Below the pieces are notes generated by a model. That model did not search any database. It saw only the letters and a program-made list of their open reading frames with translations, and was not told the origin of the DNA. Position numbers and translations under genes: made by a program. This document shows positions 1-64,000 of a stretch of 64,000 nt of DNA, piece by piece (the stretch's first letter is position 1; each line of letters begins with the position of its first letter). Origin of the DNA: an uncultured Lachnospiraceae bacterium (GTDB taxonomy: Bacteria > Bacillota > Clostridia > Lachnospirales > Lachnospiraceae); contig CANAPP010000010.1 in the NCBI GenBank assembly GCA_947363565.1, positions 1 to 64,000 of the forward strand, in the 5' to 3' direction.

Positions 1-54
1 GGGGGAGGGTATAATAAGCGAAGCGGCAGATTTGCAAAGAAAATTATGATATAG
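1..54 (+). other. possible 3' end of an upstream coding region
   Basis: Reading frame 1 is open from the window edge to a TAG at 52-54 and encodes a short basic tail ending KKIMI. It could be the C-terminus of a gene lying mostly outside the window, but 17 codons are too few to identify it or to exclude chance. Confidence 0.2.
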
Positions 55-71
55 AATTTGGAGAAAGTAAG

Positions 72-1112
72 ATGGGAAAGACACGCCAATGGATAATTTC
101 AATTGTTGTATTTCTTTTGATCGGTATAATACTGTTTTTAAATATTTCTGATATTCTGCGGAAAAAATCAGGCGGAGAATCTGATATGATCCATTCCTTT
201 TACCAGATAGAGAAAGACACGCTGGACGTGCTCTGCCTCGGGAGCAGCCATGGATATTCAGCCATTCAGCCGAATACCCTTTGGAAAGAATTCGGGCTGG
301 CGTCTTATGTGATGTGCAGCCAGAAGCAAAGCATAGGAAGTTCATATTATCTGCTGAAAGAGGCTTTAAACTACCAGAAGCCGAAGATCGTCCTGCTGGA
401 ATCATACTATTTTTATTTTGGCCGAAAATATACGGAAGAAGGTTCTCTGCGGATGGGCTTTGACGGTATGCGGATGGGCCGGGTGAAGTGGGAGATGGTC
501 CAAGATTTTTTGGGCGAGCTTTCGGTGAAAGATAAATTGTCATATTATCTGCCGTTTTTAGAGTACCATAGCAGATGGGATTCTCTGGAGGGTTTGGATT
601 TTCATCCGAAAAATTATCTGAAAGGCTCTATTTTAGATTTCACGGTATATCCCATGGAGGAGCCGGCGCTGCCTGATGAGGGACGTAAGATCCCGGATAT
701 TTCGTATGAATATTTTGAAAAGATCATATCACTTTGCAGGGAACATGATATACAGCTTATTCTATATGCAGCGCCTTACGGATATGAGAATGAAGCGGGC
801 TATGAAAAATATATGAAAAGGCAGAAGATAAATATCACGTTGGAATCTTATCTTGAAAAAAAGAATATACCGTTTATCTATTATCAGAAGAATAATGTGG
901 CAGATTTGGATTATCAGGCGGACTTCCGGGATTATACCCACCTGAATATAAATGGTTCTATAAAATTGACCAGAAATCTGGGGGACTATATGAAGAAGAA
1001 TTATACCCTCCCGGATCATCGCCAGGAAGATCAGTACCGGTCGTGGTGGGCTGATTATGACAGATTTGAAAAAGATATGGCAGAGGCCAGAAAAAATATT
1101 CAGGAAGAATAG
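72..1112 (+). CDS. SGNH/DltD-like membrane-anchored protein of an O-acylation pair
   Basis: 346 aa. One N-terminal membrane segment (about residues 8-28) is followed by an extracytoplasmic SGNH-like domain. The nucleophile-type block is LGSSH (56-60), and a late D-x-x-H pair (D287, H290) completes the expected catalytic layout. A GGAGAAAG ribosome site lies 4 nt before the ATG. An MBOAT acyltransferase gene follows after 36 nt. Such pairs (AlgI with AlgJ/X, DltB with DltD, PatA/PatB) are known to move acyl groups across the membrane onto cell-wall polymers or exopolysaccharide. Here the acceptor is unknown. The function is inferred from family and pairing; overall similarity to characterised members looks low. 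Confidence 0.7.
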   Translation: MGKTRQWIISIVVFLLIGIILFLNISDILRKKSGGESDMIHSFYQIEKDTLDVLCLGSSHGYSAIQPNTLWKEFGLASYVMCSQKQSIGSSYYLLKEALNYQKPKIVLLESYYFYFGRKYTEEGSLRMGFDGMRMGRVKWEMVQDFLGELSVKDKLSYYLPFLEYHSRWDSLEGLDFHPKNYLKGSILDFTVYPMEEPALPDEGRKIPDISYEYFEKIISLCREHDIQLILYAAPYGYENEAGYEKYMKRQKINITLESYLEKKNIPFIYYQKNNVADLDYQADFRDYTHLNINGSIKLTRNLGDYMKKNYTLPDHRQEDQYRSWWADYDRFEKDMAEARKNIQEE

Positions 1113-1148
1113 TACGGTCAATTCATATGAACACGGAGGAAATAAGTT

Positions 1149-2642
1149 ATGTTGTTTAATTCCCTGGAATTTTTATTATCTTTCCCGCTGGTTTGTTTGT
1201 GTTATTACGTTATACCGTACCGGGCAAGGTATTTGTTTTTGCTTGCGTTCAGTTATTTCTTTTATATGTGCTGGAATCCCAGATATGCGCTTTTGATGCT
1301 GACATCCACAGCGATTACATTTATCTCGGGATTGCTTATAGAATCAGCGGACAAAGCAGAGGATGAAAAGGAAAGGATCCGCAGAAAAAATATGTATGTA
1401 GCGCTTTCTTTTATCAGCAATCTGGCGATATTATTTTTCTTCAAATATTTTGATTTTGCCGCCGGCACGGTTGTCAGGGTTTTATCTATGGCAGGGATTC
1501 AGGCACAGCTTCCTGCATTTGATGTTGTACTTCCGGTTGGGATTTCGTTTTATACCTTCCAGGCGTTAAGTTATACGATGGATGTATATAGAAAAGATAT
1601 TTATGCGGAACACAATTTTTTCAAATACGCATTGTTTGTGTCATTTTTTCCGCAGCTTGTTGCAGGGCCTATCGAGCGGTCGAAAAATCTGCTCATTCAG
1701 ATCAACGAAAAGCATAAGTTTGATTTTGAGCGTGTCCGGAGCGGGCTGTTATTGATGCTGTACGGATATTTTCAGAAAGTCGTGCTGGCGGAATATCTTG
1801 CCCTTGTCGTTGACAGTGTATATAACACTTATACAGAACGGACAGGCTTCCAGCTGCTGGTCGCGACAATCTGTTTTGCGTTCCAGATTTACTGTGATTT
1901 TGGGAGCTACTCGAATATAGCTGTCGGCTCCGCAAGAATTATGGGATTTCGGCTTATGGAAAACTTCAATACACCGTATTTTGCGGTATCGGTGTCCGAT
2001 TTTTGGAGAAGATGGCATATCTCACTTTCAACATGGTTCCGCGATTACCTGTATATTCCTCTTGGCGGGAACCGGAAAGGGAAAGTCCGTAAGTGGATGA
2101 ATCAGATGATCGTATTTCTTGTCAGCGGGTTATGGCACGGTGCAAGCTGGCATTTTGTCATATGGGGCGGAATGAACGGCGCTTACCAGGTGATCGGCGA
2201 GTGGATGCGGCCGTATAAAGAAAAGGCGGTAAAAATGCTTAAGATAGATACGGCGGCGCCCAGTCATAAGCTGTTAAAGATGCTGGTTACGTTCGGGCTT
2301 GTGGATATCAGCTGGGTATTTTTCCGCGCATCCTTCCGGCAGGGGCTTTCGATACTGAAAACGATAGCAGGATTCAGGGAGGATTACTGGTTTACCTGGG
2401 GAAATAATCTTCAGGCAATGGGACTGACACTGGCGACGAGGAATGTACTTATTGTGGCGTTTTTTATTTTGCTCGCGGCAGATGTATGTAAGTATCGTGG
2501 TATGGATATGATCGAGTGGGTGTGCAGGCAGGGGATATGGCTGCGCTGGCTCATATATTTTTCGGGTTTTTTCGGGATTATCATTTTCGGCGTATATGGT
2601 CCCAGGTTTGACGCAAGCCAGTTTATCTATTTTCAATTCTAG
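1149..2642 (+). CDS. MBOAT family O-acyltransferase (AlgI/DltB type)
   Basis: 497 aa polytopic membrane protein. It carries the family hallmark histidines: one in WRRWHIS (H290) and the invariant one in LWHGASWH (H330). MBOAT proteins of this branch take an activated acyl group on the cytoplasmic side and pass it outward, with the neighbouring SGNH protein completing transfer to a surface glycan or teichoic acid. An ACGGAGGAA ribosome site precedes the ATG. No dlt genes or polysaccharide synthesis genes are in view, so acetylation of an envelope polysaccharide is the likeliest job but the substrate is open. Family assignment is firm. Confidence 0.88.
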   Translation: MLFNSLEFLLSFPLVCLCYYVIPYRARYLFLLAFSYFFYMCWNPRYALLMLTSTAITFISGLLIESADKAEDEKERIRRKNMYVALSFISNLAILFFFKYFDFAAGTVVRVLSMAGIQAQLPAFDVVLPVGISFYTFQALSYTMDVYRKDIYAEHNFFKYALFVSFFPQLVAGPIERSKNLLIQINEKHKFDFERVRSGLLLMLYGYFQKVVLAEYLALVVDSVYNTYTERTGFQLLVATICFAFQIYCDFGSYSNIAVGSARIMGFRLMENFNTPYFAVSVSDFWRRWHISLSTWFRDYLYIPLGGNRKGKVRKWMNQMIVFLVSGLWHGASWHFVIWGGMNGAYQVIGEWMRPYKEKAVKMLKIDTAAPSHKLLKMLVTFGLVDISWVFFRASFRQGLSILKTIAGFREDYWFTWGNNLQAMGLTLATRNVLIVAFFILLAADVCKYRGMDMIEWVCRQGIWLRWLIYFSGFFGIIIFGVYGPRFDASQFIYFQF

Positions 2643-2727
2643 TTAAGGGGACGGCTTCCCGGGGAATTGAACGCTGGCAGATGCCTTTTCGTATGAAAAA
2701 TGATACATCAAAATCCCGGCAAAATGG

Positions 2728-2756
2728 TTGACATTATGGGTTGGCTGTGATATTAT
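2728..2756 (+). promoter_or_regulatory. sigma-A promoter of the sodium:solute symporter gene
   Basis: A perfect -35 TTGACA (2728-2733) and a -10 TATTAT (2751-2756) are separated by exactly 17 nt. The start of transcription should fall near 2763. The reading frame of the downstream gene stays open back to a TTG inside this -35 box, which therefore cannot be the translation start. Confidence 0.85.
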
Positions 2757-2771
2757 TTCAACGTACTTTAA

Positions 2772-2798
2772 TGCTTTAAAGCGTAACGCTTTAAAGCA
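2772..2798 (+). promoter_or_regulatory. palindromic operator in the symporter leader
   Basis: Two copies of the self-complementary 10-mer GCTTTAAAGC lie on either side of GTAAC, and flanking T and A extend the symmetry. The whole 27 bp is palindromic except at its centre. It sits about 10 nt after the predicted transcription start, a position suited to a repressor roadblock; an RNA hairpin is also possible. The binding protein is not identifiable. Confidence 0.6.
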
Positions 2799-2829
2799 GG
2801 AACTAAGAAGGAAAGTTGAGGGAACTTTT

Positions 2830-4356
2830 ATGGCAGTCAAATTATTTTTACTTGTGATTTTCTTTGCGGTGATGGTGTCGGTAGGGCTTTACAGCAGGAG
2901 ACATGCCACAAGCGTTGACGGGTTCGTGCTGGGCGGGCGTTCGGTAGGGCCGTGGCTTACGGCGTTTGCCTACGGTACGTCCTACTTTTCAGCGGTCGTG
3001 TTCGTGGGTTACGCGGGGCAGTTCGGCTGGAAGTACGGGATGGCGTCCACTTGGATCGGTCTTGGCAACGCGGTGATCGGGAGCCTTCTCGCGTGGGTAG
3101 TCTTAGGGCGGCGCACGAAGGTCATGACCCAGAAATTGAATTCCAAGACGATGCCGGATTTCTTCGGGGAGCGGTATGAGAGCAAGGCGCTGAAGATTGC
3201 GGCGTCGGTTATCGTATTTATATTCCTGATTCCATACACGGCATCGGTTTATAATGGATTGTCCCGGCTTTTCGGGATGGCGTTTAACATTCCGTATACA
3301 TACTGCGTTATCGGCATGGCGGTGTTCACCGGGGTCTATGTAATCCTGGGCGGCTATATGGCGACGGCGATCAATGACTTTATCCAGGGAATCATCATGC
3401 TGGTGGGTATCTGTGCGGTCATCGGAGCGGTGCTTTCCGGGCAGGGAGGGCTTATCGAGGCGATTCGGAAAATGGCGGAGATGCCGAGCGATGTTCCGGT
3501 GACTTTGGGGCAGCCAGGGGCGTTTACTTCATTTTTAGGACCGGATCCTTTGAACCTCCTTGGGGTCGTGATATTGACTTCCCTTGGGACATGGGGTCTT
3601 CCGCAGATGGTTGGAAAATTCTATGCGATCAAAGATGAAAAATCCATCAATACGGGAACGGTCATCTCTACCATTTTTGCGGTGATCATCTCCGGTGGGT
3701 GTTATTTCCTCGGCGGATTCGGGCGGCTGTTTGACAATGAGACGCTCTATGATGAGACGGGGGCAGTGATCTTTGACGGGATTGTGCCGTTCATGCTCTC
3801 CACGCTGCCGGATATCCTGATCGGCGTGGTGGTGGTGCTTGTGCTGTCGGCGTCTATGTCTACGCTGGCGTCGCTTGTGCTGACATCGAGCTCTACGCTG
3901 ACCCTTGACCTTCTGAAAGACAATGTGATGAAGGATATGGACGAGAAGAAACAGGTGCGGACGATGCAGGTGCTGGTGGTGTTCTTTATCGTGCTGTCTG
4001 TAGTGATCGCCCTTGACCCGCCGACCTTTATCGCCCAGCTTATGGGAATCTCATGGGGCGCTCTTGCGGGAGCATTTTTAGCACCGTTCATGTACGGGCT
4101 GTACTGGAAAGGCGTAACGAGGGCGGCTGTGTGGGCGAGCTTTGCGGCAGGCGTGGGGATTACGGTGTCCAATATGTATTTCCACTATATTGCCTCTCCG
4201 ATCAATGCGGGGGCGGCGGCGATGATTGCAGGGCTTATCGTAGTCCCGGCGGTGAGCGCGGTGACGCCGAAACTTGAGAAGGCGAAGATGGATGAGATCT
4301 TTATGTGCTATGAAGAGAAAGTGACGATTTCAAAGAAACGCTCCTTGGAAGAATAA
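2830..4356 (+). CDS. sodium:solute symporter (SSS family)
   Basis: 508 aa from the ATG at 2830, which has a GAGGGA ribosome site and lies after the promoter and operator. It is a polytopic protein with the SSS opening pattern: a first membrane helix, then a DGFVLGGRSVGPW stretch and a TSYFSA stretch around the sodium-binding region. Family members import amino acids, sugars, organic acids or sialic acid with Na+. The sequence does not tell which. The gene is monocistronic: own promoter upstream and a strong terminator at 4381-4414. Family is certain, substrate unknown. Confidence 0.88.
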   Translation: MAVKLFLLVIFFAVMVSVGLYSRRHATSVDGFVLGGRSVGPWLTAFAYGTSYFSAVVFVGYAGQFGWKYGMASTWIGLGNAVIGSLLAWVVLGRRTKVMTQKLNSKTMPDFFGERYESKALKIAASVIVFIFLIPYTASVYNGLSRLFGMAFNIPYTYCVIGMAVFTGVYVILGGYMATAINDFIQGIIMLVGICAVIGAVLSGQGGLIEAIRKMAEMPSDVPVTLGQPGAFTSFLGPDPLNLLGVVILTSLGTWGLPQMVGKFYAIKDEKSINTGTVISTIFAVIISGGCYFLGGFGRLFDNETLYDETGAVIFDGIVPFMLSTLPDILIGVVVVLVLSASMSTLASLVLTSSSTLTLDLLKDNVMKDMDEKKQVRTMQVLVVFFIVLSVVIALDPPTFIAQLMGISWGALAGAFLAPFMYGLYWKGVTRAAVWASFAAGVGITVSNMYFHYIASPINAGAAAMIAGLIVVPAVSAVTPKLEKAKMDEIFMCYEEKVTISKKRSLEE

Positions 4357-4380
4357 GGTATAGATGGGACAAAGTCTCCG

Positions 4381-4414
4381 GCCAGAACAGGATTCCTGTT
4401 CTGGCTGTGTTTTT
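4381..4414 (+). terminator. intrinsic terminator of the symporter gene
   Basis: An 11-bp perfect stem (4381-4391 with 4395-4405) has a 3-nt loop and is followed by TGTGTTTTT. The stretch from here to the TetR operator (4519) holds only an imperfect GGGCAG/CTGCCC hairpin and no gene. Confidence 0.85.
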
Positions 4415-4518
4415 GATTACAACAGTTATGGCTCAGGGCAGAGGAGGATGCAATTTGCTGGTCATCTGCTTTTTGCTGCCCGGGAACGATTAAAACCTCA
4501 AAATTTTTTGAAAATACA

Positions 4519-4566
4519 TTGACACAGTGTCAGAATTATGTCAGTATATTTACACAGCGTCAGAAT
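4519..4566 (+). promoter_or_regulatory. duplicated operator/promoter of the TetR gene
   Basis: TGACACAGTGTCA (4520-4532) is a perfect inverted repeat around one base. A diverged second copy (TTTACACAGCGTCAGAAT, 4549-4566) lies 30 bp downstream in direct orientation. The first copy overlaps a TTGACA -35-like hexamer (4519-4524). TGACA/TGTCA half-sites are typical of TetR-family operators, so autoregulation by the adjacent regulator is likely. Confidence 0.65.
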
Positions 4567-4589
4567 AGGAAGCGGAGGAAGGGATATGG

Positions 4590-5234
4590 ATGCCGAAGGG
4601 ATCGCCGGAGCTTACGAAAAAACGGAAAGAAGAGATTTTAGATGCCTGTGAGCAGATTTATCGGTCACAGGGGTTTTATGGGGTGACAGTCAAAGAGATC
4701 AGCACAAAGATTAGCCTTACCAGGCCGGCCATTTATAATTATTTTGAGACGAAAGAAGAGATCCTTCTAGGGTTGCTTGTCAGGGAATATGAAGGGTGGT
4801 GCGGGGAGCTGGAGGAGTTGATCGGCCTGGCTAAAGGGCTGAGCTGTACAGGGCTTTCGGCACAGATGGCGCACACGCTGGAGGATAAGGAGACACTTCT
4901 TCGTATCCTCAATATGAATCTTTTTGAAATTGAGCAGAACAGCCGCATGGAGCGTCTTGCTGAGTTTAAACGTCAGTTTCTAAGGTCTATCCATGCGATG
5001 AGCGGTATTTTACGGGCGTATCGAACAGAGGCAAAAGATTCGGAATGTGAGGAGTTCTGGCAGACATTTTCAGCGTTTTTATTCGGGGTATATCCGTTTA
5101 CGGTCCATACGGAAAAGCAGATTGAGGCGATGCGGCTGGCCGGGGTCAGGATGAGTGAACCGACCATCTACGAGATGGTATACCGGTGTCTGGTAAAATT
5201 GATTGGGGATAAAGAACCCCTTGATGTAAAGTAG
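4590..5234 (+). CDS. TetR/AcrR family transcriptional regulator
   Basis: 214 aa. The N-terminal TetR DNA-binding domain occupies about residues 8-60. Its helix-turn-helix reads through VKEISTKISLTRPAIYNYF and continues with TKEEIL, the usual TetR pattern. The C-terminal ligand/dimer domain is not assignable to a ligand class. GGAGG (4574-4578) precedes the ATG by 11 nt. Two operator-like copies upstream suggest autorepression. The next gene is on the other strand, so the regulated target is not obvious from context. A target elsewhere in the genome, or only itself, is possible. Confidence 0.85.
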   Translation: MPKGSPELTKKRKEEILDACEQIYRSQGFYGVTVKEISTKISLTRPAIYNYFETKEEILLGLLVREYEGWCGELEELIGLAKGLSCTGLSAQMAHTLEDKETLLRILNMNLFEIEQNSRMERLAEFKRQFLRSIHAMSGILRAYRTEAKDSECEEFWQTFSAFLFGVYPFTVHTEKQIEAMRLAGVRMSEPTIYEMVYRCLVKLIGDKEPLDVK

Positions 5235-5270
5235 CCGTCGTTCTATCCGGTGCTGATGGCTGCCCGGTGT

Positions 5271-5335
5271 ATCCGCTCCATCTGCTTCAACTAGAACACC
5301 AGCCGTCCGTTCCGGGTGAAGCAGATGGAGCGGAT
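5271..5335. repeat. 19-bp perfect inverted repeat between converging genes
   Basis: The arms 5271-5289 and 5317-5335 are exact reverse complements, separated by 27 nt. No T-run follows on either strand, so it is not a standard intrinsic terminator. It could still stop converging transcription from the TetR and thioredoxin genes. The right arm continues as an open frame (MERMEKIQEYFSR, stop at 5363-5365), which might be a fossil of a longer gene. Confidence 0.6.
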
Positions 5336-5362
5336 GGAAAAGATACAGGAGTATTTCTCGCG

Positions 5363-5671
5363 TTAATCCGCCAGCAGGGCAAGGATTTCCGACTTCGGCC
5401 TTGCGCCAGCGGACTGGCTGACAACCTTGCCGTTTTTTATCACCACCAGTGTCGGTATGCTTAGGACCTTAAATGAGCGCGCCAGTTCCGGATCTGTGTC
5501 TATGTTGATCTTGCCGACCAGGTATTGGGTGTTTTCCCTGGCAATTTCATCCACCAGGGGCGATACCGCGCGGCAGGGGCCGCACCAGTCAGCGTAGAAA
5601 TCCAGAAGTACTGGTTTGTCACTGGCTTTGACAGAATGGAAATTATTTTTGTTTACCGTAAGTACAGACAT
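5363..5671 (-). CDS. thioredoxin
   Basis: 102 aa, normal thioredoxin length. The active site WCGPC is at residues 29-33 and the cis-proline loop is SIPTLV (71-76). It is a cytoplasmic dithiol/disulfide oxidoreductase that reduces protein disulfides with electrons from thioredoxin reductase, which is not in the window. The start at 5671 is set by AAGGAAGG 8 nt upstream on the reverse strand; the frame runs further upstream but without a ribosome site. A flavodoxin is divergently transcribed from the same 162-bp spacer, so both may answer to a redox signal. Family assignment is firm. Confidence 0.93.
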   Translation of the reverse strand: MSVLTVNKNNFHSVKASDKPVLLDFYADWCGPCRAVSPLVDEIARENTQYLVGKINIDTDPELARSFKVLSIPTLVVIKNGKVVSQSAGARPKSEILALLAD

Positions 5672-5731
5672 AATTGTTACCTTCCTTTCTTTTGGTTCTG
5701 GCATTAGTATACCGGAAATCCGATGTTGTTT

Positions 5732-5811
5732 CTGTGATGAAGTCACAGTTATCCGGGGGAAATGATCCGGTGCGGGAAGAATTTGCTCATGATGAGCCAT
5801 AGTTTTAAAAT
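5732..5811 (+). promoter_or_regulatory. divergent thioredoxin/flavodoxin control region
   Basis: The flavodoxin promoter is TTGCTC (5783-5788), 17 nt, TAAAAT (5806-5811). Its spacer contains the palindrome GCTCATGATGAGC (5785-5797). On the thioredoxin side lies the dyad CTGTGA-N5-TCACAG (5732-5748), which resembles a Crp/Fnr half-site pair but with 5 rather than 6 central bases. The dyads are directly visible; regulator identity is not. Confidence 0.5.
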
Positions 5812-5833
5812 AATCAGGAGGAGATGAAACGTT

Positions 5834-6316
5834 ATGGGAAAATTATTAGTAGCCTATTTTTCAGCAAGCGGGGTGACCGAAAGAGCAGCGAAAGCACTTG
5901 CAAAGGCGGCGGATGCGGATCTTTATGAGATCAGGCCTGAGATTCCTTATACGGATGCAGATCTGGACTGGACAAATCCTGCCTCCCGCAGCTCGGCAGA
6001 GATGAAGAAACAGGAGACTTATCCGGCTCTGGCGGACACATCAGCGGATATAGGGGCGTATGAATGTATCTTGGTTGGCTTTCCTATCTGGTGGTATCAG
6101 GCCCCGACGATCATCAACCGGTTTTTGGAGAGCTATGATTTCTCCGGGAAGAAGATTGTCCTGTTTGCGACATCGGGAGGAAGCGGCTTCGGGAAAACGG
6201 CGGAAAAGCTTAGAGGCAGTGTGGCGCCGGATGCGCAGATCATCGAAGGGAAGCTGCTTAACGGAACTTTGTCGGAGGAGAAGCTGGCCGGATGGGTAAA
6301 AAGCCTGAATCTTTAA
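5834..6316 (+). CDS. flavodoxin-like protein (Flavodoxin_4 type)
   Basis: 160 aa. The N-terminal strand and phosphate loop LLVAYFSASGVTERAAK (residues 4-20) is the FMN-binding signature. The second flavin loop is GFPIWWYQAPTIINRF. The third loop, FATSGGSGFGKT, closes the flavin site. This subfamily binds FMN and is usually annotated as a small NAD(P)H-linked or electron-transfer flavoprotein; its partner is unknown. An AGGAGGAGA ribosome site precedes the ATG. The gene has its own promoter and terminator and is divergent from thioredoxin, suggesting a shared redox role. Confidence 0.85.
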   Translation: MGKLLVAYFSASGVTERAAKALAKAADADLYEIRPEIPYTDADLDWTNPASRSSAEMKKQETYPALADTSADIGAYECILVGFPIWWYQAPTIINRFLESYDFSGKKIVLFATSGGSGFGKTAEKLRGSVAPDAQIIEGKLLNGTLSEEKLAGWVKSLNL

Positions 6317-6384
6317 AGCTTGGCGGTAAACAGCAGGCATAGAAGTCATTGTACGGCTCAAAAGCATAATGGATAAAAAACATC

Positions 6385-6419
6385 AAGGGAAGTGATTAAA
6401 TTTAGCACTTCCCTTTTTT
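6385..6419 (+). terminator. intrinsic terminator after the flavodoxin gene
   Basis: AAGGGAAGTG (6385-6394) pairs with CACTTCCCTT (6406-6415) and is followed by a run of T. The loop contains TTAAATTTAG, a 10-mer that recurs 51 bp downstream. Confidence 0.85.
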
Positions 6420-6456
6420 CATGTTCTGTGATAGGATAGGAGAGAGTTAAATTTAG
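6396..6456 (+). repeat. direct repeat TTAAATTTAG upstream of the leuA-araC fusion
   Basis: TTAAATTTAG occurs at 6396-6405 and 6447-6456, spaced 51 bp start to start, close to five helical turns. The second copy lies about 50 bp before the start codon. AraC-family proteins often bind direct repeats. These could be sites for the DNA-binding domain of the downstream protein, but AT-rich chance repetition is not excluded. Confidence 0.3.
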
Positions 6457-6508
6457 ACAATAAAATTGATGAATCTTAATGGTTCTGAGATAAAAGGAGA
6501 TGGATGCG

Positions 6509-8497
6509 ATGAAGAATTTTGATAAGTACGAGAGAGCTTATTTTATGCCGCCGGTGGTGACTTACGACTGGGTGAAGAAGGATTATATTGACAAACCGCC
6601 GATCTGGTGCAGCGTGGACCTTCGGGACGGGAATCAGGCGCTGATTGAGCCGATGAGCTTAGAGGAAAAGCTGGAGTTTTTCCAGATGCTTGTGGATATC
6701 GGGTTTAAGGAGATTGAGGTGGGATTTCCGGCGGCGTCGGAGACGGAGTACCAGTTTATGCGGACGCTTATTGAGAAGGATATGATTCCGGATGATGTGA
6801 CGGTGCAGGTGCTGACCCAGGCCAGGGAGCATATCATCAAGAAGACTTTTGAGGCGGTGAAGGGCGCGCCCCACGCGGTGGTGCATCTTTATAATTCTAC
6901 TTCCGTGGCGCAAAGAGAGCAGGTGTTTAAGAAGGAAAAGGATGAGATTAAGCGGATTGCGGTGGAGGGGGCAAAGCTCCTTCTGGAGCTTGCCAATGAG
7001 ACCGACGGGAATTTTACGTTCCAGTACAGTCCGGAGAGTTTTCCGGGCACGGAGGTTGACTACGCGGTGGAGGTGTGCAATGCGGTGCTGGACGTATGGC
7101 AGCCCACGGCGGACAATAAGGCGATTATCAACATCCCGACAACGGTTGAGAATGCCATGCCCCATGTGTTTGCCTGCCAGCTTGAGTATGTGCATAAGAA
7201 CTTAAAGTACAGGGATAATGTGATTCTCTGCCTCCATCCCCACAATGACCGGGGATGCGGCGTTGCCACGGCGGAGCTTGGCATATTGGCGGGGGCGGAC
7301 CGTATCGAGGGGACGCTGTTTGGAAATGGGGAGCGCACGGGCAATGTGGATATCGTGACCCTGGGCATGAACATGTTCTCCCACGGGGTTGACCCGGGGC
7401 TTGATTTCTCAGATATGCAGCATCTCAGAGAGACGTATGAGCGGCTTACGAGGATGGAGGTCAATCCCAGGCAGCCTTACGGCGGGGATTTGGTGTTCAC
7501 GGCATTTTCCGGCTCCCATCAGGATGCCATCGCCAAGGGGATGGCGTGGAGAGAGGAGAAAAAGTGCGCGACGTGGACGGTTCCTTATCTGCCCATTGAC
7601 CCCCAGGATGTGGGGCGGCGGTATGACTCTGATGTCATCCGCATCAACAGCCAGTCCGGCAAGGGCGGCGTAAACTATATCCTGAAACAGAGTTTTGGCA
7701 TCAACCTGCCGATGAAGATGCGGGAAGAGGTTGGGTATCTGGTGAAGGATGTATCGGATAAGGCGCACAAGGAGCTTAGCCCGGCGTGGGTTTATGAGAT
7801 ATTTACGGACAATTATGTGAATACCAAGCCGGTATTCTCTATTGACGAGTGCCATTTTAAGCAGGTGGACGGGATTACGGCGGAGGTTTCCATCAACCAC
7901 GGCGGGGAGAGCCGCACCATTACCGCCAACGGAAACGGGCGTCTGGACGCGGTGAGCAATGCCATTAAGCAGTATTTTAACATCAGCTACGAGCTGCGGT
8001 TCTATGAGGAACATTCGCTGACGAGAGGGTCTTCTTCTAAGGCGGTGGCTTATGTGGGAATCGTATTTAACGGCAAGGCGCGCTGGGGCGTAGGAATTGA
8101 CGCGGATATCATCAGCGCGTCCATCGAGGCTTTGATCGTGGCGGTGAATAAGATTGAGGAGATTGGCAGCGCGGATACTTGCAAGGATGCGCGGATGATT
8201 GAGATCATGAATTATATCCAGGCGAATTATATCGATATCACGCTGGATGACATTGCGGAGCATTTCTTCCTGTCTAAGCCTTATATTTCCAAGTATATTA
8301 AGGAAAAGTCGGGGATGACTTTCGGGGAGCTGGTGAAGAAAATCCGGATGAAGAAGGCGAAGGCGCTCCTTAAGAGCAGCAATATGACGGTGGAGAATAT
8401 CTCGTTGTCGGTGGGGTATCAGAATGTGGAACATTTTAACCGGCTGTTTAAGAAGGCGTATAATATGACGCCGATGCAGTTTCGGAATCAGAAGTAG
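6509..8497 (+). CDS. 2-isopropylmalate synthase fused to an AraC-type DNA-binding domain
   Basis: 662 aa from the ATG at 6509, chosen because AAGGAG abuts the in-frame ATG at 6500. Residues in the longer frame: the HMGL-like TIM barrel with DLRDGNQ (40-46), HPHND (246-250) and GNGERTGN (275-282) holds the metal and substrate sites of leucine-pathway IPMS, condensing 2-ketoisovalerate and acetyl-CoA. About 430-556 is a LeuA_dimer domain, which in known IPMS binds leucine. About 562-665 is a complete AraC pair of helix-turn-helix motifs (DDIAEHFFLSKPYISKYIK; ISLSVGYQNVEHFNRLFKK; TPMQFR). Ordinary IPMS of this type ends before the HTH. No leuBCD is adjacent. A leucine-sensing enzyme-regulator is inferred, not shown. 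Confidence 0.9.
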   Translation: MKNFDKYERAYFMPPVVTYDWVKKDYIDKPPIWCSVDLRDGNQALIEPMSLEEKLEFFQMLVDIGFKEIEVGFPAASETEYQFMRTLIEKDMIPDDVTVQVLTQAREHIIKKTFEAVKGAPHAVVHLYNSTSVAQREQVFKKEKDEIKRIAVEGAKLLLELANETDGNFTFQYSPESFPGTEVDYAVEVCNAVLDVWQPTADNKAIINIPTTVENAMPHVFACQLEYVHKNLKYRDNVILCLHPHNDRGCGVATAELGILAGADRIEGTLFGNGERTGNVDIVTLGMNMFSHGVDPGLDFSDMQHLRETYERLTRMEVNPRQPYGGDLVFTAFSGSHQDAIAKGMAWREEKKCATWTVPYLPIDPQDVGRRYDSDVIRINSQSGKGGVNYILKQSFGINLPMKMREEVGYLVKDVSDKAHKELSPAWVYEIFTDNYVNTKPVFSIDECHFKQVDGITAEVSINHGGESRTITANGNGRLDAVSNAIKQYFNISYELRFYEEHSLTRGSSSKAVAYVGIVFNGKARWGVGIDADIISASIEALIVAVNKIEEIGSADTCKDARMIEIMNYIQANYIDITLDDIAEHFFLSKPYISKYIKEKSGMTFGELVKKIRMKKAKALLKSSNMTVENISLSVGYQNVEHFNRLFKKAYNMTPMQFRNQK

Positions 8498-8511
8498 GAG
8501 TGCAAAGGAAC

Positions 8512-8694
8512 GCGGTTCCGTCAGCAAATATATCCCTCTCAAACGGGCCAACATGCAGATAAACTAACTGAATAACGGCTGCTAAGACGTTCGGGAATGC
8601 CCTCACGCCTAAGCAGCCGTAATCAGTGGATTTCATCTGCATGAAAAAATGTCCCTTGATTGTTTGAGAGGGATATATTTGCTGACGGAACCGC
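8512..8694. repeat. 183-nt nested palindromic element
   Basis: Arms of 33 nt (8512-8544 and 8662-8694) are perfect reverse complements. Inside lie a 9-bp pair (8552-8560 with 8635-8643), another 9-bp pair (8575-8583 with 8612-8620), and a small CGT-TC-GGG / CCC-TC-ACG hairpin around AATG (8588-8607). The element folds as one long interrupted hairpin. It starts 15 nt after the leuA-araC stop. It has no coding capacity and no T-tract. It resembles a MITE or REP-like element; a large structured RNA is the alternative. No target-site duplication was recognised. Confidence 0.8.
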
Positions 8695-8761
8695 TGTGCC
8701 TTGGAGAGCGTAAGGGTGTGGGGAGGGGGAGAAAGCGCTGTTTTTGGAGGGCGGAGGAGAT

Positions 8762-8806
8762 ATGCAACTATTATTAGTTGCATATTATTTTATATGTTGA
8801 TATAAT
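8762..8806 (+). promoter_or_regulatory. hicAB promoter with palindromic operator
   Basis: The promoter is TTGCAT (8778-8783), 17 nt, TATAAT (8801-8806). The perfect inverted repeat ATGCAACTA-TTAT-TAGTTGCAT (8762-8783) overlaps the -35 box. This is the layout expected for autorepression by a HicB-type antitoxin. Confidence 0.8.
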
Positions 8807-8824
8807 ATAAAAAAGAGGTATGAT

Positions 8825-9013
8825 ATGAGTAAGAGGGAAAAACTAATGGAAGATTATTAATTGAAACAAGGCTGAACTGCTTCTGGAGTGAAATTTGTGA
8901 AAGATGGAAGTAATGAAGTGATAAATTTTCATAAGCCGCATCCAAATGGGATACTAAAGAGATATGTACTGGATCAGGTGACAGAGAAATTAAGAAAGGA
9001 TGGTGTGTTATGA
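8825..9013 (+). pseudogene. hicA-like toxin pseudogene with two in-frame stops
   Basis: One continuous frame from ATG 8825 to TGA 9011-9013 reads as a small HicA/YcfA-like toxin of 62 codons, but codon 12 is TAA (8858-8860) and codon 17 is TGA (8873-8875). The TGA lies where HicA proteins have a Gly-Trp, so it looks like a TGG-to-TGA change. The C-terminal part keeps the family features: KFVKDGSNEVINF, then the catalytic-type HKPHP and a final helix. The frame overlaps the antitoxin start in an ATGA junction, as expected for an ancestral operon. The toxin is very probably not made. Family assignment is inferred from pattern and position. Confidence 0.7.
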
Positions 9014-9342
9014 GCGATTTGCTATCTTATAAGAAATACAACGGTACAGTTGAGTATTCTAAAGAGGATTGCTGTCTTTTTGGCAAAGTGGCTGGAATAA
9101 AATCTCTGCTGTCCTATGAGGGGAATTCCGTACAAGAATTAGAGCAGGATTTCCAGAATGTGATTGATGAATATCTTGCAGATTGTAAAGAAAGGAATAT
9201 AGAGCCTGAGAAACCTTACAAAGGAACATTTAATGTCAGGATAAATCCGGAACTTCACCGGACGATTGCTATATATGCAATGGAACACGGAAAGAGTTTG
9301 AATGCAGCTGTTGAGGAGGCTATTGGGAAAATGGTCGGATGA
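9010..9342 (+). CDS. hicB: HicB family antitoxin, toxin partner inactivated
   Basis: 110 aa. The N-terminal HicB fold (about residues 1-65) includes a degraded-RNase-H-like pattern with GKVAGIKSLLSYEG. The C-terminal ribbon-helix-helix DNA-binding domain (about 72-110) contains FNVRINPELHRTIAIYAMEHGKSLN-type spacing. It would bind the palindromic operator upstream and neutralise HicA. It starts at the ATGA overlap with the broken hicA frame, and the intact promoter and operator suggest that it is still expressed. It may be a recent orphan, or may protect against a HicA elsewhere. Confidence 0.85.
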   Translation: MSDLLSYKKYNGTVEYSKEDCCLFGKVAGIKSLLSYEGNSVQELEQDFQNVIDEYLADCKERNIEPEKPYKGTFNVRINPELHRTIAIYAMEHGKSLNAAVEEAIGKMVG

Positions 9343-9389
9343 TTGGAGAAAAGGTCTTGTGGCAGACAGGTTTGATGGAGTGATAGCAA

Positions 9390-10967
9390 ATGAAGACGGA
9401 TTATAAGGACAAGGGCCTCTCCCTTTTGCGGAAAGGCCAAAAAGGGGTGGTACATGCCATATTCAGCCGGTTTGGGCTGACGCTGGCGCTGCTGATTGTG
9501 CATGTACTGATTCTGTTTAGCGTGTTCCAGCGGTTTGGGGATTTCCTCTTGCATTTTTACGGGCTGCTGGTGCTGTTCATGTTTGGGATGGTCATTTACC
9601 TTTTGAACAGCAGGATGAACCCGACGGCGAAGATTACATGGCTGATTGTGATTTCTATATTGCCTTTGTTCGGGGTGCTATTGTATCTGTACACCCAGAG
9701 CGATATCGGGCATCGGGCGTTAAAAAAGCGCATTGACCGGATCGTGGCAGACACGCAGGACAGCGTCCGGCAGCGGTCAGGGGTGCTTGAGGAACTTGCC
9801 GGGGAAAATCCGGGGGCGGCGTCTTTAGCGCGCTACATGCGAAGGAGCGGGTGCCATCCGGTGTTTAAAAATACGGCGGTCACTTATTTTCCGCTGGGGG
9901 AAGATAAGTTTGAGGCGATGCTTAAGGAGCTTGAGAAGGCGGAGCATTTTATCTTTATGGAGTATTTTATCGTGGACGAGGGCGTGATGTGGGGCAGGAT
10001 TTTAGAAATCCTGGCGAAGAAGGCGGCCCAGGGCGTGGATGTGCGGGTAATGTATGACGGCACCTGCGAGTTTGCCCTGCTGCCCCGGGATTATCCGCGG
10101 CGGCTTGGGAAACTTGGCATCCGGTGCAAGGTGTTTGCCCCGGTGTCTCCGTTTGTGTCCACCTGCTATAATTACCGTGACCACCGGAAGATACTGGTGA
10201 TTGACGGGCATACGGCGTTTAACGGGGGCGTGAACCTTGCGGATGAGTATATTAACCGGAAGGAAAAGTACGGCCACTGGAAGGATGCTGCCGTTATGCT
10301 CAAAGGCGATGCGGTGAGGAGCTTTACGCTGATGTTCCTGCAGATGTGGGGAATCAGCGAGCGGGCGGAGGAGTACGCCCGGTTTTTGTCTTTCGACCCG
10401 CATCCGGTGAAGGAGGCGAAGGGGTATGTGATTCCCTACGGGGACTGCCCGCTGGACGGGGAGAAGGTGGGGGAGCGGGTGTATATGGACATCCTGAACC
10501 GGTCGCTGTCCTATGTACATATTATGACGCCTTACCTGATTCTGGACGGTGAGATGGAGACGGCGCTTAAGTTCGCGGCGGAGCGGGGCGTTGACGTGAC
10601 GCTTATCCTGCCGGGGATTCCGGACAAGGCGGTGCCTTATGCGCTGGCAAAGACCCACTACATACCGCTTTTGGAATCCGGAGTGAAAATCTATGAGTAC
10701 ACGCCGGGGTTCGTCCATGCCAAGGTGTTTTTGAGCGACGATGCAGAGGCTGTGGTGGGAACGATTAATCTGGACTACCGGAGCCTTTACCATCATTTTG
10801 AGTGCGCTACTTATATGTACGGCGTGGACTGTATCCGGGATATGGAGGAGGATTTCCAGGATACCCTTTTGAAATGCAGGAGGGTTACGCCGGAGACTGC
10901 CCGCAGGGAGAAGTGGACGGTGAAACTTACCGGGCGGCTGATGAAGGCGATTGCGCCGCTGATGTAA
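9390..10967 (+). CDS. cls: cardiolipin synthase (PLD family)
   Basis: 525 aa. Two or three N-terminal membrane segments (within about residues 25-110) precede two phospholipase-D catalytic motifs. The first is HRKILVIDGHTAFNGG and the second is HAKVFLSDDAEAVVGTIN; each keeps H-x-K-x4-D and G-(G/T)-x-N. The enzyme joins two phosphatidylglycerols into cardiolipin at the inner face of the membrane. The length fits bacterial Cls. It follows hicB by 47 nt on the same strand. Its 3' end overlaps the convergent merR gene by 41 bp. Confidence 0.92.
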   Translation: MKTDYKDKGLSLLRKGQKGVVHAIFSRFGLTLALLIVHVLILFSVFQRFGDFLLHFYGLLVLFMFGMVIYLLNSRMNPTAKITWLIVISILPLFGVLLYLYTQSDIGHRALKKRIDRIVADTQDSVRQRSGVLEELAGENPGAASLARYMRRSGCHPVFKNTAVTYFPLGEDKFEAMLKELEKAEHFIFMEYFIVDEGVMWGRILEILAKKAAQGVDVRVMYDGTCEFALLPRDYPRRLGKLGIRCKVFAPVSPFVSTCYNYRDHRKILVIDGHTAFNGGVNLADEYINRKEKYGHWKDAAVMLKGDAVRSFTLMFLQMWGISERAEEYARFLSFDPHPVKEAKGYVIPYGDCPLDGEKVGERVYMDILNRSLSYVHIMTPYLILDGEMETALKFAAERGVDVTLILPGIPDKAVPYALAKTHYIPLLESGVKIYEYTPGFVHAKVFLSDDAEAVVGTINLDYRSLYHHFECATYMYGVDCIRDMEEDFQDTLLKCRRVTPETARREKWTVKLTGRLMKAIAPLM

Positions 10968-11787
10968 GGACGGGTATCTCAATTTGTACGATATAGTCTT
11001 CAATCCGCTCCGCCACGGTCTCATTGAGCCCTTTCTCGTAGGAATATCCGGTGAGGGTCAGGCCGCGGGCTTTGGTGTAAGCGAGGATTTCCCGGTACTT
11101 TTCCGGGAGGGCGCTTAAATCTCCTTTGTGGAAGGCTCTTATATATGTTCCGCCGGGCTGTATGTGCAGCCCGTATTTTTGCGTGAGGAAGGGAATCTCG
11201 ATAAACAGCTTTGTGTAACTGTCGAAGGAGCCGTTTTGCAGGCTTTCCACGGGCAGCATGGAGCCGTAGGAGGCGTCGTGGAGGCGGCCTAAGCGGCAGC
11301 GGGCTGTCTCGGCGGTGATGAGTTCTACTTCTTTTTCGAAGGTGGTGTCTTCGTCGATGTCTACCGTTACCAGGCATCGTTCTTCTTTTTCTATGACCGT
11401 AATCTTGGACAAGTCCATGGTCAGCAGGGTGACCATATTCTGGTGCTGGGCGCAGAGGTTTTTTCGGATGGCCTGAAGGTGGAGGAGCTGTGCGTCTAAG
11501 TCTTTGATCTTTTCTTCCAGCAGGCTTTTCAGGCTCTCTGCGGAGCGCATCTTTATAAATTCCTGTATCTCCGGGAGAGATACGTTAAGCTCCCGGAGCA
11601 GCAGGATGGTCTCTAAGAGGGGGCTTTGGCGGTAGCTGTAATAGCGGTAGCCGTTTTCGGGATTTGCGGCGGCGGGTTTGAAAAGACCAATCTCGTCGTA
11701 CCACATCAATGTCTTCTTGTTGACGCCGTGGAGGGCGGCAAATTGCCCGATGGTGAGTAATTTTTCTTTTTTATCTGTATTTTCCAT
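10927..11787 (-). CDS. MerR family regulator with GyrI-like effector domain
   Basis: 286 aa. The N-terminal winged helix has the MerR pattern LTIGQFAALHGVNKKTLMWYD (split at about residues 11-31) followed by IGLFKP and NGYRYYSY. A dimer coiled coil (about 80-125) leads into a GyrI/BmrR-like multidrug-binding domain (about 130-275). It is divergent from a MATE exporter and the intervening promoter has the 19-bp spacer that MerR activators remodel, so drug-induced activation of the exporter is the natural reading. Its 3' end overlaps cls by 41 bp on the other strand. Confidence 0.9.
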   Translation of the reverse strand: MENTDKKEKLLTIGQFAALHGVNKKTLMWYDEIGLFKPAAANPENGYRYYSYRQSPLLETILLLRELNVSLPEIQEFIKMRSAESLKSLLEEKIKDLDAQLLHLQAIRKNLCAQHQNMVTLLTMDLSKITVIEKEERCLVTVDIDEDTTFEKEVELITAETARCRLGRLHDASYGSMLPVESLQNGSFDSYTKLFIEIPFLTQKYGLHIQPGGTYIRAFHKGDLSALPEKYREILAYTKARGLTLTGYSYEKGLNETVAERIEDYIVQIEIPVLTSAAQSPSSAAR

Positions 11788-11799
11788 AATAATTTCTCC

Positions 11800-11830
11800 T
11801 TGACTGTACAGTTACTGTACGGTTTATCAT
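11800..11830 (+). promoter_or_regulatory. MerR-type promoter/operator of the first MATE gene
   Basis: TTGACT (11800-11805) and TATCAT (11825-11830) are 19 bp apart, too long for normal sigma-A contact. The spacer carries the dyad GTACAG-TTA-CTGTAC (11806-11820). This is the classic site where MerR-family proteins untwist DNA to activate. Adjacent MerR is divergent, so one site can control both genes. Confidence 0.88.
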
Positions 11831-11867
11831 ACACTTATATCCGTTATACTACATGCGGATGTCAAAT

Positions 11868-11910
11868 GCAACAGGCAATTGCGAAACTTAAGTTTGCCAG
11901 CGCCTGTCGC
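11868..11910 (+). other. leader hairpin upstream of the first MATE gene
   Basis: GCAACAGGC (11868-11876) pairs with GCCTGTCGC (11902-11910) with one mismatch. Between them sits the palindrome AAACTTAAGTTT. The hairpin ends 12 nt before the ribosome site and could affect translation; it matches no riboswitch known to me. Confidence 0.35.
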
Positions 11911-11931
11911 AAGGTGAAAAGGAGAAAAATC

Positions 11932-13263
11932 ATGGAAAACCAGAATGTGTATGCAAAGCCTGTAACGTTTCATAATATCCTGAAATTTGCCGTTCCGACT
12001 ATTGCCATGACGGTATTTATGTCGTTTTACTCGATGGTTGACGGATTGTTTGTGTCGAACTTGATTGGCACGAAGGCATTGTCGGCGGTCAATCTGACTG
12101 CGCCCCTGATCCAGTTTGTGACGGCTGTCTCTACGATGCTTGCCGCCGGGGGCAGCGCGGTGATCATGAAAAAGATGGGGGAGGGGAAAGAGCGGGAGGC
12201 CAGAGAGGATTTTACGTTTCTGATCCTGGTAAATGCTGCGGTGGGGCTTGCTATGTGCGCCCTCGGGTACGGGGTGATGGATCAGGTGTTTGCTGTCTTT
12301 GGGCTGTCTCCTGACGTGTCGGGATATTGCAGGGAATATTTGAGCCGCTACCTTTTGTTTACGGTTCCAATTCTTTTGATGAATAATTTTTCCCTCTATA
12401 TGATTGGGAGCGGGAGGGCATCCCTTTCTTTTGTCTGCTCTGTGGCGGGCGGGGTGCTGAATATGGCGCTTGACTATCTGTTTCTCGGCGTGTTCCATAT
12501 GGGAATCGGCGGCGCGGCGGTGGCGACGGGGCTTGGGTATTCGGTGACTGCTGTTGCGGGGGTTCTTGTGTTTTGTAAGGAGAGCAGCTTTTTGCATTTT
12601 GTGAGGCCGGCGTTTCGCCCGAAGGTGCTTATCTTAGCTGCGTCCAACGGGAGCTCTGAGATGGCGGGGGCGCTTGTCACGGGAATCGTTACGCTGGTGT
12701 TTAACTGGATGATGCTTAAAGTGGCGGGGGAGGAAGGAGTCGCCGCGGTGACGATTATCATGTATGTGCTGATGTTCGCAAGCTCCCTGTATACGGGATA
12801 CTCCTACGGGGTCGCGCCTATGCTGAGTTTTTACTTTGGGGAGGGAAATGCGGATAAGCTTAAGAAGGTGGTGGCTGTGAGCCTTAAAGTGATTGCTGCC
12901 ATCTCTCTTTTGACTGCGGCGGCATCTTTTGCATTTACGGAGCCTATGGTGGCGGTTTTTGCAAGGCCGGGTAATCCGGTGTATGCCCTTGCGGTGACGG
13001 GAAATAAAATCTGTACGGCGGCGCTTTTGTTTATCGGGTTTAATATATTTGGCAGCGGGATGTTTACGGCGCTGTCAAATGGGGGCGTGTCGGCGCTCCT
13101 TGCGTTTTCCAGGTCTTTTGTGTTCATGCTGGCGATGCTTATCCTGCTGCCCCTTCTTCTGGGGGTAAATGGAATCTGGCTTGCCACGCCTGCGGCGGAG
13201 TTCCTTTCATTTGTCTTGTCGGGGTGTCTGTTCTTTAAATATAGGAAGAGATATGGGTATTGA
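11932..13263 (+). CDS. MATE family efflux transporter (MerR-controlled)
   Basis: 443 aa from the ATG at 11932, set by AAAAGGAG nearby and by the promoter lying inside the longer open frame. It is a polytopic membrane protein with two pseudo-symmetric halves typical of MatE domains; the N-terminal half has SMVDGLFVSNLIGTKALSA-type spacing. MATE proteins export cationic drugs or metabolites against Na+ or H+ influx. The divergent MerR/GyrI-type regulator supports a multidrug role. The 3' end overlaps the convergent hydrolase gene by 29 bp. Substrate unknown. Confidence 0.9.
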   Translation: MENQNVYAKPVTFHNILKFAVPTIAMTVFMSFYSMVDGLFVSNLIGTKALSAVNLTAPLIQFVTAVSTMLAAGGSAVIMKKMGEGKEREAREDFTFLILVNAAVGLAMCALGYGVMDQVFAVFGLSPDVSGYCREYLSRYLLFTVPILLMNNFSLYMIGSGRASLSFVCSVAGGVLNMALDYLFLGVFHMGIGGAAVATGLGYSVTAVAGVLVFCKESSFLHFVRPAFRPKVLILAASNGSSEMAGALVTGIVTLVFNWMMLKVAGEEGVAAVTIIMYVLMFASSLYTGYSYGVAPMLSFYFGEGNADKLKKVVAVSLKVIAAISLLTAAASFAFTEPMVAVFARPGNPVYALAVTGNKICTAALLFIGFNIFGSGMFTALSNGGVSALLAFSRSFVFMLAMLILLPLLLGVNGIWLATPAAEFLSFVLSGCLFFKYRKRYGY

Positions 13264-14008
13264 TTTCTTTTTGTACTTGTTTTGGGTTGTCTAAGTTCGT
13301 TCCATGATGGGCGTTTTTTATCGTGACCAGACGGGAGCCGGGAATCGCGCGGCGGATGAAATCCTGCTGATGTCTGGTCAGGCTGTCGCGGTCACCGATG
13401 AGGATTAAAGTGGGGCATTTGATCCGGGAGAGTAAGGGGCGGCTCTCCATGCTGGTGACGGCTTTCCATGTCCGGTTGAAACTGCTGTGATCCATGGAGC
13501 CGACGGTTTTTTTGATATATGCTCTTGTCTCTTTCGTGTTTCCTAAAAATGTGCCGAGGCACCAGGCAGTCCATGACATGGGCATGAGCTTTAAGGACAG
13601 GCGGTTGATGGGAACGCAGATGCGCTCGTATAAGTTGAACCGGTTGGTGCAGGGGGTTCCGATAAGGATAAGGGAGGAGACTATTTTTGGTGCGTGTGCC
13701 GCTAATTGCAACGCCACATGCCCGCCCATGGACAGCCCGCAGACGGCGGCGCTCTCGATGTGAAGATACTTTAATAAGGCGTATGCGTCCTGCCAGAAGA
13801 TGTCCGGCGAGACGTCTCCCGGCGGGAGGGTGGAGCGTCCATGCCCCCGCGCATCCAGGGTGATGACGCGGTATGACTTGGAGAAATGTTTTACTTCCCG
13901 GTTCCACTGGCGCATGTCTAAGGAGGCGCCGTGAAGGAAGAGGAGGGCTTTGCCCTGACCGTGGTCTTCGTAGTAAAGGTTGGCGTTCTGGTGTTTGAAA
14001 TATGGCAT
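13235..14008 (-). CDS. alpha/beta hydrolase
   Basis: 257 aa. The fold opens with the HG oxyanion motif (FLHGASLD), has the nucleophile elbow GLSMGG (serine about residue 94), a late acid in LIGDRDSLT and a histidine in NAHHGTN, so the catalytic triad is complete. AAGGAGGA precedes the ATG. The protein lacks a signal peptide and acts in the cytoplasm. It has its own consensus promoter. Substrate class (ester, lactone, peroxidase-like) cannot be told from sequence. Convergent with and overlapping the MATE gene. Confidence 0.88.
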   Translation of the reverse strand: MPYFKHQNANLYYEDHGQGKALLFLHGASLDMRQWNREVKHFSKSYRVITLDARGHGRSTLPPGDVSPDIFWQDAYALLKYLHIESAAVCGLSMGGHVALQLAAHAPKIVSSLILIGTPCTNRFNLYERICVPINRLSLKLMPMSWTAWCLGTFLGNTKETRAYIKKTVGSMDHSSFNRTWKAVTSMESRPLLSRIKCPTLILIGDRDSLTRHQQDFIRRAIPGSRLVTIKNAHHGTNLDNPKQVQKEINTHISSYI

Positions 14009-14067
14009 GGGGGTGTCCTCCTTTTTCGCGGCGGGATATTTGTTATTGGGATGTTTTGCATAATTAG

Positions 14068-14096
14068 ATTATAGTCTGTCTGGTAATCTTAGTCAA
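14068..14096 (-). promoter_or_regulatory. sigma-A promoter of the alpha/beta hydrolase gene
   Basis: On the reverse strand TTGACT (14096-14091), 17 nt, TATAAT (14073-14068). The region also contains the inverted repeat AGTCTGTC (14073-14080) / GACAGACT (14099-14106), which spans the promoter and may be an operator. Confidence 0.8.
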
Positions 14097-14118
14097 TTGA
14101 CAGACTGCATAAAGAAAC

Positions 14119-14172
14119 GGAGCCGGCGATTGACAAGGGGCTGATCACTGATCAGATCACAGGCCTGGCTCC
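14119..14172. other. structured intergenic segment of unknown role
   Basis: GGAGCC (14119-14124) pairs with GGCTCC (14167-14172), enclosing the perfect inverted repeat CTGATCA-C-TGATCAG (14141-14155). There is no T-run. The rest of this 373-bp spacer holds the hydrolase promoter and a short remnant frame. Confidence 0.35.
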
Positions 14173-14241
14173 ATTTCAGTCATATGAAAGGATTTTGCAT
14201 ACTTAATGCTCAGTTATAAAAATGTTGAGCGGGTGTAAAAT

Positions 14242-14373
14242 ATGTCCTATAATGTCTTTAAAGACAGGATTACGGTTTATCATTTTGCGGGTGATACGAT
14301 AGAAGAGTATTCTTTTGGCGATGAGGTGCCGGTTGGGATATATGAAGGGTTTACGGTAAGGGCATCGGAATAG
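14242..14373 (+). pseudogene. short frame resembling the C-terminus of a Uma2-type protein
   Basis: A 43-codon frame ends 8 nt before the AraC gene. Its pattern (ITVYHF, then EEYSFGDEVPVGIYEGF) resembles the end of Uma2/DUF820 family proteins, where a conserved strand is followed by a V-P-x-G-I-Y turn. If so the rest of the gene is gone. No good ribosome site is seen. It could instead be a small unrelated protein or chance. Confidence 0.35.
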
Positions 14374-14381
14374 GGGGTTCC

Positions 14382-15293
14382 ATGAAATCTATCCAGAAAA
14401 TTGAATTCCATATCGGCACGAGGGAAGAACTGCTCCCGGGGTTTGCGGATGATTTTCCGTACATTGCATCCCGCGCGGAGCTTGATAAGTATGCCGGACG
14501 GTTCGTCCCGTGGCACTGGCACCGGACGGTGGAGCTTTTTTACATGGAGAGCGGGACATTAGAGTACTTTACGCCCAAAGGCAAATGGGTATTTCCAGCG
14601 GGCAGCGGCGGGATGTTAAACTCCAATGTCCTCCATATGACAAAGGTTTTGTCACAGAAGGAAGAGACTGTCCAGCTCCTCCACATCTTTGATGTGTCAT
14701 TTCTTGCGGGGGAGAGGGGCAGCAGGATTGCCCAGAAGTACATTGATCCCCTTGTGCAGGCCGCACAGATAGAGATGCTTCCGCTGTTTCCGGGGAATCC
14801 GGCACAGGAGGAGGTACTAAAGCTTATCCGGGAGGCTTTTCGGATTCCGGGAGAGGGGATCGGGTATGAGATGGAACTGCGGAATGCGCTGTCGAGGATC
14901 TGGCTTAGGCTTTTTCTTGGGGCAGAACCGATGCTTTCCGGAGCCGGGGAGGCGGATAAGAGCAGTGACAGGCTCAAGCGGATGATGGTCTACATCCACG
15001 AGCATTATCCGGAAAGGATTGCCGTGTCGGAGGTGGCGGCGGCAGCGTTTTTAAGCGAGCGGGAGTGTTTCCGGGTGTTTCGGGGGTGCCTGAACATGAC
15101 GCCTGTGGAATATATCAAGAGCTACCGTCTGCAGATGGCATGCCGGATGCTGGCGGGAGGGAGAGAGACGGTCACGGCTGTAAGCCATGCCTGCGGGTTG
15201 GGGAGCGGCAGTTATTTCGGAAAGGTCTTTCGGGAGTACGCCGGCTGTACGCCTACACAGTACCGGGCAAGATGGCAGGATTGTGACAGATAA
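14382..15293 (+). CDS. AraC family regulator with cupin sensor
   Basis: 303 aa. The N-terminal part (about residues 35-110) has a cupin-like strand pattern with PWHWHRTVELFYMESG, typical of AraC proteins that sense sugars or other small ligands. The C-terminal AraC domain (about 198-298) has both helix-turn-helix units; the second ends SYFGKVFREYAGCTPTQYR, the family signature. The ribosome site is weak (GGGGG before the ATG). No transporter or sugar operon is adjacent; the nearest downstream gene, a sugar O-acetyltransferase, is a candidate target. Confidence 0.88.
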   Translation: MKSIQKIEFHIGTREELLPGFADDFPYIASRAELDKYAGRFVPWHWHRTVELFYMESGTLEYFTPKGKWVFPAGSGGMLNSNVLHMTKVLSQKEETVQLLHIFDVSFLAGERGSRIAQKYIDPLVQAAQIEMLPLFPGNPAQEEVLKLIREAFRIPGEGIGYEMELRNALSRIWLRLFLGAEPMLSGAGEADKSSDRLKRMMVYIHEHYPERIAVSEVAAAAFLSERECFRVFRGCLNMTPVEYIKSYRLQMACRMLAGGRETVTAVSHACGLGSGSYFGKVFREYAGCTPTQYRARWQDCDR

Positions 15294-15408
15294 AGGCGGA
15301 AATTGTATAGATTTTTCTTGGAAAATGCATGATAATGACAGCATCATTTGAAAATGCCGGGAGCAGGACAGAGCTTGCCCCTGGCAGTATGCAGTCAGGA
15401 GGGATTGG

Positions 15409-15987
15409 ATGTATTACGAAGAAAAGGATTTTTTAGAGACGGCGGACAGCACGATTTTGGCGCAGATTGCCAAAGCCAGGAGGCTTACCAGAGAGTATTA
15501 TCTTGCGGATTATGAGGATGCCGGGAAGAGGGAGTCTATTTTGCGGGAGCTTTTTGGAAAGGTGGGGGAGAATGTGCTGGTCGATGCGCCGCTTTACTGT
15601 GACCACGGGGATAATATCTTTATCGGAGATAATGTGGTCATCGGCATGAACTGTACCTTTGTGGACAATCAGGAGATTCATATCGGCAATCAGGTGATGA
15701 TTGCGTCCAATGTGCAGATTTACACTGCATCCCACCCGGTGTTGCCGAAAGAGCGGCTTGTGCCGGACTGGAAGGAGCGGGGAACGACATTTTTCCGCAC
15801 CTATGCGCGGCCGGTGGTGATTCGGGATAATGCATGGATTGGCGGCGGATGCATCATCCTGCCGGGGGTGACCGTCGGGGAGAACAGCGTAGTGGGCGCG
15901 GGGAGCGTGGTGACCCGGGATGTGCCGGACAACTGTGTGGCGGCGGGGAATCCGTGCCGGGTGCTCCGTTCATTGGATGGGAGATAA
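15409..15987 (+). CDS. sugar O-acetyltransferase (maltose/galactoside acetyltransferase family)
   Basis: 192 aa, the normal length for LacA/Maa proteins. The N-terminal Mac domain is followed by a left-handed beta helix of hexapeptide repeats (about residues 55-185) and the catalytic-type histidine in YTASHPV. It transfers acetyl from acetyl-CoA to a sugar hydroxyl in the cytoplasm; the physiological acceptor is unknown. AGGAGGG precedes the ATG. It follows the AraC gene by 115 nt and may be its target. Confidence 0.9.
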   Translation: MYYEEKDFLETADSTILAQIAKARRLTREYYLADYEDAGKRESILRELFGKVGENVLVDAPLYCDHGDNIFIGDNVVIGMNCTFVDNQEIHIGNQVMIASNVQIYTASHPVLPKERLVPDWKERGTTFFRTYARPVVIRDNAWIGGGCIILPGVTVGENSVVGAGSVVTRDVPDNCVAAGNPCRVLRSLDGR

Positions 15988-16015
15988 TATTGAGAAAATA
16001 AAATACAGATAAATC

Positions 16016-16046
16016 TTGACTTTACCTTGTGCTTCAGGTCTATAAT
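16016..16046 (+). promoter_or_regulatory. long-spacer (19 bp) promoter of the second MATE gene
   Basis: TTGACT (16016-16021) and a perfect TATAAT (16041-16046) are 19 bp apart, as in MerR-activated promoters. The spacer has only a weak dyad (ACCT...AGGT, 16024-16039). No merR gene is adjacent, so any activator would act in trans. Confidence 0.65.
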
Positions 16047-16126
16047 ATACCTTGAAATGTTTTGGCGGCCTTTCGCTGGGTTCTTGCGGAAGGGCAGTGC
16101 CGAAACCGGAAGGGAATGATGGATTT

Positions 16127-17479
16127 ATGGAAAGAGATCTGACTTCCGGCAGTGTGTTTAAGAACATTGTGTCTTTCTCACTGCCGTATTTGCTGTCCTA
16201 TTTTCTGCAGACACTCTACGGGATGGCGGATTTGTTTATCATCGGCAGGTTCAACGGGGTGGACAGCATCACGGCAGTCTCCGTGGGCGGCCAGGTGATG
16301 CATATGCTGACGGTGATGATCGTAGGGCTTGCCATGGGTTCTACGGTGACTATCGCAAAGGCGGTGGGGGCGAGGCAGCAGGACCAAGTTTTGCGCGCCG
16401 TCGGGAATACGGTCACGCTGTTCATGGGCGTGTCGGCGGCGGCGACGGCGCTTTTACTTATCTTTGTAAATCCCGTGGTGTCGGTGATGTCCACGCCGAC
16501 GGAGGCGGTCTCGGAGACGGCGGCTTACCTGACCATCTGCTTTGTGGGGATTCCGTTTATCACGGCGTACAATATTATCAGCTCGGTATTTCGGGGGCTG
16601 GGCGATTCCAAAAGCCCCATGTACTTTATCGCGGTTGCCTGCGTGGTCAATATCGGGCTTGATTATTTGTTTATCGGCGTATTCCATATGGGGGCGGCGG
16701 GTGCTGCCCTTGGTACAGTGCTGTCTCAGACGGTGAGCGTTGCGGCTGCATTGACGATGATTTTCAAGCGGAAAATGGGGATCTCGCCGGGGCGGGAGGA
16801 TTTTCGGCCCCAGGCGGCGGCTATGGGACAGATTTTAAAGATCGGAATCCCTGTGGCGGTGCAGGACGGGTTTATCCAGATTGCCTTTATCGTCATTACG
16901 GTCATCGCCAACCGCAGGGGATTAAGCGACGCTGCCGCTGTGGGAATCGTGGAAAAGTTTATCGGGGTGGTGTTTTTGATCCCTTCTACCATGCTGTCGA
17001 CGGTGTCTGCCCTCTGCGCCCAGAATATCGGAGCCGGAAAGCACGACCGGGCGGCGTCTGTCCTGCGCTATGCGGTCTGTATTACCGTCGGGTTCGGGTT
17101 TATCGTTTCGGTCGTGATCCAGTTTGCCGGGGGGATTATCGTTTCGCTGTTTACCGGGGATGCGGAAGTGATCCTGCTTGGAGACCAGTATCTTCGATCT
17201 TATATCTGGGACTGCATGATCGCAGGGGTGCATTTTAGTTTCAGCGGGTATTTCTGCGCTTATGGGCTGTCGGGGATTTCCTTTTTACATAACGCACTGT
17301 CCATCGTGTGCGTCCGCGTGCCCGGCGCCTACTTAGCCTCCCAGTGGTTCCAGGAAAACCTCTACCCTATGGGGCTTGCCGCGCCGGGAGGGTCGCTATT
17401 GTCAGTGGTTGTGTGCGTGATCGCGTTTTGGTGGATGGGGAAACAAGGAAAAATGGGGCAGAAAAGGATTCAGCGTTAA
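16127..17479 (+). CDS. MATE family efflux transporter (second copy)
   Basis: 450 aa from the ATG at 16127; the frame is open further upstream, but AAGGGA lies near and the alignment to MATE N-termini begins here (GSVFKNIVSFSLPYLLSYFLQTLYGMADLF region). It is polytopic with two MatE halves. It exports drugs or metabolites using an ion gradient. It is not closely similar to the MATE protein at 11932-13263. The last about 10 codons run over DNA that in another frame begins a RelB/DinJ-like remnant, so the natural C-terminus may have been replaced by a deletion or insertion. Confidence 0.88.
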   Translation: MERDLTSGSVFKNIVSFSLPYLLSYFLQTLYGMADLFIIGRFNGVDSITAVSVGGQVMHMLTVMIVGLAMGSTVTIAKAVGARQQDQVLRAVGNTVTLFMGVSAAATALLLIFVNPVVSVMSTPTEAVSETAAYLTICFVGIPFITAYNIISSVFRGLGDSKSPMYFIAVACVVNIGLDYLFIGVFHMGAAGAALGTVLSQTVSVAAALTMIFKRKMGISPGREDFRPQAAAMGQILKIGIPVAVQDGFIQIAFIVITVIANRRGLSDAAAVGIVEKFIGVVFLIPSTMLSTVSALCAQNIGAGKHDRAASVLRYAVCITVGFGFIVSVVIQFAGGIIVSLFTGDAEVILLGDQYLRSYIWDCMIAGVHFSFSGYFCAYGLSGISFLHNALSIVCVRVPGAYLASQWFQENLYPMGLAAPGGSLLSVVVCVIAFWWMGKQGKMGQKRIQR

Positions 17480-17691
17480 AACAAGAGGCAGAGGCATTAT
17501 TTAATGATCTTGGGTTAAATATGTCCGATGCAATCACGATGCTCCTTTGCTGTGCGGTCAATCACGACGGTATTCCTTTTGAGATAAAGCGTCCGCCCTA
17601 CAATGCACAGACCAGGGCGGCGCTCAGTGAATACGAGGAGGGATATAAAACTGAACTGCTCTTGTTTCGCACAGGAACACACTTTGTTTAA
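17461..17691 (+). pseudogene. RelB/DinJ-type antitoxin remnant
   Basis: The frame reads KDSALKQEAEALFNDLGL then NMSDAITMLL and GIPFEIKRP, the core of the RelB/DinJ ribbon-helix-helix antitoxin family. The N-terminal strand that should start the protein is missing: upstream the same frame runs inside the MATE coding region without a ribosome site. The C-terminal tail also departs from the family after YNAQTRAALSEYEE. No RelE/YafQ toxin follows. This is probably a truncated antitoxin left by recombination. Confidence 0.65.
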
Positions 17692-17862
17692 ACCATCCCA
17701 ATATTTTTAAAAATTCGTACCATAGTCTAATAAAAAGTGCTATAATAACCATAAGATATCCCAATATCATTCTGAGTCAAAATACATAAAATGTGCCGGT
17801 CCATCCCACATACCATTCCCATGTATTTTGGCTCCAATCACATTTTTCAGGAGGTACAAAGT

Positions 17863-19101
17863 ATGATCATTTGTGCAAGCCATCTCATGACAGGCGACGG
17901 CAAGACTGTCCTTGAGGGTCAGGCTGTTTTGACAGGAGCAGACGGAAAGATTAAGAAGATTGCCCCGAAGGCGGAGCTTACCGCCCAGTTTCCGGAAGAG
18001 GAGGTAAAGGATTACGGCGATGCGACGATACTGCCGGGGCTTTGTGATATGCATGCCCATTTGGGGTATTATTATTCCCAGCCCGACAGCTTTAACTACG
18101 GGCCGCAGCTTATCATGCTCTATGCGCTCCAGCACGCCCAGGCTGCTTTTGAGCGGGGCATTACGTCGGTGCGGGATATGTGCTCTGCCCGGGGTGTCTG
18201 TAAGAACTTAAAGCTGGCGGCGGAGAAAGGCTTTGTGGTCGTGCCGAAGATTACCCATACGGATGCCGGAATGTGCATGACCGGCGGACATGCGTGGGAT
18301 GAGGTTGCGGAAGTAGACGGGCCGTGGGAGATCCGCAAGGAAATCCGCAGGCAGGTGCGCGATGGCGCGGACTGGGTGAAGATTCTCACGACGCACCGCT
18401 CTCATATCCCGGAGTTTACCCAGGAGGAGCTTGACGCGGCGGTTGACGAGTGCCACAGGAGAGGCATCAAGTGTGGCGTCCACGCGGGGACGAACCCGGG
18501 CATCCAGATGTGCATTAACGCAGGATTTGACACCATCGAACATGCAACCTTTATGACGGTTGACCACGCAAAGCAGATGGCGGAGAAAGGGATTGCCTGG
18601 ACGCCGACCATTATGGCGTATACGCTGCTGTATGACATTTGCAGGGAGAAAATGGAAAACCATGCGGGCGCGCCGGTAAATGACCCGGTGATGCAGAAGG
18701 AGATTAACGATTACCAGTATTTTGAGCCGGCGTACAAGGCGTACCGGGATAATTTCAAGGCGTTTTACGATACGGGCGTGACGGTCATCGCCGGAACGGA
18801 CATGGTGATGTACCAGTCGCCGTTCCTTCCGCTGCCGAGGGAGCTTGAATATATGGTGGAGTACGGCATCACTCCGGTACAGGCGATTCAGACGGCTACC
18901 TCCAACCCGGCGAAAGTGCTTGGCGTTGAGGGGGAAAGAGGACTGATAAAAGAAGGGCTTGACGCGGACATCCTCGTTGTGGGCGGGGATCTGAGCCGGG
19001 ATATCAAGTGCTTAAATGACGTAAAGCTGGTGACCATGGACGGAAAGCGGGTGTTTGAGAACGGAATCCGGTATGTGGGGACCGGGAATATGTTTATGTA
19101 A
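17863..19101 (+). CDS. amidohydrolase (imidazolonepropionase-like/Xaa-Pro dipeptidase-like)
   Basis: 412 aa from ATG 17863, set by AGGAGG 8 nt upstream. The metal-dependent hydrolase barrel shows H-x-H in CDMHAHLG (H64, H66), further ligand-type histidines in GVHAG and DTIEHATF, and the catalytic aspartate in IAGTDMVMY. The C-terminal strand returns to the small beta-sandwich domain. Members cleave cyclic amides or dipeptides; this subgroup is often annotated as amidohydrolase without a proven substrate. A strong terminator follows. Preceding DNA holds an antitoxin remnant and an AT-rich spacer with two ATCCCAATAT copies. Confidence 0.85.
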   Translation: MIICASHLMTGDGKTVLEGQAVLTGADGKIKKIAPKAELTAQFPEEEVKDYGDATILPGLCDMHAHLGYYYSQPDSFNYGPQLIMLYALQHAQAAFERGITSVRDMCSARGVCKNLKLAAEKGFVVVPKITHTDAGMCMTGGHAWDEVAEVDGPWEIRKEIRRQVRDGADWVKILTTHRSHIPEFTQEELDAAVDECHRRGIKCGVHAGTNPGIQMCINAGFDTIEHATFMTVDHAKQMAEKGIAWTPTIMAYTLLYDICREKMENHAGAPVNDPVMQKEINDYQYFEPAYKAYRDNFKAFYDTGVTVIAGTDMVMYQSPFLPLPRELEYMVEYGITPVQAIQTATSNPAKVLGVEGERGLIKEGLDADILVVGGDLSRDIKCLNDVKLVTMDGKRVFENGIRYVGTGNMFM

Positions 19102-19150
19102 AAGTATGCCTGTTTGAGGATTGTCCGTTGAGGGCGAGAAGAGAAGATAA

Positions 19151-19195
19151 AAAAGTCTCCGGAGCGCAGAAGTTCTCCGGAGACTTTTATTTTTC
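19151..19195 (+). terminator. intrinsic terminator of the amidohydrolase gene
   Basis: A 14-bp perfect stem (19151-19164 with 19175-19188, core GTCTCCGGAG) is followed by TATTTTT. The A-rich 5' side would allow weak function on the reverse strand too. Confidence 0.9.
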
Positions 19196-19237
19196 GCAAG
19201 CAATAGTAGTGATTCGGGGTGATTTTAAATCCCAAGC

Positions 19238-19266
19238 TTGGCATCGGCTTTAAGATAGATTATAAT
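19238..19266 (+). promoter_or_regulatory. sigma-A promoter of the lyxose isomerase operon
   Basis: TTGGCA (19238-19243), 17 nt, TATAAT (19261-19266). Transcription from here can run through the isomerase, GNAT and GH5 genes, which are spaced by 17 and 13 nt. Confidence 0.8.
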
Positions 19267-19312
19267 TGCTTTATACAGTGAAATTTTTAAGAAAAAGAAG
19301 GAGATGACCCCA

Positions 19313-19993
19313 ATGAAACGTTCAAAAATCAACGCAGAGATTAAGCATATGGAAGAGATGGTAAAAAAACACGGCTTTGAGCTCCCGCCCTTTTGCAAAT
19401 GGACGGCTAAAGACTGGGAGAGTAAGGGCGCGGAGTACGACGAAATCCGGGATAATATGCTTGGATGGGATATCACGGATTATGGCTTGGGAAGATTTGA
19501 CGAGGAGGGATTTTCCCTTATCACCATTCGGAACGGAAACCTTAAGATGGATAAATATACGAAGACATACGCAGAAAAGCTCCTTCTGGTGAAGGAAGGA
19601 CAGACGGCGCCCATGCATTTTCATTGGAAAAAGATGGAGGACATCATCAACAGAGGTGGCGGCAACGTGCTGATCACGGTCTACAATTCCACGAAAGACG
19701 GCGGGTTTGCCGATACGGACGTGACGGTGAACTGTGACGGGAGGGAGTTTACCGTGCCGGCGGGTACGAAAGTTAAGCTGACGCCGGGGGAGAGCATCAC
19801 CATATATCCGTATCTGTACCATGATTTCCATGTGGAAGAAGGCAGCGGCGACGTGCTTTTAGGGGAAGTGTCCATGTGCAACGACGACGAGCATGACAAC
19901 CGTTTCTATGAGCCCATCGGACGGTTCCCGGAGATAGAGGAGGACGAAGAGCCGTACCGGCTGCTCTGCAATGAATATCCGAGGGCGGAGTAA
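19313..19993 (+). CDS. D-lyxose/D-mannose isomerase-type cupin enzyme
   Basis: 226 aa. The ATG at 19313 is preferred over 19304 because AAGGAG directly abuts the earlier ATG. The cupin core has metal-ligand residues in MHFHWKKMEDII (two His and a Glu) and a later His in YLYHDFHVEEG. This matches the D-lyxose isomerase family (EcSI/YdaE-like), which interconverts aldose and ketose such as D-lyxose/D-xylulose or D-mannose/D-fructose. The gene opens a short operon with a GNAT enzyme and a secreted GH5 glycanase, hinting at a carbohydrate role. Exact sugar is inferred from the family only. Confidence 0.82.
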   Translation: MKRSKINAEIKHMEEMVKKHGFELPPFCKWTAKDWESKGAEYDEIRDNMLGWDITDYGLGRFDEEGFSLITIRNGNLKMDKYTKTYAEKLLLVKEGQTAPMHFHWKKMEDIINRGGGNVLITVYNSTKDGGFADTDVTVNCDGREFTVPAGTKVKLTPGESITIYPYLYHDFHVEEGSGDVLLGEVSMCNDDEHDNRFYEPIGRFPEIEEDEEPYRLLCNEYPRAE

Positions 19994-20010
19994 CAGGGAA
20001 AGGAGAAAGC

Positions 20011-20493
20011 ATGGTTTATCGGAAAGCGTCTGTGGAAGACCTGGAATTTTTGACGGAGACGAGGGTCGAAGTGCTCCGGGCGGCGAACCGGCTGTCCGGG
20101 GATGCGGACATGAGCGTGGTCAGGGAGCAGTCGCACCGTTACTATCAAAGGGCATTATGTGACGGTACACACACGGCGTACCTGGCCTTTGACGGAGAAC
20201 ATTTCGCAGGGGCGGGCGGTGTCAGCTATTTCCAGGTTATGCCTACATATCACAATCCCAGTGGGAATAAGGCGTATATTATGAATATGTATACAAGGCC
20301 GGAGTACCGGAGGAGAGGAATCGCATACCATATGCTGGAGCTGCTTGTGGGGGATGCGAAGGGCAGAGGGATTACCGCCATTTCTTTGGAGGCGACAAAG
20401 ATGGGGCGGCCGCTGTATGAGAGGTACGGCTTTACGCAGATGCGTGATGAGATGGAACTTGGGGAAAAAGCGCAAGCTGACAGAAAACAGTGA
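20011..20493 (+). CDS. GNAT family N-acetyltransferase
   Basis: 160 aa. The acetyl-CoA binding motif is RPEYRRRGIAYHMLELLV (Q/R-x-x-G-x-A type) at about residues 96-113, and the terminal strand-helix-strand is AISLEATKMGRPLYERYGF. AAAGGAGA lies before the ATG. The acceptor (small molecule, antibiotic or protein) is unknown. It sits between the isomerase and the GH5 lipoprotein with tight spacing, so co-transcription is likely. Confidence 0.87.
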   Translation: MVYRKASVEDLEFLTETRVEVLRAANRLSGDADMSVVREQSHRYYQRALCDGTHTAYLAFDGEHFAGAGGVSYFQVMPTYHNPSGNKAYIMNMYTRPEYRRRGIAYHMLELLVGDAKGRGITAISLEATKMGRPLYERYGFTQMRDEMELGEKAQADRKQ

Positions 20494-20506
20494 GTTGGTG
20501 AGAAAG

Positions 20507-22204
20507 ATGAAAAAATACGGGAAAAAATCAATTTCGGCGGTTATCTGCCTGTTCTTACTTGGCGCCCTTTGCCTTTCTGCCTGCGGGAAATCTGAGGGGC
20601 AGGAGCAGAGCGGAAGTTTTGCGGAAGGGGCAGATGGAGGTTTAGGCGGCCAGTCCGGGGATGACGGCTCTTCGGACGAGGAGATGCCGGATGGCGGAAC
20701 TTCGGGCGGTGATGCCTTAAAGGAAGATGCGGGTACAGGCACAGGTGAAAACACGGGCATAGGCGGGAGCGCAGGAAACACCGCGGAAGAAAGTGTAGCC
20801 GCCCCGTCTGTCTGTGGAAAGCTTTCGGTCAAGGGGCATCAGCTTACAGACAGCAGCGGAAATGCCGTGCAGCTAAGGGGCATCAGCACCCACGGCCTTG
20901 CATGGTTTCCGCAGTATGTCAATGAAGAGCTTTTCCGGGAGCTTAGGAGGGAGTGGAAAGCCAATGTCATCCGCCTTGCCATGTACACGGCGGAGTCAGG
21001 AGGGTACTGCACGGACGGCGATAAGGAGAGCCTAAAGGAGCTAGTGAAAAAGGGCGTGGAGTACGCGGCTGCCCAGGATCTTTACGTCATCGTTGACTGG
21101 CACATTTTATCGGACAATAATCCGAACCAGTACAAAGAAGAGGCGCTTTCCTTTTTTGGGGAGATGTCGAAGGCGCTGGCGGGGTACGAAAATGTACTCT
21201 ACGAAATCTGTAATGAGCCAAACGGCGGCACTTCCTGGGGTGAGATTAAAGCTTACGCGGAGGAAGTCATTCCGGTCATCCGCGCCAATGCGCCGGAGGC
21301 TATAATCCTGGTAGGAACGCCGGAGTGGTCTCAGCAGGTGGAGAAGGCGGCGGCAGACCCTATCGCCGGATACGGCAATATCATGTACACGCTGCATTTT
21401 TATGCGGCGACCCATACAGGCGCGCTGCGAAATACGATGGCGGAGGCCCTCGAGGCAGGACTTCCGGTATTTGTGTCGGAGTACGGCATCTGCGACGCCA
21501 GCGGGAACGGCGGGATTGACAAGGTGCAGGCCAAGGCGTGGGTGCAGCTTATGGACCAGTACAAGGTAAGCTATGTGGCGTGGAATCTGTCTAATAAGGA
21601 AGAGACCTCGGCGGTTATCCGCAGCGGGGTAGGAAAAGTGTCGGGCTTTACGGAGGATGACTTAAGCGACACCGGGCGGTGGCTTAAGAGTGTCCTCCAA
21701 AGAAATGCGGGACAGACGGGAATGCGCGTACCGCAGGATGCCGATAGAAACGGCAGCACCGGAACTGATATGGGCGATGTGCAGGGAATTTCCGGCGGGA
21801 AACTTAAGAGCAGCGAAGACAAGAGCGGCAGTCCGGCAAAAAACTCAGGGGAAATTCACGAAAACAGCGCAGGAACGGTAGTCTGCTCGGGAAAGAGCGG
21901 CGGATTGGAGTTTACAGCCGCATTGTCCGGCGGCTGGGAGTCCGGCGGCAGGAAATTTTACCAGTATACCGTGACCATAAAGAACGGCTCCCGGCAGGCA
22001 TGTGGGAGCTGGTCGCTGGATGTGGCGTTTAGCGAGGACATTGCGCTGTCCGACGGATGGAACGGGAAGTATTCCGTGTCAGGCGATACGCTGCGTATTT
22101 CGTCGGAGGATTATAACGGGCAGCTCGCGGCGGGCGGCAGCACCGGCGATGTGGGCTTTATCGTCAGCAGTGAAAACGGGGCAGTGATTCAGGCAATCCG
22201 CTGA
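20507..22204 (+). CDS. GH5 endoglucanase-like lipoprotein with C-terminal CBM2-like domain
   Basis: 565 aa. A lipoprotein signal with lipobox LSAC (C26) is followed by a Gly/Ser/Asp/Glu-rich linker (27-100). The GH5 barrel spans about 105-395: DWHI (H199), acid/base NEPNG (E237), LHFY (H297) and nucleophile VSEYG (E325). A second linker leads to a beta-sandwich (about 462-565) with the spacing of family 2 carbohydrate-binding modules. The enzyme would sit on the outer face of the membrane and cut beta-1,4-glucan or a related glycan. The start at 20507 is 13 nt after the GNAT stop. The frame extends upstream through the GNAT gene but only from there does a signal peptide begin. Confidence 0.88.
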   Translation: MKKYGKKSISAVICLFLLGALCLSACGKSEGQEQSGSFAEGADGGLGGQSGDDGSSDEEMPDGGTSGGDALKEDAGTGTGENTGIGGSAGNTAEESVAAPSVCGKLSVKGHQLTDSSGNAVQLRGISTHGLAWFPQYVNEELFRELRREWKANVIRLAMYTAESGGYCTDGDKESLKELVKKGVEYAAAQDLYVIVDWHILSDNNPNQYKEEALSFFGEMSKALAGYENVLYEICNEPNGGTSWGEIKAYAEEVIPVIRANAPEAIILVGTPEWSQQVEKAAADPIAGYGNIMYTLHFYAATHTGALRNTMAEALEAGLPVFVSEYGICDASGNGGIDKVQAKAWVQLMDQYKVSYVAWNLSNKEETSAVIRSGVGKVSGFTEDDLSDTGRWLKSVLQRNAGQTGMRVPQDADRNGSTGTDMGDVQGISGGKLKSSEDKSGSPAKNSGEIHENSAGTVVCSGKSGGLEFTAALSGGWESGGRKFYQYTVTIKNGSRQACGSWSLDVAFSEDIALSDGWNGKYSVSGDTLRISSEDYNGQLAAGGSTGDVGFIVSSENGAVIQAIR

Positions 22205-22243
22205 AAAATTGATTGCAAGTAAAATAGTATGCAGAGGAATTCG

Positions 22244-22280
22244 AAAAAAGGGCGGCTCTAAGTCATCCTCAGAGCTGCCC
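22244..22280 (-). terminator. intrinsic terminator of the aminopeptidase gene
   Basis: On the reverse strand GGGCAGCTCT pairs with AGAGCCGCCC (22280-22271 with 22259-22250, one G-U) and is followed by TTTTTT (22249-22244). It lies between converging genes and probably serves both. Confidence 0.85.
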
Positions 22281-22307
22281 TGTATGTATGACAATTAAAT
22301 CTGACAA

Positions 22308-24095
22308 TTAAATTGCCCGTGTATAGCCTTTCAGCCATTCTCTCTCCTCATCGGTGAGGTGCGGCCCGATTTTCTCATACACGTCTTTGTGGTAGTTATT
22401 GAGCCACTCTCTCTCGTCGCGGCTCATCTCTTCCGGCTCAATGCCGTCAAGGTCGATGGGGGCGAAGGTCACGGTCTCGAAGTACATGAACTGGCCGTAT
22501 TTGTTCTTGGTGCCTTTCCGCACGATAAATTCATTCTCAATGCGGATGCCGAACTCGCCGTCCTCGTAGATGCCCGGTTCGTCGGTGATGACCATGCCTT
22601 CTTCAAGCTGGTGGTGCTCATTCTTGCTTGGGACAACGTACCAGCGGAATCCCGTGGGTGCCTCGTGGATGTTGCCTAAGTATCCCACGCCGTGGCCGGT
22701 GCCGCACTGGTAGTCAAGGTCAAGGTCCCAGATGGGGCCTCTTGCCAGCACGTCAAGATTGTAGCCGTAGCAGCCGTAGAGGAATCTCGCCCGGGAAAGA
22801 CGCATCATGGCGCGCACGACAGCGGTAAAGTATTTCTTCATCTGCTGGTCCACGGAGCCTAAGACAAAAGTCCTGGTGATGTCCGTGGAGCCTTCAAAGT
22901 ATCCGCCGCCGGTGTCGTTTAAGAAAAATGCGCCGGATTTAAGCTCTACGTCCGTCTCTTCGGACGGGGAGTAGTGCATCATGGCCGCGTGGTCTGCGAA
23001 GGCGCATAAGGGCTCAAAGCTGTCGCGGATATACCCTTCCTGGGCCGCCCGAAACTCTGTGAGTTTGGCGGCGGAGCTAAGCTCGGTGATTGGCTCTTTG
23101 TCGTAGCGGGTCTTTATCCAGTACATGAATTTTGTGATGGCGATGCCGTCCTTGATGTGTGCCTCTTTCACATTTTCAAGCTCCACGTCATTTTTCATGG
23201 CTTTCATGAGGATGGTCGGATTGGCAGCCTCCACGATGTTGCACGGGATATTCTTATAGAGGGCATAATTCATCTTCATCGGGTCAATCATTGTAGTGCT
23301 GTCCGGATTTAGGCCCTTGATATCCTCGTAAATATCGTTGTACGGGTGAATCGTTACATTGTTCTTCGCAAGCTCCTCATGGATTCTGCCGTCAAGCTTG
23401 GAATCATCCACATAAAGCTCTGCCTTGTTCATTGTAATGATTGCATAGGACAGAAGGAGAGGGAAGAAATCCACGTCGTCCCCGCGGACATTAAAGAGCC
23501 AGCACACATCGTCTAAGGAGGCGATGATGTGGGAGTCTGCGCCCTTTTCTTCCATAACTTTCCTTACCCGGGCAAGCTTTGAGGCAGTGCTTTCGCCGGA
23601 GTATTTCTCCTCCAGGAAAAATGCCGGTTTCTCGGACAGCGCCGGGCGGTCTTCCCAGATGGCGTCTATAAGGTCGTCCGAGTAGCTGATGCGGATATTC
23701 TTTGCGGTAAGGGCCTCCTCATACTCTTTTCCTTCGCCCATGGAGAGGACTCTTCCGTCAAAGCCGACGCAGCCGCCCTCCGGGATATTTGCCTGCAAGT
23801 ATTCCGTGATGGACGGAGTGTCGCCCACGAACATCTTCATGAGGCGGATGCCGCTGCCGGCAAGCTGGTTCTGTGCCTGGAAGAAATATCTCCCGTCGGT
23901 CCAGAGGCCGCCGTCGTCCTTTGTGATCACTGCCGTTCCGTAGGAACCGCTGAACCCGGTGATGAATTTCCGGGCTTTGAAATGTTCCCCTACATATTCG
24001 CTCTGGTGGAAATCCGCGGTTGGGACAACGTAGGCGTCAATCCCTTTCTCTGCCATGAGAGCGCGCAGTTTCTGAACTCTTTCTGCTACATTCAT
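22308..24095 (-). CDS. Xaa-Pro aminopeptidase (M24B family)
   Basis: 595 aa from ATG 24095, set by AGGAGG nearby on the reverse strand. Two creatinase-like N-terminal domains (about residues 5-300) precede the pita-bread catalytic domain. Metal and active-site stretches: DTGGGYFEGSTDITRTF (two Asp), GTGHGVGYLGNIHEAP (His), TDEPGIYEDGEFGIRIENE (two Glu). The roughly 600-residue architecture matches eukaryotic-like cytosolic aminopeptidase P, which removes an N-terminal residue before proline. Its promoter region shares a 15-bp element with the peptide transporter at 30.5-31.9 kb. Confidence 0.92.
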   Translation of the reverse strand: MNVAERVQKLRALMAEKGIDAYVVPTADFHQSEYVGEHFKARKFITGFSGSYGTAVITKDDGGLWTDGRYFFQAQNQLAGSGIRLMKMFVGDTPSITEYLQANIPEGGCVGFDGRVLSMGEGKEYEEALTAKNIRISYSDDLIDAIWEDRPALSEKPAFFLEEKYSGESTASKLARVRKVMEEKGADSHIIASLDDVCWLFNVRGDDVDFFPLLLSYAIITMNKAELYVDDSKLDGRIHEELAKNNVTIHPYNDIYEDIKGLNPDSTTMIDPMKMNYALYKNIPCNIVEAANPTILMKAMKNDVELENVKEAHIKDGIAITKFMYWIKTRYDKEPITELSSAAKLTEFRAAQEGYIRDSFEPLCAFADHAAMMHYSPSEETDVELKSGAFFLNDTGGGYFEGSTDITRTFVLGSVDQQMKKYFTAVVRAMMRLSRARFLYGCYGYNLDVLARGPIWDLDLDYQCGTGHGVGYLGNIHEAPTGFRWYVVPSKNEHHQLEEGMVITDEPGIYEDGEFGIRIENEFIVRKGTKNKYGQFMYFETVTFAPIDLDGIEPEEMSRDEREWLNNYHKDVYEKIGPHLTDEEREWLKGYTRAI

Positions 24096-24126
24096 AATAA
24101 AAAACCTCCTAACATTTCTATAGGAA

Positions 24127-24168
24127 ATTATAGCACTTTTACGCGGAAATTTATAGACTAAAGTACAA
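24127..24168 (-). promoter_or_regulatory. aminopeptidase promoter region with shared 15-bp element
   Basis: On the reverse strand a TATAAT (24132-24127) lies 31 nt before the start codon, with no good -35. Upstream is TTGTACTTTAGTCTA (24168-24154), identical to the 15 bp that includes the -35 of the POT transporter promoter. AT-rich DNA further upstream (24166-24186) loosely resembles a CodY box. Shared control of peptide use is inferred. Confidence 0.5.
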
Positions 24169-24310
24169 AATTTGAAAAATTTTGAAATATTCTGTAACAA
24201 ATCCGCCGTTTCTTACTCTTATAGATAAAGGGGTGCTTTTTACGGAAAACGGATAGGAAAAAGTGAGAACCTGAGGTATGATCATTTGACGGACGGATAA
24301 GAGGGCAAGG

Positions 24311-26989
24311 ATGGTGAAAGAGATGAAAAGAGGGAAACAAAGGGATAGGAAAAAAGAGCATCTTACGCGGGTGCAGCGGACATTTTCCACGGTGCTTTAT
24401 GCACTGGTCTTTGGGAGCCTGTGTTACCCGTGGATGCTGATCGGGGATAAGCGGTACTCCCTGGCGGCATTTGTGCTGCGGCTGAAAAAAAACGGTGTGG
24501 ATTTCTTTGTGGAGAAAGCGGGGCTATCGTCGGATCCGGTCTATGCGGGCGGGGTGAAGGTTAACCTTGCGCTGTTTCTCGTGTTTATCCTCCTGAGCCT
24601 TTTTTATCTGGTCACGGTGTTCATCCGGCGGGACTGGTATTTTAACCTGGGGGCGTTTTTAATGTCCATTGCGTTAGCGTACGCTGCCCTGACGCCTTAT
24701 ATGCTGGTGGATTTCTGCAGCAACCGGACGGAGGCGGTGCTTTATGTCTGGGTACTTCTGATCCTGACGGGAGTTGAATTTATCGGGCGGAAGCTGATCG
24801 AGAACTGGGACGTGACAGTACAGAATAAGAATACATACGAGGAGCTGGAGAAGAGACGGAAGGCCGAGCGCAGGGAACGGCTTTACTTTCCGGGGAAATA
24901 TAATCCGCTTTTCTGGCAGGCCATCTGGAAAAACTTCCGGCAGAATATCAAGGACTATGCCGTGCTGCTTTTGTGCAATGCCCTTGTGTTCGCTTTTGTG
25001 CTGTCGGGCTTCGGCCTTCAGAAGCTTACGGCGGCGGGAGATATGAGTATGAAGCTTGGCTATCCTTCCGGGGCAGGAAAGATCCTCCTGCGCAGCATCC
25101 TGGAGCTTGGGGTGGTGGGGCTTTTTATGCTGGTATTGCTGCTTTTATACTACCTGCGCAAAAGGATCCCGGAGTACGGCGTGTTCATGACACTTGGCAT
25201 CCGCAGGAAGACCATGTATCTGACCATGGGGTTGGAGCTTGGGCTTGGGACGGTGCTCTCCCTCATCCTCGGCGGGATCGGCGGCGTCTTGATCGTGACT
25301 GGCTTTCAGAAGAACTTAGGCGGCATAGCAGGCGGATTTTTATCGCCGCTCCTTTTAGTGAAATCCGTGGGAGTTATGCTGGTGCTTTATCTGGTGACTT
25401 TTTTCGTCACCCATGATCTGTTCGTGGGATTCCGTATGGGAAGTTCTACGGAGCTTCAGATGCTTAGGGAGAGGATGCCGGGGAAATTTAACGCCGTGTT
25501 CATATCGGCGGGAGCGGGAGTTACGCTGCTGATGCTTTCCTGGTACAGTAAGAACGGCAATTTTGAAAATATCTGGCTGCTTGGCGGCTGTTTCCTCGGG
25601 GTATATCTGCTCCTTCGCTGTGGGATGGCGTGGTATCTCATCCATGTACGCAAGAGGGAGGAGACGCTTCTGAAGCTTTTAAGGCAGCAGCCCTTCTGGC
25701 ACAAATCGAGAAGCGCGGCGTGGTACATCTTCGGCCTGTGTGTGCTGCAGATCTGTATCCTTGCAGTGTTTTCTGTCCAGCTTTTCTCCGTGTCGCTAGT
25801 GGGAGACCGGGACAAGCTTTTCCCCTACGACCTGGTGCTTTTTGCGAATGCAGAGTTTCCGGAGGATGAGGCGATGCTTGAAAAGCTGCGGGGGATGGAA
25901 GGCGTCGAGGTGTCGGATTATCCGATGCTTCGGGTGTCGGGGACGGATGCCACGGAGAGAGTGGAGGGAACCGGCATGGAGCCGGTGCGCAGCCAGAATC
26001 TTGGAATCCCGGAATCCGTCTACCATGCCTTAAAGCGGGAGAGGGATCCTTCCTATCAGGAAAAGCCGCTGGGGCTTGACGCGGAGGGCGAGACAGTCTA
26101 TATCGTCCATCAGCAGACGAAGGGTACCAAGGCGCAGCCCGTGGATTACCGGTTCCCGAGCGATAAGCCTTATCTTTATACGGGGCCGGTGTGTCCGGAT
26201 GTATATAGCTTTTCCCTGCAGAGTTCATTTTCCTCCAGGGAGATCATCGGGGAGGAGGCAGAAAGCCTGATTGGCATATTCTGCCAGGGGGAGAGGGAGA
26301 ATCTGGTGGTATTTTCCGACGATTATTTTGAGAAGGCGAAGGATACCTGGAAGGTGACGAATCCTTTCACGGGGGATATCCTGGGAGAAGAGGAACGTCT
26401 GGCGTATGCGGATTTTCTCTGGCAGGGACCGACGAAGCTTATTGCCGTGAAGGCAGACGAAGAAATTCTTGAAGCGTTAAAGCCGGACCTTGAGGCGTTC
26501 AGGGAGCGGCACGCGCGGGAAGAGGAGTATGATGCCAAGGTAAAGAGCGATTATCTTAAGACGGATGCAAGGCTCCAGACAGATACGGAGCTTCGGATGC
26601 AGGAGACGATGGGGAAGCTTCTCATCTGTATCTTTTTCGTGGCGGAAGTGCTGCTGATGGGCATCAAGATGATGACGGAAAAGAAGATGAATATCCGACG
26701 GGCGGAATTTTTAACCTGTATGGGGATGCGAAAAAGGGAGAGAAAGGGGCTCCTTCGGTGGGAGATGGGGGTCTATTATCTGCTTACAGCGGCCTTAGCT
26801 TTACCGGTCAGTATGGCGGTGGTGCTTGCCACTTTCCATGCAAGGCTCTACGGGGCAGAGGATATCCGGGCTATGCTTGCAAAAATCGTACCCTTCGGGG
26901 TGTGTGAGCTTATCGCTTTTGGTGTGGTGATCTTGGTATTCACGGAGTGGAATATCCGGCAGATTGAGAGAAAGACAGGAGGAAAGTGA
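24311..26989 (+). CDS. giant FtsX-type ABC transporter permease, copy 1
   Basis: 892 aa. An extra N-terminal module has about four membrane helices (near residues 24-44, 84-105, 110-131, 142-160), then a charged linker (165-195). The FtsX/BceB-like part follows with helices near 215-235, 258-282, 302-332, 345-367, 395-412, 420-443 and 468-493. A large outside domain (about 495-765) precedes the last three helices. The motif IPEYGVFMTLGIRRK is typical of FtsX coupling regions. It is paralogous to the next gene and probably forms a heterodimer with it, driven by the ATPase at 29669. BceB-type permeases usually have about 650 residues. No sensor kinase is nearby. Substrate unknown. Confidence 0.82.
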   Translation: MVKEMKRGKQRDRKKEHLTRVQRTFSTVLYALVFGSLCYPWMLIGDKRYSLAAFVLRLKKNGVDFFVEKAGLSSDPVYAGGVKVNLALFLVFILLSLFYLVTVFIRRDWYFNLGAFLMSIALAYAALTPYMLVDFCSNRTEAVLYVWVLLILTGVEFIGRKLIENWDVTVQNKNTYEELEKRRKAERRERLYFPGKYNPLFWQAIWKNFRQNIKDYAVLLLCNALVFAFVLSGFGLQKLTAAGDMSMKLGYPSGAGKILLRSILELGVVGLFMLVLLLLYYLRKRIPEYGVFMTLGIRRKTMYLTMGLELGLGTVLSLILGGIGGVLIVTGFQKNLGGIAGGFLSPLLLVKSVGVMLVLYLVTFFVTHDLFVGFRMGSSTELQMLRERMPGKFNAVFISAGAGVTLLMLSWYSKNGNFENIWLLGGCFLGVYLLLRCGMAWYLIHVRKREETLLKLLRQQPFWHKSRSAAWYIFGLCVLQICILAVFSVQLFSVSLVGDRDKLFPYDLVLFANAEFPEDEAMLEKLRGMEGVEVSDYPMLRVSGTDATERVEGTGMEPVRSQNLGIPESVYHALKRERDPSYQEKPLGLDAEGETVYIVHQQTKGTKAQPVDYRFPSDKPYLYTGPVCPDVYSFSLQSSFSSREIIGEEAESLIGIFCQGERENLVVFSDDYFEKAKDTWKVTNPFTGDILGEEERLAYADFLWQGPTKLIAVKADEEILEALKPDLEAFRERHAREEEYDAKVKSDYLKTDARLQTDTELRMQETMGKLLICIFFVAEVLLMGIKMMTEKKMNIRRAEFLTCMGMRKRERKGLLRWEMGVYYLLTAALALPVSMAVVLATFHARLYGAEDIRAMLAKIVPFGVCELIAFGVVILVFTEWNIRQIERKTGGK

Positions 26990-26990
26990 A

Positions 26991-29666
26991 ATGAACAAAG
27001 GGGTAAAGAAGGAAGGACGGGGGCGCACAGCCCCAGACCACCAGGAGCGGATACAGATGATCTATTCGCTTGTGGTGTATGGGCTGTGCCTTGGGGCGCT
27101 GTGCTATCCCTGGATCATGCTCGGGGAGAAACGCTATACACTGTTTTTCTTTGCACGGAGCATTAAAGCGGAAGGTGTGGATGCTGTCCTCGCCAGGGCG
27201 GGAGTTACGCCGGATACCAGCTACGAGGGAGGGATCAATGTAAGCCTTCTTCTGTATCTGATATTTGCGGTGTGCTGTCTTTGTTATGTGGTGACAGTGC
27301 TCATCAGAAAGGACTGGTATATGAACGTGCTGGCGCTGGTGGCAGGGATTTCCCTTACCTATACAGGGATGTCCGATGCTATGTTAGGGTCGGTGTGCAG
27401 CAACCAGACGGAGGCGACGCTGTACCCGGGGCTTCTTATGGTGCTGACGGCTGCGGAGTGGATTGGGCGCAAAGTGATCGAGAATTGGGATACGACGGTC
27501 AGTGAGACAAAGGTGCACGAGGAAAAGGAACTCCGCGAGAAGGAAGAACGCAGGCGGCGCCTGTATTTCCCGGGGAAATATAAAAAGCTGTTCTACCATG
27601 TGATCTGGAAGAATTTCCGGGGGAATCTGAAAGATTATGTGGTGCTTTTGGTGTGCAACGGTCTGGTGTTCGCCTTCGCGTTCACAGGCTTCGGCTTGCA
27701 GAAGCTAACGGAGGTCGGGGGAAACAGCTACCGCCCGGGATACCCTTCCGGAGCCGGAAAGATCCTTGTGCGGAGCCTGATCGAGCTTGGCGCGGTAGGG
27801 ATTTTCATGCTGGTTCTGCTGCTTTTGTATTATCTGAAAAAAAGGATTCCCGAGTACGGCGTATTCAAGACGCTTGGTATCCGCAGGAAGACCATGTATC
27901 TGTGCATGGGGTTAGAGCTTGGCATAGGGGCGCTTCTGTCTATTGTCCTCGGCGGGCTTGCCGGCACGGGCCTGGTGATCTTGTTCAGGGAAAATATGAG
28001 CGGTATCGGGGATACCTGGTTTTCTGCCGGGCTTTTGCTAAAGTCTGTAGGGATCATGCTGGTGCTCTATGTGGCAACATTTTTCGTGACCCACGACCTC
28101 TTCGTCGGTTTCCGGATGGGTAATTCCACTGACCTCCAGGTGATGAAGGAAAAGATGCCCGGGCGGTTTCACGCCCTGTTTGTGGCGGTGGGCGCTGTTT
28201 TGATGGGCGCCGTGTTCTGGCTTTACCGACAGAACAGTAATTTTGAAAATCTATGGTACTTGATCGGCGGATTTGCCGGCGTGTACATCATCCTGCGGTT
28301 CGGGACAGCAGGGTTTTTGTTGCGGGGAAGAAAGCGCGGCGGAGTACTTAAGCGTCTGTTAAAGGAACATCCATTTTATCACAAATCCCGGAGCGCAGTG
28401 TGGTACATGTTCGGTCTGTGCGTGATCCAGGTGTGTATCCTGGCGGTATTTTCCCTGCAGCTTTATTCGACGGCCCTTGAGCAGGACGTGGACGCGCTTC
28501 TTCCTTACGATCTGGTGCTCTTAGCAGACGGGGAGGAAGCAGACGGACGGCTTATCGAAAAGCTTAAAGCTTCAGAAGGCCTGGAAGTTACGGAGTATCC
28601 CATGTTCCGGGTGTCCGGGTCGGATGCCACGGAGAAGATGGAAAGTATAGAGCAGGATCCTGTCCGCAGCCAGAATATCGGTATTCCTGAGTCAGCGTAC
28701 CACTCCCTTAAGCGGGAGAGGAACCCTTCTTACCAGGAAAAGCCCCTTGGGCTTGACGATGCGGGGGAGAAGATCTATGTTGTGCACCAGCAGGACCGCA
28801 GCACGAAGGCACAGCCCATAGATTACAAATCCTTCCGGACGACGCCTTACCTCTATACCGGGCCGGTGTGTGAGATGATCGACGTATTTGCCCACGACAC
28901 AGCGTTCATGAACCGGGAGATCATCGGGGAGGAGCGTCAGAGCCTGATCGGTGTCCTCTCCCACGGAGAGAGGGAGAACCTGGTCGTATTCTCAGATACG
29001 GCTTTTGAACAGGCGAAGGATGTGTGGAAAACGACGGATCCGTTTTACGGCAAGGTTATAAAGCCGGAGGAGTTAGAAGATTTTGCCGGCGAACTATACC
29101 AGGGGCCGTCAAAGCTTGTGCTGGTAAAAGGAGACGTAGAGCAGATAGAAGGGCTCGAGGCGGAGCTTGGCGACTTCAGGGAGCGCCACAGAAGGGACGA
29201 AGAGTACGATGCCAAGGTCAAAAGCTGCTACTTAAAATCGGCGTCCAGGCAGCAGCTTGAGACAGAGTTTGGCATGCAGGACGCTATGGCAAGGATGCTT
29301 ATCGCCGTATTTTTCGCGGCATCGGGACTGCTTCTTGGGATCAAGATGATGACGGAGCGCAAGATGAATGTCCGGCGTGCAGAGTTCTTATCGTGCATGG
29401 GCATGAGGAATAAGGAACGCCTAAGGCTTTTGCACGGGGAGATGAAGGTTTATTATCTTATCGTGTCCGCGGTATCCGCAGTGTTCAGCGCGATGCTTCT
29501 GGCCGCTACATTCAGTGCCAGGCTTTACTCGGCGGCGGATATAAAGGCATTGCTGATAAAGATAGTACCCTTTGGGATCGGCGAACTTTTGCTGTTCGGC
29601 GGGATGGTCTGGCTGCTGACAGAGATTAATATCCGGCAGATTGAAAAAAAGATTAGAGAGGTGTAG
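26991..29666 (+). CDS. giant FtsX-type ABC transporter permease, copy 2
   Basis: 891 aa from ATG 26991, one base after the stop of copy 1 and with AGGAGG inside that gene's end. It has the same layout as copy 1: four-helix N-terminal module, linker, FtsX core, outside domain and three final helices. The best conserved outside stretch between copies is RSQN(L/I)GIPES followed by LKRER and SYQEKPLGLD, so the two outside domains are homologous, not just the membrane parts. Tandem duplication followed by divergence is inferred. The stop is 2 nt before the ATPase start, so translation is coupled. Confidence 0.82.
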   Translation: MNKGVKKEGRGRTAPDHQERIQMIYSLVVYGLCLGALCYPWIMLGEKRYTLFFFARSIKAEGVDAVLARAGVTPDTSYEGGINVSLLLYLIFAVCCLCYVVTVLIRKDWYMNVLALVAGISLTYTGMSDAMLGSVCSNQTEATLYPGLLMVLTAAEWIGRKVIENWDTTVSETKVHEEKELREKEERRRRLYFPGKYKKLFYHVIWKNFRGNLKDYVVLLVCNGLVFAFAFTGFGLQKLTEVGGNSYRPGYPSGAGKILVRSLIELGAVGIFMLVLLLLYYLKKRIPEYGVFKTLGIRRKTMYLCMGLELGIGALLSIVLGGLAGTGLVILFRENMSGIGDTWFSAGLLLKSVGIMLVLYVATFFVTHDLFVGFRMGNSTDLQVMKEKMPGRFHALFVAVGAVLMGAVFWLYRQNSNFENLWYLIGGFAGVYIILRFGTAGFLLRGRKRGGVLKRLLKEHPFYHKSRSAVWYMFGLCVIQVCILAVFSLQLYSTALEQDVDALLPYDLVLLADGEEADGRLIEKLKASEGLEVTEYPMFRVSGSDATEKMESIEQDPVRSQNIGIPESAYHSLKRERNPSYQEKPLGLDDAGEKIYVVHQQDRSTKAQPIDYKSFRTTPYLYTGPVCEMIDVFAHDTAFMNREIIGEERQSLIGVLSHGERENLVVFSDTAFEQAKDVWKTTDPFYGKVIKPEELEDFAGELYQGPSKLVLVKGDVEQIEGLEAELGDFRERHRRDEEYDAKVKSCYLKSASRQQLETEFGMQDAMARMLIAVFFAASGLLLGIKMMTERKMNVRRAEFLSCMGMRNKERLRLLHGEMKVYYLIVSAVSAVFSAMLLAATFSARLYSAADIKALLIKIVPFGIGELLLFGGMVWLLTEINIRQIEKKIREV

Positions 29667-29668
29667 AG

Positions 29669-30418
29669 ATGGGAAGTGTGTTAAAAGCAGAAAACCTGGT
29701 GAGGAATTATAAACTTCCGAATGAGGAAGAGGGCACGATAAAGGTACTTAAGGGACTGAATTTTACCATTGAGGAGGAAGAGTTTGTAGGGATCATGGGG
29801 AGATCCGGATGTGGGAAGACGACCCTTTTAAAGACGCTGGGGCTTATCGCCAACCCCACTGAGGGAGAACTTTATTTTAAGGGCAAAAAGATTAAGTCGC
29901 TCTGGGAAGATGAGCGGGCGGATATCCGCCGCAGGGAGATCGGCTTTGTGTTTCAGGATTTTTATCTGATGGACAGCCTGACGGTGGAGGAAAATATTAT
30001 GCTGCCGATGATCTTAGACAAGGCGGATGAGGAAAAATGCTTTGAAAATGCGAAAAACCATGCCGACCATTTCCAGATCTCCCGGCTCCTTCGGAAGTAT
30101 CCTTACGAGCTTTCGGGCGGCGAGCGCCAGAGGGTAGCGATCTGCCGCGCCCTGGTAAACCAGCCGTCCCTGATCCTGGCGGATGAGCCGACGGGGAGCC
30201 TTGATTCCAAGTCCGGAAAGATCGTGATCCAGGCCATGGACCAGATCAATAAAGAATATAAAAAGACCATCGTCATGGTAACCCATGATCCCCAGGTGGC
30301 AAGCTACTGCAGCAGGATCATCCTGTTAAAAGACGGGCTTATCCTGGACGAACTGAAGAATGACGGGGACAGGGAAGAGTTCTATCAGGAGATACTCGGA
30401 AGGATGGCAGACCTGTAA
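29669..30418 (+). CDS. ABC transporter ATPase of the giant-permease system (MacB/BceA type)
   Basis: 249 aa. Walker A is GRSGCGKTT (about residues 43-51), the signature is LSGGERQR, Walker B is LILADEPTGSLD, and the H-loop is VMVTHD. It is the MacB/LolD/BceA class that couples ATP use to mechanical movement of FtsX-type permeases. It would energise the two upstream permeases. A terminator follows, making this a closed three-gene operon. Biological role could be peptide-antibiotic resistance, lipoprotein or peptide export, or envelope signalling; sequence does not decide. Confidence 0.93.
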   Translation: MGSVLKAENLVRNYKLPNEEEGTIKVLKGLNFTIEEEEFVGIMGRSGCGKTTLLKTLGLIANPTEGELYFKGKKIKSLWEDERADIRRREIGFVFQDFYLMDSLTVEENIMLPMILDKADEEKCFENAKNHADHFQISRLLRKYPYELSGGERQRVAICRALVNQPSLILADEPTGSLDSKSGKIVIQAMDQINKEYKKTIVMVTHDPQVASYCSRIILLKDGLILDELKNDGDREEFYQEILGRMADL

Positions 30419-30448
30419 AAGAGAGAAAAGATAAAAAGCAAAGTAAAG

Positions 30449-30484
30449 AAAACCCGGAGACGGACAAGCCGCTCCCGGGTTTTT
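30449..30484. terminator. bidirectional intrinsic terminator
   Basis: AAAACCCGG (30449-30457) pairs with CCGGGTTTT, with an inner CGG/CCG pairing, and T-runs follow on both strands. It serves the ABC operon and the converging POT transporter gene. Confidence 0.8.
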
Positions 30485-30520
30485 CTCCATTCATTAATTT
30501 TAAGAACAGATGGATAAATT

Positions 30521-31873
30521 TTATTTACCGCCAACGAATTCATCAAACTTCTTAGTGAATGCTAACATAACAAATCCGATTACAAGAATGATGATTGTTA
30601 CGATACCATAAGCCTTCACGAAGGAGAAGTTGTTGAGCCAGTTGTAAAGCGGTCCATAAGCTTTTCCTGAGAAGAAAATGATCAATGGCCATACACCCAG
30701 CATAGTTCCCAGAAGTTTCTTCGGGGAGTATTTACTAATGAAAGCGTTACCCAGTGGTGAGAATACAACCTCGCCGACAGACATACAGATTGCTGTCAGG
30801 ATGATAACCCAGATACCAACCGGATCTTTTGATCCTTCACCGGCAAGGAATGCTGCAAGTACCATGGAGCCAAGGGAAAGACCAAGGATCATGATACCAA
30901 CGGCTGTCTTTGTGAACATCCCCCAGTCACCCTGCGGACGCTCTTTCATCTTAGCCCAGATTCCCGCGAATACAGGACAAAGGATGATACAAAGAAGACC
31001 ATTCATTGAGTCGAACCATGCGGTAGGCATCTGGAAGGAACCGATATTCCAGTTCGCCCAGCCAAGACCTGCCTGCTCCGGGGGACCGAACTGATAGTAA
31101 ACCGGCATGTAGATCAGATACCACCATAACCAGAAGATACCGGAGAATATGGTAACGATACAGATACCGATAACACGGTTTTTCTCCTGCTTGGTGAGCG
31201 GCTGATTGTTCGCTGCTACGTCGTCAGAACTCTTCTCTTCACGAGTATCAACAAGGAACGGCTTCTTTCCGACATCGCCGAAGTGCCTCATGCCGATGAA
31301 CCACCATGCACAGTCGATAAACAAAAAGATTGCACAGATGAGGAACATCAGACGGTAGCTGATGTTTGTCGCAACCAGCGACAGGAATGTAGTACCGCAG
31401 AAGGATCCGATGTTTACAAAGGAGTACTGAAGGTTAAATACAGTATCCAGTGTGTCAGGATCAGCAAGCGGGAAGAGACGTCCGTTGATACCGGAAACAT
31501 TTCCCTTGAAGAATCCTGTACCGATAGATACAAGGATAACTGCTGCCCAAACCATGCCGATACCGCTGGCCTGCCACATACACAACCAGCCGATACCCAT
31601 CAGGATCTCGCCGATAGGAACGAGGATTCTCGGAGCTATCCAGCGGTCAGCTATGTAACCACCGATAACCGGGGTGATGTAAGTGAAAGCAACGAGGTTA
31701 CCATTCATTACAGCACCGGTAGCCTTATCAAGTCCGAGACCGCCTTTGGATGCTTCCAAAGCGATGAAGACTGCAAGGCCCCACTTAGCTGCGTAGTATG
31801 CAAGTCTCTCAAATGTGAAAGAAAGGGAGCATACGTAGAAACCAAATGGGAATTTTGTCTTAGTTTTTTCCAT
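30521..31873 (-). CDS. POT/PTR family peptide transporter
   Basis: 450 aa from ATG 31873, with GGAGGG 9 nt upstream on the reverse strand. It is a 12-helix-type MFS protein with POT features: an ERLAYYAAKWGL stretch at the first helix (usual ExxERFxYY region) and GTGFFKGNVS at the family signature. POT proteins import di- and tripeptides with H+. The central cytoplasmic loop is charged (KKPFLVDTREEKSSDD region). Its promoter shares a 15-bp element with the Xaa-Pro aminopeptidase gene, which would process imported proline peptides. Confidence 0.87.
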   Translation of the reverse strand: MEKTKTKFPFGFYVCSLSFTFERLAYYAAKWGLAVFIALEASKGGLGLDKATGAVMNGNLVAFTYITPVIGGYIADRWIAPRILVPIGEILMGIGWLCMWQASGIGMVWAAVILVSIGTGFFKGNVSGINGRLFPLADPDTLDTVFNLQYSFVNIGSFCGTTFLSLVATNISYRLMFLICAIFLFIDCAWWFIGMRHFGDVGKKPFLVDTREEKSSDDVAANNQPLTKQEKNRVIGICIVTIFSGIFWLWWYLIYMPVYYQFGPPEQAGLGWANWNIGSFQMPTAWFDSMNGLLCIILCPVFAGIWAKMKERPQGDWGMFTKTAVGIMILGLSLGSMVLAAFLAGEGSKDPVGIWVIILTAICMSVGEVVFSPLGNAFISKYSPKKLLGTMLGVWPLIIFFSGKAYGPLYNWLNNFSFVKAYGIVTIIILVIGFVMLAFTKKFDEFVGGK

Positions 31874-31958
31874 GAGTTTCACCCTCCATAAAATAAATTT
31901 GTCTTCTGTTTTAAATATTTCGGAAAAACCTGTGCATTTAAAACTTTTAACGGAGATA

Positions 31959-31987
31959 ATCATACCATAAACTAGACTAAAGTACAA
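31959..31987 (-). promoter_or_regulatory. POT transporter promoter with shared 15-bp element
   Basis: Reverse strand: TTGTAC (31987-31982), 17 nt, TATGAT (31964-31959). The -35 is the start of TTGTACTTTAGTCTA (31987-31973), also present upstream of the aminopeptidase gene. The open frame of the transporter runs back to the TTG of this -35, which is not a start codon. Confidence 0.75.
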
Positions 31988-32114
31988 TACAAATTTAAGA
32001 AAAAATTAATGGGCTTTTGTGGGATATTACCGGATTTCCTGCATTTTTTTACTTTAAACTGGTAAAATAGTACACTGCGGAAGGAAAAACCTGAGGCCAA
32101 AGCAGATTTTATGC

Positions 32115-32143
32115 TTGCCTTTTTGCGGCGGCAACCATATAAT
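32115..32143 (+). promoter_or_regulatory. promoter of the YcxB-like gene
   Basis: TTGCCT (32115-32120), 17 nt, TATAAT (32138-32143). The leader is about 60 nt and ends with TACGGAGGATG, a strong ribosome site. Confidence 0.75.
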
Positions 32144-32210
32144 AGTTGAATATGGACAGAGAGCCAACCGGCCGGGGAATGCTCGGCGGATAATTTACGG
32201 AGGATGATCG

Positions 32211-32804
32211 ATGGAGAAAAAATATTCGGCAAAATATGAAGAGACAAAGGACGTGCTGGTCGCGTTCTGTGAGATATTCCACCAGGATAAGTTCGAGCTG
32301 TCGATACTGATCGGTATCGGTATCTTCGGGTCGCTCCTTTTAGGCCTGGTGCTCCTTAGCGGGGATCCGGGCGACGGGACGGCGGGCGGATTCGTGTATT
32401 TCCTGGTCAAATATATCTGCGTATGGATAGCGGTCTTTTTTGCGGGCGATACCTTTGCGCGGACGATCGGGAAGGGCATGATGAAGTCAACGGCCTACGG
32501 GGATGCCACGGAGCTGCAGCGCTTAAGGATCAAGAAGCGGGATAAGGCGCTGATCGTAAAAGTCGGTTTTTACGAGGACAGGATCGTCAACGATACGGGG
32601 ACGAAGCAGGCGGAGTACCCTTATGATAAGGTGAAAAAGCTTTTAGAGTCCGATAAGGCCATCGGCTTTCTGTGCGATGTGGGGCCCGGGCCGAAGAATT
32701 TCTTCGGGGTGCCCAAGGACGCTTTCGGGGATACGGACATCGAGGAGGTGAAGAAGTTCCTTGTGGAGAAGTGCCCACAGGTGAAGAAATTTAAAAAAAT
32801 ATAG
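32211..32804 (+). CDS. membrane protein with YcxB-like C-terminal domain
   Basis: 197 aa. Two membrane helices lie at about residues 28-46 and 60-85. The soluble C-terminal part has the YcxB-like pattern: VKVGFYEDRIVND, then EYPYDKVKKLLESDKAIGF. Function of this family is unknown. It has its own promoter and a terminator, so it is a single-gene unit between the peptide transporter and the decarboxylase operon. GGAGG precedes the ATG. Confidence 0.75.
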   Translation: MEKKYSAKYEETKDVLVAFCEIFHQDKFELSILIGIGIFGSLLLGLVLLSGDPGDGTAGGFVYFLVKYICVWIAVFFAGDTFARTIGKGMMKSTAYGDATELQRLRIKKRDKALIVKVGFYEDRIVNDTGTKQAEYPYDKVKKLLESDKAIGFLCDVGPGPKNFFGVPKDAFGDTDIEEVKKFLVEKCPQVKKFKKI

Positions 32805-32816
32805 CAGTGTACGGAC

Positions 32817-32856
32817 AGGGCAGCGGCGCTTAGAGATTGCGTGCTGCCTTGTTTTT
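32817..32856 (+). terminator. intrinsic terminator of the YcxB-like gene
   Basis: AGGGCAGC (32817-32824) pairs with GCTGCCTT (32843-32850, one mismatch or G-U) followed by GTTTTT. Confidence 0.65.
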
Positions 32857-32890
32857 ATGTGAAACACTTAACAAAAGGAAGAGAAAAGTA

Positions 32891-32919
32891 TTGCGAAGGA
32901 CGGTGAAAGGGGATATAAT
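32891..32919 (+). promoter_or_regulatory. promoter of the decarboxylase/transcarboxylase operon
   Basis: TTGCGA (32891-32896), 17 nt, TATAAT (32914-32919). The 80-nt leader contains the hairpin GGACTT-TTAT-AAGTCC (32941-32956). Confidence 0.8.
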
Positions 32920-33005
32920 ATAATCGGCAGAAATTTGGTCGGACTTTTATAAGTCCTTAAGATAAAGGCCAGTTTTAATATGTTAGGAAAATGGAGGGCT
33001 AGACT

Positions 33006-34445
33006 ATGGGCAACATAGCAACAGAAAGTGCAGCAGGCAAGAGAATTACCGCTTTGCTTGATGCAGGAAGCTTTGTTGAAATCGGCGCCGCTGTTACGGC
33101 AAGGACGACTGATTTTAACATGCAGGAAAAAGAAACCCCGGCAGACGGCGTCATTACCGGCTATGGGGTGATCGACGGGAATTTGGTGTATGTTTACAGC
33201 CAGGATGCATCAGTGTTAAACGGAGCCATCGGCGAGATGCATGCGAAGAAGATCGCGAACATTTACGATATGGCCATGAAGATGGGGGCTCCGGTTATCG
33301 GGCTTATCGACTGTGCGGGGCTGCGGCTCCAGGAGGCGACGGACGCCCTTAATGCGTTCGGCACATTATATATGAAGCAATCTCTTGCCTCAGGTGTGAT
33401 CCCGCAGATCTCGGCCATTTTTGGGACATGCGGCGGCGGGCTTTCCCTTGTTCCGGCCCTTACGGATTTCACCTTTATGGAGAGTGATAAGGCAAGATTA
33501 TTCGTGAATTCTCCCAATGCGATCCCGGGCAATGACATTTCCAGGTGCAATACTTCATCCGCAAAGTTTCAGAGTGAGAGGGCAGGGCTTGTGGACCGGA
33601 CAGGGACAGAGGATGAGATCTTAACCGAGATCCGGACCCTTGTCTGCATGCTTCCGGCGAACAATGAGGAAGATGCGTCCTACAGTGAATGCACGGATGA
33701 CTTGAACAGAGCCTGTCCGGACCTTGGGTACTCGGCGGAGGATGCAGCGATCGCCCTTTCTACGATTTCCGACGGTTATGTGTTCTTCGAGACGAAGAAA
33801 GAATTTGCCAAAGATATGGTGACCGGCTTTATCCGCCTGAACGGTATGACTGTGGGCGTGGTTGCGAACCGTTCCAAGGTTTATAATGAAGAGTCAGAGG
33901 TTGTGGCTGAGTTTGACGGCTCCTTATCGGCGGACGGTGCTGACAAGGCAGCAAAGTTCGTTGCGTTCTGCGACGCTTTCAATATCCCGGTGCTCACCCT
34001 GACGAATGTTAACGGCTTTGCGGCTACGGCGTATGATGAGGCGCACCTTGCGAAGGCTGCGGCGAAGCTTACCTATGCGTTCGCTAACGCTACGGTACCG
34101 AAGGTTAATGTGGTGACCGGGAAGGCATTCGGAAGCGCTTATGCGGTGATGAACAGCAAGGCCACGGGCGCAGATATGGTATACGCATGGCCCAAGGCGC
34201 AGATCGGCATGATGGATGCGGTTATGGCGGCAAAGATCATGTATGCGGATGCCGGCGCGGATGTGCTTAAAGAAAAGGCAGCCGCGTACAGAAAGCTCCA
34301 GTCAAGCCCGGAGTCGGCGGCAAGAAGAGGATATGTGGATGCCGTCATCGAGCCGGCGGATACGAGAAAATATGTGATCGGCGCTTTTGAGATGTTATTC
34401 ACAAAGAGAGAGGACCGTCCGATGAAAAAGCATGGTGCGGTTTAG
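33006..34445 (+). CDS. acyl-CoA carboxyltransferase subunit (12S/MmdA-like)
   Basis: 479 aa with the two crotonase-like halves of the PF01039 carboxyltransferase family; glycine-rich oxyanion stretches occur at GTCGGGLSLVPAL and GKAFGSAYAVM. Such subunits move CO2 between biotin and an acyl-CoA (methylmalonyl-, glutaconyl- or propionyl-CoA). GGAGGG precedes the ATG. It heads an operon with OadG-like, biotin carrier, OadB-like and OadA-like genes, so it can share the biotin carrier with the OadA-type enzyme. Acyl-CoA specificity is not readable here. It is shorter than the usual about 510-residue MmdA. Confidence 0.82.
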   Translation: MGNIATESAAGKRITALLDAGSFVEIGAAVTARTTDFNMQEKETPADGVITGYGVIDGNLVYVYSQDASVLNGAIGEMHAKKIANIYDMAMKMGAPVIGLIDCAGLRLQEATDALNAFGTLYMKQSLASGVIPQISAIFGTCGGGLSLVPALTDFTFMESDKARLFVNSPNAIPGNDISRCNTSSAKFQSERAGLVDRTGTEDEILTEIRTLVCMLPANNEEDASYSECTDDLNRACPDLGYSAEDAAIALSTISDGYVFFETKKEFAKDMVTGFIRLNGMTVGVVANRSKVYNEESEVVAEFDGSLSADGADKAAKFVAFCDAFNIPVLTLTNVNGFAATAYDEAHLAKAAAKLTYAFANATVPKVNVVTGKAFGSAYAVMNSKATGADMVYAWPKAQIGMMDAVMAAKIMYADAGADVLKEKAAAYRKLQSSPESAARRGYVDAVIEPADTRKYVIGAFEMLFTKREDRPMKKHGAV

Positions 34446-34459
34446 AGAGGTGAGGCAAA

Positions 34460-35230
34460 TTGAAGAAGAAAATTAGCTTATTATTATGCATGATTGCGGC
34501 TGTGTTCTGCTTCAGCGCCTGCGGAAAGACAGAAGAAGCACCGTACGATGAGGCGGAGCTTACCCAGGTGGCGGATTTCCTCATCGGCTACTGTGCGGAG
34601 GCTGATGAGCTGGCCCTTGAACAGTGGAATGAGATGTCAGAATTCGGCATTAACTTACAGCTTACCGAGGCGGGGCTTCCTTTTGAGGCGGAGAGTTTCT
34701 TAAGTGTCCTTGACAGCTGGCAGGCAGGCATCGCAGAGTGCGGCAACTATATCGAACACGGCGACTACAGCTTTAAGATGACCAACGGTAAAATAGAAGT
34801 CAGCTCCGATGCGAAGTTCGAGAACAGAGATGCGGTGATCTCATTCATGTTCGACAGCGAATCCAAGCTCGAGAGCATGACCGTCAGCGCGAATATGGAG
34901 ACGGGAGAGATCCTTAAGAAAGCAGGGCTTAATACGGTGCTCGGCATGGGAACGGTATTTGCGGTACTGATCCTTATCGCGTTTATCATCTCCCTGTTCA
35001 AATTTATCCCGGCGATCCAGGCGGCGTTCTCAAAGAAGCCTGAGCCGGCGGAGGTGGAAGCGACGGCCCCAGCGGCTCCTGCTCCGGTTGTGGAAGCAGA
35101 AAAAACAGATGATCTTGAACTGATCGCGGTGATCTCTGCGGCAATCGCGGCGGCAGAGGGGACAAGTACGGACGGATTTATCGTAAGGAGTATCAGACGC
35201 CGCCCGTCAAATAAATGGAATTCAAAGTAA
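34460..35230 (+). CDS. OadG-like subunit with lipoprotein outside domain
   Basis: 256 aa, TTG start with GAGGTGAGG upstream. A lipobox FSAC (C21) predicts a lipid anchor. Residues 22-155 form an outside domain resembling small DUF3887-like folds. A single helix (158-182) is followed by a Pro/Ala-rich cytoplasmic tail, as in OadG gamma/delta subunits of sodium-pumping decarboxylases. Classical OadG has about 80-100 residues and no outside domain. The subunit should hold the complex together at the membrane. The N-terminal domain is an addition whose role is unknown. Confidence 0.75.
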   Translation: MKKKISLLLCMIAAVFCFSACGKTEEAPYDEAELTQVADFLIGYCAEADELALEQWNEMSEFGINLQLTEAGLPFEAESFLSVLDSWQAGIAECGNYIEHGDYSFKMTNGKIEVSSDAKFENRDAVISFMFDSESKLESMTVSANMETGEILKKAGLNTVLGMGTVFAVLILIAFIISLFKFIPAIQAAFSKKPEPAEVEATAPAAPAPVVEAEKTDDLELIAVISAAIAAAEGTSTDGFIVRSIRRRPSNKWNSK

Positions 35231-35250
35231 AACCTTAGGAGGATATTAAG

Positions 35251-35625
35251 ATGAAAAATTATACGATCACAGTGAATGGTAATGTATATGACGTTACGGT
35301 AGAAGAAAAAGGCGCAGGAGCAGCTCCGGCAGCGGCTCCTGCCATGGCGGCAGCCCCGGCGGCGCCGAAAGCGGCCCCGGCTGCGGCACCGAAAGCGGCG
35401 GCAGGCGCAGGCGCCATCGAGGTCAAGGCAGGCGCGGCAGGCAAGGTATTCAAGATTGAGGCCAATGTGGGACAGAGCGTGAAGAAGGGCGATGCGGTCG
35501 TGATCATTGAAGCGATGAAGATGGAAATTCCGGTTGTGGCTCCAGAGGACGGGACGGTTGCAAGCATTGACGCAGCAGTGGGCGATCCGGTTGAGGCAGG
35601 CGCAGTGCTGGCTACATTAAACTAA
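35251..35625 (+). CDS. biotin carrier protein of the decarboxylase complex
   Basis: 124 aa. An N-terminal strand region is followed by an Ala/Pro-rich linker (about residues 22-54) and a biotinyl domain (55-124) with the biotin acceptor motif EAMKME, the modified lysine being K90. It swings CO2 as carboxybiotin between the carboxyltransferases and the membrane pump subunit, like the 1.3S subunit of transcarboxylase and MmdC/GcdC. AGGAGG precedes the ATG. Confidence 0.93.
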   Translation: MKNYTITVNGNVYDVTVEEKGAGAAPAAAPAMAAAPAAPKAAPAAAPKAAAGAGAIEVKAGAAGKVFKIEANVGQSVKKGDAVVIIEAMKMEIPVVAPEDGTVASIDAAVGDPVEAGAVLATLN

Positions 35626-35683
35626 AGTGAGACATATTCAGAAGAATGAGTCTTTTGAAATGAACACGACTGGAGGTTAAAAA

Positions 35684-36835
35684 ATGGAATATATAACAAC
35701 GACATTAGGAAACCTCATCCAGCAGACAGCTTTCTTAAACCTTACGGTGGGGAACCTGATCATGATTGCTGTTGCATGTTTTTTCCTATATTTAGCAATT
35801 CGACATGGGTTCGAGCCATTGCTTCTCGTTCCGATTGCCTTTGGTATGCTGCTTGTTAATATTTATCCGGATATTATGCTGCATGCAGACGAGTCAGCCA
35901 ACGGGGTGGGCGGTCTTTTGTACTACTTCTATATCTTAGACGAGTGGGCGATCCTGCCGTCACTGATCTTCATGGGTGTCGGGGCGATGACGGACTTTGG
36001 GCCTCTGATCGCCAATCCGAAGAGCTTTCTTTTAGGGGCGGCGGCACAGTTTGGTATCTTTACGGCTTACCTTGGCGCTATGGCCATGGGTTTTTCCGAT
36101 AAGGCGGCGGCGGCAGTGTCGATCATCGGCGGAGCCGACGGGCCGACGTCTATCTTCCTTGCAGGTAAGCTGCAGCAGACGGCGATCATGGGACCGATCG
36201 CGGTGGCGGCCTACTCTTATATGGCGCTTGTGCCGGTGATCCAGCCGCCGATCATGAAGTTATTTACGACGGAGAAGGAAAGGAAGATCAAGATGGAGCA
36301 GCTTCGGCCGGTGTCCAAGCTTGAGCGTATCCTGTTCCCGGTCATCGTTACCATCGTGGTATGTATGATCCTTCCGACTACGGCACCTCTTGTGGGCATG
36401 CTGATGCTCGGCAATCTGTTCCGGGAGTGCGGCGTGGTAAGGCAGCTTACCGAGACGGCATCCAACGCGCTGATGTATATCGTCGTTATCCTTCTTGGAA
36501 CGTCGGTCGGTGCGACGACGAGTGCGGAGGCATTCCTTAACTGGGATACGATCAAGATCGTCGTTCTTGGCCTGGTGGCATTTGCAGTAGGCACGGCGGC
36601 GGGCGTGCTGTTCGGAAAGCTGATGTGCATCGCGACCCACGGCAAGGTAAATCCGCTGATTGGTTCTGCCGGAGTATCCGCGGTCCCGATGGCAGCCAGA
36701 GTATCACAGAAAGTGGGCGCGGAGGCAGATCCGACCAACTTCCTTCTGATGCATGCGATGGGGCCGAACGTTGCGGGAGTTATCGGTACGGCGGTAGCGG
36801 CCGGTACATTTATGGCAATCTTTGGCGTTATATAA
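35684..36835 (+). CDS. sodium-pumping decarboxylase beta subunit (OadB/GcdB/MmdB)
   Basis: 383 aa polytopic membrane protein. The family's key stretches are present: GVGAMTDFGPLIANP, SIIGGADGPTSIF (the conserved Asp in the pore region) and SAVPMAARVSQ. It decarboxylates carboxybiotin and exports Na+. The length matches OadB (about 370-430). The gene lies between the biotin carrier and the OadA-like gene. Function is strongly supported by family and operon. Confidence 0.95.
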   Translation: MEYITTTLGNLIQQTAFLNLTVGNLIMIAVACFFLYLAIRHGFEPLLLVPIAFGMLLVNIYPDIMLHADESANGVGGLLYYFYILDEWAILPSLIFMGVGAMTDFGPLIANPKSFLLGAAAQFGIFTAYLGAMAMGFSDKAAAAVSIIGGADGPTSIFLAGKLQQTAIMGPIAVAAYSYMALVPVIQPPIMKLFTTEKERKIKMEQLRPVSKLERILFPVIVTIVVCMILPTTAPLVGMLMLGNLFRECGVVRQLTETASNALMYIVVILLGTSVGATTSAEAFLNWDTIKIVVLGLVAFAVGTAAGVLFGKLMCIATHGKVNPLIGSAGVSAVPMAARVSQKVGAEADPTNFLLMHAMGPNVAGVIGTAVAAGTFMAIFGVI

Positions 36836-36892
36836 ATCATGGGCGGGGCATGAGCCTTTGCCCCGACATCATCATATTTTGGAGGATAGAAA

Positions 36893-38308
36893 ATGGCAGA
36901 TACAGCAAAAAAACCAATTAAGATTACAGAGACAATCTTACGTGACGCACATCAGTCTCTGATTGCGACGCGTATGACCACCGAGCAGATGCTCCCGATT
37001 GTCGATAAGATGGATAAGGTGGGCTATCACTCGGTAGAGTGCTGGGGCGGGGCTACCTTCGACGCTTCCCTTCGTTTCTTAAAGGAAGATCCGTGGGAGA
37101 GGCTCCGTAAATTCCGCGACGGCTTCAAGAACACGAAGCTTCAGATGTTATTCCGCGGGCAGAACATCCTTGGATACCGTCCTTACGCGGACGATGTGGT
37201 TGAGTATTTTGTGCAGAAATCCGTGGCAAACGGTATCGATATCATCCGTATCTTTGACTGTCTCAATGACCTGAGAAACTTACAGACAGCGGTTACGGCG
37301 GCCAATAAAGAGAAGGCTGACGCACAGGTGGCTCTTTCTTATACACTGGGCGACGCCTATACAATGGACTACTGGGTGGATATTGCAAAGAGGATTGAGG
37401 ATATGGGTGCGACTTCCATCTGTATCAAGGATATGGCGGGACTCCTTGTCCCGTACAAAGCGACAGAGCTTATCGGTGCGCTGAAAGAAGCGGTAAGCCT
37501 TCCAATCCAGCTCCATACCCATTATACGTCCGGTGTTGCTTCCATGACTTACCTTAAGGCAGTTGAGGCGGGTGTTGACGTGATCGATACGGCCATGTCC
37601 CCGTTTGCCCTGGGAACGAGTCAGCCGGCGACGGAGGTTATGGTGGAGACGTTTAAAGGCACTCCGTATGACACGGGCTTTGATCAGAACCTTTTGGCGG
37701 AGATTGCGGATTATTTCCGTCCGATCCGTGATGAGGCGTTAGAGAGCGGGCTTCTTAATCCGAAGAACATGGGCGTGAATATCAAGACACTGCTTTACCA
37801 GGTGCCGGGCGGTATGCTCTCCAACCTGACGTCCCAGCTTAAAGAGCAGAACGCAGAGGATAAGTATTACGACGTTCTTGAGGAAGTCCCGAAGGTGCGT
37901 AAAGATCTCGGCGAGCCGCCGCTTGTTACGCCGTCCTCACAGATCGTCGGAACCCAGGCGGTATTCAATGTGCTGATGGGCGAGCGCTATAAGATGGCGA
38001 CCAAGGAGACGAAGGATGTCCTCAGCGGAAAATACGGCGCGACCGTTAAACCGTTTAACGAAGAGGTGAGGAAGAAAGTCCTCGGTGAGGGCGCAGAGAT
38101 CATCACCTGCCGTCCGGCGGATCTTATCGCAGACGAGCTGGATACGCTCAGAGGCGAGATGTCCCGGTGGAGCCAGCAGGATGAGGACGTGCTGTCTTAC
38201 GCACTGTTCCCGCAGGTAGCTACAGACTTCTTCAAGTACCGCGAGGCACAGCAGACAAAGATCGACCAGACCGTGGCAGATACAGAGAACGGGAGTTATC
38301 CCGTATAA
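36893..38308 (+). CDS. oxaloacetate decarboxylase/transcarboxylase 5S-type subunit (OadA-like)
   Basis: 471 aa. The HMGL-like barrel begins ETILRDAHQSLIATRM (metal Asp), has SICIKDMAGLL (carbamylated-type Lys) and QLHTHYTSG (metal His pair), followed by the PYC_OADA domain. It lacks the C-terminal biotin domain of full-length OadA, so it depends on the separate biotin carrier, as in the transcarboxylase 5S subunit. It moves CO2 between oxaloacetate/pyruvate and biotin. Ribosome site GGAGG. A terminator ends the operon. Confidence 0.92.
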   Translation: MADTAKKPIKITETILRDAHQSLIATRMTTEQMLPIVDKMDKVGYHSVECWGGATFDASLRFLKEDPWERLRKFRDGFKNTKLQMLFRGQNILGYRPYADDVVEYFVQKSVANGIDIIRIFDCLNDLRNLQTAVTAANKEKADAQVALSYTLGDAYTMDYWVDIAKRIEDMGATSICIKDMAGLLVPYKATELIGALKEAVSLPIQLHTHYTSGVASMTYLKAVEAGVDVIDTAMSPFALGTSQPATEVMVETFKGTPYDTGFDQNLLAEIADYFRPIRDEALESGLLNPKNMGVNIKTLLYQVPGGMLSNLTSQLKEQNAEDKYYDVLEEVPKVRKDLGEPPLVTPSSQIVGTQAVFNVLMGERYKMATKETKDVLSGKYGATVKPFNEEVRKKVLGEGAEIITCRPADLIADELDTLRGEMSRWSQQDEDVLSYALFPQVATDFFKYREAQQTKIDQTVADTENGSYPV

Positions 38309-38319
38309 AAGGTAAAGTT

Positions 38320-38357
38320 AAACCGGAGTGCACAAAAGAGCTGCATTCCGGTTTTTT
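38320..38357 (+). terminator. intrinsic terminator of the decarboxylase operon
   Basis: AAACCGGAGTGCA (38320-38332) pairs with TGCATTCCGGTTT (38342-38354, one G-U) followed by TTT. Confidence 0.9.
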
Positions 38358-38452
38358 ATGATTTTGGACGGCGGAGAAAACCGGCTCCGGCAAAAGTATA
38401 ATCCGGAGCATCCCTTCATCCCATAAGTCCAAAAAGTTCCCTCACATAATTA

Positions 38453-38481
38453 TTGAATATTCTGCCTTTCTCATTTATAAT
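38453..38481 (+). promoter_or_regulatory. promoter of the RpiR regulator gene
   Basis: TTGAAT (38453-38458), 17 nt, TATAAT (38476-38481). It probably drives rpiR, the flavoprotein gene and possibly cmk-ispH-S1 beyond. Confidence 0.8.
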
Positions 38482-38516
38482 AGTTAGATGTGGATTGAAA
38501 AAGGATGGGTCATACT

Positions 38517-39443
38517 ATGGGGAAGAAGAACGATTTACAGCGGAAACTGGAGGAAGGCTACAGCCGGTTCAGCAAGGGACAGAAAAAGCTTGCCGACTTT
38601 ATCCGGAAGGACTATGACAAGGCGGCCTTTTTGACGGCGGCAAGGATGGGCGAAGAGGTGGGCGTCAGCGAGTCTACAGTCGTGCGGTTTGCCATGGCGC
38701 TCGGATATGACGGCTATCCGGGATTCCAGAAGGCGCTCGGCGAGCTTGTCCGTATGAAGCTCAATTCCATCCAGCGGATGGAGGTTACTTACGGGCGTAT
38801 CAGCCAGGGCGAGATCCTGGCGACGGTGCTCCAGTCGGATATCGAGAAGATCAAGATGACGCTGGCGGCGTTGGATCATGAGATTTTTGAGCTGGCGGTG
38901 GAGACGATTCTTACGGCGCGGAAGGTCTATGTGATCGGGATCAGAAGCTGCGCGCCGCTGGCGAGCTTCCTGGCGTTCTATCTGAATCCGATCTGTGAGA
39001 ATGTGATCCTGGTCAATACCAACAGCTCCAGCGAGATTTTCGAGCAGCTCATCCGGGTGGACGAGCGGGACGTGGTGATCGGCATCAGCTTTCCGCGGTA
39101 TTCCATGCGAACCTTGAAGGCGCTTGAGTTTGCCAGCAACCGGAAGGCCAAGGTGATCACGCTGACGGACAGCATCCATTCCCCCATGACCCTTTATTCT
39201 TCCTGCAACCTGATCGCCAGAAGCGATATGGCGTCCATCGTGGACTCCCTCGTGGCGCCTTTAAGCGTGGTCAATGCCCTTGTGGTGGCGCTCTGCATGA
39301 AGAAGCAGGATGAGGTGATAAAGACTTTGGAGACGCTGGAGGATATCTGGGATGAATACCAGGTGTACAGCAAGGACGAGCTGAATATGCTGGGAGACAA
39401 AGTGGAGCTTTCGAAGCCTTTGGAGGAGGGGGCAGATGAGTAA
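38517..39443 (+). CDS. MurR/RpiR family transcriptional regulator
   Basis: 308 aa from ATG 38517; the ATG at 38505 abuts the AAAAAGG ribosome site and is less likely. An N-terminal HTH_6 domain (about residues 1-75) contains GVSESTVVRFAMALGYDGYPGF, typical of RpiR. A SIS phosphosugar-binding domain (about 120-260) follows. Such regulators sense sugar phosphates. No sugar gene is adjacent; the stop overlaps the next gene by 8 bp, coupling it to a BaiN-like flavoprotein. The regulated pathway is unclear. Confidence 0.87.
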   Translation: MGKKNDLQRKLEEGYSRFSKGQKKLADFIRKDYDKAAFLTAARMGEEVGVSESTVVRFAMALGYDGYPGFQKALGELVRMKLNSIQRMEVTYGRISQGEILATVLQSDIEKIKMTLAALDHEIFELAVETILTARKVYVIGIRSCAPLASFLAFYLNPICENVILVNTNSSSEIFEQLIRVDERDVVIGISFPRYSMRTLKALEFASNRKAKVITLTDSIHSPMTLYSSCNLIARSDMASIVDSLVAPLSVVNALVVALCMKKQDEVIKTLETLEDIWDEYQVYSKDELNMLGDKVELSKPLEEGADE

Positions 39444-40674
39444 AGTACTTGTGGCTGGCGGCGGCGCTGCGGGGATGTTCGCGGCGATCGCGGCGGCGGA
39501 GGAGGGGAATGAGGTATTCCTCTATGAGAAGAATGAAAAGCTCGGGAAGAAGCTGTTCATCACAGGAAAGGGGCGGTGCAACATCACCAGCTCCTGCGAT
39601 ATGGATACGCTTTTTGCGTCGGTGATGAGCAACCCGAGATTTTTATACAGCAGCTTTTACGGCTGCACGAATCAGGATGTCATGGATTTTTTTGCGCATA
39701 ACGGCGTCCCGGTGAAGACAGAACGGGGCGGGCGGGTATTCCCGGTCTCTGACCATTCCTCGGATGTTATCCAGGGGCTTTCGGGTAAGCTTGGCCGGCT
39801 TGGCGTTAGGATAAAGTACGGCGCCAGGGTAAAGGATATCCTCGTGGAGGACGGCAGGTTTAAGGGACTTGCCTTTTCGGACGGCAGCACGGAAAAAGGG
39901 GATTTTTGCATCGTGGCCACCGGCGGGCTTTCCTACCCGTCGACAGGTTCGACCGGGGACGGCTACCGTTTTGCCGAAGCCCTGGGACATACGGTGAAGC
40001 CATGTATTCCCTCCCTTGTTCCTGTTGAGACGAAGGAACCCTGGGTTAAGGAGCTTCAGGGCCTGTCCCTTCGCAATGTAAATGTCACGGTAAGGGACGG
40101 CAAAAAAAAGCTCTTCCAGGAGTTCGGGGAGATGCTTTTTACCCATTACGGGGTCAGCGGGCCGCTGATCTTAAGCGCCAGCGGCCGTGTGGGCAGGAAA
40201 CTTATGGAAAAACCGCTGACTCTTGAGATCGACTTAAAGCCGGCGCTTGACGAGGATATGCTTCACAAAAGGATCCTCAGGGATTTTGAAGAGAACGTAA
40301 ACCGGCAGTTTAAAAACGCGGTTGGAAGATTATTCCCTGCAAAACTGGTGCCGGTTATGATAGAATTAAGCGGGATTCCTCCGGAAAAGAAGGTCAATGT
40401 GATCGCGAAGGAGGAGCGCAGCGCCCTTGTGCGCCTGACGAAGCATCTGACCATGACGCTTACAAAGCTTCGGGATTTCGATGAGGCGATTATTACAAAG
40501 GGCGGGGTCAGCACGAAGGAGATCGATCCGGGGACGATGGAGTCTAAGCTTGTGAAAGGTGTTTATTTTGCCGGGGAGGTACTTGACCTGGATGCGCTGA
40601 CCGGCGGGTTTAACCTGCAGATTGCGTGGTCTACGGGATACGCGGCAGGAAAGGGCACCGGAAAGCAGGCGTGA
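39436..40674 (+). CDS. NAD(P)/FAD-dependent oxidoreductase (HI0933/BaiN-like)
   Basis: 412 aa. The N-terminal FAD dinucleotide-binding loop is VAGGGAAGMFAAIAA. The family marker KLFITGKGRCNIT follows (about residues 37-49). The C-terminal end AGEVLDLDALTGGFNLQIA closes the FAD site. HI0933 proteins are widespread flavoproteins of mostly unknown substrate; BaiN of bile-acid dehydroxylating clostridia belongs here, but membership alone does not show bile-acid activity. It is translationally coupled to rpiR and followed 26 nt later by cmk. Confidence 0.87.
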   Translation: MSKVLVAGGGAAGMFAAIAAAEEGNEVFLYEKNEKLGKKLFITGKGRCNITSSCDMDTLFASVMSNPRFLYSSFYGCTNQDVMDFFAHNGVPVKTERGGRVFPVSDHSSDVIQGLSGKLGRLGVRIKYGARVKDILVEDGRFKGLAFSDGSTEKGDFCIVATGGLSYPSTGSTGDGYRFAEALGHTVKPCIPSLVPVETKEPWVKELQGLSLRNVNVTVRDGKKKLFQEFGEMLFTHYGVSGPLILSASGRVGRKLMEKPLTLEIDLKPALDEDMLHKRILRDFEENVNRQFKNAVGRLFPAKLVPVMIELSGIPPEKKVNVIAKEERSALVRLTKHLTMTLTKLRDFDEAIITKGGVSTKEIDPGTMESKLVKGVYFAGEVLDLDALTGGFNLQIAWSTGYAAGKGTGKQA

Positions 40675-40700
40675 GAAAAAATATAGCGGAGGATAACAAT

Positions 40701-41357
40701 ATGGGAATCAACATAGCGATCGACGGGCCGGCAGGCGCAGGGAAGAGCACTATTGCGAAGCTGGTCGCGAAGGAAAAAGGATATATCTACGTGGATACCG
40801 GAGCCATGTACCGGGGGCTTGCCATCCATTTCCTCGATCAGGGGATCAAGGCTGAGGAGACGGATAAGATCATCGAAGCGTGCCAGGGCGCGCAGGTGAC
40901 GATCCAGTACGAAGAAGGTATCCAGCAGGTGTATCTTAACGGAAAGAATATTACCGCAAGGCTCAGGGATGAGGAGGTGGGGAACATGGCGTCGAAAAGT
41001 TCCCCGATCCCGGAAGTGCGGGCAAAGCTTTTAGAGCTGCAGCAGGGGCTTGCCAGGGAACAGGATGTGATCATGGACGGCAGGGATATCGGGACATGCG
41101 TGCTCCCGGATGCGGACGTGAAGGTATACCTTACCGCCAGTGTTAAGACCCGGGCGAAGCGCAGGTTTGACGAGCTTACGCAGAAAGGTATCGCCTGCGA
41201 CCTCGCGGAGATCGCCAGGGATATCGCAGAGCGGGACGAGCGGGATATGACCCGCGAGACGGCGCCCCTTAAGAAGGCCGAGGACGCGGTGCTCATTGAC
41301 AGTTCAAAGATGACTATCGATGAGGTGGTGGCGGCCATTACTGCGCTTTGTAGATAG
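40701..41357 (+). CDS. cmk: cytidylate kinase
   Basis: 218 aa from ATG 40701 with GCGGAGG upstream. The P-loop is GPAGAGKST (residues 9-17); YVDTGAMYRG, MDGRDIGTCV and DERDMTRETAPL are the standard Cmk motifs. It phosphorylates CMP and dCMP with ATP in the cytoplasm. The cmk-ispH-S1 order is a conserved clostridial cluster. Confidence 0.96.
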   Translation: MGINIAIDGPAGAGKSTIAKLVAKEKGYIYVDTGAMYRGLAIHFLDQGIKAEETDKIIEACQGAQVTIQYEEGIQQVYLNGKNITARLRDEEVGNMASKSSPIPEVRAKLLELQQGLAREQDVIMDGRDIGTCVLPDADVKVYLTASVKTRAKRRFDELTQKGIACDLAEIARDIAERDERDMTRETAPLKKAEDAVLIDSSKMTIDEVVAAITALCR

Positions 41358-41419
41358 GGATGTGAAAAGAAGCGCAGTTGCCGAAGTGCTGCGCAGGAAA
41401 GGACAGGAGGTGATGCCTT

Positions 41420-42277
41420 ATGCAGGTTGAGCTTGCGAAGACGGCAGGCTTTTGCTTCGGTGTGAAGCGGGCGGTGGAGACGGTCTATCAGGAGATTGAA
41501 AAGCATGAAGGCGGCCCGATCTATACCTATGGCCCGATCATACACAACGACGAGGTCATCAGGGATTTAAAGAGCCAGGGCGTCAGGGTGCTTGGCACAC
41601 GCGAGGATCTGGAAAGCCTTGATCATGGGACGGTGATCATCCGTTCCCACGGTGTGCCGGAATCGGTGTGTACGCTCCTTAAGGATAAAGGCATCCGTTA
41701 TGTGGACGCCACCTGCCCCTTTGTAAAGAAGATCCATCAGATTGTCCGGAGGGAAAGCCAGAACGGCGCCCACATCGTGATCGTGGGAAATAGCGCCCAT
41801 CCCGAGGTCATGGGGATCCGTGGGTGGGCCGCAGGTCCTGTGGATATTATCCAGGATGCCGGGGAAGCAGAAAAGTTTTCACTGGAAAATGAAGGGCAGA
41901 AAGTATGCGTCGTAGCCCAGACGACATTTAATTACAATAAATTTCAAGAATTAGTTGAAATTATCACAAAAAAGGGGTATGATATAATTGTTTTAAATAC
42001 GATTTGTAATGCCACGAAGGAGCGGCAGGAAGAAGCCAGCGGCATTGCTTCAAGGGTGGGAGCGATGATTGTCATCGGTGACAAGAAGAGTTCCAATACC
42101 CAGAAGTTATTTGAAATATGCAGCAATGCGTGTGAGAATACGTACTACATACAGACACTTGGCGATTTGAATGTGAATCAATTAAGGTCCGTGGAATCAG
42201 TAGGTATTACAGCAGGGGCATCCACGCCCTACAAAATAATTGAGGAGGTTCAAAATTATGTCAGAATTAACTTTTGA
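41420..42277 (+). CDS. ispH: 4-hydroxy-3-methylbut-2-enyl diphosphate reductase
   Basis: 285 aa. The three cysteines that hold the iron-sulfur cluster are visible in AGFCFGVKRAV (C12), DATCPFVKKIH and NTICNATKERQ. It makes IPP and DMAPP in the last step of the MEP isoprenoid pathway. AGGAGG precedes the ATG. Its 3' end overlaps the S1-domain gene by 20 bp in another frame; in many clostridia the two are a single fused gene, so this looks like a split or unfused version of the same arrangement. Confidence 0.96.
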   Translation: MQVELAKTAGFCFGVKRAVETVYQEIEKHEGGPIYTYGPIIHNDEVIRDLKSQGVRVLGTREDLESLDHGTVIIRSHGVPESVCTLLKDKGIRYVDATCPFVKKIHQIVRRESQNGAHIVIVGNSAHPEVMGIRGWAAGPVDIIQDAGEAEKFSLENEGQKVCVVAQTTFNYNKFQELVEIITKKGYDIIVLNTICNATKERQEEASGIASRVGAMIVIGDKKSSNTQKLFEICSNACENTYYIQTLGDLNVNQLRSVESVGITAGASTPYKIIEEVQNYVRINF

Positions 42278-43364
42278 ACAAATGTTAGACGAGTCTTTTA
42301 AGACTATTAGAAACGGAGAGGTTGTAGATGGTACTGTCATCGACGTTAAACCGGACGAAATCATCTTGAATATAGGCTACAAGGCAGACGGTATCATCAT
42401 GAGAAGCGAGTACACCAATGATTCCAGCGCGGATCTTACCACGATGGTTTCTGTAGGCGACCCGCTGACAGTGAAAGTCTTAAAGGTGAATGACGGAGAA
42501 GGTCAGGTGCTGTTGACTTACAAGAGACTTGTAGCGGAAAAAGGGAATGAGAGACTTAAGGAAGCTTATGAGAATCATGAAGTGCTCAGGGCGCCGGTTG
42601 CCCAGATCCTCGGCGGCGGCTTAAGCGTTGTGATCGATGAGGCGAGGGTGTTTATCCCGGCGAGCCTTGTATCTGACAGCTATGAGAAAGATCTGAGCAA
42701 GTATCAGGATCAGGAGATTGAGTTTGTGATCAGCGAGTTCAATCCGAGAAGGAACCGTATCATCGGCGACAGAAGGCAGATTCTTGTGGCTGACAGGGCG
42801 AAGAAACAGAAGGAGCTGTTTGAGAAGCTTCAGGTGGGTGACAGCATTGAAGGAATCATTAAGAATGTGACAGATTTTGGCGCATTCGTAGATCTTGGCG
42901 GCGTGGACGGACTTCTCCATATCTCCGAGATGTCCTGGGGCCGTGTGGAGAACCCGAAGAAGGTCTTCAAGGTAGGCGAGAGCCTTAAGGTCTTAATCAA
43001 AGATATTAACGATACAAAGGTTGCACTGAGCCTTAAGTTCCCGGAGACGAATCCGTGGGCTAACGCCGGTGAGGATTACGCCGTGGGAACAGTAGTAGAA
43101 GGAAAAGTGGCAAGGATGACAGATTTCGGTGCATTCGTAGAGCTTGCTCCGGGAGTTGACGCGCTGCTCCATGTGTCCCAGATTTCCAAGGCCCATGTGG
43201 ATAAGCCGTCGGATGTGCTGTCTGTAGGCCAGGTGATCACTGCTAAAGTTGTTGATCTTAATGAGGCTGACCGGAAGATCAGCCTGAGTATGAAAGTCTT
43301 AGAGACGGTTTCCGAGCCGGCTGAGACAGAAAGTGTGGAAGATGTTGAGACGGCAGAAGAATAA
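42258..43364 (+). CDS. S1 RNA-binding domain protein (RpsA-like)
   Basis: 368 aa from ATG 42258, with GAGGAGG upstream inside ispH. Four S1 repeats: about residues 20-90, 108-175, 192-260 and 275-348. Repeats 3 and 4 are canonical (VTDFGAFVDLGGVDGLLHIS; MTDFGAFVEL). An acidic tail ends the protein. It binds single-stranded RNA and is likely a ribosome-associated translation factor, though Firmicute S1-like proteins differ from E. coli S1. Co-expression with ispH is enforced by overlap. Confidence 0.9.
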   Translation: MSELTFEQMLDESFKTIRNGEVVDGTVIDVKPDEIILNIGYKADGIIMRSEYTNDSSADLTTMVSVGDPLTVKVLKVNDGEGQVLLTYKRLVAEKGNERLKEAYENHEVLRAPVAQILGGGLSVVIDEARVFIPASLVSDSYEKDLSKYQDQEIEFVISEFNPRRNRIIGDRRQILVADRAKKQKELFEKLQVGDSIEGIIKNVTDFGAFVDLGGVDGLLHISEMSWGRVENPKKVFKVGESLKVLIKDINDTKVALSLKFPETNPWANAGEDYAVGTVVEGKVARMTDFGAFVELAPGVDALLHVSQISKAHVDKPSDVLSVGQVITAKVVDLNEADRKISLSMKVLETVSEPAETESVEDVETAEE

Positions 43365-43393
43365 TCCGGATGCCAGTTTAATACGTAATTACG

Positions 43394-43424
43394 GATAGAG
43401 ACCTTAAGCGGTCTCTATCTTTTA
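43394..43424 (+). terminator. intrinsic terminator of the cmk-ispH-S1 operon
   Basis: GATAGAGACC (43394-43403) and GGTCTCTATC (43410-43419) form a perfect 10-bp stem with loop TTAAGC, followed by TTTTATG. Confidence 0.9.
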
Positions 43425-43550
43425 TGTGTTAAAAATTCAACAAGATGTTTGCGGAAATATACAAAAAATTGTCTGCATTTTAGTAGAAAAAAAGGGCATT
43501 TTCTTGTATAGTATATTAAGAGTTTATTAAAGGAAGGAAGGAAAAAAGGG

Positions 43551-44870
43551 ATGGCATTGTTAACGTTTAAGGGTGGTATCCATCCGGATGACGGCAAGAG
43601 CCTGGCAAAAGATAAGGCGATTGTCGAATTGAAACCGCAGGGTAATCTGGTCTATCTGGTTTCTCAGCATATCGGTGCGCCTGCAAGTCCGATCGTGGAG
43701 GTCGGCGAACGTGTGCTCAAGGGCCAGAAGATTGCAGAAGCCGGAGGCTTTGTGTCAGCGCCGGTCTACGCTTCTGTGTCCGGGACAGTAAAGGCAATCG
43801 AGCCGCACATGAATCCGACAGGAGCTATGGTCAACAGTATTGTTGTGGAGAATGACGGAGAGTATGAGGAAGTTGGATACGCTCCGGTGAAGCCCCTGGA
43901 GGAGCTGACGAAGGAGGAGATCCTTGGCGCGATCGGCGAGGCAGGAGTTGTAGGTATGGGTGGAGCCGGTTTCCCGACGAAGGTCAAACTGTCACCGAAG
44001 GAGCCGGACAAGATTGAGTATATCATTGCGAACTGTGCAGAGTGTGAACCATATATAACCGCAGATTATAGAAGGATGATGGAGAATCCGGAAAGATTAG
44101 TCGGAGGGATGAAGATCGTCCTGAAGCTGTTTGACAATGCGAAGGGCATCTTCGGTGTGGAGGACAACAAGCCGGATTGTATCGCTAAATTGAAAGATCT
44201 GACAAAGGATGAACCGCGCATGGAAGTTCTGGCGCTTAAGACGAAGTATCCCCAGGGCGGTGAGCGTCAGCTTATCTATGCGACTACAGGAAGGGCGATC
44301 AATTCTGCCATGCTTCCGGCGGACGCAGGATGCGTAGTGGACAACGTAGAGACCATGATCAATATTTATCGTGCGGTAGCGGAAGGAAAGCCTTCCATTG
44401 AGCGCGTGGTCACGGTGAGCGGGGATGCGGTAAAATCCCCGGGGAATTTCCTCGTGCCTTTCGGGATGAACCAGGCGGAGATCGTGGAGGCGGCAGGCGG
44501 GTTCAAGACGGAGCCGGAAAAGATAATCTCCGGCGGCCCGATGATGGGATTTGCCATGTATACGCTGGATGTTCCGGTGACAAAGACTTCGTCATCGATC
44601 CTGTGCCTTACGAAAGACGAGGTTGCGGCAAATGAGCCGACTGCGTGTATCAATTGCGGACGCTGCGTGGACGCGTGTCCGAGCCGTCTGATCCCGTCCA
44701 GGCTTGCGGATTATGCGGAGCATCACGATGAGGCGCAGTTTACCGCCCACGAGGGCTTAGAGTGTATGGAGTGCGGTTCTTGCAGCTTTGTATGCCCTGC
44801 GAAACGGCAGCTTAAACAGGCGATTGGTTCCATGAGGAAGATTGCGCTTGCGAATCGGAAGAAAAAATAA
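43551..44870 (+). CDS. rnfC: Rnf complex subunit C
   Basis: 439 aa. It has an N-terminal barrel-like region, an NADH/FMN-binding Rossmann region (VGMGGAGFPT, then AECEPYI) and two 4Fe-4S motifs near the C-terminus (CINCGRCVDACP; CMECGSCSFVCP). RnfC is the peripheral NADH-oxidising/reducing subunit of the ferredoxin:NAD+ oxidoreductase that pumps Na+ or H+. AAGGAAGGAAGG lies upstream. It begins the operon rnfCDGEAB, the clostridial order. Confidence 0.96.
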   Translation: MALLTFKGGIHPDDGKSLAKDKAIVELKPQGNLVYLVSQHIGAPASPIVEVGERVLKGQKIAEAGGFVSAPVYASVSGTVKAIEPHMNPTGAMVNSIVVENDGEYEEVGYAPVKPLEELTKEEILGAIGEAGVVGMGGAGFPTKVKLSPKEPDKIEYIIANCAECEPYITADYRRMMENPERLVGGMKIVLKLFDNAKGIFGVEDNKPDCIAKLKDLTKDEPRMEVLALKTKYPQGGERQLIYATTGRAINSAMLPADAGCVVDNVETMINIYRAVAEGKPSIERVVTVSGDAVKSPGNFLVPFGMNQAEIVEAAGGFKTEPEKIISGGPMMGFAMYTLDVPVTKTSSSILCLTKDEVAANEPTACINCGRCVDACPSRLIPSRLADYAEHHDEAQFTAHEGLECMECGSCSFVCPAKRQLKQAIGSMRKIALANRKKK

Positions 44871-44898
44871 GTAATGAGAGAGGAAGAGGTGAATAAAC

Positions 44899-45849
44899 GT
44901 GAGTGAGAATAAATTTAAGATTTCGTCTTCACCACATATACGTTCCAAAGTTACCTCAAGCAATATTATGCTTATGGTCACCATTGCGCTTTTGCCGGCG
45001 TCGGCATTCGGTGTGTGGAACTTTGGACTTCCGGCGCTGGGGATGCTCGTTGTTACGACCCTGGCAGCCGTTCTTACAGAGTATGTCTATGAAAAACTGA
45101 TGCATAAAAAGATTACGGTGAATGATTTCAGTGCGGTCGTCACAGGACTTCTTTTAGGGCTTAATATGCCCCCAACGGCTCCGCTCTGGATGGGCGCCCT
45201 CGGAAGCGTGTTCGGCATCCTGGTCGTAAAGCAGCTTTTCGGCGGACTGGGGCAGAACTTTATGAACCCCGCCCTTGGCGCGAGATGTTTCCTTCTGATC
45301 TCCTTTACGGGGCAGATGACCACATTTATCTATGACGGCGTGTCCGGGCCGACCCCCCTTGCCATGTTAAAGGAAGGGCAGGCGGTTGATTCCATGAGCA
45401 TGCTGATGGGACGCATCCCCGGAACGATTGGTGAGACGAGCGTCATCGCAATCATCATCGGAGCAATCTTTTTGATCCTGACGGGTGTGATCGACCTTCG
45501 GATTCCGGGTACATATATCGTTACGTTTGCGGTGTTTGTCGGTATCTTCGGGCAGTTTACCAATGCCCAGGCAGGGCTTTTTGACCCGCAGTACATCACC
45601 TCCCACCTTTGCGGCGGCGGCCTGATGCTGGGCGCGTGGTTTATGGCAACGGACTATGTGACGTCGCCCATCACGAAGAAGGGGCAGTATGTATACGGGG
45701 CGCTCCTTGGTATCCTTACCGGCCTGTTCCGTCTTTTCGGCGGCTCGGCAGAGGGTGTTTCCTATGCGATTATTATCAGTAACCTTTTAGTTCCTTTGAT
45801 CGAGAGGGTTACTCTTCCAAAACCATTTGGTAAAGGAGGAGAGAAATAA
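44899..45849 (+). CDS. rnfD: Rnf complex subunit D
   Basis: 316 aa, GTG start with GAGGTGA upstream. It is a polytopic membrane protein of the NqrB/RnfD family. The flavin attachment region SGPTPLAM (residues about 151-158) carries the threonine to which ApbE links FMN. It transfers electrons through the membrane. Its TAA overlaps the rnfG start in TAATG. Confidence 0.96.
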   Translation: MSENKFKISSSPHIRSKVTSSNIMLMVTIALLPASAFGVWNFGLPALGMLVVTTLAAVLTEYVYEKLMHKKITVNDFSAVVTGLLLGLNMPPTAPLWMGALGSVFGILVVKQLFGGLGQNFMNPALGARCFLLISFTGQMTTFIYDGVSGPTPLAMLKEGQAVDSMSMLMGRIPGTIGETSVIAIIIGAIFLILTGVIDLRIPGTYIVTFAVFVGIFGQFTNAQAGLFDPQYITSHLCGGGLMLGAWFMATDYVTSPITKKGQYVYGALLGILTGLFRLFGGSAEGVSYAIIISNLLVPLIERVTLPKPFGKGGEK

Positions 45850-46427
45850 TGAGTAAAACAATGAAAAATACACTGGTTCTTACGATTATCACGCTGATTG
45901 CCGGGTTTGCGCTTGGGCTCGTATACGAGATTACGAAAGACCCTATCGCCCAGGCTCATGACGCGGCGAAGAAAGAGGCGTGGCAGGCAGTATTCCCGGA
46001 GGCGGACCTTAATTCTTTCGAGCAGATTGAGGTTGACCAGAAAGTTGCCGGGGAGGCTGTGAAAGCGCTGGGCGTCAATGCGACGATTGACGAAGTGTGC
46101 AAGGTGGGCGAGGACGGCTATGTCATCACCACCACGGACAAGGAAGGCTACGGCGGCGACATCCGGGTTACGGTGGGCATTAAGGCTGACGGCACGGTGA
46201 ACGGCGTGTCCATCCTGTCCATCAGCGAGACGGCGGGTCTTGGCATGAAGGCTACGGAGCCTATCTTTTACGAGCAATATCAGGGCAAACAGGCGGAGAA
46301 GTTCTATGTGTCCAAGGACGGCGGGGACGGCGAGCCGATTGATGCCCTTAGCGGTGCGACGATTACATCCAGGGCGATGACCGGGGCTGTGAATGCGGCG
46401 CTTGGTTATTTCCAGAATGCGTTTTAG
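45849..46427 (+). CDS. rnfG: Rnf complex subunit G
   Basis: 192 aa. One N-terminal membrane helix and an outside FMN-binding domain ending in the ApbE attachment motif D-x-x-S-G-A-T (DALSGATITSRAM); the second Thr-type position of SGAT carries covalent FMN. It starts at the TAATG junction with rnfD. Function is clear from family and operon. Confidence 0.96.
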   Translation: MSKTMKNTLVLTIITLIAGFALGLVYEITKDPIAQAHDAAKKEAWQAVFPEADLNSFEQIEVDQKVAGEAVKALGVNATIDEVCKVGEDGYVITTTDKEGYGGDIRVTVGIKADGTVNGVSILSISETAGLGMKATEPIFYEQYQGKQAEKFYVSKDGGDGEPIDALSGATITSRAMTGAVNAALGYFQNAF

Positions 46428-46439
46428 GAGGTAGTGAAG

Positions 46440-47168
46440 ATGAATAATTGTACAGAACGTTTGTATAACGGTATTATAAAAGAAAATCCTACCTTCGTGC
46501 TGATGCTTGGCATGTGTCCGACCCTGGCGGTCACCACATCTGCCATCAACGGTCTTGGTATGGGACTTTCTACGACAGCCGTGCTTGTGCTGTCAAACCT
46601 GATGATTTCCCTGCTGCGTAAAATCATCCCGGATTCCCTTCGTATTCCGGCGTTTATCGTAGTTGTGGCATCTTTTGTAACGATGGTGCAGTTTTTGATG
46701 GAGGGTTTTGTTCCAAGCCTCTATGCGTCTCTCGGAATCTATATTCCGCTGATCGTTGTAAACTGTATCATCCTGGGCCGTGCGGAGAGCTATGCGTCCA
46801 AGAATCCGCCGCTTTTGTCCATCTTTGACGGAATCGGCATGGGGCTTGGATTTACCGTTGGCCTTACGGCAATCGGCATCGTGCGTGAAGTAATCGGCGC
46901 GGGCAAGATTTTCGGATTCCAGCTTTTGCCTCTTGCGGATACGGCTACAGGCAAGGCGGGCTACGTTCCGGTGACCATCTTTATCTTAGCGCCCGGCGCG
47001 TTCCTTGTGCTGGCAGGGCTTACGGCTCTTCAGAATAAGGTGAAGAACAACGCGAAGAAGAAGGGCAAGAAGGTTACGGAGACCGTGGGATGCGGCGAGG
47101 GCTGTGCGTCCTGCACCAACAGTGCCTGCGGCGGCAAGATATTCCCTACAGGGAATGAGAAAGAATAG
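46440..47168 (+). CDS. rnfE: Rnf complex subunit E with cysteine-rich tail
   Basis: 242 aa from ATG 46440, with AGGAGG 8 nt upstream (a GTG at 46434 is too close). It is a six-helix-type Rnf-Nqr membrane protein with the helix cysteines that hold an inter-subunit iron site with RnfA (LGMCPTLAVT; VVNCIILGRAE). After the last helix comes a lysine-rich stretch and a tail with C-x3-C-x2-C-x4-C, absent from classical RnfE of about 200-230 residues. The tail could bind a metal or iron-sulfur cluster; this is inference. Confidence 0.93.
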   Translation: MNNCTERLYNGIIKENPTFVLMLGMCPTLAVTTSAINGLGMGLSTTAVLVLSNLMISLLRKIIPDSLRIPAFIVVVASFVTMVQFLMEGFVPSLYASLGIYIPLIVVNCIILGRAESYASKNPPLLSIFDGIGMGLGFTVGLTAIGIVREVIGAGKIFGFQLLPLADTATGKAGYVPVTIFILAPGAFLVLAGLTALQNKVKNNAKKKGKKVTETVGCGEGCASCTNSACGGKIFPTGNEKE

Positions 47169-47181
47169 GAGGAGTACATAG

Positions 47182-47772
47182 ATGGGAGAATTATTGATCA
47201 TAGCAATTGGCTCTGCACTTGTGAATAACGTTGTACTCAGCCAGTTCCTCGGAATCTGTCCTTTCCTTGGAGTTTCCAAGAAGGTTGAGACTGCTGCCGG
47301 CATGGGCGGCGCCGTCGTATTCGTTATTACGATTGCGTCTTTCGTGTCTGGCATCGTATATAAGTTTATATTGGCAAATAAGGCGATTATGGGAGGAAAG
47401 CTTGTCTATTTGCAGACAATCGTATTTATCCTTGTTATCGCCTGCCTGGTCCAGTTCGTGGAGATGTTCTTAAAGAAATCCATGCCTTCGCTCTACCAGT
47501 CGCTGGGAGTATACCTTCCTCTGATCACGACAAACTGTGCGGTATTAGGCGTGGCTCTCACGAACGTACAGAAAGAATATACAATCTTAAGCGGAGTGGT
47601 AAACGGCCTTGGTACATCGGTGGGATTCCTTATAGCCATCGTAATCTTAGCCGGTATCCGCGAGAAGATGGAGTACAATGATATTTCCGAGTCTTTCCAG
47701 GGAACGCCTATCGTGCTGATTACGGCAGCGCTTATGGCGATTGCGTTCTTCGGGTTCTCGGGACTGATATAG
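47182..47772 (+). CDS. rnfA: Rnf complex subunit A
   Basis: 196 aa, six-helix Rnf-Nqr family membrane protein. The cysteine-bearing helices are at QFLGICPFLGVS and LITTNCAVLGVALTN, matching those of RnfE as the other half of the inter-subunit iron site. AGGAGG precedes the ATG. Tightly packed between rnfE and rnfB. Confidence 0.96.
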   Translation: MGELLIIAIGSALVNNVVLSQFLGICPFLGVSKKVETAAGMGGAVVFVITIASFVSGIVYKFILANKAIMGGKLVYLQTIVFILVIACLVQFVEMFLKKSMPSLYQSLGVYLPLITTNCAVLGVALTNVQKEYTILSGVVNGLGTSVGFLIAIVILAGIREKMEYNDISESFQGTPIVLITAALMAIAFFGFSGLI

Positions 47773-47787
47773 GAAGGAGCAGAAACG

Positions 47788-48579
47788 ATGAGTGTAACAG
47801 GTATTTTGATTGCCGCCCTGGTTGTAGGCGGAACCGGCTTATTCATTGGTGTGTTCCTTGGATTTGCCGGAACGAAATTTGCGGTAGAGGTAGATGAGAG
47901 GGAGGAGGCCATCGCGGGCGTCCTTCCGGGAAATAACTGCGGCGGCTGCGGCTACGCGGGATGCTCGGGACTTGCGGCTGCCATCGTTAAGGGCGAGGCG
48001 GAGATTGGCTCCTGCCCGGTAGGCGGCGCTCCTGTTGCGGCTGAGATTGGTAAGATCATGGGCCAGGAGGCGGGAGAGCAGGTGCGTAAGACTGCATTTG
48101 TGAAATGCGGCGGTACCTGTGAGAAGGCAAAGCAGGATTATGAGTATCACGGCCTTGGCGACTGTATCATGGTGAACATGATGCAGAGCGGCGGACCGAA
48201 GTCCTGTAACTATGGGTGTCTCGGAGAGGGAACCTGCGTGAAGGCGTGTCCGTTTGATGCGATCCATATCGTGGACGGGATTGCGGTTGTTGACAAAGAG
48301 GCGTGTAAAGCCTGCGGAAAGTGCGTGGCGGTATGTCCGAAGCATCTGATCGAGCTTGTGCCTTATGACCAGGAGCATCTGGTGCGGTGCAGTTCCAGGG
48401 ATAAGGGCAAGGATGTGATGAAGGCTTGCTCCGTCGGCTGCATCGGCTGTAAGATGTGCGAGAAGGCGTGTGAGTTCGACGCAGTGAAGGTGACGGACAA
48501 CATTGCGCGCATTGACCCGGAGAAATGCACGAACTGCGGCGCATGTGCCGCGAAGTGTCCGAAGAAGGTTATTTCTTAA
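47788..48579 (+). CDS. rnfB: Rnf complex subunit B (ferredoxin-like)
   Basis: 263 aa. An N-terminal membrane helix precedes the four-cysteine Fe4S4 domain (CGGCGYAGC plus a later Cys) and a chain of ferredoxin-type motifs (CNYGCLGEGTCVKACP; CKACGKCVAVCP; CSVGCIGCKMCEKAC; CTNCGACAAKCP). It accepts electrons from reduced ferredoxin and passes them into the complex. AGGAAGGAG lies before the ATG. Confidence 0.96.
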   Translation: MSVTGILIAALVVGGTGLFIGVFLGFAGTKFAVEVDEREEAIAGVLPGNNCGGCGYAGCSGLAAAIVKGEAEIGSCPVGGAPVAAEIGKIMGQEAGEQVRKTAFVKCGGTCEKAKQDYEYHGLGDCIMVNMMQSGGPKSCNYGCLGEGTCVKACPFDAIHIVDGIAVVDKEACKACGKCVAVCPKHLIELVPYDQEHLVRCSSRDKGKDVMKACSVGCIGCKMCEKACEFDAVKVTDNIARIDPEKCTNCGACAAKCPKKVIS

Positions 48580-48595
48580 GGTTACAGGCGGCGGT

Positions 48596-49054
48596 ATGGT
48601 AATGAGCTTCAAGCAGAGAATTGCAGATGGATTAAAATTATTATACTGTGATATAAGGTCAGCAAAATGGGCGGTTATGTTTATAATCGCCTATTTTGTG
48701 ATTCTGAAAAAGCTGTTTAGGAGCCTTTGCCCTATGGTGCTTTTGACCGGATTTCCCTGTCCGGGGTGCGGGCTTACGCGGGCGGGCGTCCATGTGCTGC
48801 GCCTTGAATTTGCTGCGGCGTGGCGGATACATCCCTTTATATTTGCTTTTATCCTGCTGGTGCTGGCGTTTGCGGCAGAGCGCTATGTGTTAAGAAGCCC
48901 TAGGATGACGGTGACGAAATGGTGCGGAATAGTGATGATTATCGGAATGATACTTTTTTATGTATGGCGGATGACCCATATGTTCCCGGATGTGCCGCCC
49001 ATGACTTATTACCGGAGGAATCTTCTGGCGATTGCATTTAGACGTAGGTTATGA
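48596..49054 (+). CDS. DUF2752 membrane protein
   Basis: 152 aa from ATG 48596 (48602 is an alternative; the ribosome site is weak). Three membrane helices are likely. The family signature is a Cys-Pro-x-Cys-Gly-x-Thr-Arg turn, here FPCPGCGLTRAGVH. The function of DUF2752 is unknown. It starts 17 nt after rnfB and is probably on the same transcript. The paired cysteines could bind a metal, but nothing proves it. Confidence 0.8.
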   Translation: MVMSFKQRIADGLKLLYCDIRSAKWAVMFIIAYFVILKKLFRSLCPMVLLTGFPCPGCGLTRAGVHVLRLEFAAAWRIHPFIFAFILLVLAFAAERYVLRSPRMTVTKWCGIVMIIGMILFYVWRMTHMFPDVPPMTYYRRNLLAIAFRRRL

Positions 49055-49089
49055 TAAAATATTCACAGATTTTCAAGGAGGACATAAGG

Positions 49090-49617
49090 ATGGAAGATAA
49101 GTTGAACAATACACCGGAAGATATGGAACAGACAGAGGAGAAGCCGGTATATACGGACCCTAATGCGGAAGTGACTATAGAGGATGCTGCGCAGAGCGGC
49201 AGTGCTTACCAGTATACCCAGAGCGAACCGTCTGCTTCCTATGCAGGTTACCAGCAGAATAATCCGTCCCAGAGCGGACAGAGCAGCTATCAGTATCAGG
49301 ACGGCCAGAATAACAATTACCAGTATCAGGATAACCTGAATTACAATATCGGCAATAATATGGGATATAATCAGAACCATTATCAGGATATGGATACAAG
49401 TCCCATGTCCATGGGAGACTGGCTGCTCACGATTTTGGCTGCAATGATTCCCTGTGCGGGACTGGTGCTGTATATCATGTGGGCCTTTGGCAGCACGGGC
49501 AATGTCAACCGCCGGAATTTCTGCCGTGCCCAGTTGATCATCATGGCAGTTGTGTTTGTGCTTTATATGATCATCGCGGTGGTATTTGGGATGACATATC
49601 TGTCACGCATGTATTAA
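49090..49617 (+). CDS. Gln/Asn/Tyr-rich membrane protein
   Basis: 175 aa from ATG 49090 with AAGGAGG upstream. The first about 110 residues are acidic, then Gln/Asn/Tyr/Ser-rich and clearly disordered, with repeated QYQ and NNYQYQD units. Two membrane helices follow (about 115-140 and 150-173). The family is common near the end of Firmicute operons and is unnamed. A terminator ends the Rnf transcription unit after it. Confidence 0.75.
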   Translation: MEDKLNNTPEDMEQTEEKPVYTDPNAEVTIEDAAQSGSAYQYTQSEPSASYAGYQQNNPSQSGQSSYQYQDGQNNNYQYQDNLNYNIGNNMGYNQNHYQDMDTSPMSMGDWLLTILAAMIPCAGLVLYIMWAFGSTGNVNRRNFCRAQLIIMAVVFVLYMIIAVVFGMTYLSRMY

Positions 49618-49630
49618 AAAACGGATGATA

Positions 49631-49693
49631 AAAAAGGAACTCCTTTCGCGGTCAGTGTTCGCACACTGCTTTTGCGGCAGAGTTCCTTTTTTC
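49631..49693. terminator. bidirectional terminator between the Rnf unit and apbE
   Basis: AAAAAGGAACTC (49631-49642) pairs with GAGTTCCTTTTT (49680-49691), with an inner CAGTGT/ACACTG hairpin. T-runs flank it on both strands. Confidence 0.85.
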
Positions 49694-49744
49694 ATACATC
49701 CGGACTGGCGGAATATCGCTTTTTGAGGATATACCCTGGCCGGT

Positions 49745-50731
49745 TTAGTTCTTTTTGAGAAAATTATCGGAGTAATGAAGCTCGTTGTCGTCCGTGATAA
49801 AGACAGCGTCCACATTGTCCAAAAGGTTGACGAGCTTCATGCCTTCCTCGTATCCCAACAGGAAGCAGGTGGTACTCATGGCGTCGGCAGTCAGCGACGA
49901 GTCGGTGATGATCGTCACGCTGGAAAGAGAATTCTTACAGGGATATCCGGTGTTAGGGCTTAAGATGTGGTGGTAAAATTTCCCCTTTTTTTCAAAATAC
50001 CGCTGGTAGATCCCGGTGGTGACCACGGACTTGTTGGCAATCCTGACGGAAGTGATTGGCTCGCCGCTCTCATCAAAAGGCCTTTGGATGCCGATGTTGT
50101 ACTTGGAACCGTCAGTCTTCGTGCCGAGCGTGAGGACATTGCCGCCGAGGTTGATGATGGCATGCCGGACATCCTTTGACACAAGATAATCCTTCAGGCG
50201 GTCGGCGATGTAGCCTTTGGCGATGGCACCCACGTCCAACGAAGCTTTGCGGTCGGTGAGCTTTACCTTGTTGTCTACGATCATGATGTTGCGGTAGTTG
50301 ACGTGGTTCCTGGCGGCTCTGATCTTGCTTTTTGACGGCACAGACGGCTTCTCGGCGTGGAAATCCCACAGCTTTGATACGGAGCCGATCGTGATATCGA
50401 AAAGCCCCTTTGACATATCACCATAGTAAATGCCTTTTTTGATCAGTGTGATCGTGTCGTCGGATACTTCTACAAATTTTCCTTTTGCATTGTTGATCCT
50501 GGAAATCTCGCTCTCCTCATTGGTTCTGGAAAATTTTGCGTCATATTCATGGCAGAGCTTTTTTACCCCGTCCATAACGCTTTCATCCACCGGATCAAGG
50601 ATCTGGACACTGATGACTGTGTCAAACAACGTGTCTGTATATGTCTGGTCTTTTTTGTCTGTTAAGCCGGAACAGCCGCTTAAGAGCAGCGCTGTCGCGC
50701 ATACCAGGGCAGTCAGTCTTTTGATTTTCAT
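49745..50731 (-). CDS. apbE: FAD:protein FMN transferase (lipoprotein)
   Basis: 328 aa. A lipoprotein signal with lipobox LSGC (C20) puts it outside the membrane. ApbE features include DTVISVQI, FSRTNEESEISRIN, VDVGAIAKGYIADR-type spacing (seen as LDVGAIAKGYIADR), INLGGNVLTLG and a late metal Asp/Thr region in TADAMSTTCFLLG. It attaches FMN to threonine of RnfG and RnfD using FAD. It is transcribed toward the Rnf operon from the opposite strand. AAGGGG precedes the start. Confidence 0.95.
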   Translation of the reverse strand: MKIKRLTALVCATALLLSGCSGLTDKKDQTYTDTLFDTVISVQILDPVDESVMDGVKKLCHEYDAKFSRTNEESEISRINNAKGKFVEVSDDTITLIKKGIYYGDMSKGLFDITIGSVSKLWDFHAEKPSVPSKSKIRAARNHVNYRNIMIVDNKVKLTDRKASLDVGAIAKGYIADRLKDYLVSKDVRHAIINLGGNVLTLGTKTDGSKYNIGIQRPFDESGEPITSVRIANKSVVTTGIYQRYFEKKGKFYHHILSPNTGYPCKNSLSSVTIITDSSLTADAMSTTCFLLGYEEGMKLVNLLDNVDAVFITDDNELHYSDNFLKKN

Positions 50732-50754
50732 ATCGCACCCCTTAAAAATATGAT

Positions 50755-51047
50755 GATGTCGGGGTCAAAAGGTATTTTGATCCCTGTGATACATGGATTG
50801 TAAGATCATGTGACCACATGCGGGTATGCTGTACATGACCTGTTAATCCCATACCATGATGTTGGGGTCAAAGGTATTTTGACCCCATAATGCTACGGAT
50901 TGTTCCGCACTTCGTGCTCCCACAATCCTAAAAACATTCAAAATCCGCCCTAATCGGGCTACTTTTTCATGTTTTTACGGGTCCCAAAGTCATGTTTATT
51001 CATACAAGCATGAATCACATGACCTTTTGACCCTAGCATCATACCAT
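50755..51047. repeat. repeat-rich spacer with GGGTCAAA-type palindromes
   Basis: Two direct copies of a unit starting GATGT(C/T)GGGGTCAAA lie at 50755-50784 and 50858-50886; each continues as GGTATTTTGA(T/C)CCC, so each is also a hairpin. About 30-45 nt later each copy has GGATTGT. A third, inverted copy (ACCTTTTGACCC, 51022-51033) pairs loosely with GGGTCCCAAAGT near 50980. A further hairpin, GGATTGT/ACAATCC around GCAC/GTGC, lies near 50899-50930. No gene fits this 420-bp spacer. Confidence 0.7.
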
Positions 51048-51093
51048 AGCATATTATAACAATGAAAAAGAAGATATGCAATCGAACATGTGG

Positions 51094-51122
51094 TTGCGAA
51101 AGAGGAATTATTGTGTTAGAAT
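51094..51122 (+). promoter_or_regulatory. promoter of the NusG_II gene
   Basis: TTGCGA (51094-51099), 17 nt, TAGAAT (51117-51122). It lies at the right end of the repeat-rich spacer and probably drives the NusG_II, Gx-transporter and perhaps ruvAB genes. Confidence 0.65.
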
Positions 51123-51151
51123 AGGGATTGTAGTAGAGAGGGCGTGTGAAT

Positions 51152-51556
51152 ATGAAGCTGAACTTAAAAAAACCGGAGTTAAAGCAGAAGGTTAATCTAC
51201 AGAAGAAGGACTGGATCCTTATCGGCATCATCCTGTTTGTAGCGGGGATGGCATTCCTGCTCCATGAGTTTATCGGAGGAAAGGGAGCGGGCTGCGTGAC
51301 GGTCAAGGTAGACGGTGAGATACAGGGGGTATATCGGCTTTCCGAAGATCAGGAGATTGAGATCAACGGGGGGACCAATAAATTAAAGATCAATAACGGC
51401 ACTGCCGATATGACCTGGGCGGACTGCCCGGATAAGCTGTGCGTGAACCAGCGGGCGGTATCGAAAAGCGGAGAGAGCATCATCTGTCTTCCGAACAGGG
51501 TGATCGTAACTGTGGACAGCAGCGAGAACAGTGAATTTGATGCTGTGGCACAGTAG
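51152..51556 (+). CDS. NusG domain II-containing extracytoplasmic protein
   Basis: 134 aa from ATG 51152 (GAGAGGG 9 nt upstream). A basic N-terminus and one membrane helix (about residues 22-42) precede an outside beta domain of the NusG_II family with the CPDKLCVNQ turn and SIICLPNRVIV strand. It is not the transcription factor NusG. Such proteins are often found with ApbE, FMN-binding proteins and Gx/HepT-I-like membrane proteins in Firmicutes, as here. Role in extracytoplasmic redox is suspected only. Confidence 0.82.
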   Translation: MKLNLKKPELKQKVNLQKKDWILIGIILFVAGMAFLLHEFIGGKGAGCVTVKVDGEIQGVYRLSEDQEIEINGGTNKLKINNGTADMTWADCPDKLCVNQRAVSKSGESIICLPNRVIVTVDSSENSEFDAVAQ

Positions 51557-51580
51557 AGAAGAGTTTGGGAGGAGAAGGAT

Positions 51581-52099
51581 TTGAGAGACAGAGTGGCCTA
51601 TTTTGGTGTATTTACGGCGCTGGCGCTGATCTTCAGCTATGTTGAGTCGCTGATTCCCATTTCCTTTGGGATACCTGGGGTGAAGCTTGGCCTTGCCAAT
51701 CTGATCATCGTGACAGCCCTTTTTAAGCTGGAGCTTAAGGAAGCCTTCCTTTTGTCTGTTGTACGGGTGCTGCTGTCGGGGTTTTTGTTCGGGAATTATT
51801 TCAGTATCATATACAGCCTTGCGGGGGCTTTGTTAAGCCTTTCTGTTATGGCGCTTTTGAAGCGGGCGGGGGGATTCAGTATTGTCGGGATCAGTATTGC
51901 GGGCGGAGTGTTCCATAATATCGGACAGCTTTTTGTGGCGATGATTGTGGTGGAGATGTTTTCGGTGGCGTACTATGTCCCAGTGCTTCTGGTGGCGGGG
52001 CTTTTAACCGGAGGCGTGATCGGTATCCTGGCGCGGGAGATCTTAAAGCGGCTTGCAGGACTGCAGGCAGGAAGCCGGGAGCCGGGGAGAAATGATTAA
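51581..52099 (+). CDS. Gx transporter / heptaprenyl diphosphate synthase component I-like membrane protein
   Basis: 172 aa, TTG start with GGAGGAGAAGG upstream. It is a hydrophobic protein with about five helices and the Hpre_diP_synt_I (PF07456) pattern ESLIPISFGIPGVKLGLANL. The old enzyme-component name is doubtful; the fold is closer to ECF S-type small-molecule transport subunits. It follows the NusG_II gene by 24 nt. Possible link to quinone/isoprenoid or flavin supply for the Rnf-ApbE redox locus is inferred from context. Confidence 0.8.
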   Translation: MRDRVAYFGVFTALALIFSYVESLIPISFGIPGVKLGLANLIIVTALFKLELKEAFLLSVVRVLLSGFLFGNYFSIIYSLAGALLSLSVMALLKRAGGFSIVGISIAGGVFHNIGQLFVAMIVVEMFSVAYYVPVLLVAGLLTGGVIGILAREILKRLAGLQAGSREPGRND

Positions 52100-52117
52100 G
52101 TTTATGTAGGAGGGAAT

Positions 52118-52726
52118 ATGATTCAGTTTATCAGAGGAAAGCTTGTGTCTGTGGAGGAGGACCGGGCGATCGTAGATGTGAATGGCGTGGGCTACGGGAT
52201 ATTTATGTCCGTACAGGCCATGAGCCGGCTTCCCCGGATGGGCGCGGAGGTGAAGATACATACGTATCTGAATGTGAAGGAGGATGCCATGCAGCTATTC
52301 GGCTTCCTTACCAGGGACGATCTGGTGATCTTTAAGCTTCTTATCGGGGTGAACGGGATCGGACCCAAGGGCGGGCAGGCGATACTTTCGGTACTGTCAC
52401 CGGATGACTTGAGGTTTGCGGTGCTTGCGGGCGATGTAAAGGCTATCTCGGCGGCGCCGGGGATAGGGAAAAAGACGGCGGAGAAGCTGATCTTAGAGCT
52501 TAAGGACAAGCTTAAGATCGAGGACGCTCTGGAGCATAAGGCATCAGATATGGACATATCCAGAGACGCAGTGGATACGAACCAGGTACAGAGTGAAGCA
52601 GTCCAGGCGTTAGTCGCCCTGGGATATGGCAGTACCGAGGCGCTAAAGGCGGTAAAGCAGATCCCGCCGGAGGATTCTGCGGACGTGGAGAGCGTGCTTA
52701 AGAGGGCGCTCAAACTATTGCTTTGA
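52118..52726 (+). CDS. ruvA: Holliday junction branch migration protein RuvA
   Basis: 202 aa. N-terminal OB fold (FIRGKLVSVEEDRAIVDVNGVGYG), central helix-hairpin-helix pair (LLIGVNGIGPKGGQAILS; AAPGIGKKTAEKLILELKDK) and C-terminal three-helix domain contacting RuvB. It tetramerises on four-way junctions. AGGAGGG precedes the ATG; ruvB follows 21 nt later. Confidence 0.97.
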   Translation: MIQFIRGKLVSVEEDRAIVDVNGVGYGIFMSVQAMSRLPRMGAEVKIHTYLNVKEDAMQLFGFLTRDDLVIFKLLIGVNGIGPKGGQAILSVLSPDDLRFAVLAGDVKAISAAPGIGKKTAEKLILELKDKLKIEDALEHKASDMDISRDAVDTNQVQSEAVQALVALGYGSTEALKAVKQIPPEDSADVESVLKRALKLLL

Positions 52727-52747
52727 TGGAAGAAGTAAAGGATAATT

Positions 52748-53740
52748 ATGGGAAAGAGAATCATTACAACGGAAAATCTGGAAGAGGATGTCAGGATAGA
52801 GAATAATCTCCGTCCGCAGCTTCTTAAGGATTATATCGGGCAGGAGAAGGCGAAGGAGACCTTAAAGATCTATATCGAGGCGGCGAAGGAGCGTAAGGAG
52901 GCACTAGACCACGTGCTCTTCTACGGGCCGCCGGGACTTGGAAAGACGACTCTGGCAGGGATCATTGCCAATGAGATGGGCGTCGGGATCAAGATTACTT
53001 CCGGCCCGGCCATTGAAAAGCCGGGGGAGATGGCGGCTATCCTCAATAACCTGCAGGAGGGGGACGTGCTTTTTGTAGACGAGATACACCGGCTTAACAG
53101 GCAGGTGGAGGAGGTGCTCTATCCGGCCATGGAGGACTATGCCATAGACATTATGATCGGAAAAGGAGCCACCGCCCGCTCGATCCGGCTGGATCTTCCG
53201 AAGTTCACCCTTGTGGGGGCGACGACCCGGGCAGGGATGCTTACTGCGCCTTTGCGGGACCGCTTCGGAGTGGTGAACCGTCTGGAATTTTATACGGTGG
53301 AGGAATTAGAGACGATCATCCGGCGCTCTGCAGGCGTGCTGGAGGTAGAGATAGATGAGGAGGGCGCCCACGCCCTTGCAAGGCGTTCCAGAGGGACGCC
53401 AAGGCTTGCCAACCGGCTGCTTAAGCGGGTGAGGGACTTTGCCCAGGTAAAATACGACGGGCACATTACCAGGGAGGTTGCAGACTATGCTTTGGATATC
53501 CTGGATGTGGATAAGGAAGGGCTTGACCAGACAGACCGGGATATTCTTTTCACCATGATGGAGAAGTTCCAGGGCGGTCCGGTGGGGCTTGATACCCTGG
53601 CGGCGTCTATCGGAGAGGACGCAGGAACCATAGAAGATGTGTACGAACCGTACTTATTAAAGAACGGATTTATCCAGCGGACACCCCGCGGAAGAGTCAT
53701 TACGGACAAGACCTACACCCATTTGGGGCTTAAGAGATAG
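52748..53740 (+). CDS. ruvB: Holliday junction helicase RuvB
   Basis: 330 aa. AAA+ motor with Walker [10 protein letters not shown] (about residues 58-66), Walker [10 protein letters not shown], sensor region [18 protein letters not shown] and the C-terminal winged helix ending [13 protein letters not shown]. It drives branch migration with RuvA. RuvC is not in the window, usual for Firmicutes, which use RecU. Confidence 0.98.
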
Positions 53741-53789
53741 ATGTTTAACAAATTTTTAATGAAAATGCGGTGAAAATGGTGAAAAACAG

Positions 53790-53818
53790 TTGGTTTTTGG
53801 TGAAGATTAGTTTATAAT
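53790..53818 (+). promoter_or_regulatory. promoter of the zapA gene
   Basis: TTGGTT (53790-53795), 17 nt, TATAAT (53813-53818), followed by a GGGGAGG ribosome site before the ATG at 53863. Confidence 0.75.
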
Positions 53819-53862
53819 GGATGAAAGAAGTTGAAAAAGGATTTTAAGTCGGGGAGGCTTTT

Positions 53863-54273
53863 ATGGCATCATCAAAGAATTTTACGGAAGTTTTAATCGG
53901 CGGAAAGGTGTTCAATCTTGGCGGATTTGAAAGTGAAGAATATCTGCAGAAGGTATCGACCTACCTGAATCACAAGATTGATGAGCTGGGCAGCAATGAC
54001 GGCTACCGCAAACAGAGTTCAGAGACGAGAAGCGTACTCTTGGCGCTGAACATTGCAGATGATTATTTTAAGGCAAAGAAACAGGGCAGCTCTCTGGAGA
54101 CGGATATTGAATCGAAGGACAAAGAGATGTATGACTTGAAGCATGATTTGATATCTGTGCAGATTAAGCTTGAGAATGCCGAGAAAGCGATGGACAGGCT
54201 GAAAGAGGAGAACAAGGAGCTCCAGATGAAGATCGTCAAGCTGGAGACTGAGATGAAGAATAAGCGCAAGTAG
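53863..54273 (+). CDS. zapA: cell division protein ZapA
   Basis: 136 aa. The N-terminal ZapA domain includes VLIGGKVFNLGGFESEEYLQKV and the NIADDYFKAK helix; a long coiled coil (about residues 75-135) follows. It promotes FtsZ bundling at midcell. The length is typical of Firmicute ZapA with extended coil. Own promoter and terminator. Confidence 0.88.
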   Translation: MASSKNFTEVLIGGKVFNLGGFESEEYLQKVSTYLNHKIDELGSNDGYRKQSSETRSVLLALNIADDYFKAKKQGSSLETDIESKDKEMYDLKHDLISVQIKLENAEKAMDRLKEENKELQMKIVKLETEMKNKRK

Positions 54274-54297
54274 AGGCTGTCGTTTGACAGCCTTTTT
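54274..54297 (+). terminator. intrinsic terminator of zapA
   Basis: AGGCTGTC (54274-54281) and GACAGCCT (54286-54293) with loop GTTT, followed by TTTT, directly after the zapA stop. Confidence 0.88.
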
Positions 54298-54323
54298 ACT
54301 CGCGGGAAAAGGGAGCGGCAGGG

Positions 54324-56507
54324 ATGAGGAAAAATGTTGAGATACTGGCGCCGGCAGGTTCTAAGGAGTGTCTTGAGGCGGCAGTGCGTGCAGGCGCTGA
54401 TGCGGTATATCTTGGCGGGGACAGGTTCGGCGCGCGCGCCTTTGCAGAAAATTTCGGCAGGGAGGAGCTTCTTGCCGCCATAGATTATGTGCATATCCAC
54501 GGGAAAAAGCTTTATCTGACGGTGAATACGCTGTTTAAGGAAGAAGAGCTTTCCGGGCTTTATGATTTCCTTGCGCCGTTTTACTGCCGGGGGCTTGACG
54601 CGGTGATCGTGCAGGATATCGGTGCCATGGATCTTATCCGGGAGGTTTTTCCGGGCTTTCCCATTCATGTCAGTACCCAGGCTGCGGTCACGGGGGCGTA
54701 CGGGGCGGCATTTTTTAAAGAGAGAGGGGCAGAGCGCATCGTGCCTGCCAGGGAGCTTAGCCTCAGGGAAGTGAAGCGGATGAAGGAGGAGACCGGGCTT
54801 GAGATCGAGTGCTTCGTACATGGTGCGCTCTGTTACTGCTATTCCGGGCAGTGTCTTCTAAGCAGCATGATCGGCGGCCGGAGCGGGAACAGGGGACAGT
54901 GCGCCCAGCCCTGCAGGCTCCCTTTTGACCCGGGGGACGGGATAGCCAGAGATATCTTAAGCCTTAAGGATCTGTGCACGATAGGGATGATCCCGGAGCT
55001 TATGGAGGCGGGGATAGACTCATTTAAGATCGAAGGGCGTATGAAGCAGCCGGATTATGTGTATACTGTCGTAAGTATGTACCGGAAATATGTAGATCTT
55101 TACCTGCAGTCCGGGAGGGAGAAGTTCAGAGTCGCTAAGGCAGATCTGGATATCCTGCAGGGAAGCTACAGACGGCGCGGTTATACAACGGGGTATTATC
55201 ATCGGCACAACGGGAAAGATATGGTATCTTTCCGGCGCCCGGAAAAGGAGGCTAAAGAAGCTTCTTTCATTTCCTGTGATAAAATGCAAGAAAAAATTAA
55301 TGGGAAATTAATACTTTCTGCAGGAGAACGTGCTAAACTGTATATCAGGCGGCAGGATACGGAAGTTCTGTGCGAGGGTGAAAAAGTCCAGCAGGCGCTT
55401 TCCCACCCGCTTGATACAAAACGCGTGGAAAAGCAGATGAGAAAGACAGGCAATACGGAATTTGTGTTTGACCGTCTGGAAGTGGAGACGGAGGGAGAAG
55501 TATTTCTCCCTGTGCAGGCGTTAAACGAACTGCGCAGAGATGGTATCGAAAGACTTAAGGATGCGGTTCTTGGGCAGTATCACCGGGAGCTTTCTGCACA
55601 TTCGGCATGCGGGGGCGGAAAAGGTGTTTTAAACGGTATCCGCGCAAAGGAAGACTGCAGAGAGGAGTGCGCATCAGATTCCCATGTGGGTAAAGATAAA
55701 GACAGGAAGAACATCCCGGAGCTTTCTGTGCTTGTGACGCAGGAACATCATCTTAAGCTGGTCCTTGGAGACGAGCGCGTTGATACGGTGTATATGGATG
55801 CGGAGCTTGGATTTCTGGCAGCGAAGGGAAGAAGAGATAAAGCGCAGAAGCTTTTTCTTGCCATGCCCTATATTTTCCGGGAGGATACGGCCAGGCGGTG
55901 GGATACTTTTTATGAGGAGATGGTGGAGTTGTTCGACGGGGTGCTGATCCGGAGCCTGGATACGTTTCAGTGGCTTAAGGCGCACCATTACCCGAAGGAG
56001 ATCCGCACAGACGCTAATCTGTACGTTTTCAACCGGCGGAGCAAGTGGATCCTGAAAGAGATGAAAATCAGCCGTTTCTTTGCACCTGCGGAGCTTAACT
56101 GCCGGGAGCTTTCCCGTCTTGGGCTGTCGGGCGGCGGGCTGGTCGTATACGGCAGCCAGCCGGTGATGATCTCGGCCAACTGTATCCGAAAGAACACGAA
56201 AGGCTGTAAGAGCGCGGACGGGCAGATGTACCTGACTGACCGGTACCAGAAAAGGTTTGCCGTGAGAAATTACTGTTCGGACTGCTATAATGTGATCTAT
56301 AATTGTCAGCCCCTTGTGCTGCTTTTTAGGCATGAGGAGGTAAAAGGGCTTCATCCGGCTGAGCTTCGGATGGATCTTACCCTTGAGACAAGGGAAGAAG
56401 CGGGGCGGATGATCAGACTATACGGGGAATGCTTTAAGAAGGACCTTACGGTCAGTATGCCGGATATGGACTATACGAACGGGCATTTCAGACGGGGAGT
56501 GAAGTAG
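54324..56507 (+). CDS. U32 family peptidase
   Basis: 727 aa. The N-terminal U32 domain (about residues 5-240) has the signature FVHGALCYCYSGQCLLSS, and the following GNRGQCAQPCRLPF gives more conserved cysteines. A DUF3656-like middle and a second domain with further conserved cysteines (NYCSDCYNV) follow. U32 proteins include RlhA, which hydroxylates 23S rRNA, and collagenase-like PrtC; the long form here is closer to RlhA-type. The iron-sulfur role of the cysteines is known for the family only. AGGG-type ribosome site. Confidence 0.9.
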   Translation: MRKNVEILAPAGSKECLEAAVRAGADAVYLGGDRFGARAFAENFGREELLAAIDYVHIHGKKLYLTVNTLFKEEELSGLYDFLAPFYCRGLDAVIVQDIGAMDLIREVFPGFPIHVSTQAAVTGAYGAAFFKERGAERIVPARELSLREVKRMKEETGLEIECFVHGALCYCYSGQCLLSSMIGGRSGNRGQCAQPCRLPFDPGDGIARDILSLKDLCTIGMIPELMEAGIDSFKIEGRMKQPDYVYTVVSMYRKYVDLYLQSGREKFRVAKADLDILQGSYRRRGYTTGYYHRHNGKDMVSFRRPEKEAKEASFISCDKMQEKINGKLILSAGERAKLYIRRQDTEVLCEGEKVQQALSHPLDTKRVEKQMRKTGNTEFVFDRLEVETEGEVFLPVQALNELRRDGIERLKDAVLGQYHRELSAHSACGGGKGVLNGIRAKEDCREECASDSHVGKDKDRKNIPELSVLVTQEHHLKLVLGDERVDTVYMDAELGFLAAKGRRDKAQKLFLAMPYIFREDTARRWDTFYEEMVELFDGVLIRSLDTFQWLKAHHYPKEIRTDANLYVFNRRSKWILKEMKISRFFAPAELNCRELSRLGLSGGGLVVYGSQPVMISANCIRKNTKGCKSADGQMYLTDRYQKRFAVRNYCSDCYNVIYNCQPLVLLFRHEEVKGLHPAELRMDLTLETREEAGRMIRLYGECFKKDLTVSMPDMDYTNGHFRRGVK

Positions 56508-56515
56508 GTGAAGGC

Positions 56516-57991
56516 TTGGCAAATATCATAATACAATTATCAAAATATATCATGATCTTACTGATCACATTGTATGCATTCTTGTGTTTCAGTATCTTCG
56601 GGTACAGGGATCCGGACAGGAAGCGGCGGATGCTTTCCCGGCAGACGGTGCTCATGTTTTTGATCCATGTGCTGGCTTTTGTGTCGATGTATCTGGCGAC
56701 GGAGGATATAAAGATGCTGGCCTTTTATCTGATGCAGGTGGCGCTTTTTGCCGCGGTCATCCTGCTCTATACGATCATTTACCCGAAGGTGTCGAGGCTT
56801 GTGGTCAACAATATGTGCATGCTTCTTTGTATCGGCATGATCATGCTCACCAGGCTTGATTATGCCAGTGCGGTGAAGCAGTTTGCCATCGCGACGGCGG
56901 CGGTCACGGTAAGCCTCCTTGTGCCGGTCATCATCCGGAAGTTTAAGCTTTTGTCCGAGTGGAGGAACCTCTATGCCATCGCAGGCCTTGTGTCGCTGGC
57001 CATCGTCCTTGTGGTGGGGCAGGTCGCGGGAGGGGCCATGCTCGGATTTAAGATCGGCGGGGAGAACGGCTTTAATATCCAGCCCTCGGAGCTGGTGAAG
57101 ATTATCTTCGTGTTTTTCGTGGCTTCAAGCTTCAAGATGTCGCTGGAGTTTAAACACATCGTTATCACGACGGCGATCGCAGCATTCCATGTGCTGATCC
57201 TGGTGGTGTCAAGGGATCTGGGCGCGGCACTGATCATATTTGTGGTATATCTGGTCATGCTCTATGTGGCGACGAGGCAGCCGCTCTATATCATCGCAGG
57301 GCTTGGCGCGGGAAGCATAGCTTCCGTGGTGGCGTATCATTTATTCAGCCATGTGCGGGTCCGGGTGGTAGCCTGGAAAGATCCGCTTGCGGCATATAAG
57401 ACCGGAGGATACCAGATTGTCCAGTTTCTGTTCGCCATCGGAAGCGGCGGGTGGTTTGGCATGGGGCTTTTTCAGGGAGCGCCGGAGACGATCCCGGTCG
57501 CAACCTCAGACGGCATATTTGCCGCCATTTCTGAGGAGATGGGACTGCTCTTTGCGCTGTGCATGATACTGATCTGCTTGAGCTGTTATGTGATGTTTTT
57601 AAATATTGCCATGCAGCTTCATGATATGTTTTATAAGCTGGTGGCGTTAGGGCTTGGGACCTGCTATATCTTCCAGGTCTTTCTGACCATCGGCGGCGAG
57701 ACGAAGTTCATCCCGCTCACGGGCGTTACCATACCACTAGTCAGCTACGGAGGAAGTTCACTGATCAGCACGGTGATCATGTTCGGGATCATCCAGGGAT
57801 TGTATATTTTAAGGGAAGATGAGGAGCAGGCGATTGAGAGACAGAGGCAGCTACGAGCAAAGAGAGGCGGCAAGGAAACGGGAGCGAAGAGAAGAAAAGC
57901 GTCGGATGACGAGGAGAGACCGCAGGCAGGCAGACCGGGAAGACCGGCGAAGCGCAAAGAAAGAGCGCGCCCGCAACAAAGAATTCGCTAG
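56516..57991 (+). CDS. FtsW/RodA/SpoVE family peptidoglycan polymerase
   Basis: 491 aa, TTG start with AGGTGAAGG near. It is a SEDS protein with about ten helices, the conserved NIQPSELVKI stretch, the catalytic-type Asp in SRDLGAALI, and IPLVSYGGSS. It polymerises glycan strands from lipid II with a partner class B PBP, which is the next gene. The C-terminal about 60 residues are charged and disordered and overlap the PBP start in another frame. Whether it serves division, elongation or sporulation is not shown. Confidence 0.9.
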   Translation: MANIIIQLSKYIMILLITLYAFLCFSIFGYRDPDRKRRMLSRQTVLMFLIHVLAFVSMYLATEDIKMLAFYLMQVALFAAVILLYTIIYPKVSRLVVNNMCMLLCIGMIMLTRLDYASAVKQFAIATAAVTVSLLVPVIIRKFKLLSEWRNLYAIAGLVSLAIVLVVGQVAGGAMLGFKIGGENGFNIQPSELVKIIFVFFVASSFKMSLEFKHIVITTAIAAFHVLILVVSRDLGAALIIFVVYLVMLYVATRQPLYIIAGLGAGSIASVVAYHLFSHVRVRVVAWKDPLAAYKTGGYQIVQFLFAIGSGGWFGMGLFQGAPETIPVATSDGIFAAISEEMGLLFALCMILICLSCYVMFLNIAMQLHDMFYKLVALGLGTCYIFQVFLTIGGETKFIPLTGVTIPLVSYGGSSLISTVIMFGIIQGLYILREDEEQAIERQRQLRAKRGGKETGAKRRKASDDEERPQAGRPGRPAKRKERARPQQRIR

Positions 57992-59357
57992 GGTCACGTA
58001 TGTTTTCGTGACGCTTTTCTTGGTGATGATGGGGTATATTGTCTATTTTAACCTGACCCAGAGCCGGGAATTTATCCGAAGCCCCTATAACCAGCGGCAG
58101 GATTCCCTGGCGGACCGCATCAAACGGGGAAAGATCTTGGACAGGAACGGCAAAGTGCTTGCCAGGACGGAGACCGGGGAAGACGGGAAGGAACAGCGTG
58201 AATACCCCTACGGGGATATGTTCGCCCACGTGGTAGGTTATACGGCGCAGGGGAAGACCGGCCTTGAGGCTATCGAGAATTCTGCCCTGCTTACTTCGAA
58301 TGCATTTTTCTTCGAAAAATTCCAGAGGGAATTAAAGGATGAGAAAAATGTGGGGGATAATGTGGTCACGACGCTGGACGTTAAGATCCAGGAGGCGGCC
58401 TATGATGCCCTCGGAAGCTCGAAGGGCGCGGTGGTCGCCATAGAGCCGAGCACCGGGAAGATCGTAGCCATGGTGTCAAAACCGGACTTTGACCCGAATA
58501 CGATCTCCGAGGACTGGGAAGAATTGAATGAGGACGGAAGAGGCGTGCTGGTAAATCGTGCGACCCAGGGACAGTATGCCCCGGGCTCTACCTTCAAGGT
58601 GGTCACGGCTCTTGAATTCATGCGGGAGGATTCCGGGTTCAGGGATTATTCTTACCGATGCAGCGGCGAGATCGAGGCCGGGAGCAACACAATCCACTGC
58701 TACGGCGGCAAGGTGCACGGCAAAGTAGATTTAACGGACAGCCTTGCCTATTCCTGCAACACGTCATTTTGCAATATCGGAAGCGGGCTTTCTGTTGAAA
58801 AGTTTAAGAAGACTGCGAAACGGCTGTTGTTTGACGCAGAGCTTCCCTCGGAGCTTCCTTATAAAAAGAGCAAATTCGCTTTGGACAGGCATGCGGGCAC
58901 CGCGGAGCGGATGATGACGGCCATGGGCCAGGGGCAGACCCAGGTAAGCCCGTACCATATGGCACTTATCACTTCTGCCATCGCTAACAGCGGGACGTTG
59001 ATGAAGCCCTATCTCGTGGATTCGGTCACCAGCCACACCGGGACTATCGTCAGCAAGAACAGGCCGGATAAATATAAGGAGCTGATGACAGCCAAGGAGG
59101 CGGCGCGCCTGAAAAAATATATGGAGAGCGTCACCGATTACGGCACGGCATCCGTCCTTAGCGATGTCGGATATACGACTGCCGGGAAGACAGGGACCGC
59201 TGAGTACAGCTCTGATAAGGAGAAGGATCATTCCTGGTTTATCGGCATTGCCAATGTGGATAATCCGGATCTTGTAGTGAGCGTGGTGATCGAGTCATCG
59301 GACGGCACCTCGAAGGCGGTCAATGTGGCAAAAAAAGTGTTTGACGCATATTACTAG
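57906..59357 (+). CDS. class B penicillin-binding protein (PbpA-like)
   Basis: 483 aa from ATG 57906; an in-frame ATG at 57819 (512 aa) is an alternative. The N-terminus is highly basic, then one membrane helix. The transpeptidase domain has SxxK in GSTFKVV, SxN in YSCNTSF and KTG in AGKTGTAEY. A short N-terminal region fits PbpA-type PBPs that pair with RodA/FtsW. It crosslinks peptidoglycan made by the SEDS partner. It overlaps the SEDS gene by 86 bp (or 173 bp with the longer start), an unusually long overlap. Confidence 0.9.
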   Translation: MTRRDRRQADREDRRSAKKERARNKEFARVTYVFVTLFLVMMGYIVYFNLTQSREFIRSPYNQRQDSLADRIKRGKILDRNGKVLARTETGEDGKEQREYPYGDMFAHVVGYTAQGKTGLEAIENSALLTSNAFFFEKFQRELKDEKNVGDNVVTTLDVKIQEAAYDALGSSKGAVVAIEPSTGKIVAMVSKPDFDPNTISEDWEELNEDGRGVLVNRATQGQYAPGSTFKVVTALEFMREDSGFRDYSYRCSGEIEAGSNTIHCYGGKVHGKVDLTDSLAYSCNTSFCNIGSGLSVEKFKKTAKRLLFDAELPSELPYKKSKFALDRHAGTAERMMTAMGQGQTQVSPYHMALITSAIANSGTLMKPYLVDSVTSHTGTIVSKNRPDKYKELMTAKEAARLKKYMESVTDYGTASVLSDVGYTTAGKTGTAEYSSDKEKDHSWFIGIANVDNPDLVVSVVIESSDGTSKAVNVAKKVFDAYY

Positions 59358-59367
59358 GAGACGGGAT

Positions 59368-59691
59368 ATGAGATATTACAGACATCTGTACGTGGGGGAG
59401 AGCTTAAAGAAGAAAAAGAAGAAGATCATCGCGAAGCTTGAGAAGGGAAAGTTCCAGTTTGAGATCAGCCTTCTCGTCCTTCCCGAGACAAAGAATAACC
59501 AGCTTGAGATCATAAATCCCAATCTGTTCCTGCAGAAAAATTACCCCGGGAGGGAGTATTTTGTGGTAGGGATCGCAAAAGGTTTCGATGAAGCTTTGGA
59601 AATACTGGAAGAAATTGCAAAGAACGTGTATAATGAGACAAGAGGGGCAGACATTCGTTCCTATATTCTGAATAAAGAGCAGGAAGGTTAA
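59368..59691 (+). CDS. small conserved protein of unknown function
   Basis: 107 aa from ATG 59368, set by AGGAGA. It is basic at the start (GESLKKKKKKIIAKLEKG), then mixed alpha/beta with no recognisable domain, membrane helix or cysteine. It lies 10 nt after the PBP stop and 1 nt before the DUF2953 gene, so it is translated as part of an operon. No function is assignable. Confidence 0.75.
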   Translation: MRYYRHLYVGESLKKKKKKIIAKLEKGKFQFEISLLVLPETKNNQLEIINPNLFLQKNYPGREYFVVGIAKGFDEALEILEEIAKNVYNETRGADIRSYILNKEQEG

Positions 59692-59692
59692 G

Positions 59693-60892
59693 ATGCTACA
59701 TATATTGTTGTTGATCTTAAAAATGATAGGGATTATATTGGCGGTGATACTGGGCATACTTGTATTACTGGTTTGCGTGGCTGTATTTGTCCCTGTCAGG
59801 TATGAGATAAACGGCAGATGTACAGGAAAGCTTTCCGGATTGAAGATGAAGGGAAAGGTCACGTGGCTGTTTTCCCTGATCAGGGCGGATATCTATTATA
59901 AAGAAAATAAATTAAAATGGAGGCTGCGGATCGCATGGAAGAAGTTTCTCGGAGGACAGGAATACGGGATGGATGCAGATGTGCAGCAGAAAAGAACGGA
60001 GGGTATTGAGGATGAAGACATTTGGAAAGGGCATGGCGGCGAAGGTGAAGCCGGCGAAGAAAGTGATGAGGAAGCTTGGCGGGACGGATCCGAAGAAAGC
60101 GGTAAAGAAGCTTGGCAGGCTGGATCCGAAGAAAGCAGTAAAGAAGCTTGGCAGGCTGGATCCGAAGAAGGCCGGGAGATTGATGCGGGCGGTAAAGAGA
60201 CGCCGCACAGGAACACTGGCGAAGGAGCAAAAGACAGTGAAGCTCTTAAAGAGGCTGGGCTTAAGTACGGCCAGGGCAAGAAAGGCCGCAAAAAGACTTC
60301 GGAAGAACTCATCGAGGACGAAAAAATATATGCGGAAATTCTGGAAGATCTTGCGGAAGAATACTCCGAAGATGAAGAGGGAAGTTGTGGGTACGGCGAA
60401 GCTGATGAAGGGGCGGACAGCGAAAGCGGCGGCAAGGTTCGGCGGCTCCTTGAAAAAATTAAAGAGCTATACCGCAGGATAAAATGTACAATACGCGGTA
60501 TCTGTGATAAAATAAAAGCGCTATCGGAAAAAAAGGACAAGATTCTTACGTTTCTTAAGGATGAAGCCCATGTGGGAGCGTTCCGGAAGGCGAAGAAAGA
60601 AGTGTTCACGCTTCTTCGCCGTCTCAGGCCAAAGAAATTCATCCTGAAATTAAGATTCGGGTTTGACGACCCGTCACTGACCGGGCGGACGGTGGCGGCA
60701 GCGGCTCCTTTTTATCCGTTTTTCGGGGAACAGATTTTCCTTAAGCCGGATTTTACGCAGAAAGTGTTAAGCGGGGCGCTGGAGGTAAAAGGGCATGTGC
60801 GCTTCTGCCATTTTGCGGCTTTGGCGTGGAAGCTTCTCTGGAACCGAAATGTTCGCAGAACGTATAAAGATATTAAGAATTTTCAACTATAA
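59693..60892 (+). CDS. DUF2953 domain protein with internal acidic repeat
   Basis: 399 aa. One long N-terminal membrane helix (about residues 4-33) is followed by a beta-rich segment. A disordered acidic middle (about 95-250) contains three copies of a 12-residue unit EAWQAGSEESSK. The C-terminal DUF2953 part (about 270-399) includes LRLKFGFDDPSLTGR-type spacing (seen as LKLRFGFDDPSLTGR). DUF2953 proteins are often next to gerW/ytfJ in spore formers, as here. The repeat region is also open in another frame for 170 codons. Confidence 0.85.
   Translation: MLHILLLILKMIGIILAVILGILVLLVCVAVFVPVRYEINGRCTGKLSGLKMKGKVTWLFSLIRADIYYKENKLKWRLRIAWKKFLGGQEYGMDADVQQKRTEGIEDEDIWKGHGGEGEAGEESDEEAWRDGSEESGKEAWQAGSEESSKEAWQAGSEEGREIDAGGKETPHRNTGEGAKDSEALKEAGLKYGQGKKGRKKTSEELIEDEKIYAEILEDLAEEYSEDEEGSCGYGEADEGADSESGGKVRRLLEKIKELYRRIKCTIRGICDKIKALSEKKDKILTFLKDEAHVGAFRKAKKEVFTLLRRLRPKKFILKLRFGFDDPSLTGRTVAAAAPFYPFFGEQIFLKPDFTQKVLSGALEVKGHVRFCHFAALAWKLLWNRNVRRTYKDIKNFQL
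60071..60169 (+). repeat. 36-bp tandem repeat inside the DUF2953 gene
   Basis: Units start at 60071, 60107 and 60143; the third diverges near 60170. In the DUF2953 frame each unit encodes EAWxxGSEExxK. In the overlapping frame of 59973-60482 the same DNA encodes KKLGRLDPKKAV, a lysine-rich histone-H1-like unit. Confidence 0.85.
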
Positions 60893-60910
60893 TGCGGGAG
60901 GAAATAACAT

Positions 60911-61297
60911 ATGGCAGACAATAGTTTTAAAGGGACGGTTGAGTCCCTGTTCAAGGGCGTTGACGGCATGATCTCATCGAAGACGGTTGTAGGGGATGCG
61001 ATCCATATCGGCGATACGATCATCCTGCCGCTGGTCGATGTCTCCTTCGGGCTTGGCGCCGGGGCGTTTTCCGGCGAGCAGAAGGAGCGCGGGGGTGGAG
61101 GAATCGGCGGAAAGATCACACCCTGCGCAGTTCTGGTCATCCAGAACGGAAACACGAAGCTTGTGAACATCAAGAATCAGGACACGATCACAAAGATCCT
61201 TGATATGGTTCCGGATGTGGTGGATAAGTTCACGAAGAATTCCGAGGAGGAGATGACCGAGCAGGAAGTCTCCGATATCCTTGATTCGGATCTTTAG
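60911..61297 (+). CDS. GerW (YtfJ) family sporulation protein
   Basis: 128 aa. The family core TVVGDAIHIGDTIILPLVDVSFGLGAG is complete (split at about residues 25-50), followed by a Gly-rich loop, CAVLVIQNG and a charged tail. GerW/YtfJ is a spore protein needed for germination in Bacillus. Its presence, next to DUF2953, supports a spore-forming host. AGGAGG-like site before the ATG. Confidence 0.9.
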   Translation: MADNSFKGTVESLFKGVDGMISSKTVVGDAIHIGDTIILPLVDVSFGLGAGAFSGEQKERGGGGIGGKITPCAVLVIQNGNTKLVNIKNQDTITKILDMVPDVVDKFTKNSEEEMTEQEVSDILDSDL

Positions 61298-61418
61298 GCT
61301 TTTGCGGGAGAGAGGCATGCCCGGCAAAAGACATGCCGCAGGGTGAGCCTGATCGGGCGTGATTTCAGGAATAAACGGGTCGGAGCACACATATAATGCA
61401 CAAAAGAGGAACGGGTGC

Positions 61419-61562
61419 ATGGATATGAAACGTGTGATCGGGTTTGCCCTGTTCTGGATTGCCGTTGGGCTGATCCTCTCGCTGATCCTGCCGAATACAT
61501 TTATCGAAGTGATCAGTATCATCCTGTGTATTCTGGCGGGGTACAATTTGTTTTGCTGTTAG
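61419..61562 (+). CDS. small hydrophobic membrane protein
   Basis: 47 aa from ATG 61419 (AGAGGAACGGG upstream). One or two membrane helices fill most of the chain (GFALFWIAVGLILSLILP; VISIILCILAGYNLF), ending with two cysteines. Similar very small membrane proteins are found near gerW in clostridia. No function known; the evidence is hydrophobicity, spacing and a ribosome site. Confidence 0.5.
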   Translation: MDMKRVIGFALFWIAVGLILSLILPNTFIEVISIILCILAGYNLFCC

Positions 61563-61606
61563 ACGAATATTTCCGGGTGAAATTGGGTGAAATTGTAAAA
61601 TTGTAC

Positions 61607-61635
61607 TTGCATTATCACAGCGTGTATGCTACAAT
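61607..61635 (+). promoter_or_regulatory. promoter of rpmB
   Basis: TTGCAT (61607-61612), 17 nt, TACAAT (61630-61635). A short tandem (GGGTGAAATT twice, 61575-61594) lies just upstream. Confidence 0.8.
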
Positions 61636-61691
61636 ACCTAGTGTTGTGAGTCTGGTGAAGGGACTTATTTTGAGCGTTAGGAGGTGCAGTC

Positions 61692-61880
61692 ATGGCAAAA
61701 TGTGCAATTTGCGAAAAGGGTGCTCACTTTGGGAATAATGTAAGCCATTCTAATAGAAAAACACCAAAGATGTGGAAATCAAACGTAAAATCAGTTCGTG
61801 TGAAGACAGAGAACGGCGGGACGAAGAAGATGTATGTATGTACTTCATGCTTAAGGTCCGGTAAAGTTGAGCGTGCATAA
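61692..61880 (+). CDS. rpmB: ribosomal protein L28
   Basis: 62 aa, normal bacterial L28. It keeps both CxxC pairs (CAIC; CTSC), the zinc-binding 'C+' version of this protein. Motifs GNNVSHSNRKTPKMWKSN (split) mark the family. AGGAGG precedes the ATG. Single-gene unit with promoter and terminator. Confidence 0.98.
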   Translation: MAKCAICEKGAHFGNNVSHSNRKTPKMWKSNVKSVRVKTENGGTKKMYVCTSCLRSGKVERA

Positions 61881-61895
61881 TAAGGGCGTATGAAA

Positions 61896-61928
61896 GAATC
61901 AGGTTCCATGGAATCTGGTTCTTTTTTT
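61896..61928 (+). terminator. intrinsic terminator of rpmB
   Basis: GAATCAGGTTCC (61896-61907) pairs with GGAATCTGGTTC through two G-U pairs and is followed by TTTTTTT. Confidence 0.8.
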
Positions 61929-61948
61929 CACAGAATAGACGGATTGGA

Positions 61949-61977
61949 TTGTAAAAGTCTGGAAAACAGAGTATAAT
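61949..61977 (+). promoter_or_regulatory. promoter of the asp23-fakA operon
   Basis: TTGTAA (61949-61954), 17 nt, TATAAT (61972-61977). Confidence 0.75.
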
Positions 61978-62039
61978 AACTATATTAATGCGGTTATGGT
62001 TATGATAACTTTAACGACAGGGAAATGGAGGTTTCTGAT

Positions 62040-62399
62040 ATGAAAGGATGCATGAATACTGATCTTGGCATTATTACCATAGACTCGGAAGTGATTGCCA
62101 AATATGCAGGTACGGTTGCGGTTGAATGTTTTGGTATCGTCGGTATGGCGGCTGTGAATATGAAGGACGGCCTGGTCCATCTGCTGAAAAAGGAGAGTCT
62201 TACGAGAGGAATTCAGGTGTCGATATCCGAGGATAATCATATTGCCCTTGATTTTCACATTATTGTTTCATACGGCGTGAGTATTTCGGCGGTTACGGAG
62301 AATCTGATCAGCAATGTACAGTACAAGGTAGAAGAGTTTTCCGGCATGCCTGTGGATAAGATCAATATCTATATCGAAGGCGTAAGAGTCATCGACTAA
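62040..62399 (+). CDS. Asp23/Gls24 family envelope protein
   Basis: 119 aa from ATG 62040; ATGGAGG at 62025 is its ribosome site rather than a start. The family pattern is complete: GIITIDSEVIAKYAG, CFGIVGMA, DFHIIVSYGVSI and the end VDKINIYIEGVRV. These small cytoplasmic proteins are linked to envelope stress and, in this position, are almost always followed by a fakA/yloV gene, as here. Confidence 0.93.
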   Translation: MKGCMNTDLGIITIDSEVIAKYAGTVAVECFGIVGMAAVNMKDGLVHLLKKESLTRGIQVSISEDNHIALDFHIIVSYGVSISAVTENLISNVQYKVEEFSGMPVDKINIYIEGVRVID

Positions 62400-62419
62400 G
62401 CTAAGGAGGAAGGGAAGAA

Positions 62420-64000
62420 GTGGCTACAAAATCTATCAATGTGGAGATGCTTGCGAAGATGTTTCTGGCGGGCGCGCACAATATCGAGGCAAAGAAAGAA
62501 ATTATCAATGAGCTGAATGTATTTCCGGTGCCGGACGGCGATACCGGGACGAATATGTCGCTCACGATCATGGCTGCGGCGAAGGAAGTTGCGGCGATGG
62601 AAAAACCGACGATGAAAGATTTGGCAAAGGCTATTTCGTCAGGGTCTTTAAGAGGCGCCAGAGGAAATTCGGGTGTAATCCTGTCGCAGCTCTTACGTGG
62701 GTTTACGAAGGCTATCCGTGAGGAGAAGGAGATTGATGTGACAGGGCTTGCCGCTGCCTGCAGCAGGGCAAGGGAGACGGCGTACAAGGCAGTCATGAAG
62801 CCGAAGGAAGGGACGATCCTTACGGTTGCCAGCGGGATTGCGCAGAAGGCAGCGCAGATGGCTCAGGAGACGGACGATCTGGAAGTATTTTTGCCGGCGG
62901 TCATTGAATATGCCGGGGAAGTGCTTGAGAAAACTCCGGATATGCTTCCGGTGCTCAAGGAAGCGGGAGTTGTGGACTCCGGCGGACAGGGGCTTTTGGA
63001 AGTGATAAAGGGCGCTTATGATGCATTTCTTGGAAAAGAGATTGATTATACGGAGATCACGCCGAGTGTGAAAGCCAGTGTGAAGGCGGCGCCTCAGGAG
63101 GAAGCGGATATCAGGTTCGGCTACTGTACCGAATTTATCATACTTGTGGAGAAGGAATTCACAGAAAAGGATGAGCAGGAGTTTAAAGCGTATCTGTCGT
63201 CCATCGGTGATTCTATCGTATGCGTGGCAGATGACGATGTGGTAAAGATCCATGTCCACACCAATGATCCGGGTCTTGCCATCCAGAAGGCATTGGGCTT
63301 CGGGCAGCTTTCCCGCATGAAGATCGACAATATGCGGGAGGAGCATCAGGAGAAGCTGATCCGGGATGCGGAGAAGGTTGCGAAGGAGCAGGCACAGAAG
63401 GAACAGGAGATTAAGGAAGCGAAGAAGAGCGATGAGCCGAGAAAGCCGATGGGATTTATCACCGTGTCTATCGGGGAGGGAATCAACGGGATCTTTAAAG
63501 AGCTTGGCGCGGACTACATCATCGAGGGCGGACAGACCATGAACCCAAGCACTGAGGATATGCTCAACGCCATTGAACAGGTGAACGCGGACACGGTCTT
63601 TATCCTTCCGAATAATAAGAATATCGTCCTTGCCGCCAACCAGGCGAAGGCGTTTGTGGAGGATAAGGAGATCATCGTTATCCCGACGAAGACGGTTCCT
63701 CAGGGGATCACGGCTATCATCAATTTTATGGCGGATGCGGACGCCAAGACTAACGAGGAGACGATGCTTGAGGAGATCCAGCAGGTGAAGACCGGACAGG
63801 TGACCTATGCGGTGCGCGATACCCATATCGATGATAAGGAGATCCATGAGGGCGATATCATGGGTATTGGTGATAAGGGCATCCTTGCGGTAGGCAAGGA
63901 TGTGGAAGACACGGCGCTTGAGCTTCTGGGGGCGCTTGTGGATGAAGATTCTGAGCTTATCAGCCTGTATTACGGCGAGGAAGTCAGCGAGAAGGATGCG
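62420..64000 (+). CDS. fatty acid kinase catalytic subunit FakA/YloV-like (3' end outside window)
   Basis: 527 codons from a GTG at 62420, with AAGGAGGA 9 nt upstream, run open to the window edge. The N-terminal DhaK-L-type kinase domain has VFPVPDGDTGTNMS (Mg-ATP binding Asp residues) and GARGNSGVILSQLLRGF. The middle and C-terminal EDD/DegV-like domain includes FGYCTEFII, then VHTNDPG. FakA phosphorylates fatty acids bound to FakB for entry into phospholipid synthesis. Full length is usually about 550 residues, so only the last part is missing. It is co-operonic with asp23. Confidence 0.93.
   Translation, partial: MATKSINVEMLAKMFLAGAHNIEAKKEIINELNVFPVPDGDTGTNMSLTIMAAAKEVAAMEKPTMKDLAKAISSGSLRGARGNSGVILSQLLRGFTKAIREEKEIDVTGLAAACSRARETAYKAVMKPKEGTILTVASGIAQKAAQMAQETDDLEVFLPAVIEYAGEVLEKTPDMLPVLKEAGVVDSGGQGLLEVIKGAYDAFLGKEIDYTEITPSVKASVKAAPQEEADIRFGYCTEFIILVEKEFTEKDEQEFKAYLSSIGDSIVCVADDDVVKIHVHTNDPGLAIQKALGFGQLSRMKIDNMREEHQEKLIRDAEKVAKEQAQKEQEIKEAKKSDEPRKPMGFITVSIGEGINGIFKELGADYIIEGGQTMNPSTEDMLNAIEQVNADTVFILPNNKNIVLAANQAKAFVEDKEIIVIPTKTVPQGITAIINFMADADAKTNEETMLEEIQQVKTGQVTYAVRDTHIDDKEIHEGDIMGIGDKGILAVGKDVEDTALELLGALVDEDSELISLYYGEEVSEKDA

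Follow-up and report, generated by a model that had tools for sequence, protein, structure and literature searches.

The window, a stretch of 64,000 nucleotides analyzed here as contig C10 of an uncultured Lachnospiraceae bacterium, carries three closely spaced genes on the forward strand. Permease A (24311-26989, 892 aa; ORF call and translation) and permease B (26991-29666, 891 aa; ORF call, AlphaFold and Foldseek) each consist of an N-terminal four-helix module (N-module) and a BceB-type core. They are followed by a gene for an ATPase of BceA/PsdA type (29669-30418, 249 aa), in which the Walker A (GRSGCGKTT), signature (LSGGE), Walker B (ILADEPTG) and H-loop motifs are intact. The permease genes are separated by one nucleotide and permease B lies two nucleotides from the ATPase gene; the 1-nt gap follows from the ATG at 26991, upstream of which an in-frame TTG is found at 26964. 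The two permeases are 58% identical from end to end, and a dN of 0.33 compared to a dS of approximately 1.6 (Nei-Gojobori) suggests that both are under purifying selection.

Judged by eye from the sequence, the upstream neighbor is a divergent Xaa-Pro aminopeptidase-like gene and the downstream neighbor a convergent gene resembling POT-type peptide transporters. Past the latter, at 33006-38308, lies a sodium-pumping decarboxylase-like cluster with genes for a carboxyltransferase, a small membrane subunit, a biotin carrier and a beta subunit, and synteny with this cluster frames the giant-permease site in many species. No kinase or regulator gene was seen among the flanking ORFs. The genome encodes 51 HATPase_c kinases scoring over the cut-off, none of which is located on contig C10 or on contig C19, where two further giant permeases are encoded. 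An earlier note on this DNA, which described two adjacent paralogous permeases of about 890 residues, diverged over their whole length, followed by one ATPase and lacking a nearby sensor kinase, was therefore correct on all of these points.

By profile and by model, the core of the permeases is that of the Bce family. Pfam detected a weak FtsX domain and nothing else in the core. A permease profile (A2) built from 31 relatives found BceB as its best match in the PDB (E 7.5e-18; residues 199-524 aligned onto BceB 5-342), with PsdB second. The AlphaFold model of permease B (pLDDT 78.8, pTM 0.71) begins with four helices, which are followed by seven helices of the core (213-496), an outside domain at residues 500-748 (28488-29234) and three final helices (749-890). 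In a Foldseek search with this model, BceB accounted for matches 1-5 (best 6.6e-18), YbbP followed at 5.8e-9, and LolCE and MacB were weaker. PsdA (E 5.4e-65) and then BceA are the solved structures nearest to the ATPase. The permeases thus have the 10-TM core, the large outside domain that separates TM7 from TM8 and the adjoining BceA-type ATPase gene of BceAB-type systems, and not the four-helix dimeric permease of the MacB/LolCE type, for which the matches were orders of magnitude below those to BceB. The earlier comparison with BceAB and the assignment to mechanotransmission-type ABC systems are borne out, while calling the role simply unknown was too weak for a core so clearly BceB-like.

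The giant size proposed in the earlier note was also right, but not the outside domain of about 270 residues: it spans approximately 249, which is ordinary for BceB and inside the range of 150-250 aa of BceB-type permeases (PMC12484072). Since the alignment to BceB begins at residue 199 (BceB residue 5), nearly all of the excess over a permease of approximately 650 aa that starts at core TM1 comes from the N-terminal 198 or so residues. Median conservation across the family was 39% for the outside domain, 26% for the membrane core and 18% for the N-module, the least conserved region, whereas in a comparison of 24 BceB-type permeases the outside domain was less conserved than the whole protein (PMC12484072).

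The operon shares the 10-helix core, the outside domain of approximately 249 residues and the adjacent BceA-type ATPase gene with the BceAB-BceRS bacitracin module of B. subtilis (PMC10314905). It differs in the kinase-type four-helix N-module, the tandem permeases, an ECF-type promoter and the lack at this locus of a co-encoded BceRS-type two-component system, which most but not all BceAB-type members have. The same points set it apart from the lantibiotic module PsdAB (PDB 9ugg), which provides the nearest solved ATPase and the second profile match. YbbAP, LolCDE and MacB belong to the same FtsX/type VII ABC superfamily and gave much weaker matches. To our knowledge, none of these three carries a kinase-type N-module.

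The N-module with its charged cytoplasmic helix comprises residues 1 to approximately 198 of each permease (24311-24904 in A, 26991-27584 in B). Modelled alone (pLDDT 91.2, pTM 0.82), it forms four helices, the last of which continues into the charged helix. No family was found for it in Pfam or NCBIfam, and no significant match in the PDB. The earlier note had considered the module unusual for FtsX permeases and had proposed an HMM search with it. When the N-module profile was run against the 2,856 ORFs of all loci collected, the full-length matches outside the permeases were GHKL kinases, at loci L099 (E 1.9e-13) and L082 (7e-9); a third GHKL kinase, in L082, was partly covered (3e-9). At both loci, genes for LytTR response regulators (Pfam) accompany the matched kinases. 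Alignment of the N-module with the GHKL-kinase membrane domain by hhalign gave 98.9% (E 3.4e-17, 161 columns), a similarity over the full length of the module. In Merdimonas faecis, a 1377-aa ORF consists of a GHKL kinase (GHKL domain at 342-437, E 6.8e-20) and a giant permease from approximately residue 497. Taken together, the kinase matches and the Merdimonas fusion indicate that the permease carries, as its N-module, a membrane domain of kinase type. The module is not a standard FtsX part. It sits on the permease in the window and on the GHKL kinase in L082 and L099, and no GHKL kinase with a membrane domain of this type was found in the window genome. The earlier note did not bring out this relation to kinase membrane domains.

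Other relatives considered for the N-module were rejected. Homology to the membrane part of the anti-sigma factors described below had an hhalign probability of 0.8%, and the resemblance to LHFPL tetraspans (profile E approximately 1) and to TARP auxiliary subunits (Foldseek E 0.1, TM approximately 0.3) was not significant and one of topology alone. Locus L082 was also considered as a case of a kinase with the N-module beside a permease of normal size; its DNA reads as though a deletion had joined kinase and permease, and its ATPase is broken, so that the locus was used solely for the domain content of its kinases.

In the BceAB-S complex, the four-helix bundle of the kinase touches TM1-4 of BceB (PMC10314905). 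By analogy, the N-module would occupy or extend this kinase-contact surface, and it is most likely the signalling dock of the permease.

An ECF-type promoter, TGTAACAAATCCGCCGTTTCTTACTCTTATA, is located at 24193-24223 on the forward strand and ends 87 bp before permease A (about 90-120 bp upstream). Neither this promoter nor the sigma/anti-sigma system that it matches appears in the earlier note. The operon itself has no sigma gene. Two units on contig C19 each encode, in this order, an ECF sigma factor (Sigma70_r2/r4_2 by Pfam), a zf-HC2 anti-sigma factor that also has a membrane part, then a giant permease and finally an ATPase. The consensus TGTAACRAA-N13-ACTCWTATA was found upstream of the first of these sigma genes in six species, and in the window genome at C19:37125-37155; the window site has the same consensus. 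The motif is consensus-based. Because the pattern was set from sigma-operon sequences alone, the window site is an independent match. When up to two mismatches were allowed in the 3.26-Mb window genome, exactly two sites were found, the one in the window and the one on C19, and none with the reversed pattern used as a control. Even with three mismatches allowed, 0.07 sites are expected in the window by chance. Six genomes of the genus contained 10 exact sites, of which 6 precede the sigma operon and 4 precede giant-permease operons without a sigma gene (one in the window genome, one in G001 and two in G002); the five genus-mates account for 8 of the 10, each of them upstream of either the orthologous sigma operon or an operon with a giant permease. 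Two sites with two mismatches elsewhere in the six genomes are no more than the reversed control gave. Another promoter, TGTAACNTTT-N12-ACGTTNATATA, precedes the second C19 unit and occurs just once in the genome. Two operons are predicted to be targets of the C19 ECF sigma factor, and the window operon is one of them.

Orthologous loci with one giant permease and one ATPase gene exist in at least six species, and in other Lachnospiraceae this arrangement occupies the same chromosomal site (L058, L059, L060/L069, L073, L074 and L077; L088 is a fragment of a locus of this type). At the site in G001 (L057/L070) one promoter-bearing permease was found and the ATPase was absent; either this permease must be served by an ATPase encoded at another place, or it is a sign of decay. 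A shortened permease and a shortened ATPase are located at the site in G004 (L061/L086), while G002 has a fragment of a second permease beside a permease. In the permease tree, permease A and its orthologues in G001 and G002 form one group (100/99 and 100/100), outside which permease B falls with moderate support (91/84). On this placement the duplication probably predates the window species, G001 and G002, with permease B lost in two of them. The two giant permeases on C19 are single and each has its own ATPase. Tandem giant permeases before one ATPase recur in Merdimonas (L092), and pairing may therefore have a use, for example as sensor and effector. In M. faecis BR31 (NZ_MIEH01000020, L092:3805-7938) the first of the tandem is the kinase-permease fusion. 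Another case of two permeases with one ATPase gene was seen in L106:2-5951 and L107:6769-12822, where sigma and anti-sigma genes are followed by a 698-aa permease, an ATPase and a second permease of approximately 665 aa.

The promoter and the permease pair can each be read differently. Another regulator might control the operon, with the ECF site a relic of upstream DNA shared by descent with C19. The window and C19 operons are indeed paralogous, and a sister clade (G003, G005 and relatives) has an operon at the same site without the ECF element, so the promoter link is not universal. However, the spacer differs between the window and C19 while both promoter blocks are exact, the element is kept at the three permease operons without their own sigma gene in G001 and G002, and in the window it is intergenic, with an unrelated aminopeptidase gene as its neighbor. 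We regard descent without present regulation as quite improbable. The earlier note had suggested a heterodimeric complex. In such a complex permeases A and B would each be half a transporter, as in LolC/LolE. That both copies look to be kept by purifying selection and that Merdimonas has a similar tandem, with a second-permease fragment in G002, fits such a heteromer. Yet each copy has, by model, the full 10-helix BceB core and would already be a complete permease (PMC10314905), the matches to LolC/LolE and MacB are far below those to BceB, and the orthologous loci elsewhere and both paralogous operons of the window genome hold one permease. BceAB combines two ATPases with one permease, and BceA, BceB and BceS associate as 2:1:2 (PMC10314905). 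A heteromer is thus not supported and very improbable; two separate transporters with one ATPase gene in common are the better reading by analogy to BceAB.

A further alternative concerns the role itself: the permeases might serve another envelope process, such as extrusion of lipids or lipoproteins or cell-wall remodelling. YbbP, LolCE and FtsX relatives do other jobs, and the outside domain is the best conserved region here, unlike in the 24 BceB-type permeases compared previously (PMC12484072). Still, the best matches in both sequence and structure, BceB, PsdB and PsdA, are all peptide-defence proteins, and decay or loss at the site in some species is more readily expected of an accessory defence than of a core process. 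We therefore find such a role rather unlikely. The reading that we consider reasonably probable is a Bce-type peptide-defence operon with two alternative permeases and one ATPase, placed under an ECF sigma circuit that acts in trans.

In such an operon each permease would probably bind two copies of the ATPase, as BceB does. From what is known of BceAB, the outside domain would meet a peptide bound to a lipid intermediate of the cell wall (PMC7038271; PMC12484072). The fold suggests that ATP turnover would then move the stalk and the outside domain and free the lipid intermediate from the peptide, a form of target protection (PMC7038271). Going by gene order, the C19 permease may relieve the anti-sigma factor on engaging the peptide, and permeases A and B might do likewise. 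The C19 sigma factor is then predicted from the promoters to transcribe both the operon that encodes it and the window operon. Permeases A and B with their common ATPase might then give more, or differently specific, protection. The model for this is S. aureus, where BraDE acts as the sensor and switches on the effector VraDE in trans via the NsaRS two-component system (PMC6291627). In both cases a sensing transporter would turn on a second, distant one; NsaRS is a two-component system, however, while the circuit proposed here is a predicted ECF sigma/anti-sigma pair. The BceB core, the ATPase type, the gene order, the promoter match and the homology of the N-module to kinase membrane domains are seen in the sequence or the model; substrate class, stoichiometry, sigma-dependent transcription and release of the anti-sigma factor by the transporter are what we infer.

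What appears to depart from known Bce modules is the ECF circuit in place of BceRS and the kinase-type membrane domain on the permease. The textbook example of a histidine kinase instructed by a transporter is the Bce type. A search of part of the literature turned up neither ECF-coupled Bce-type modules nor BceB permeases bearing a kinase domain. More tentatively, the system could be a new Bce-type class, in which an ECF sigma/anti-sigma pair replaces the two-component system, the permease took up a kinase membrane domain as a signalling dock, and one sigma factor commands both the C19 sensor and the two-permease effector of the window. If the Bce fold does instruct an anti-sigma factor and carry a kinase membrane domain, the surface coupling transporter to signalling could be mapped by comparing both arrangements. 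For gut Lachnospiraceae, among which bacteriocin competition is likely strong, this would also mean a further, so far unstudied circuit of peptide defence.

ECF-coupled Bce-type modules are not limited to giant permeases, as shown by two further operons of the window genome, on C16 (L040:1733-5623) and C5 (L148:3572-7409), which encode an ECF sigma factor, a zf-HC2 anti-sigma factor, a BceB-like permease of ordinary size and an ATPase. Neither permease has the N-module, which is therefore not required for ECF coupling as such. ECF sigma/anti-sigma pairs also lie beside MacB/LolD-like ATPases and other FtsX permeases on C28 (L180) and at C5:45000-56000 (L041), and all six zf-HC2 anti-sigma genes found by profile in this genome are near FtsX permeases. 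ECF coupling as a general trait of Lachnospiraceae was rejected, since in the rest of the family the majority of zf-HC2 anti-sigma genes have no BceB-like permease next to them. Full-length matches to the short anti-sigma type were found in the window genome and one genus-mate among 299 genomes, and additionally at loci of the genus and of Bariatricus reached by the permease search.

Relatives of the giant permeases were present in 12 of 299 sampled Lachnospiraceae; named hosts include Lachnospiraceae bacterium 3-2, Merdimonas, Faecalicatena and Dorea/Blautia MAGs. In a class-wide sample, two genomes besides that of the window gave matches, in permeases of ordinary length (frames of 614 and 686 aa) of which the core alone aligned. 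From these sequences the giant-permease module seems to be often lost. Decayed loci include L061/L086, with its shortened genes, and L082, where the deletion between kinase and permease is accompanied by a stop inside the ATPase gene.
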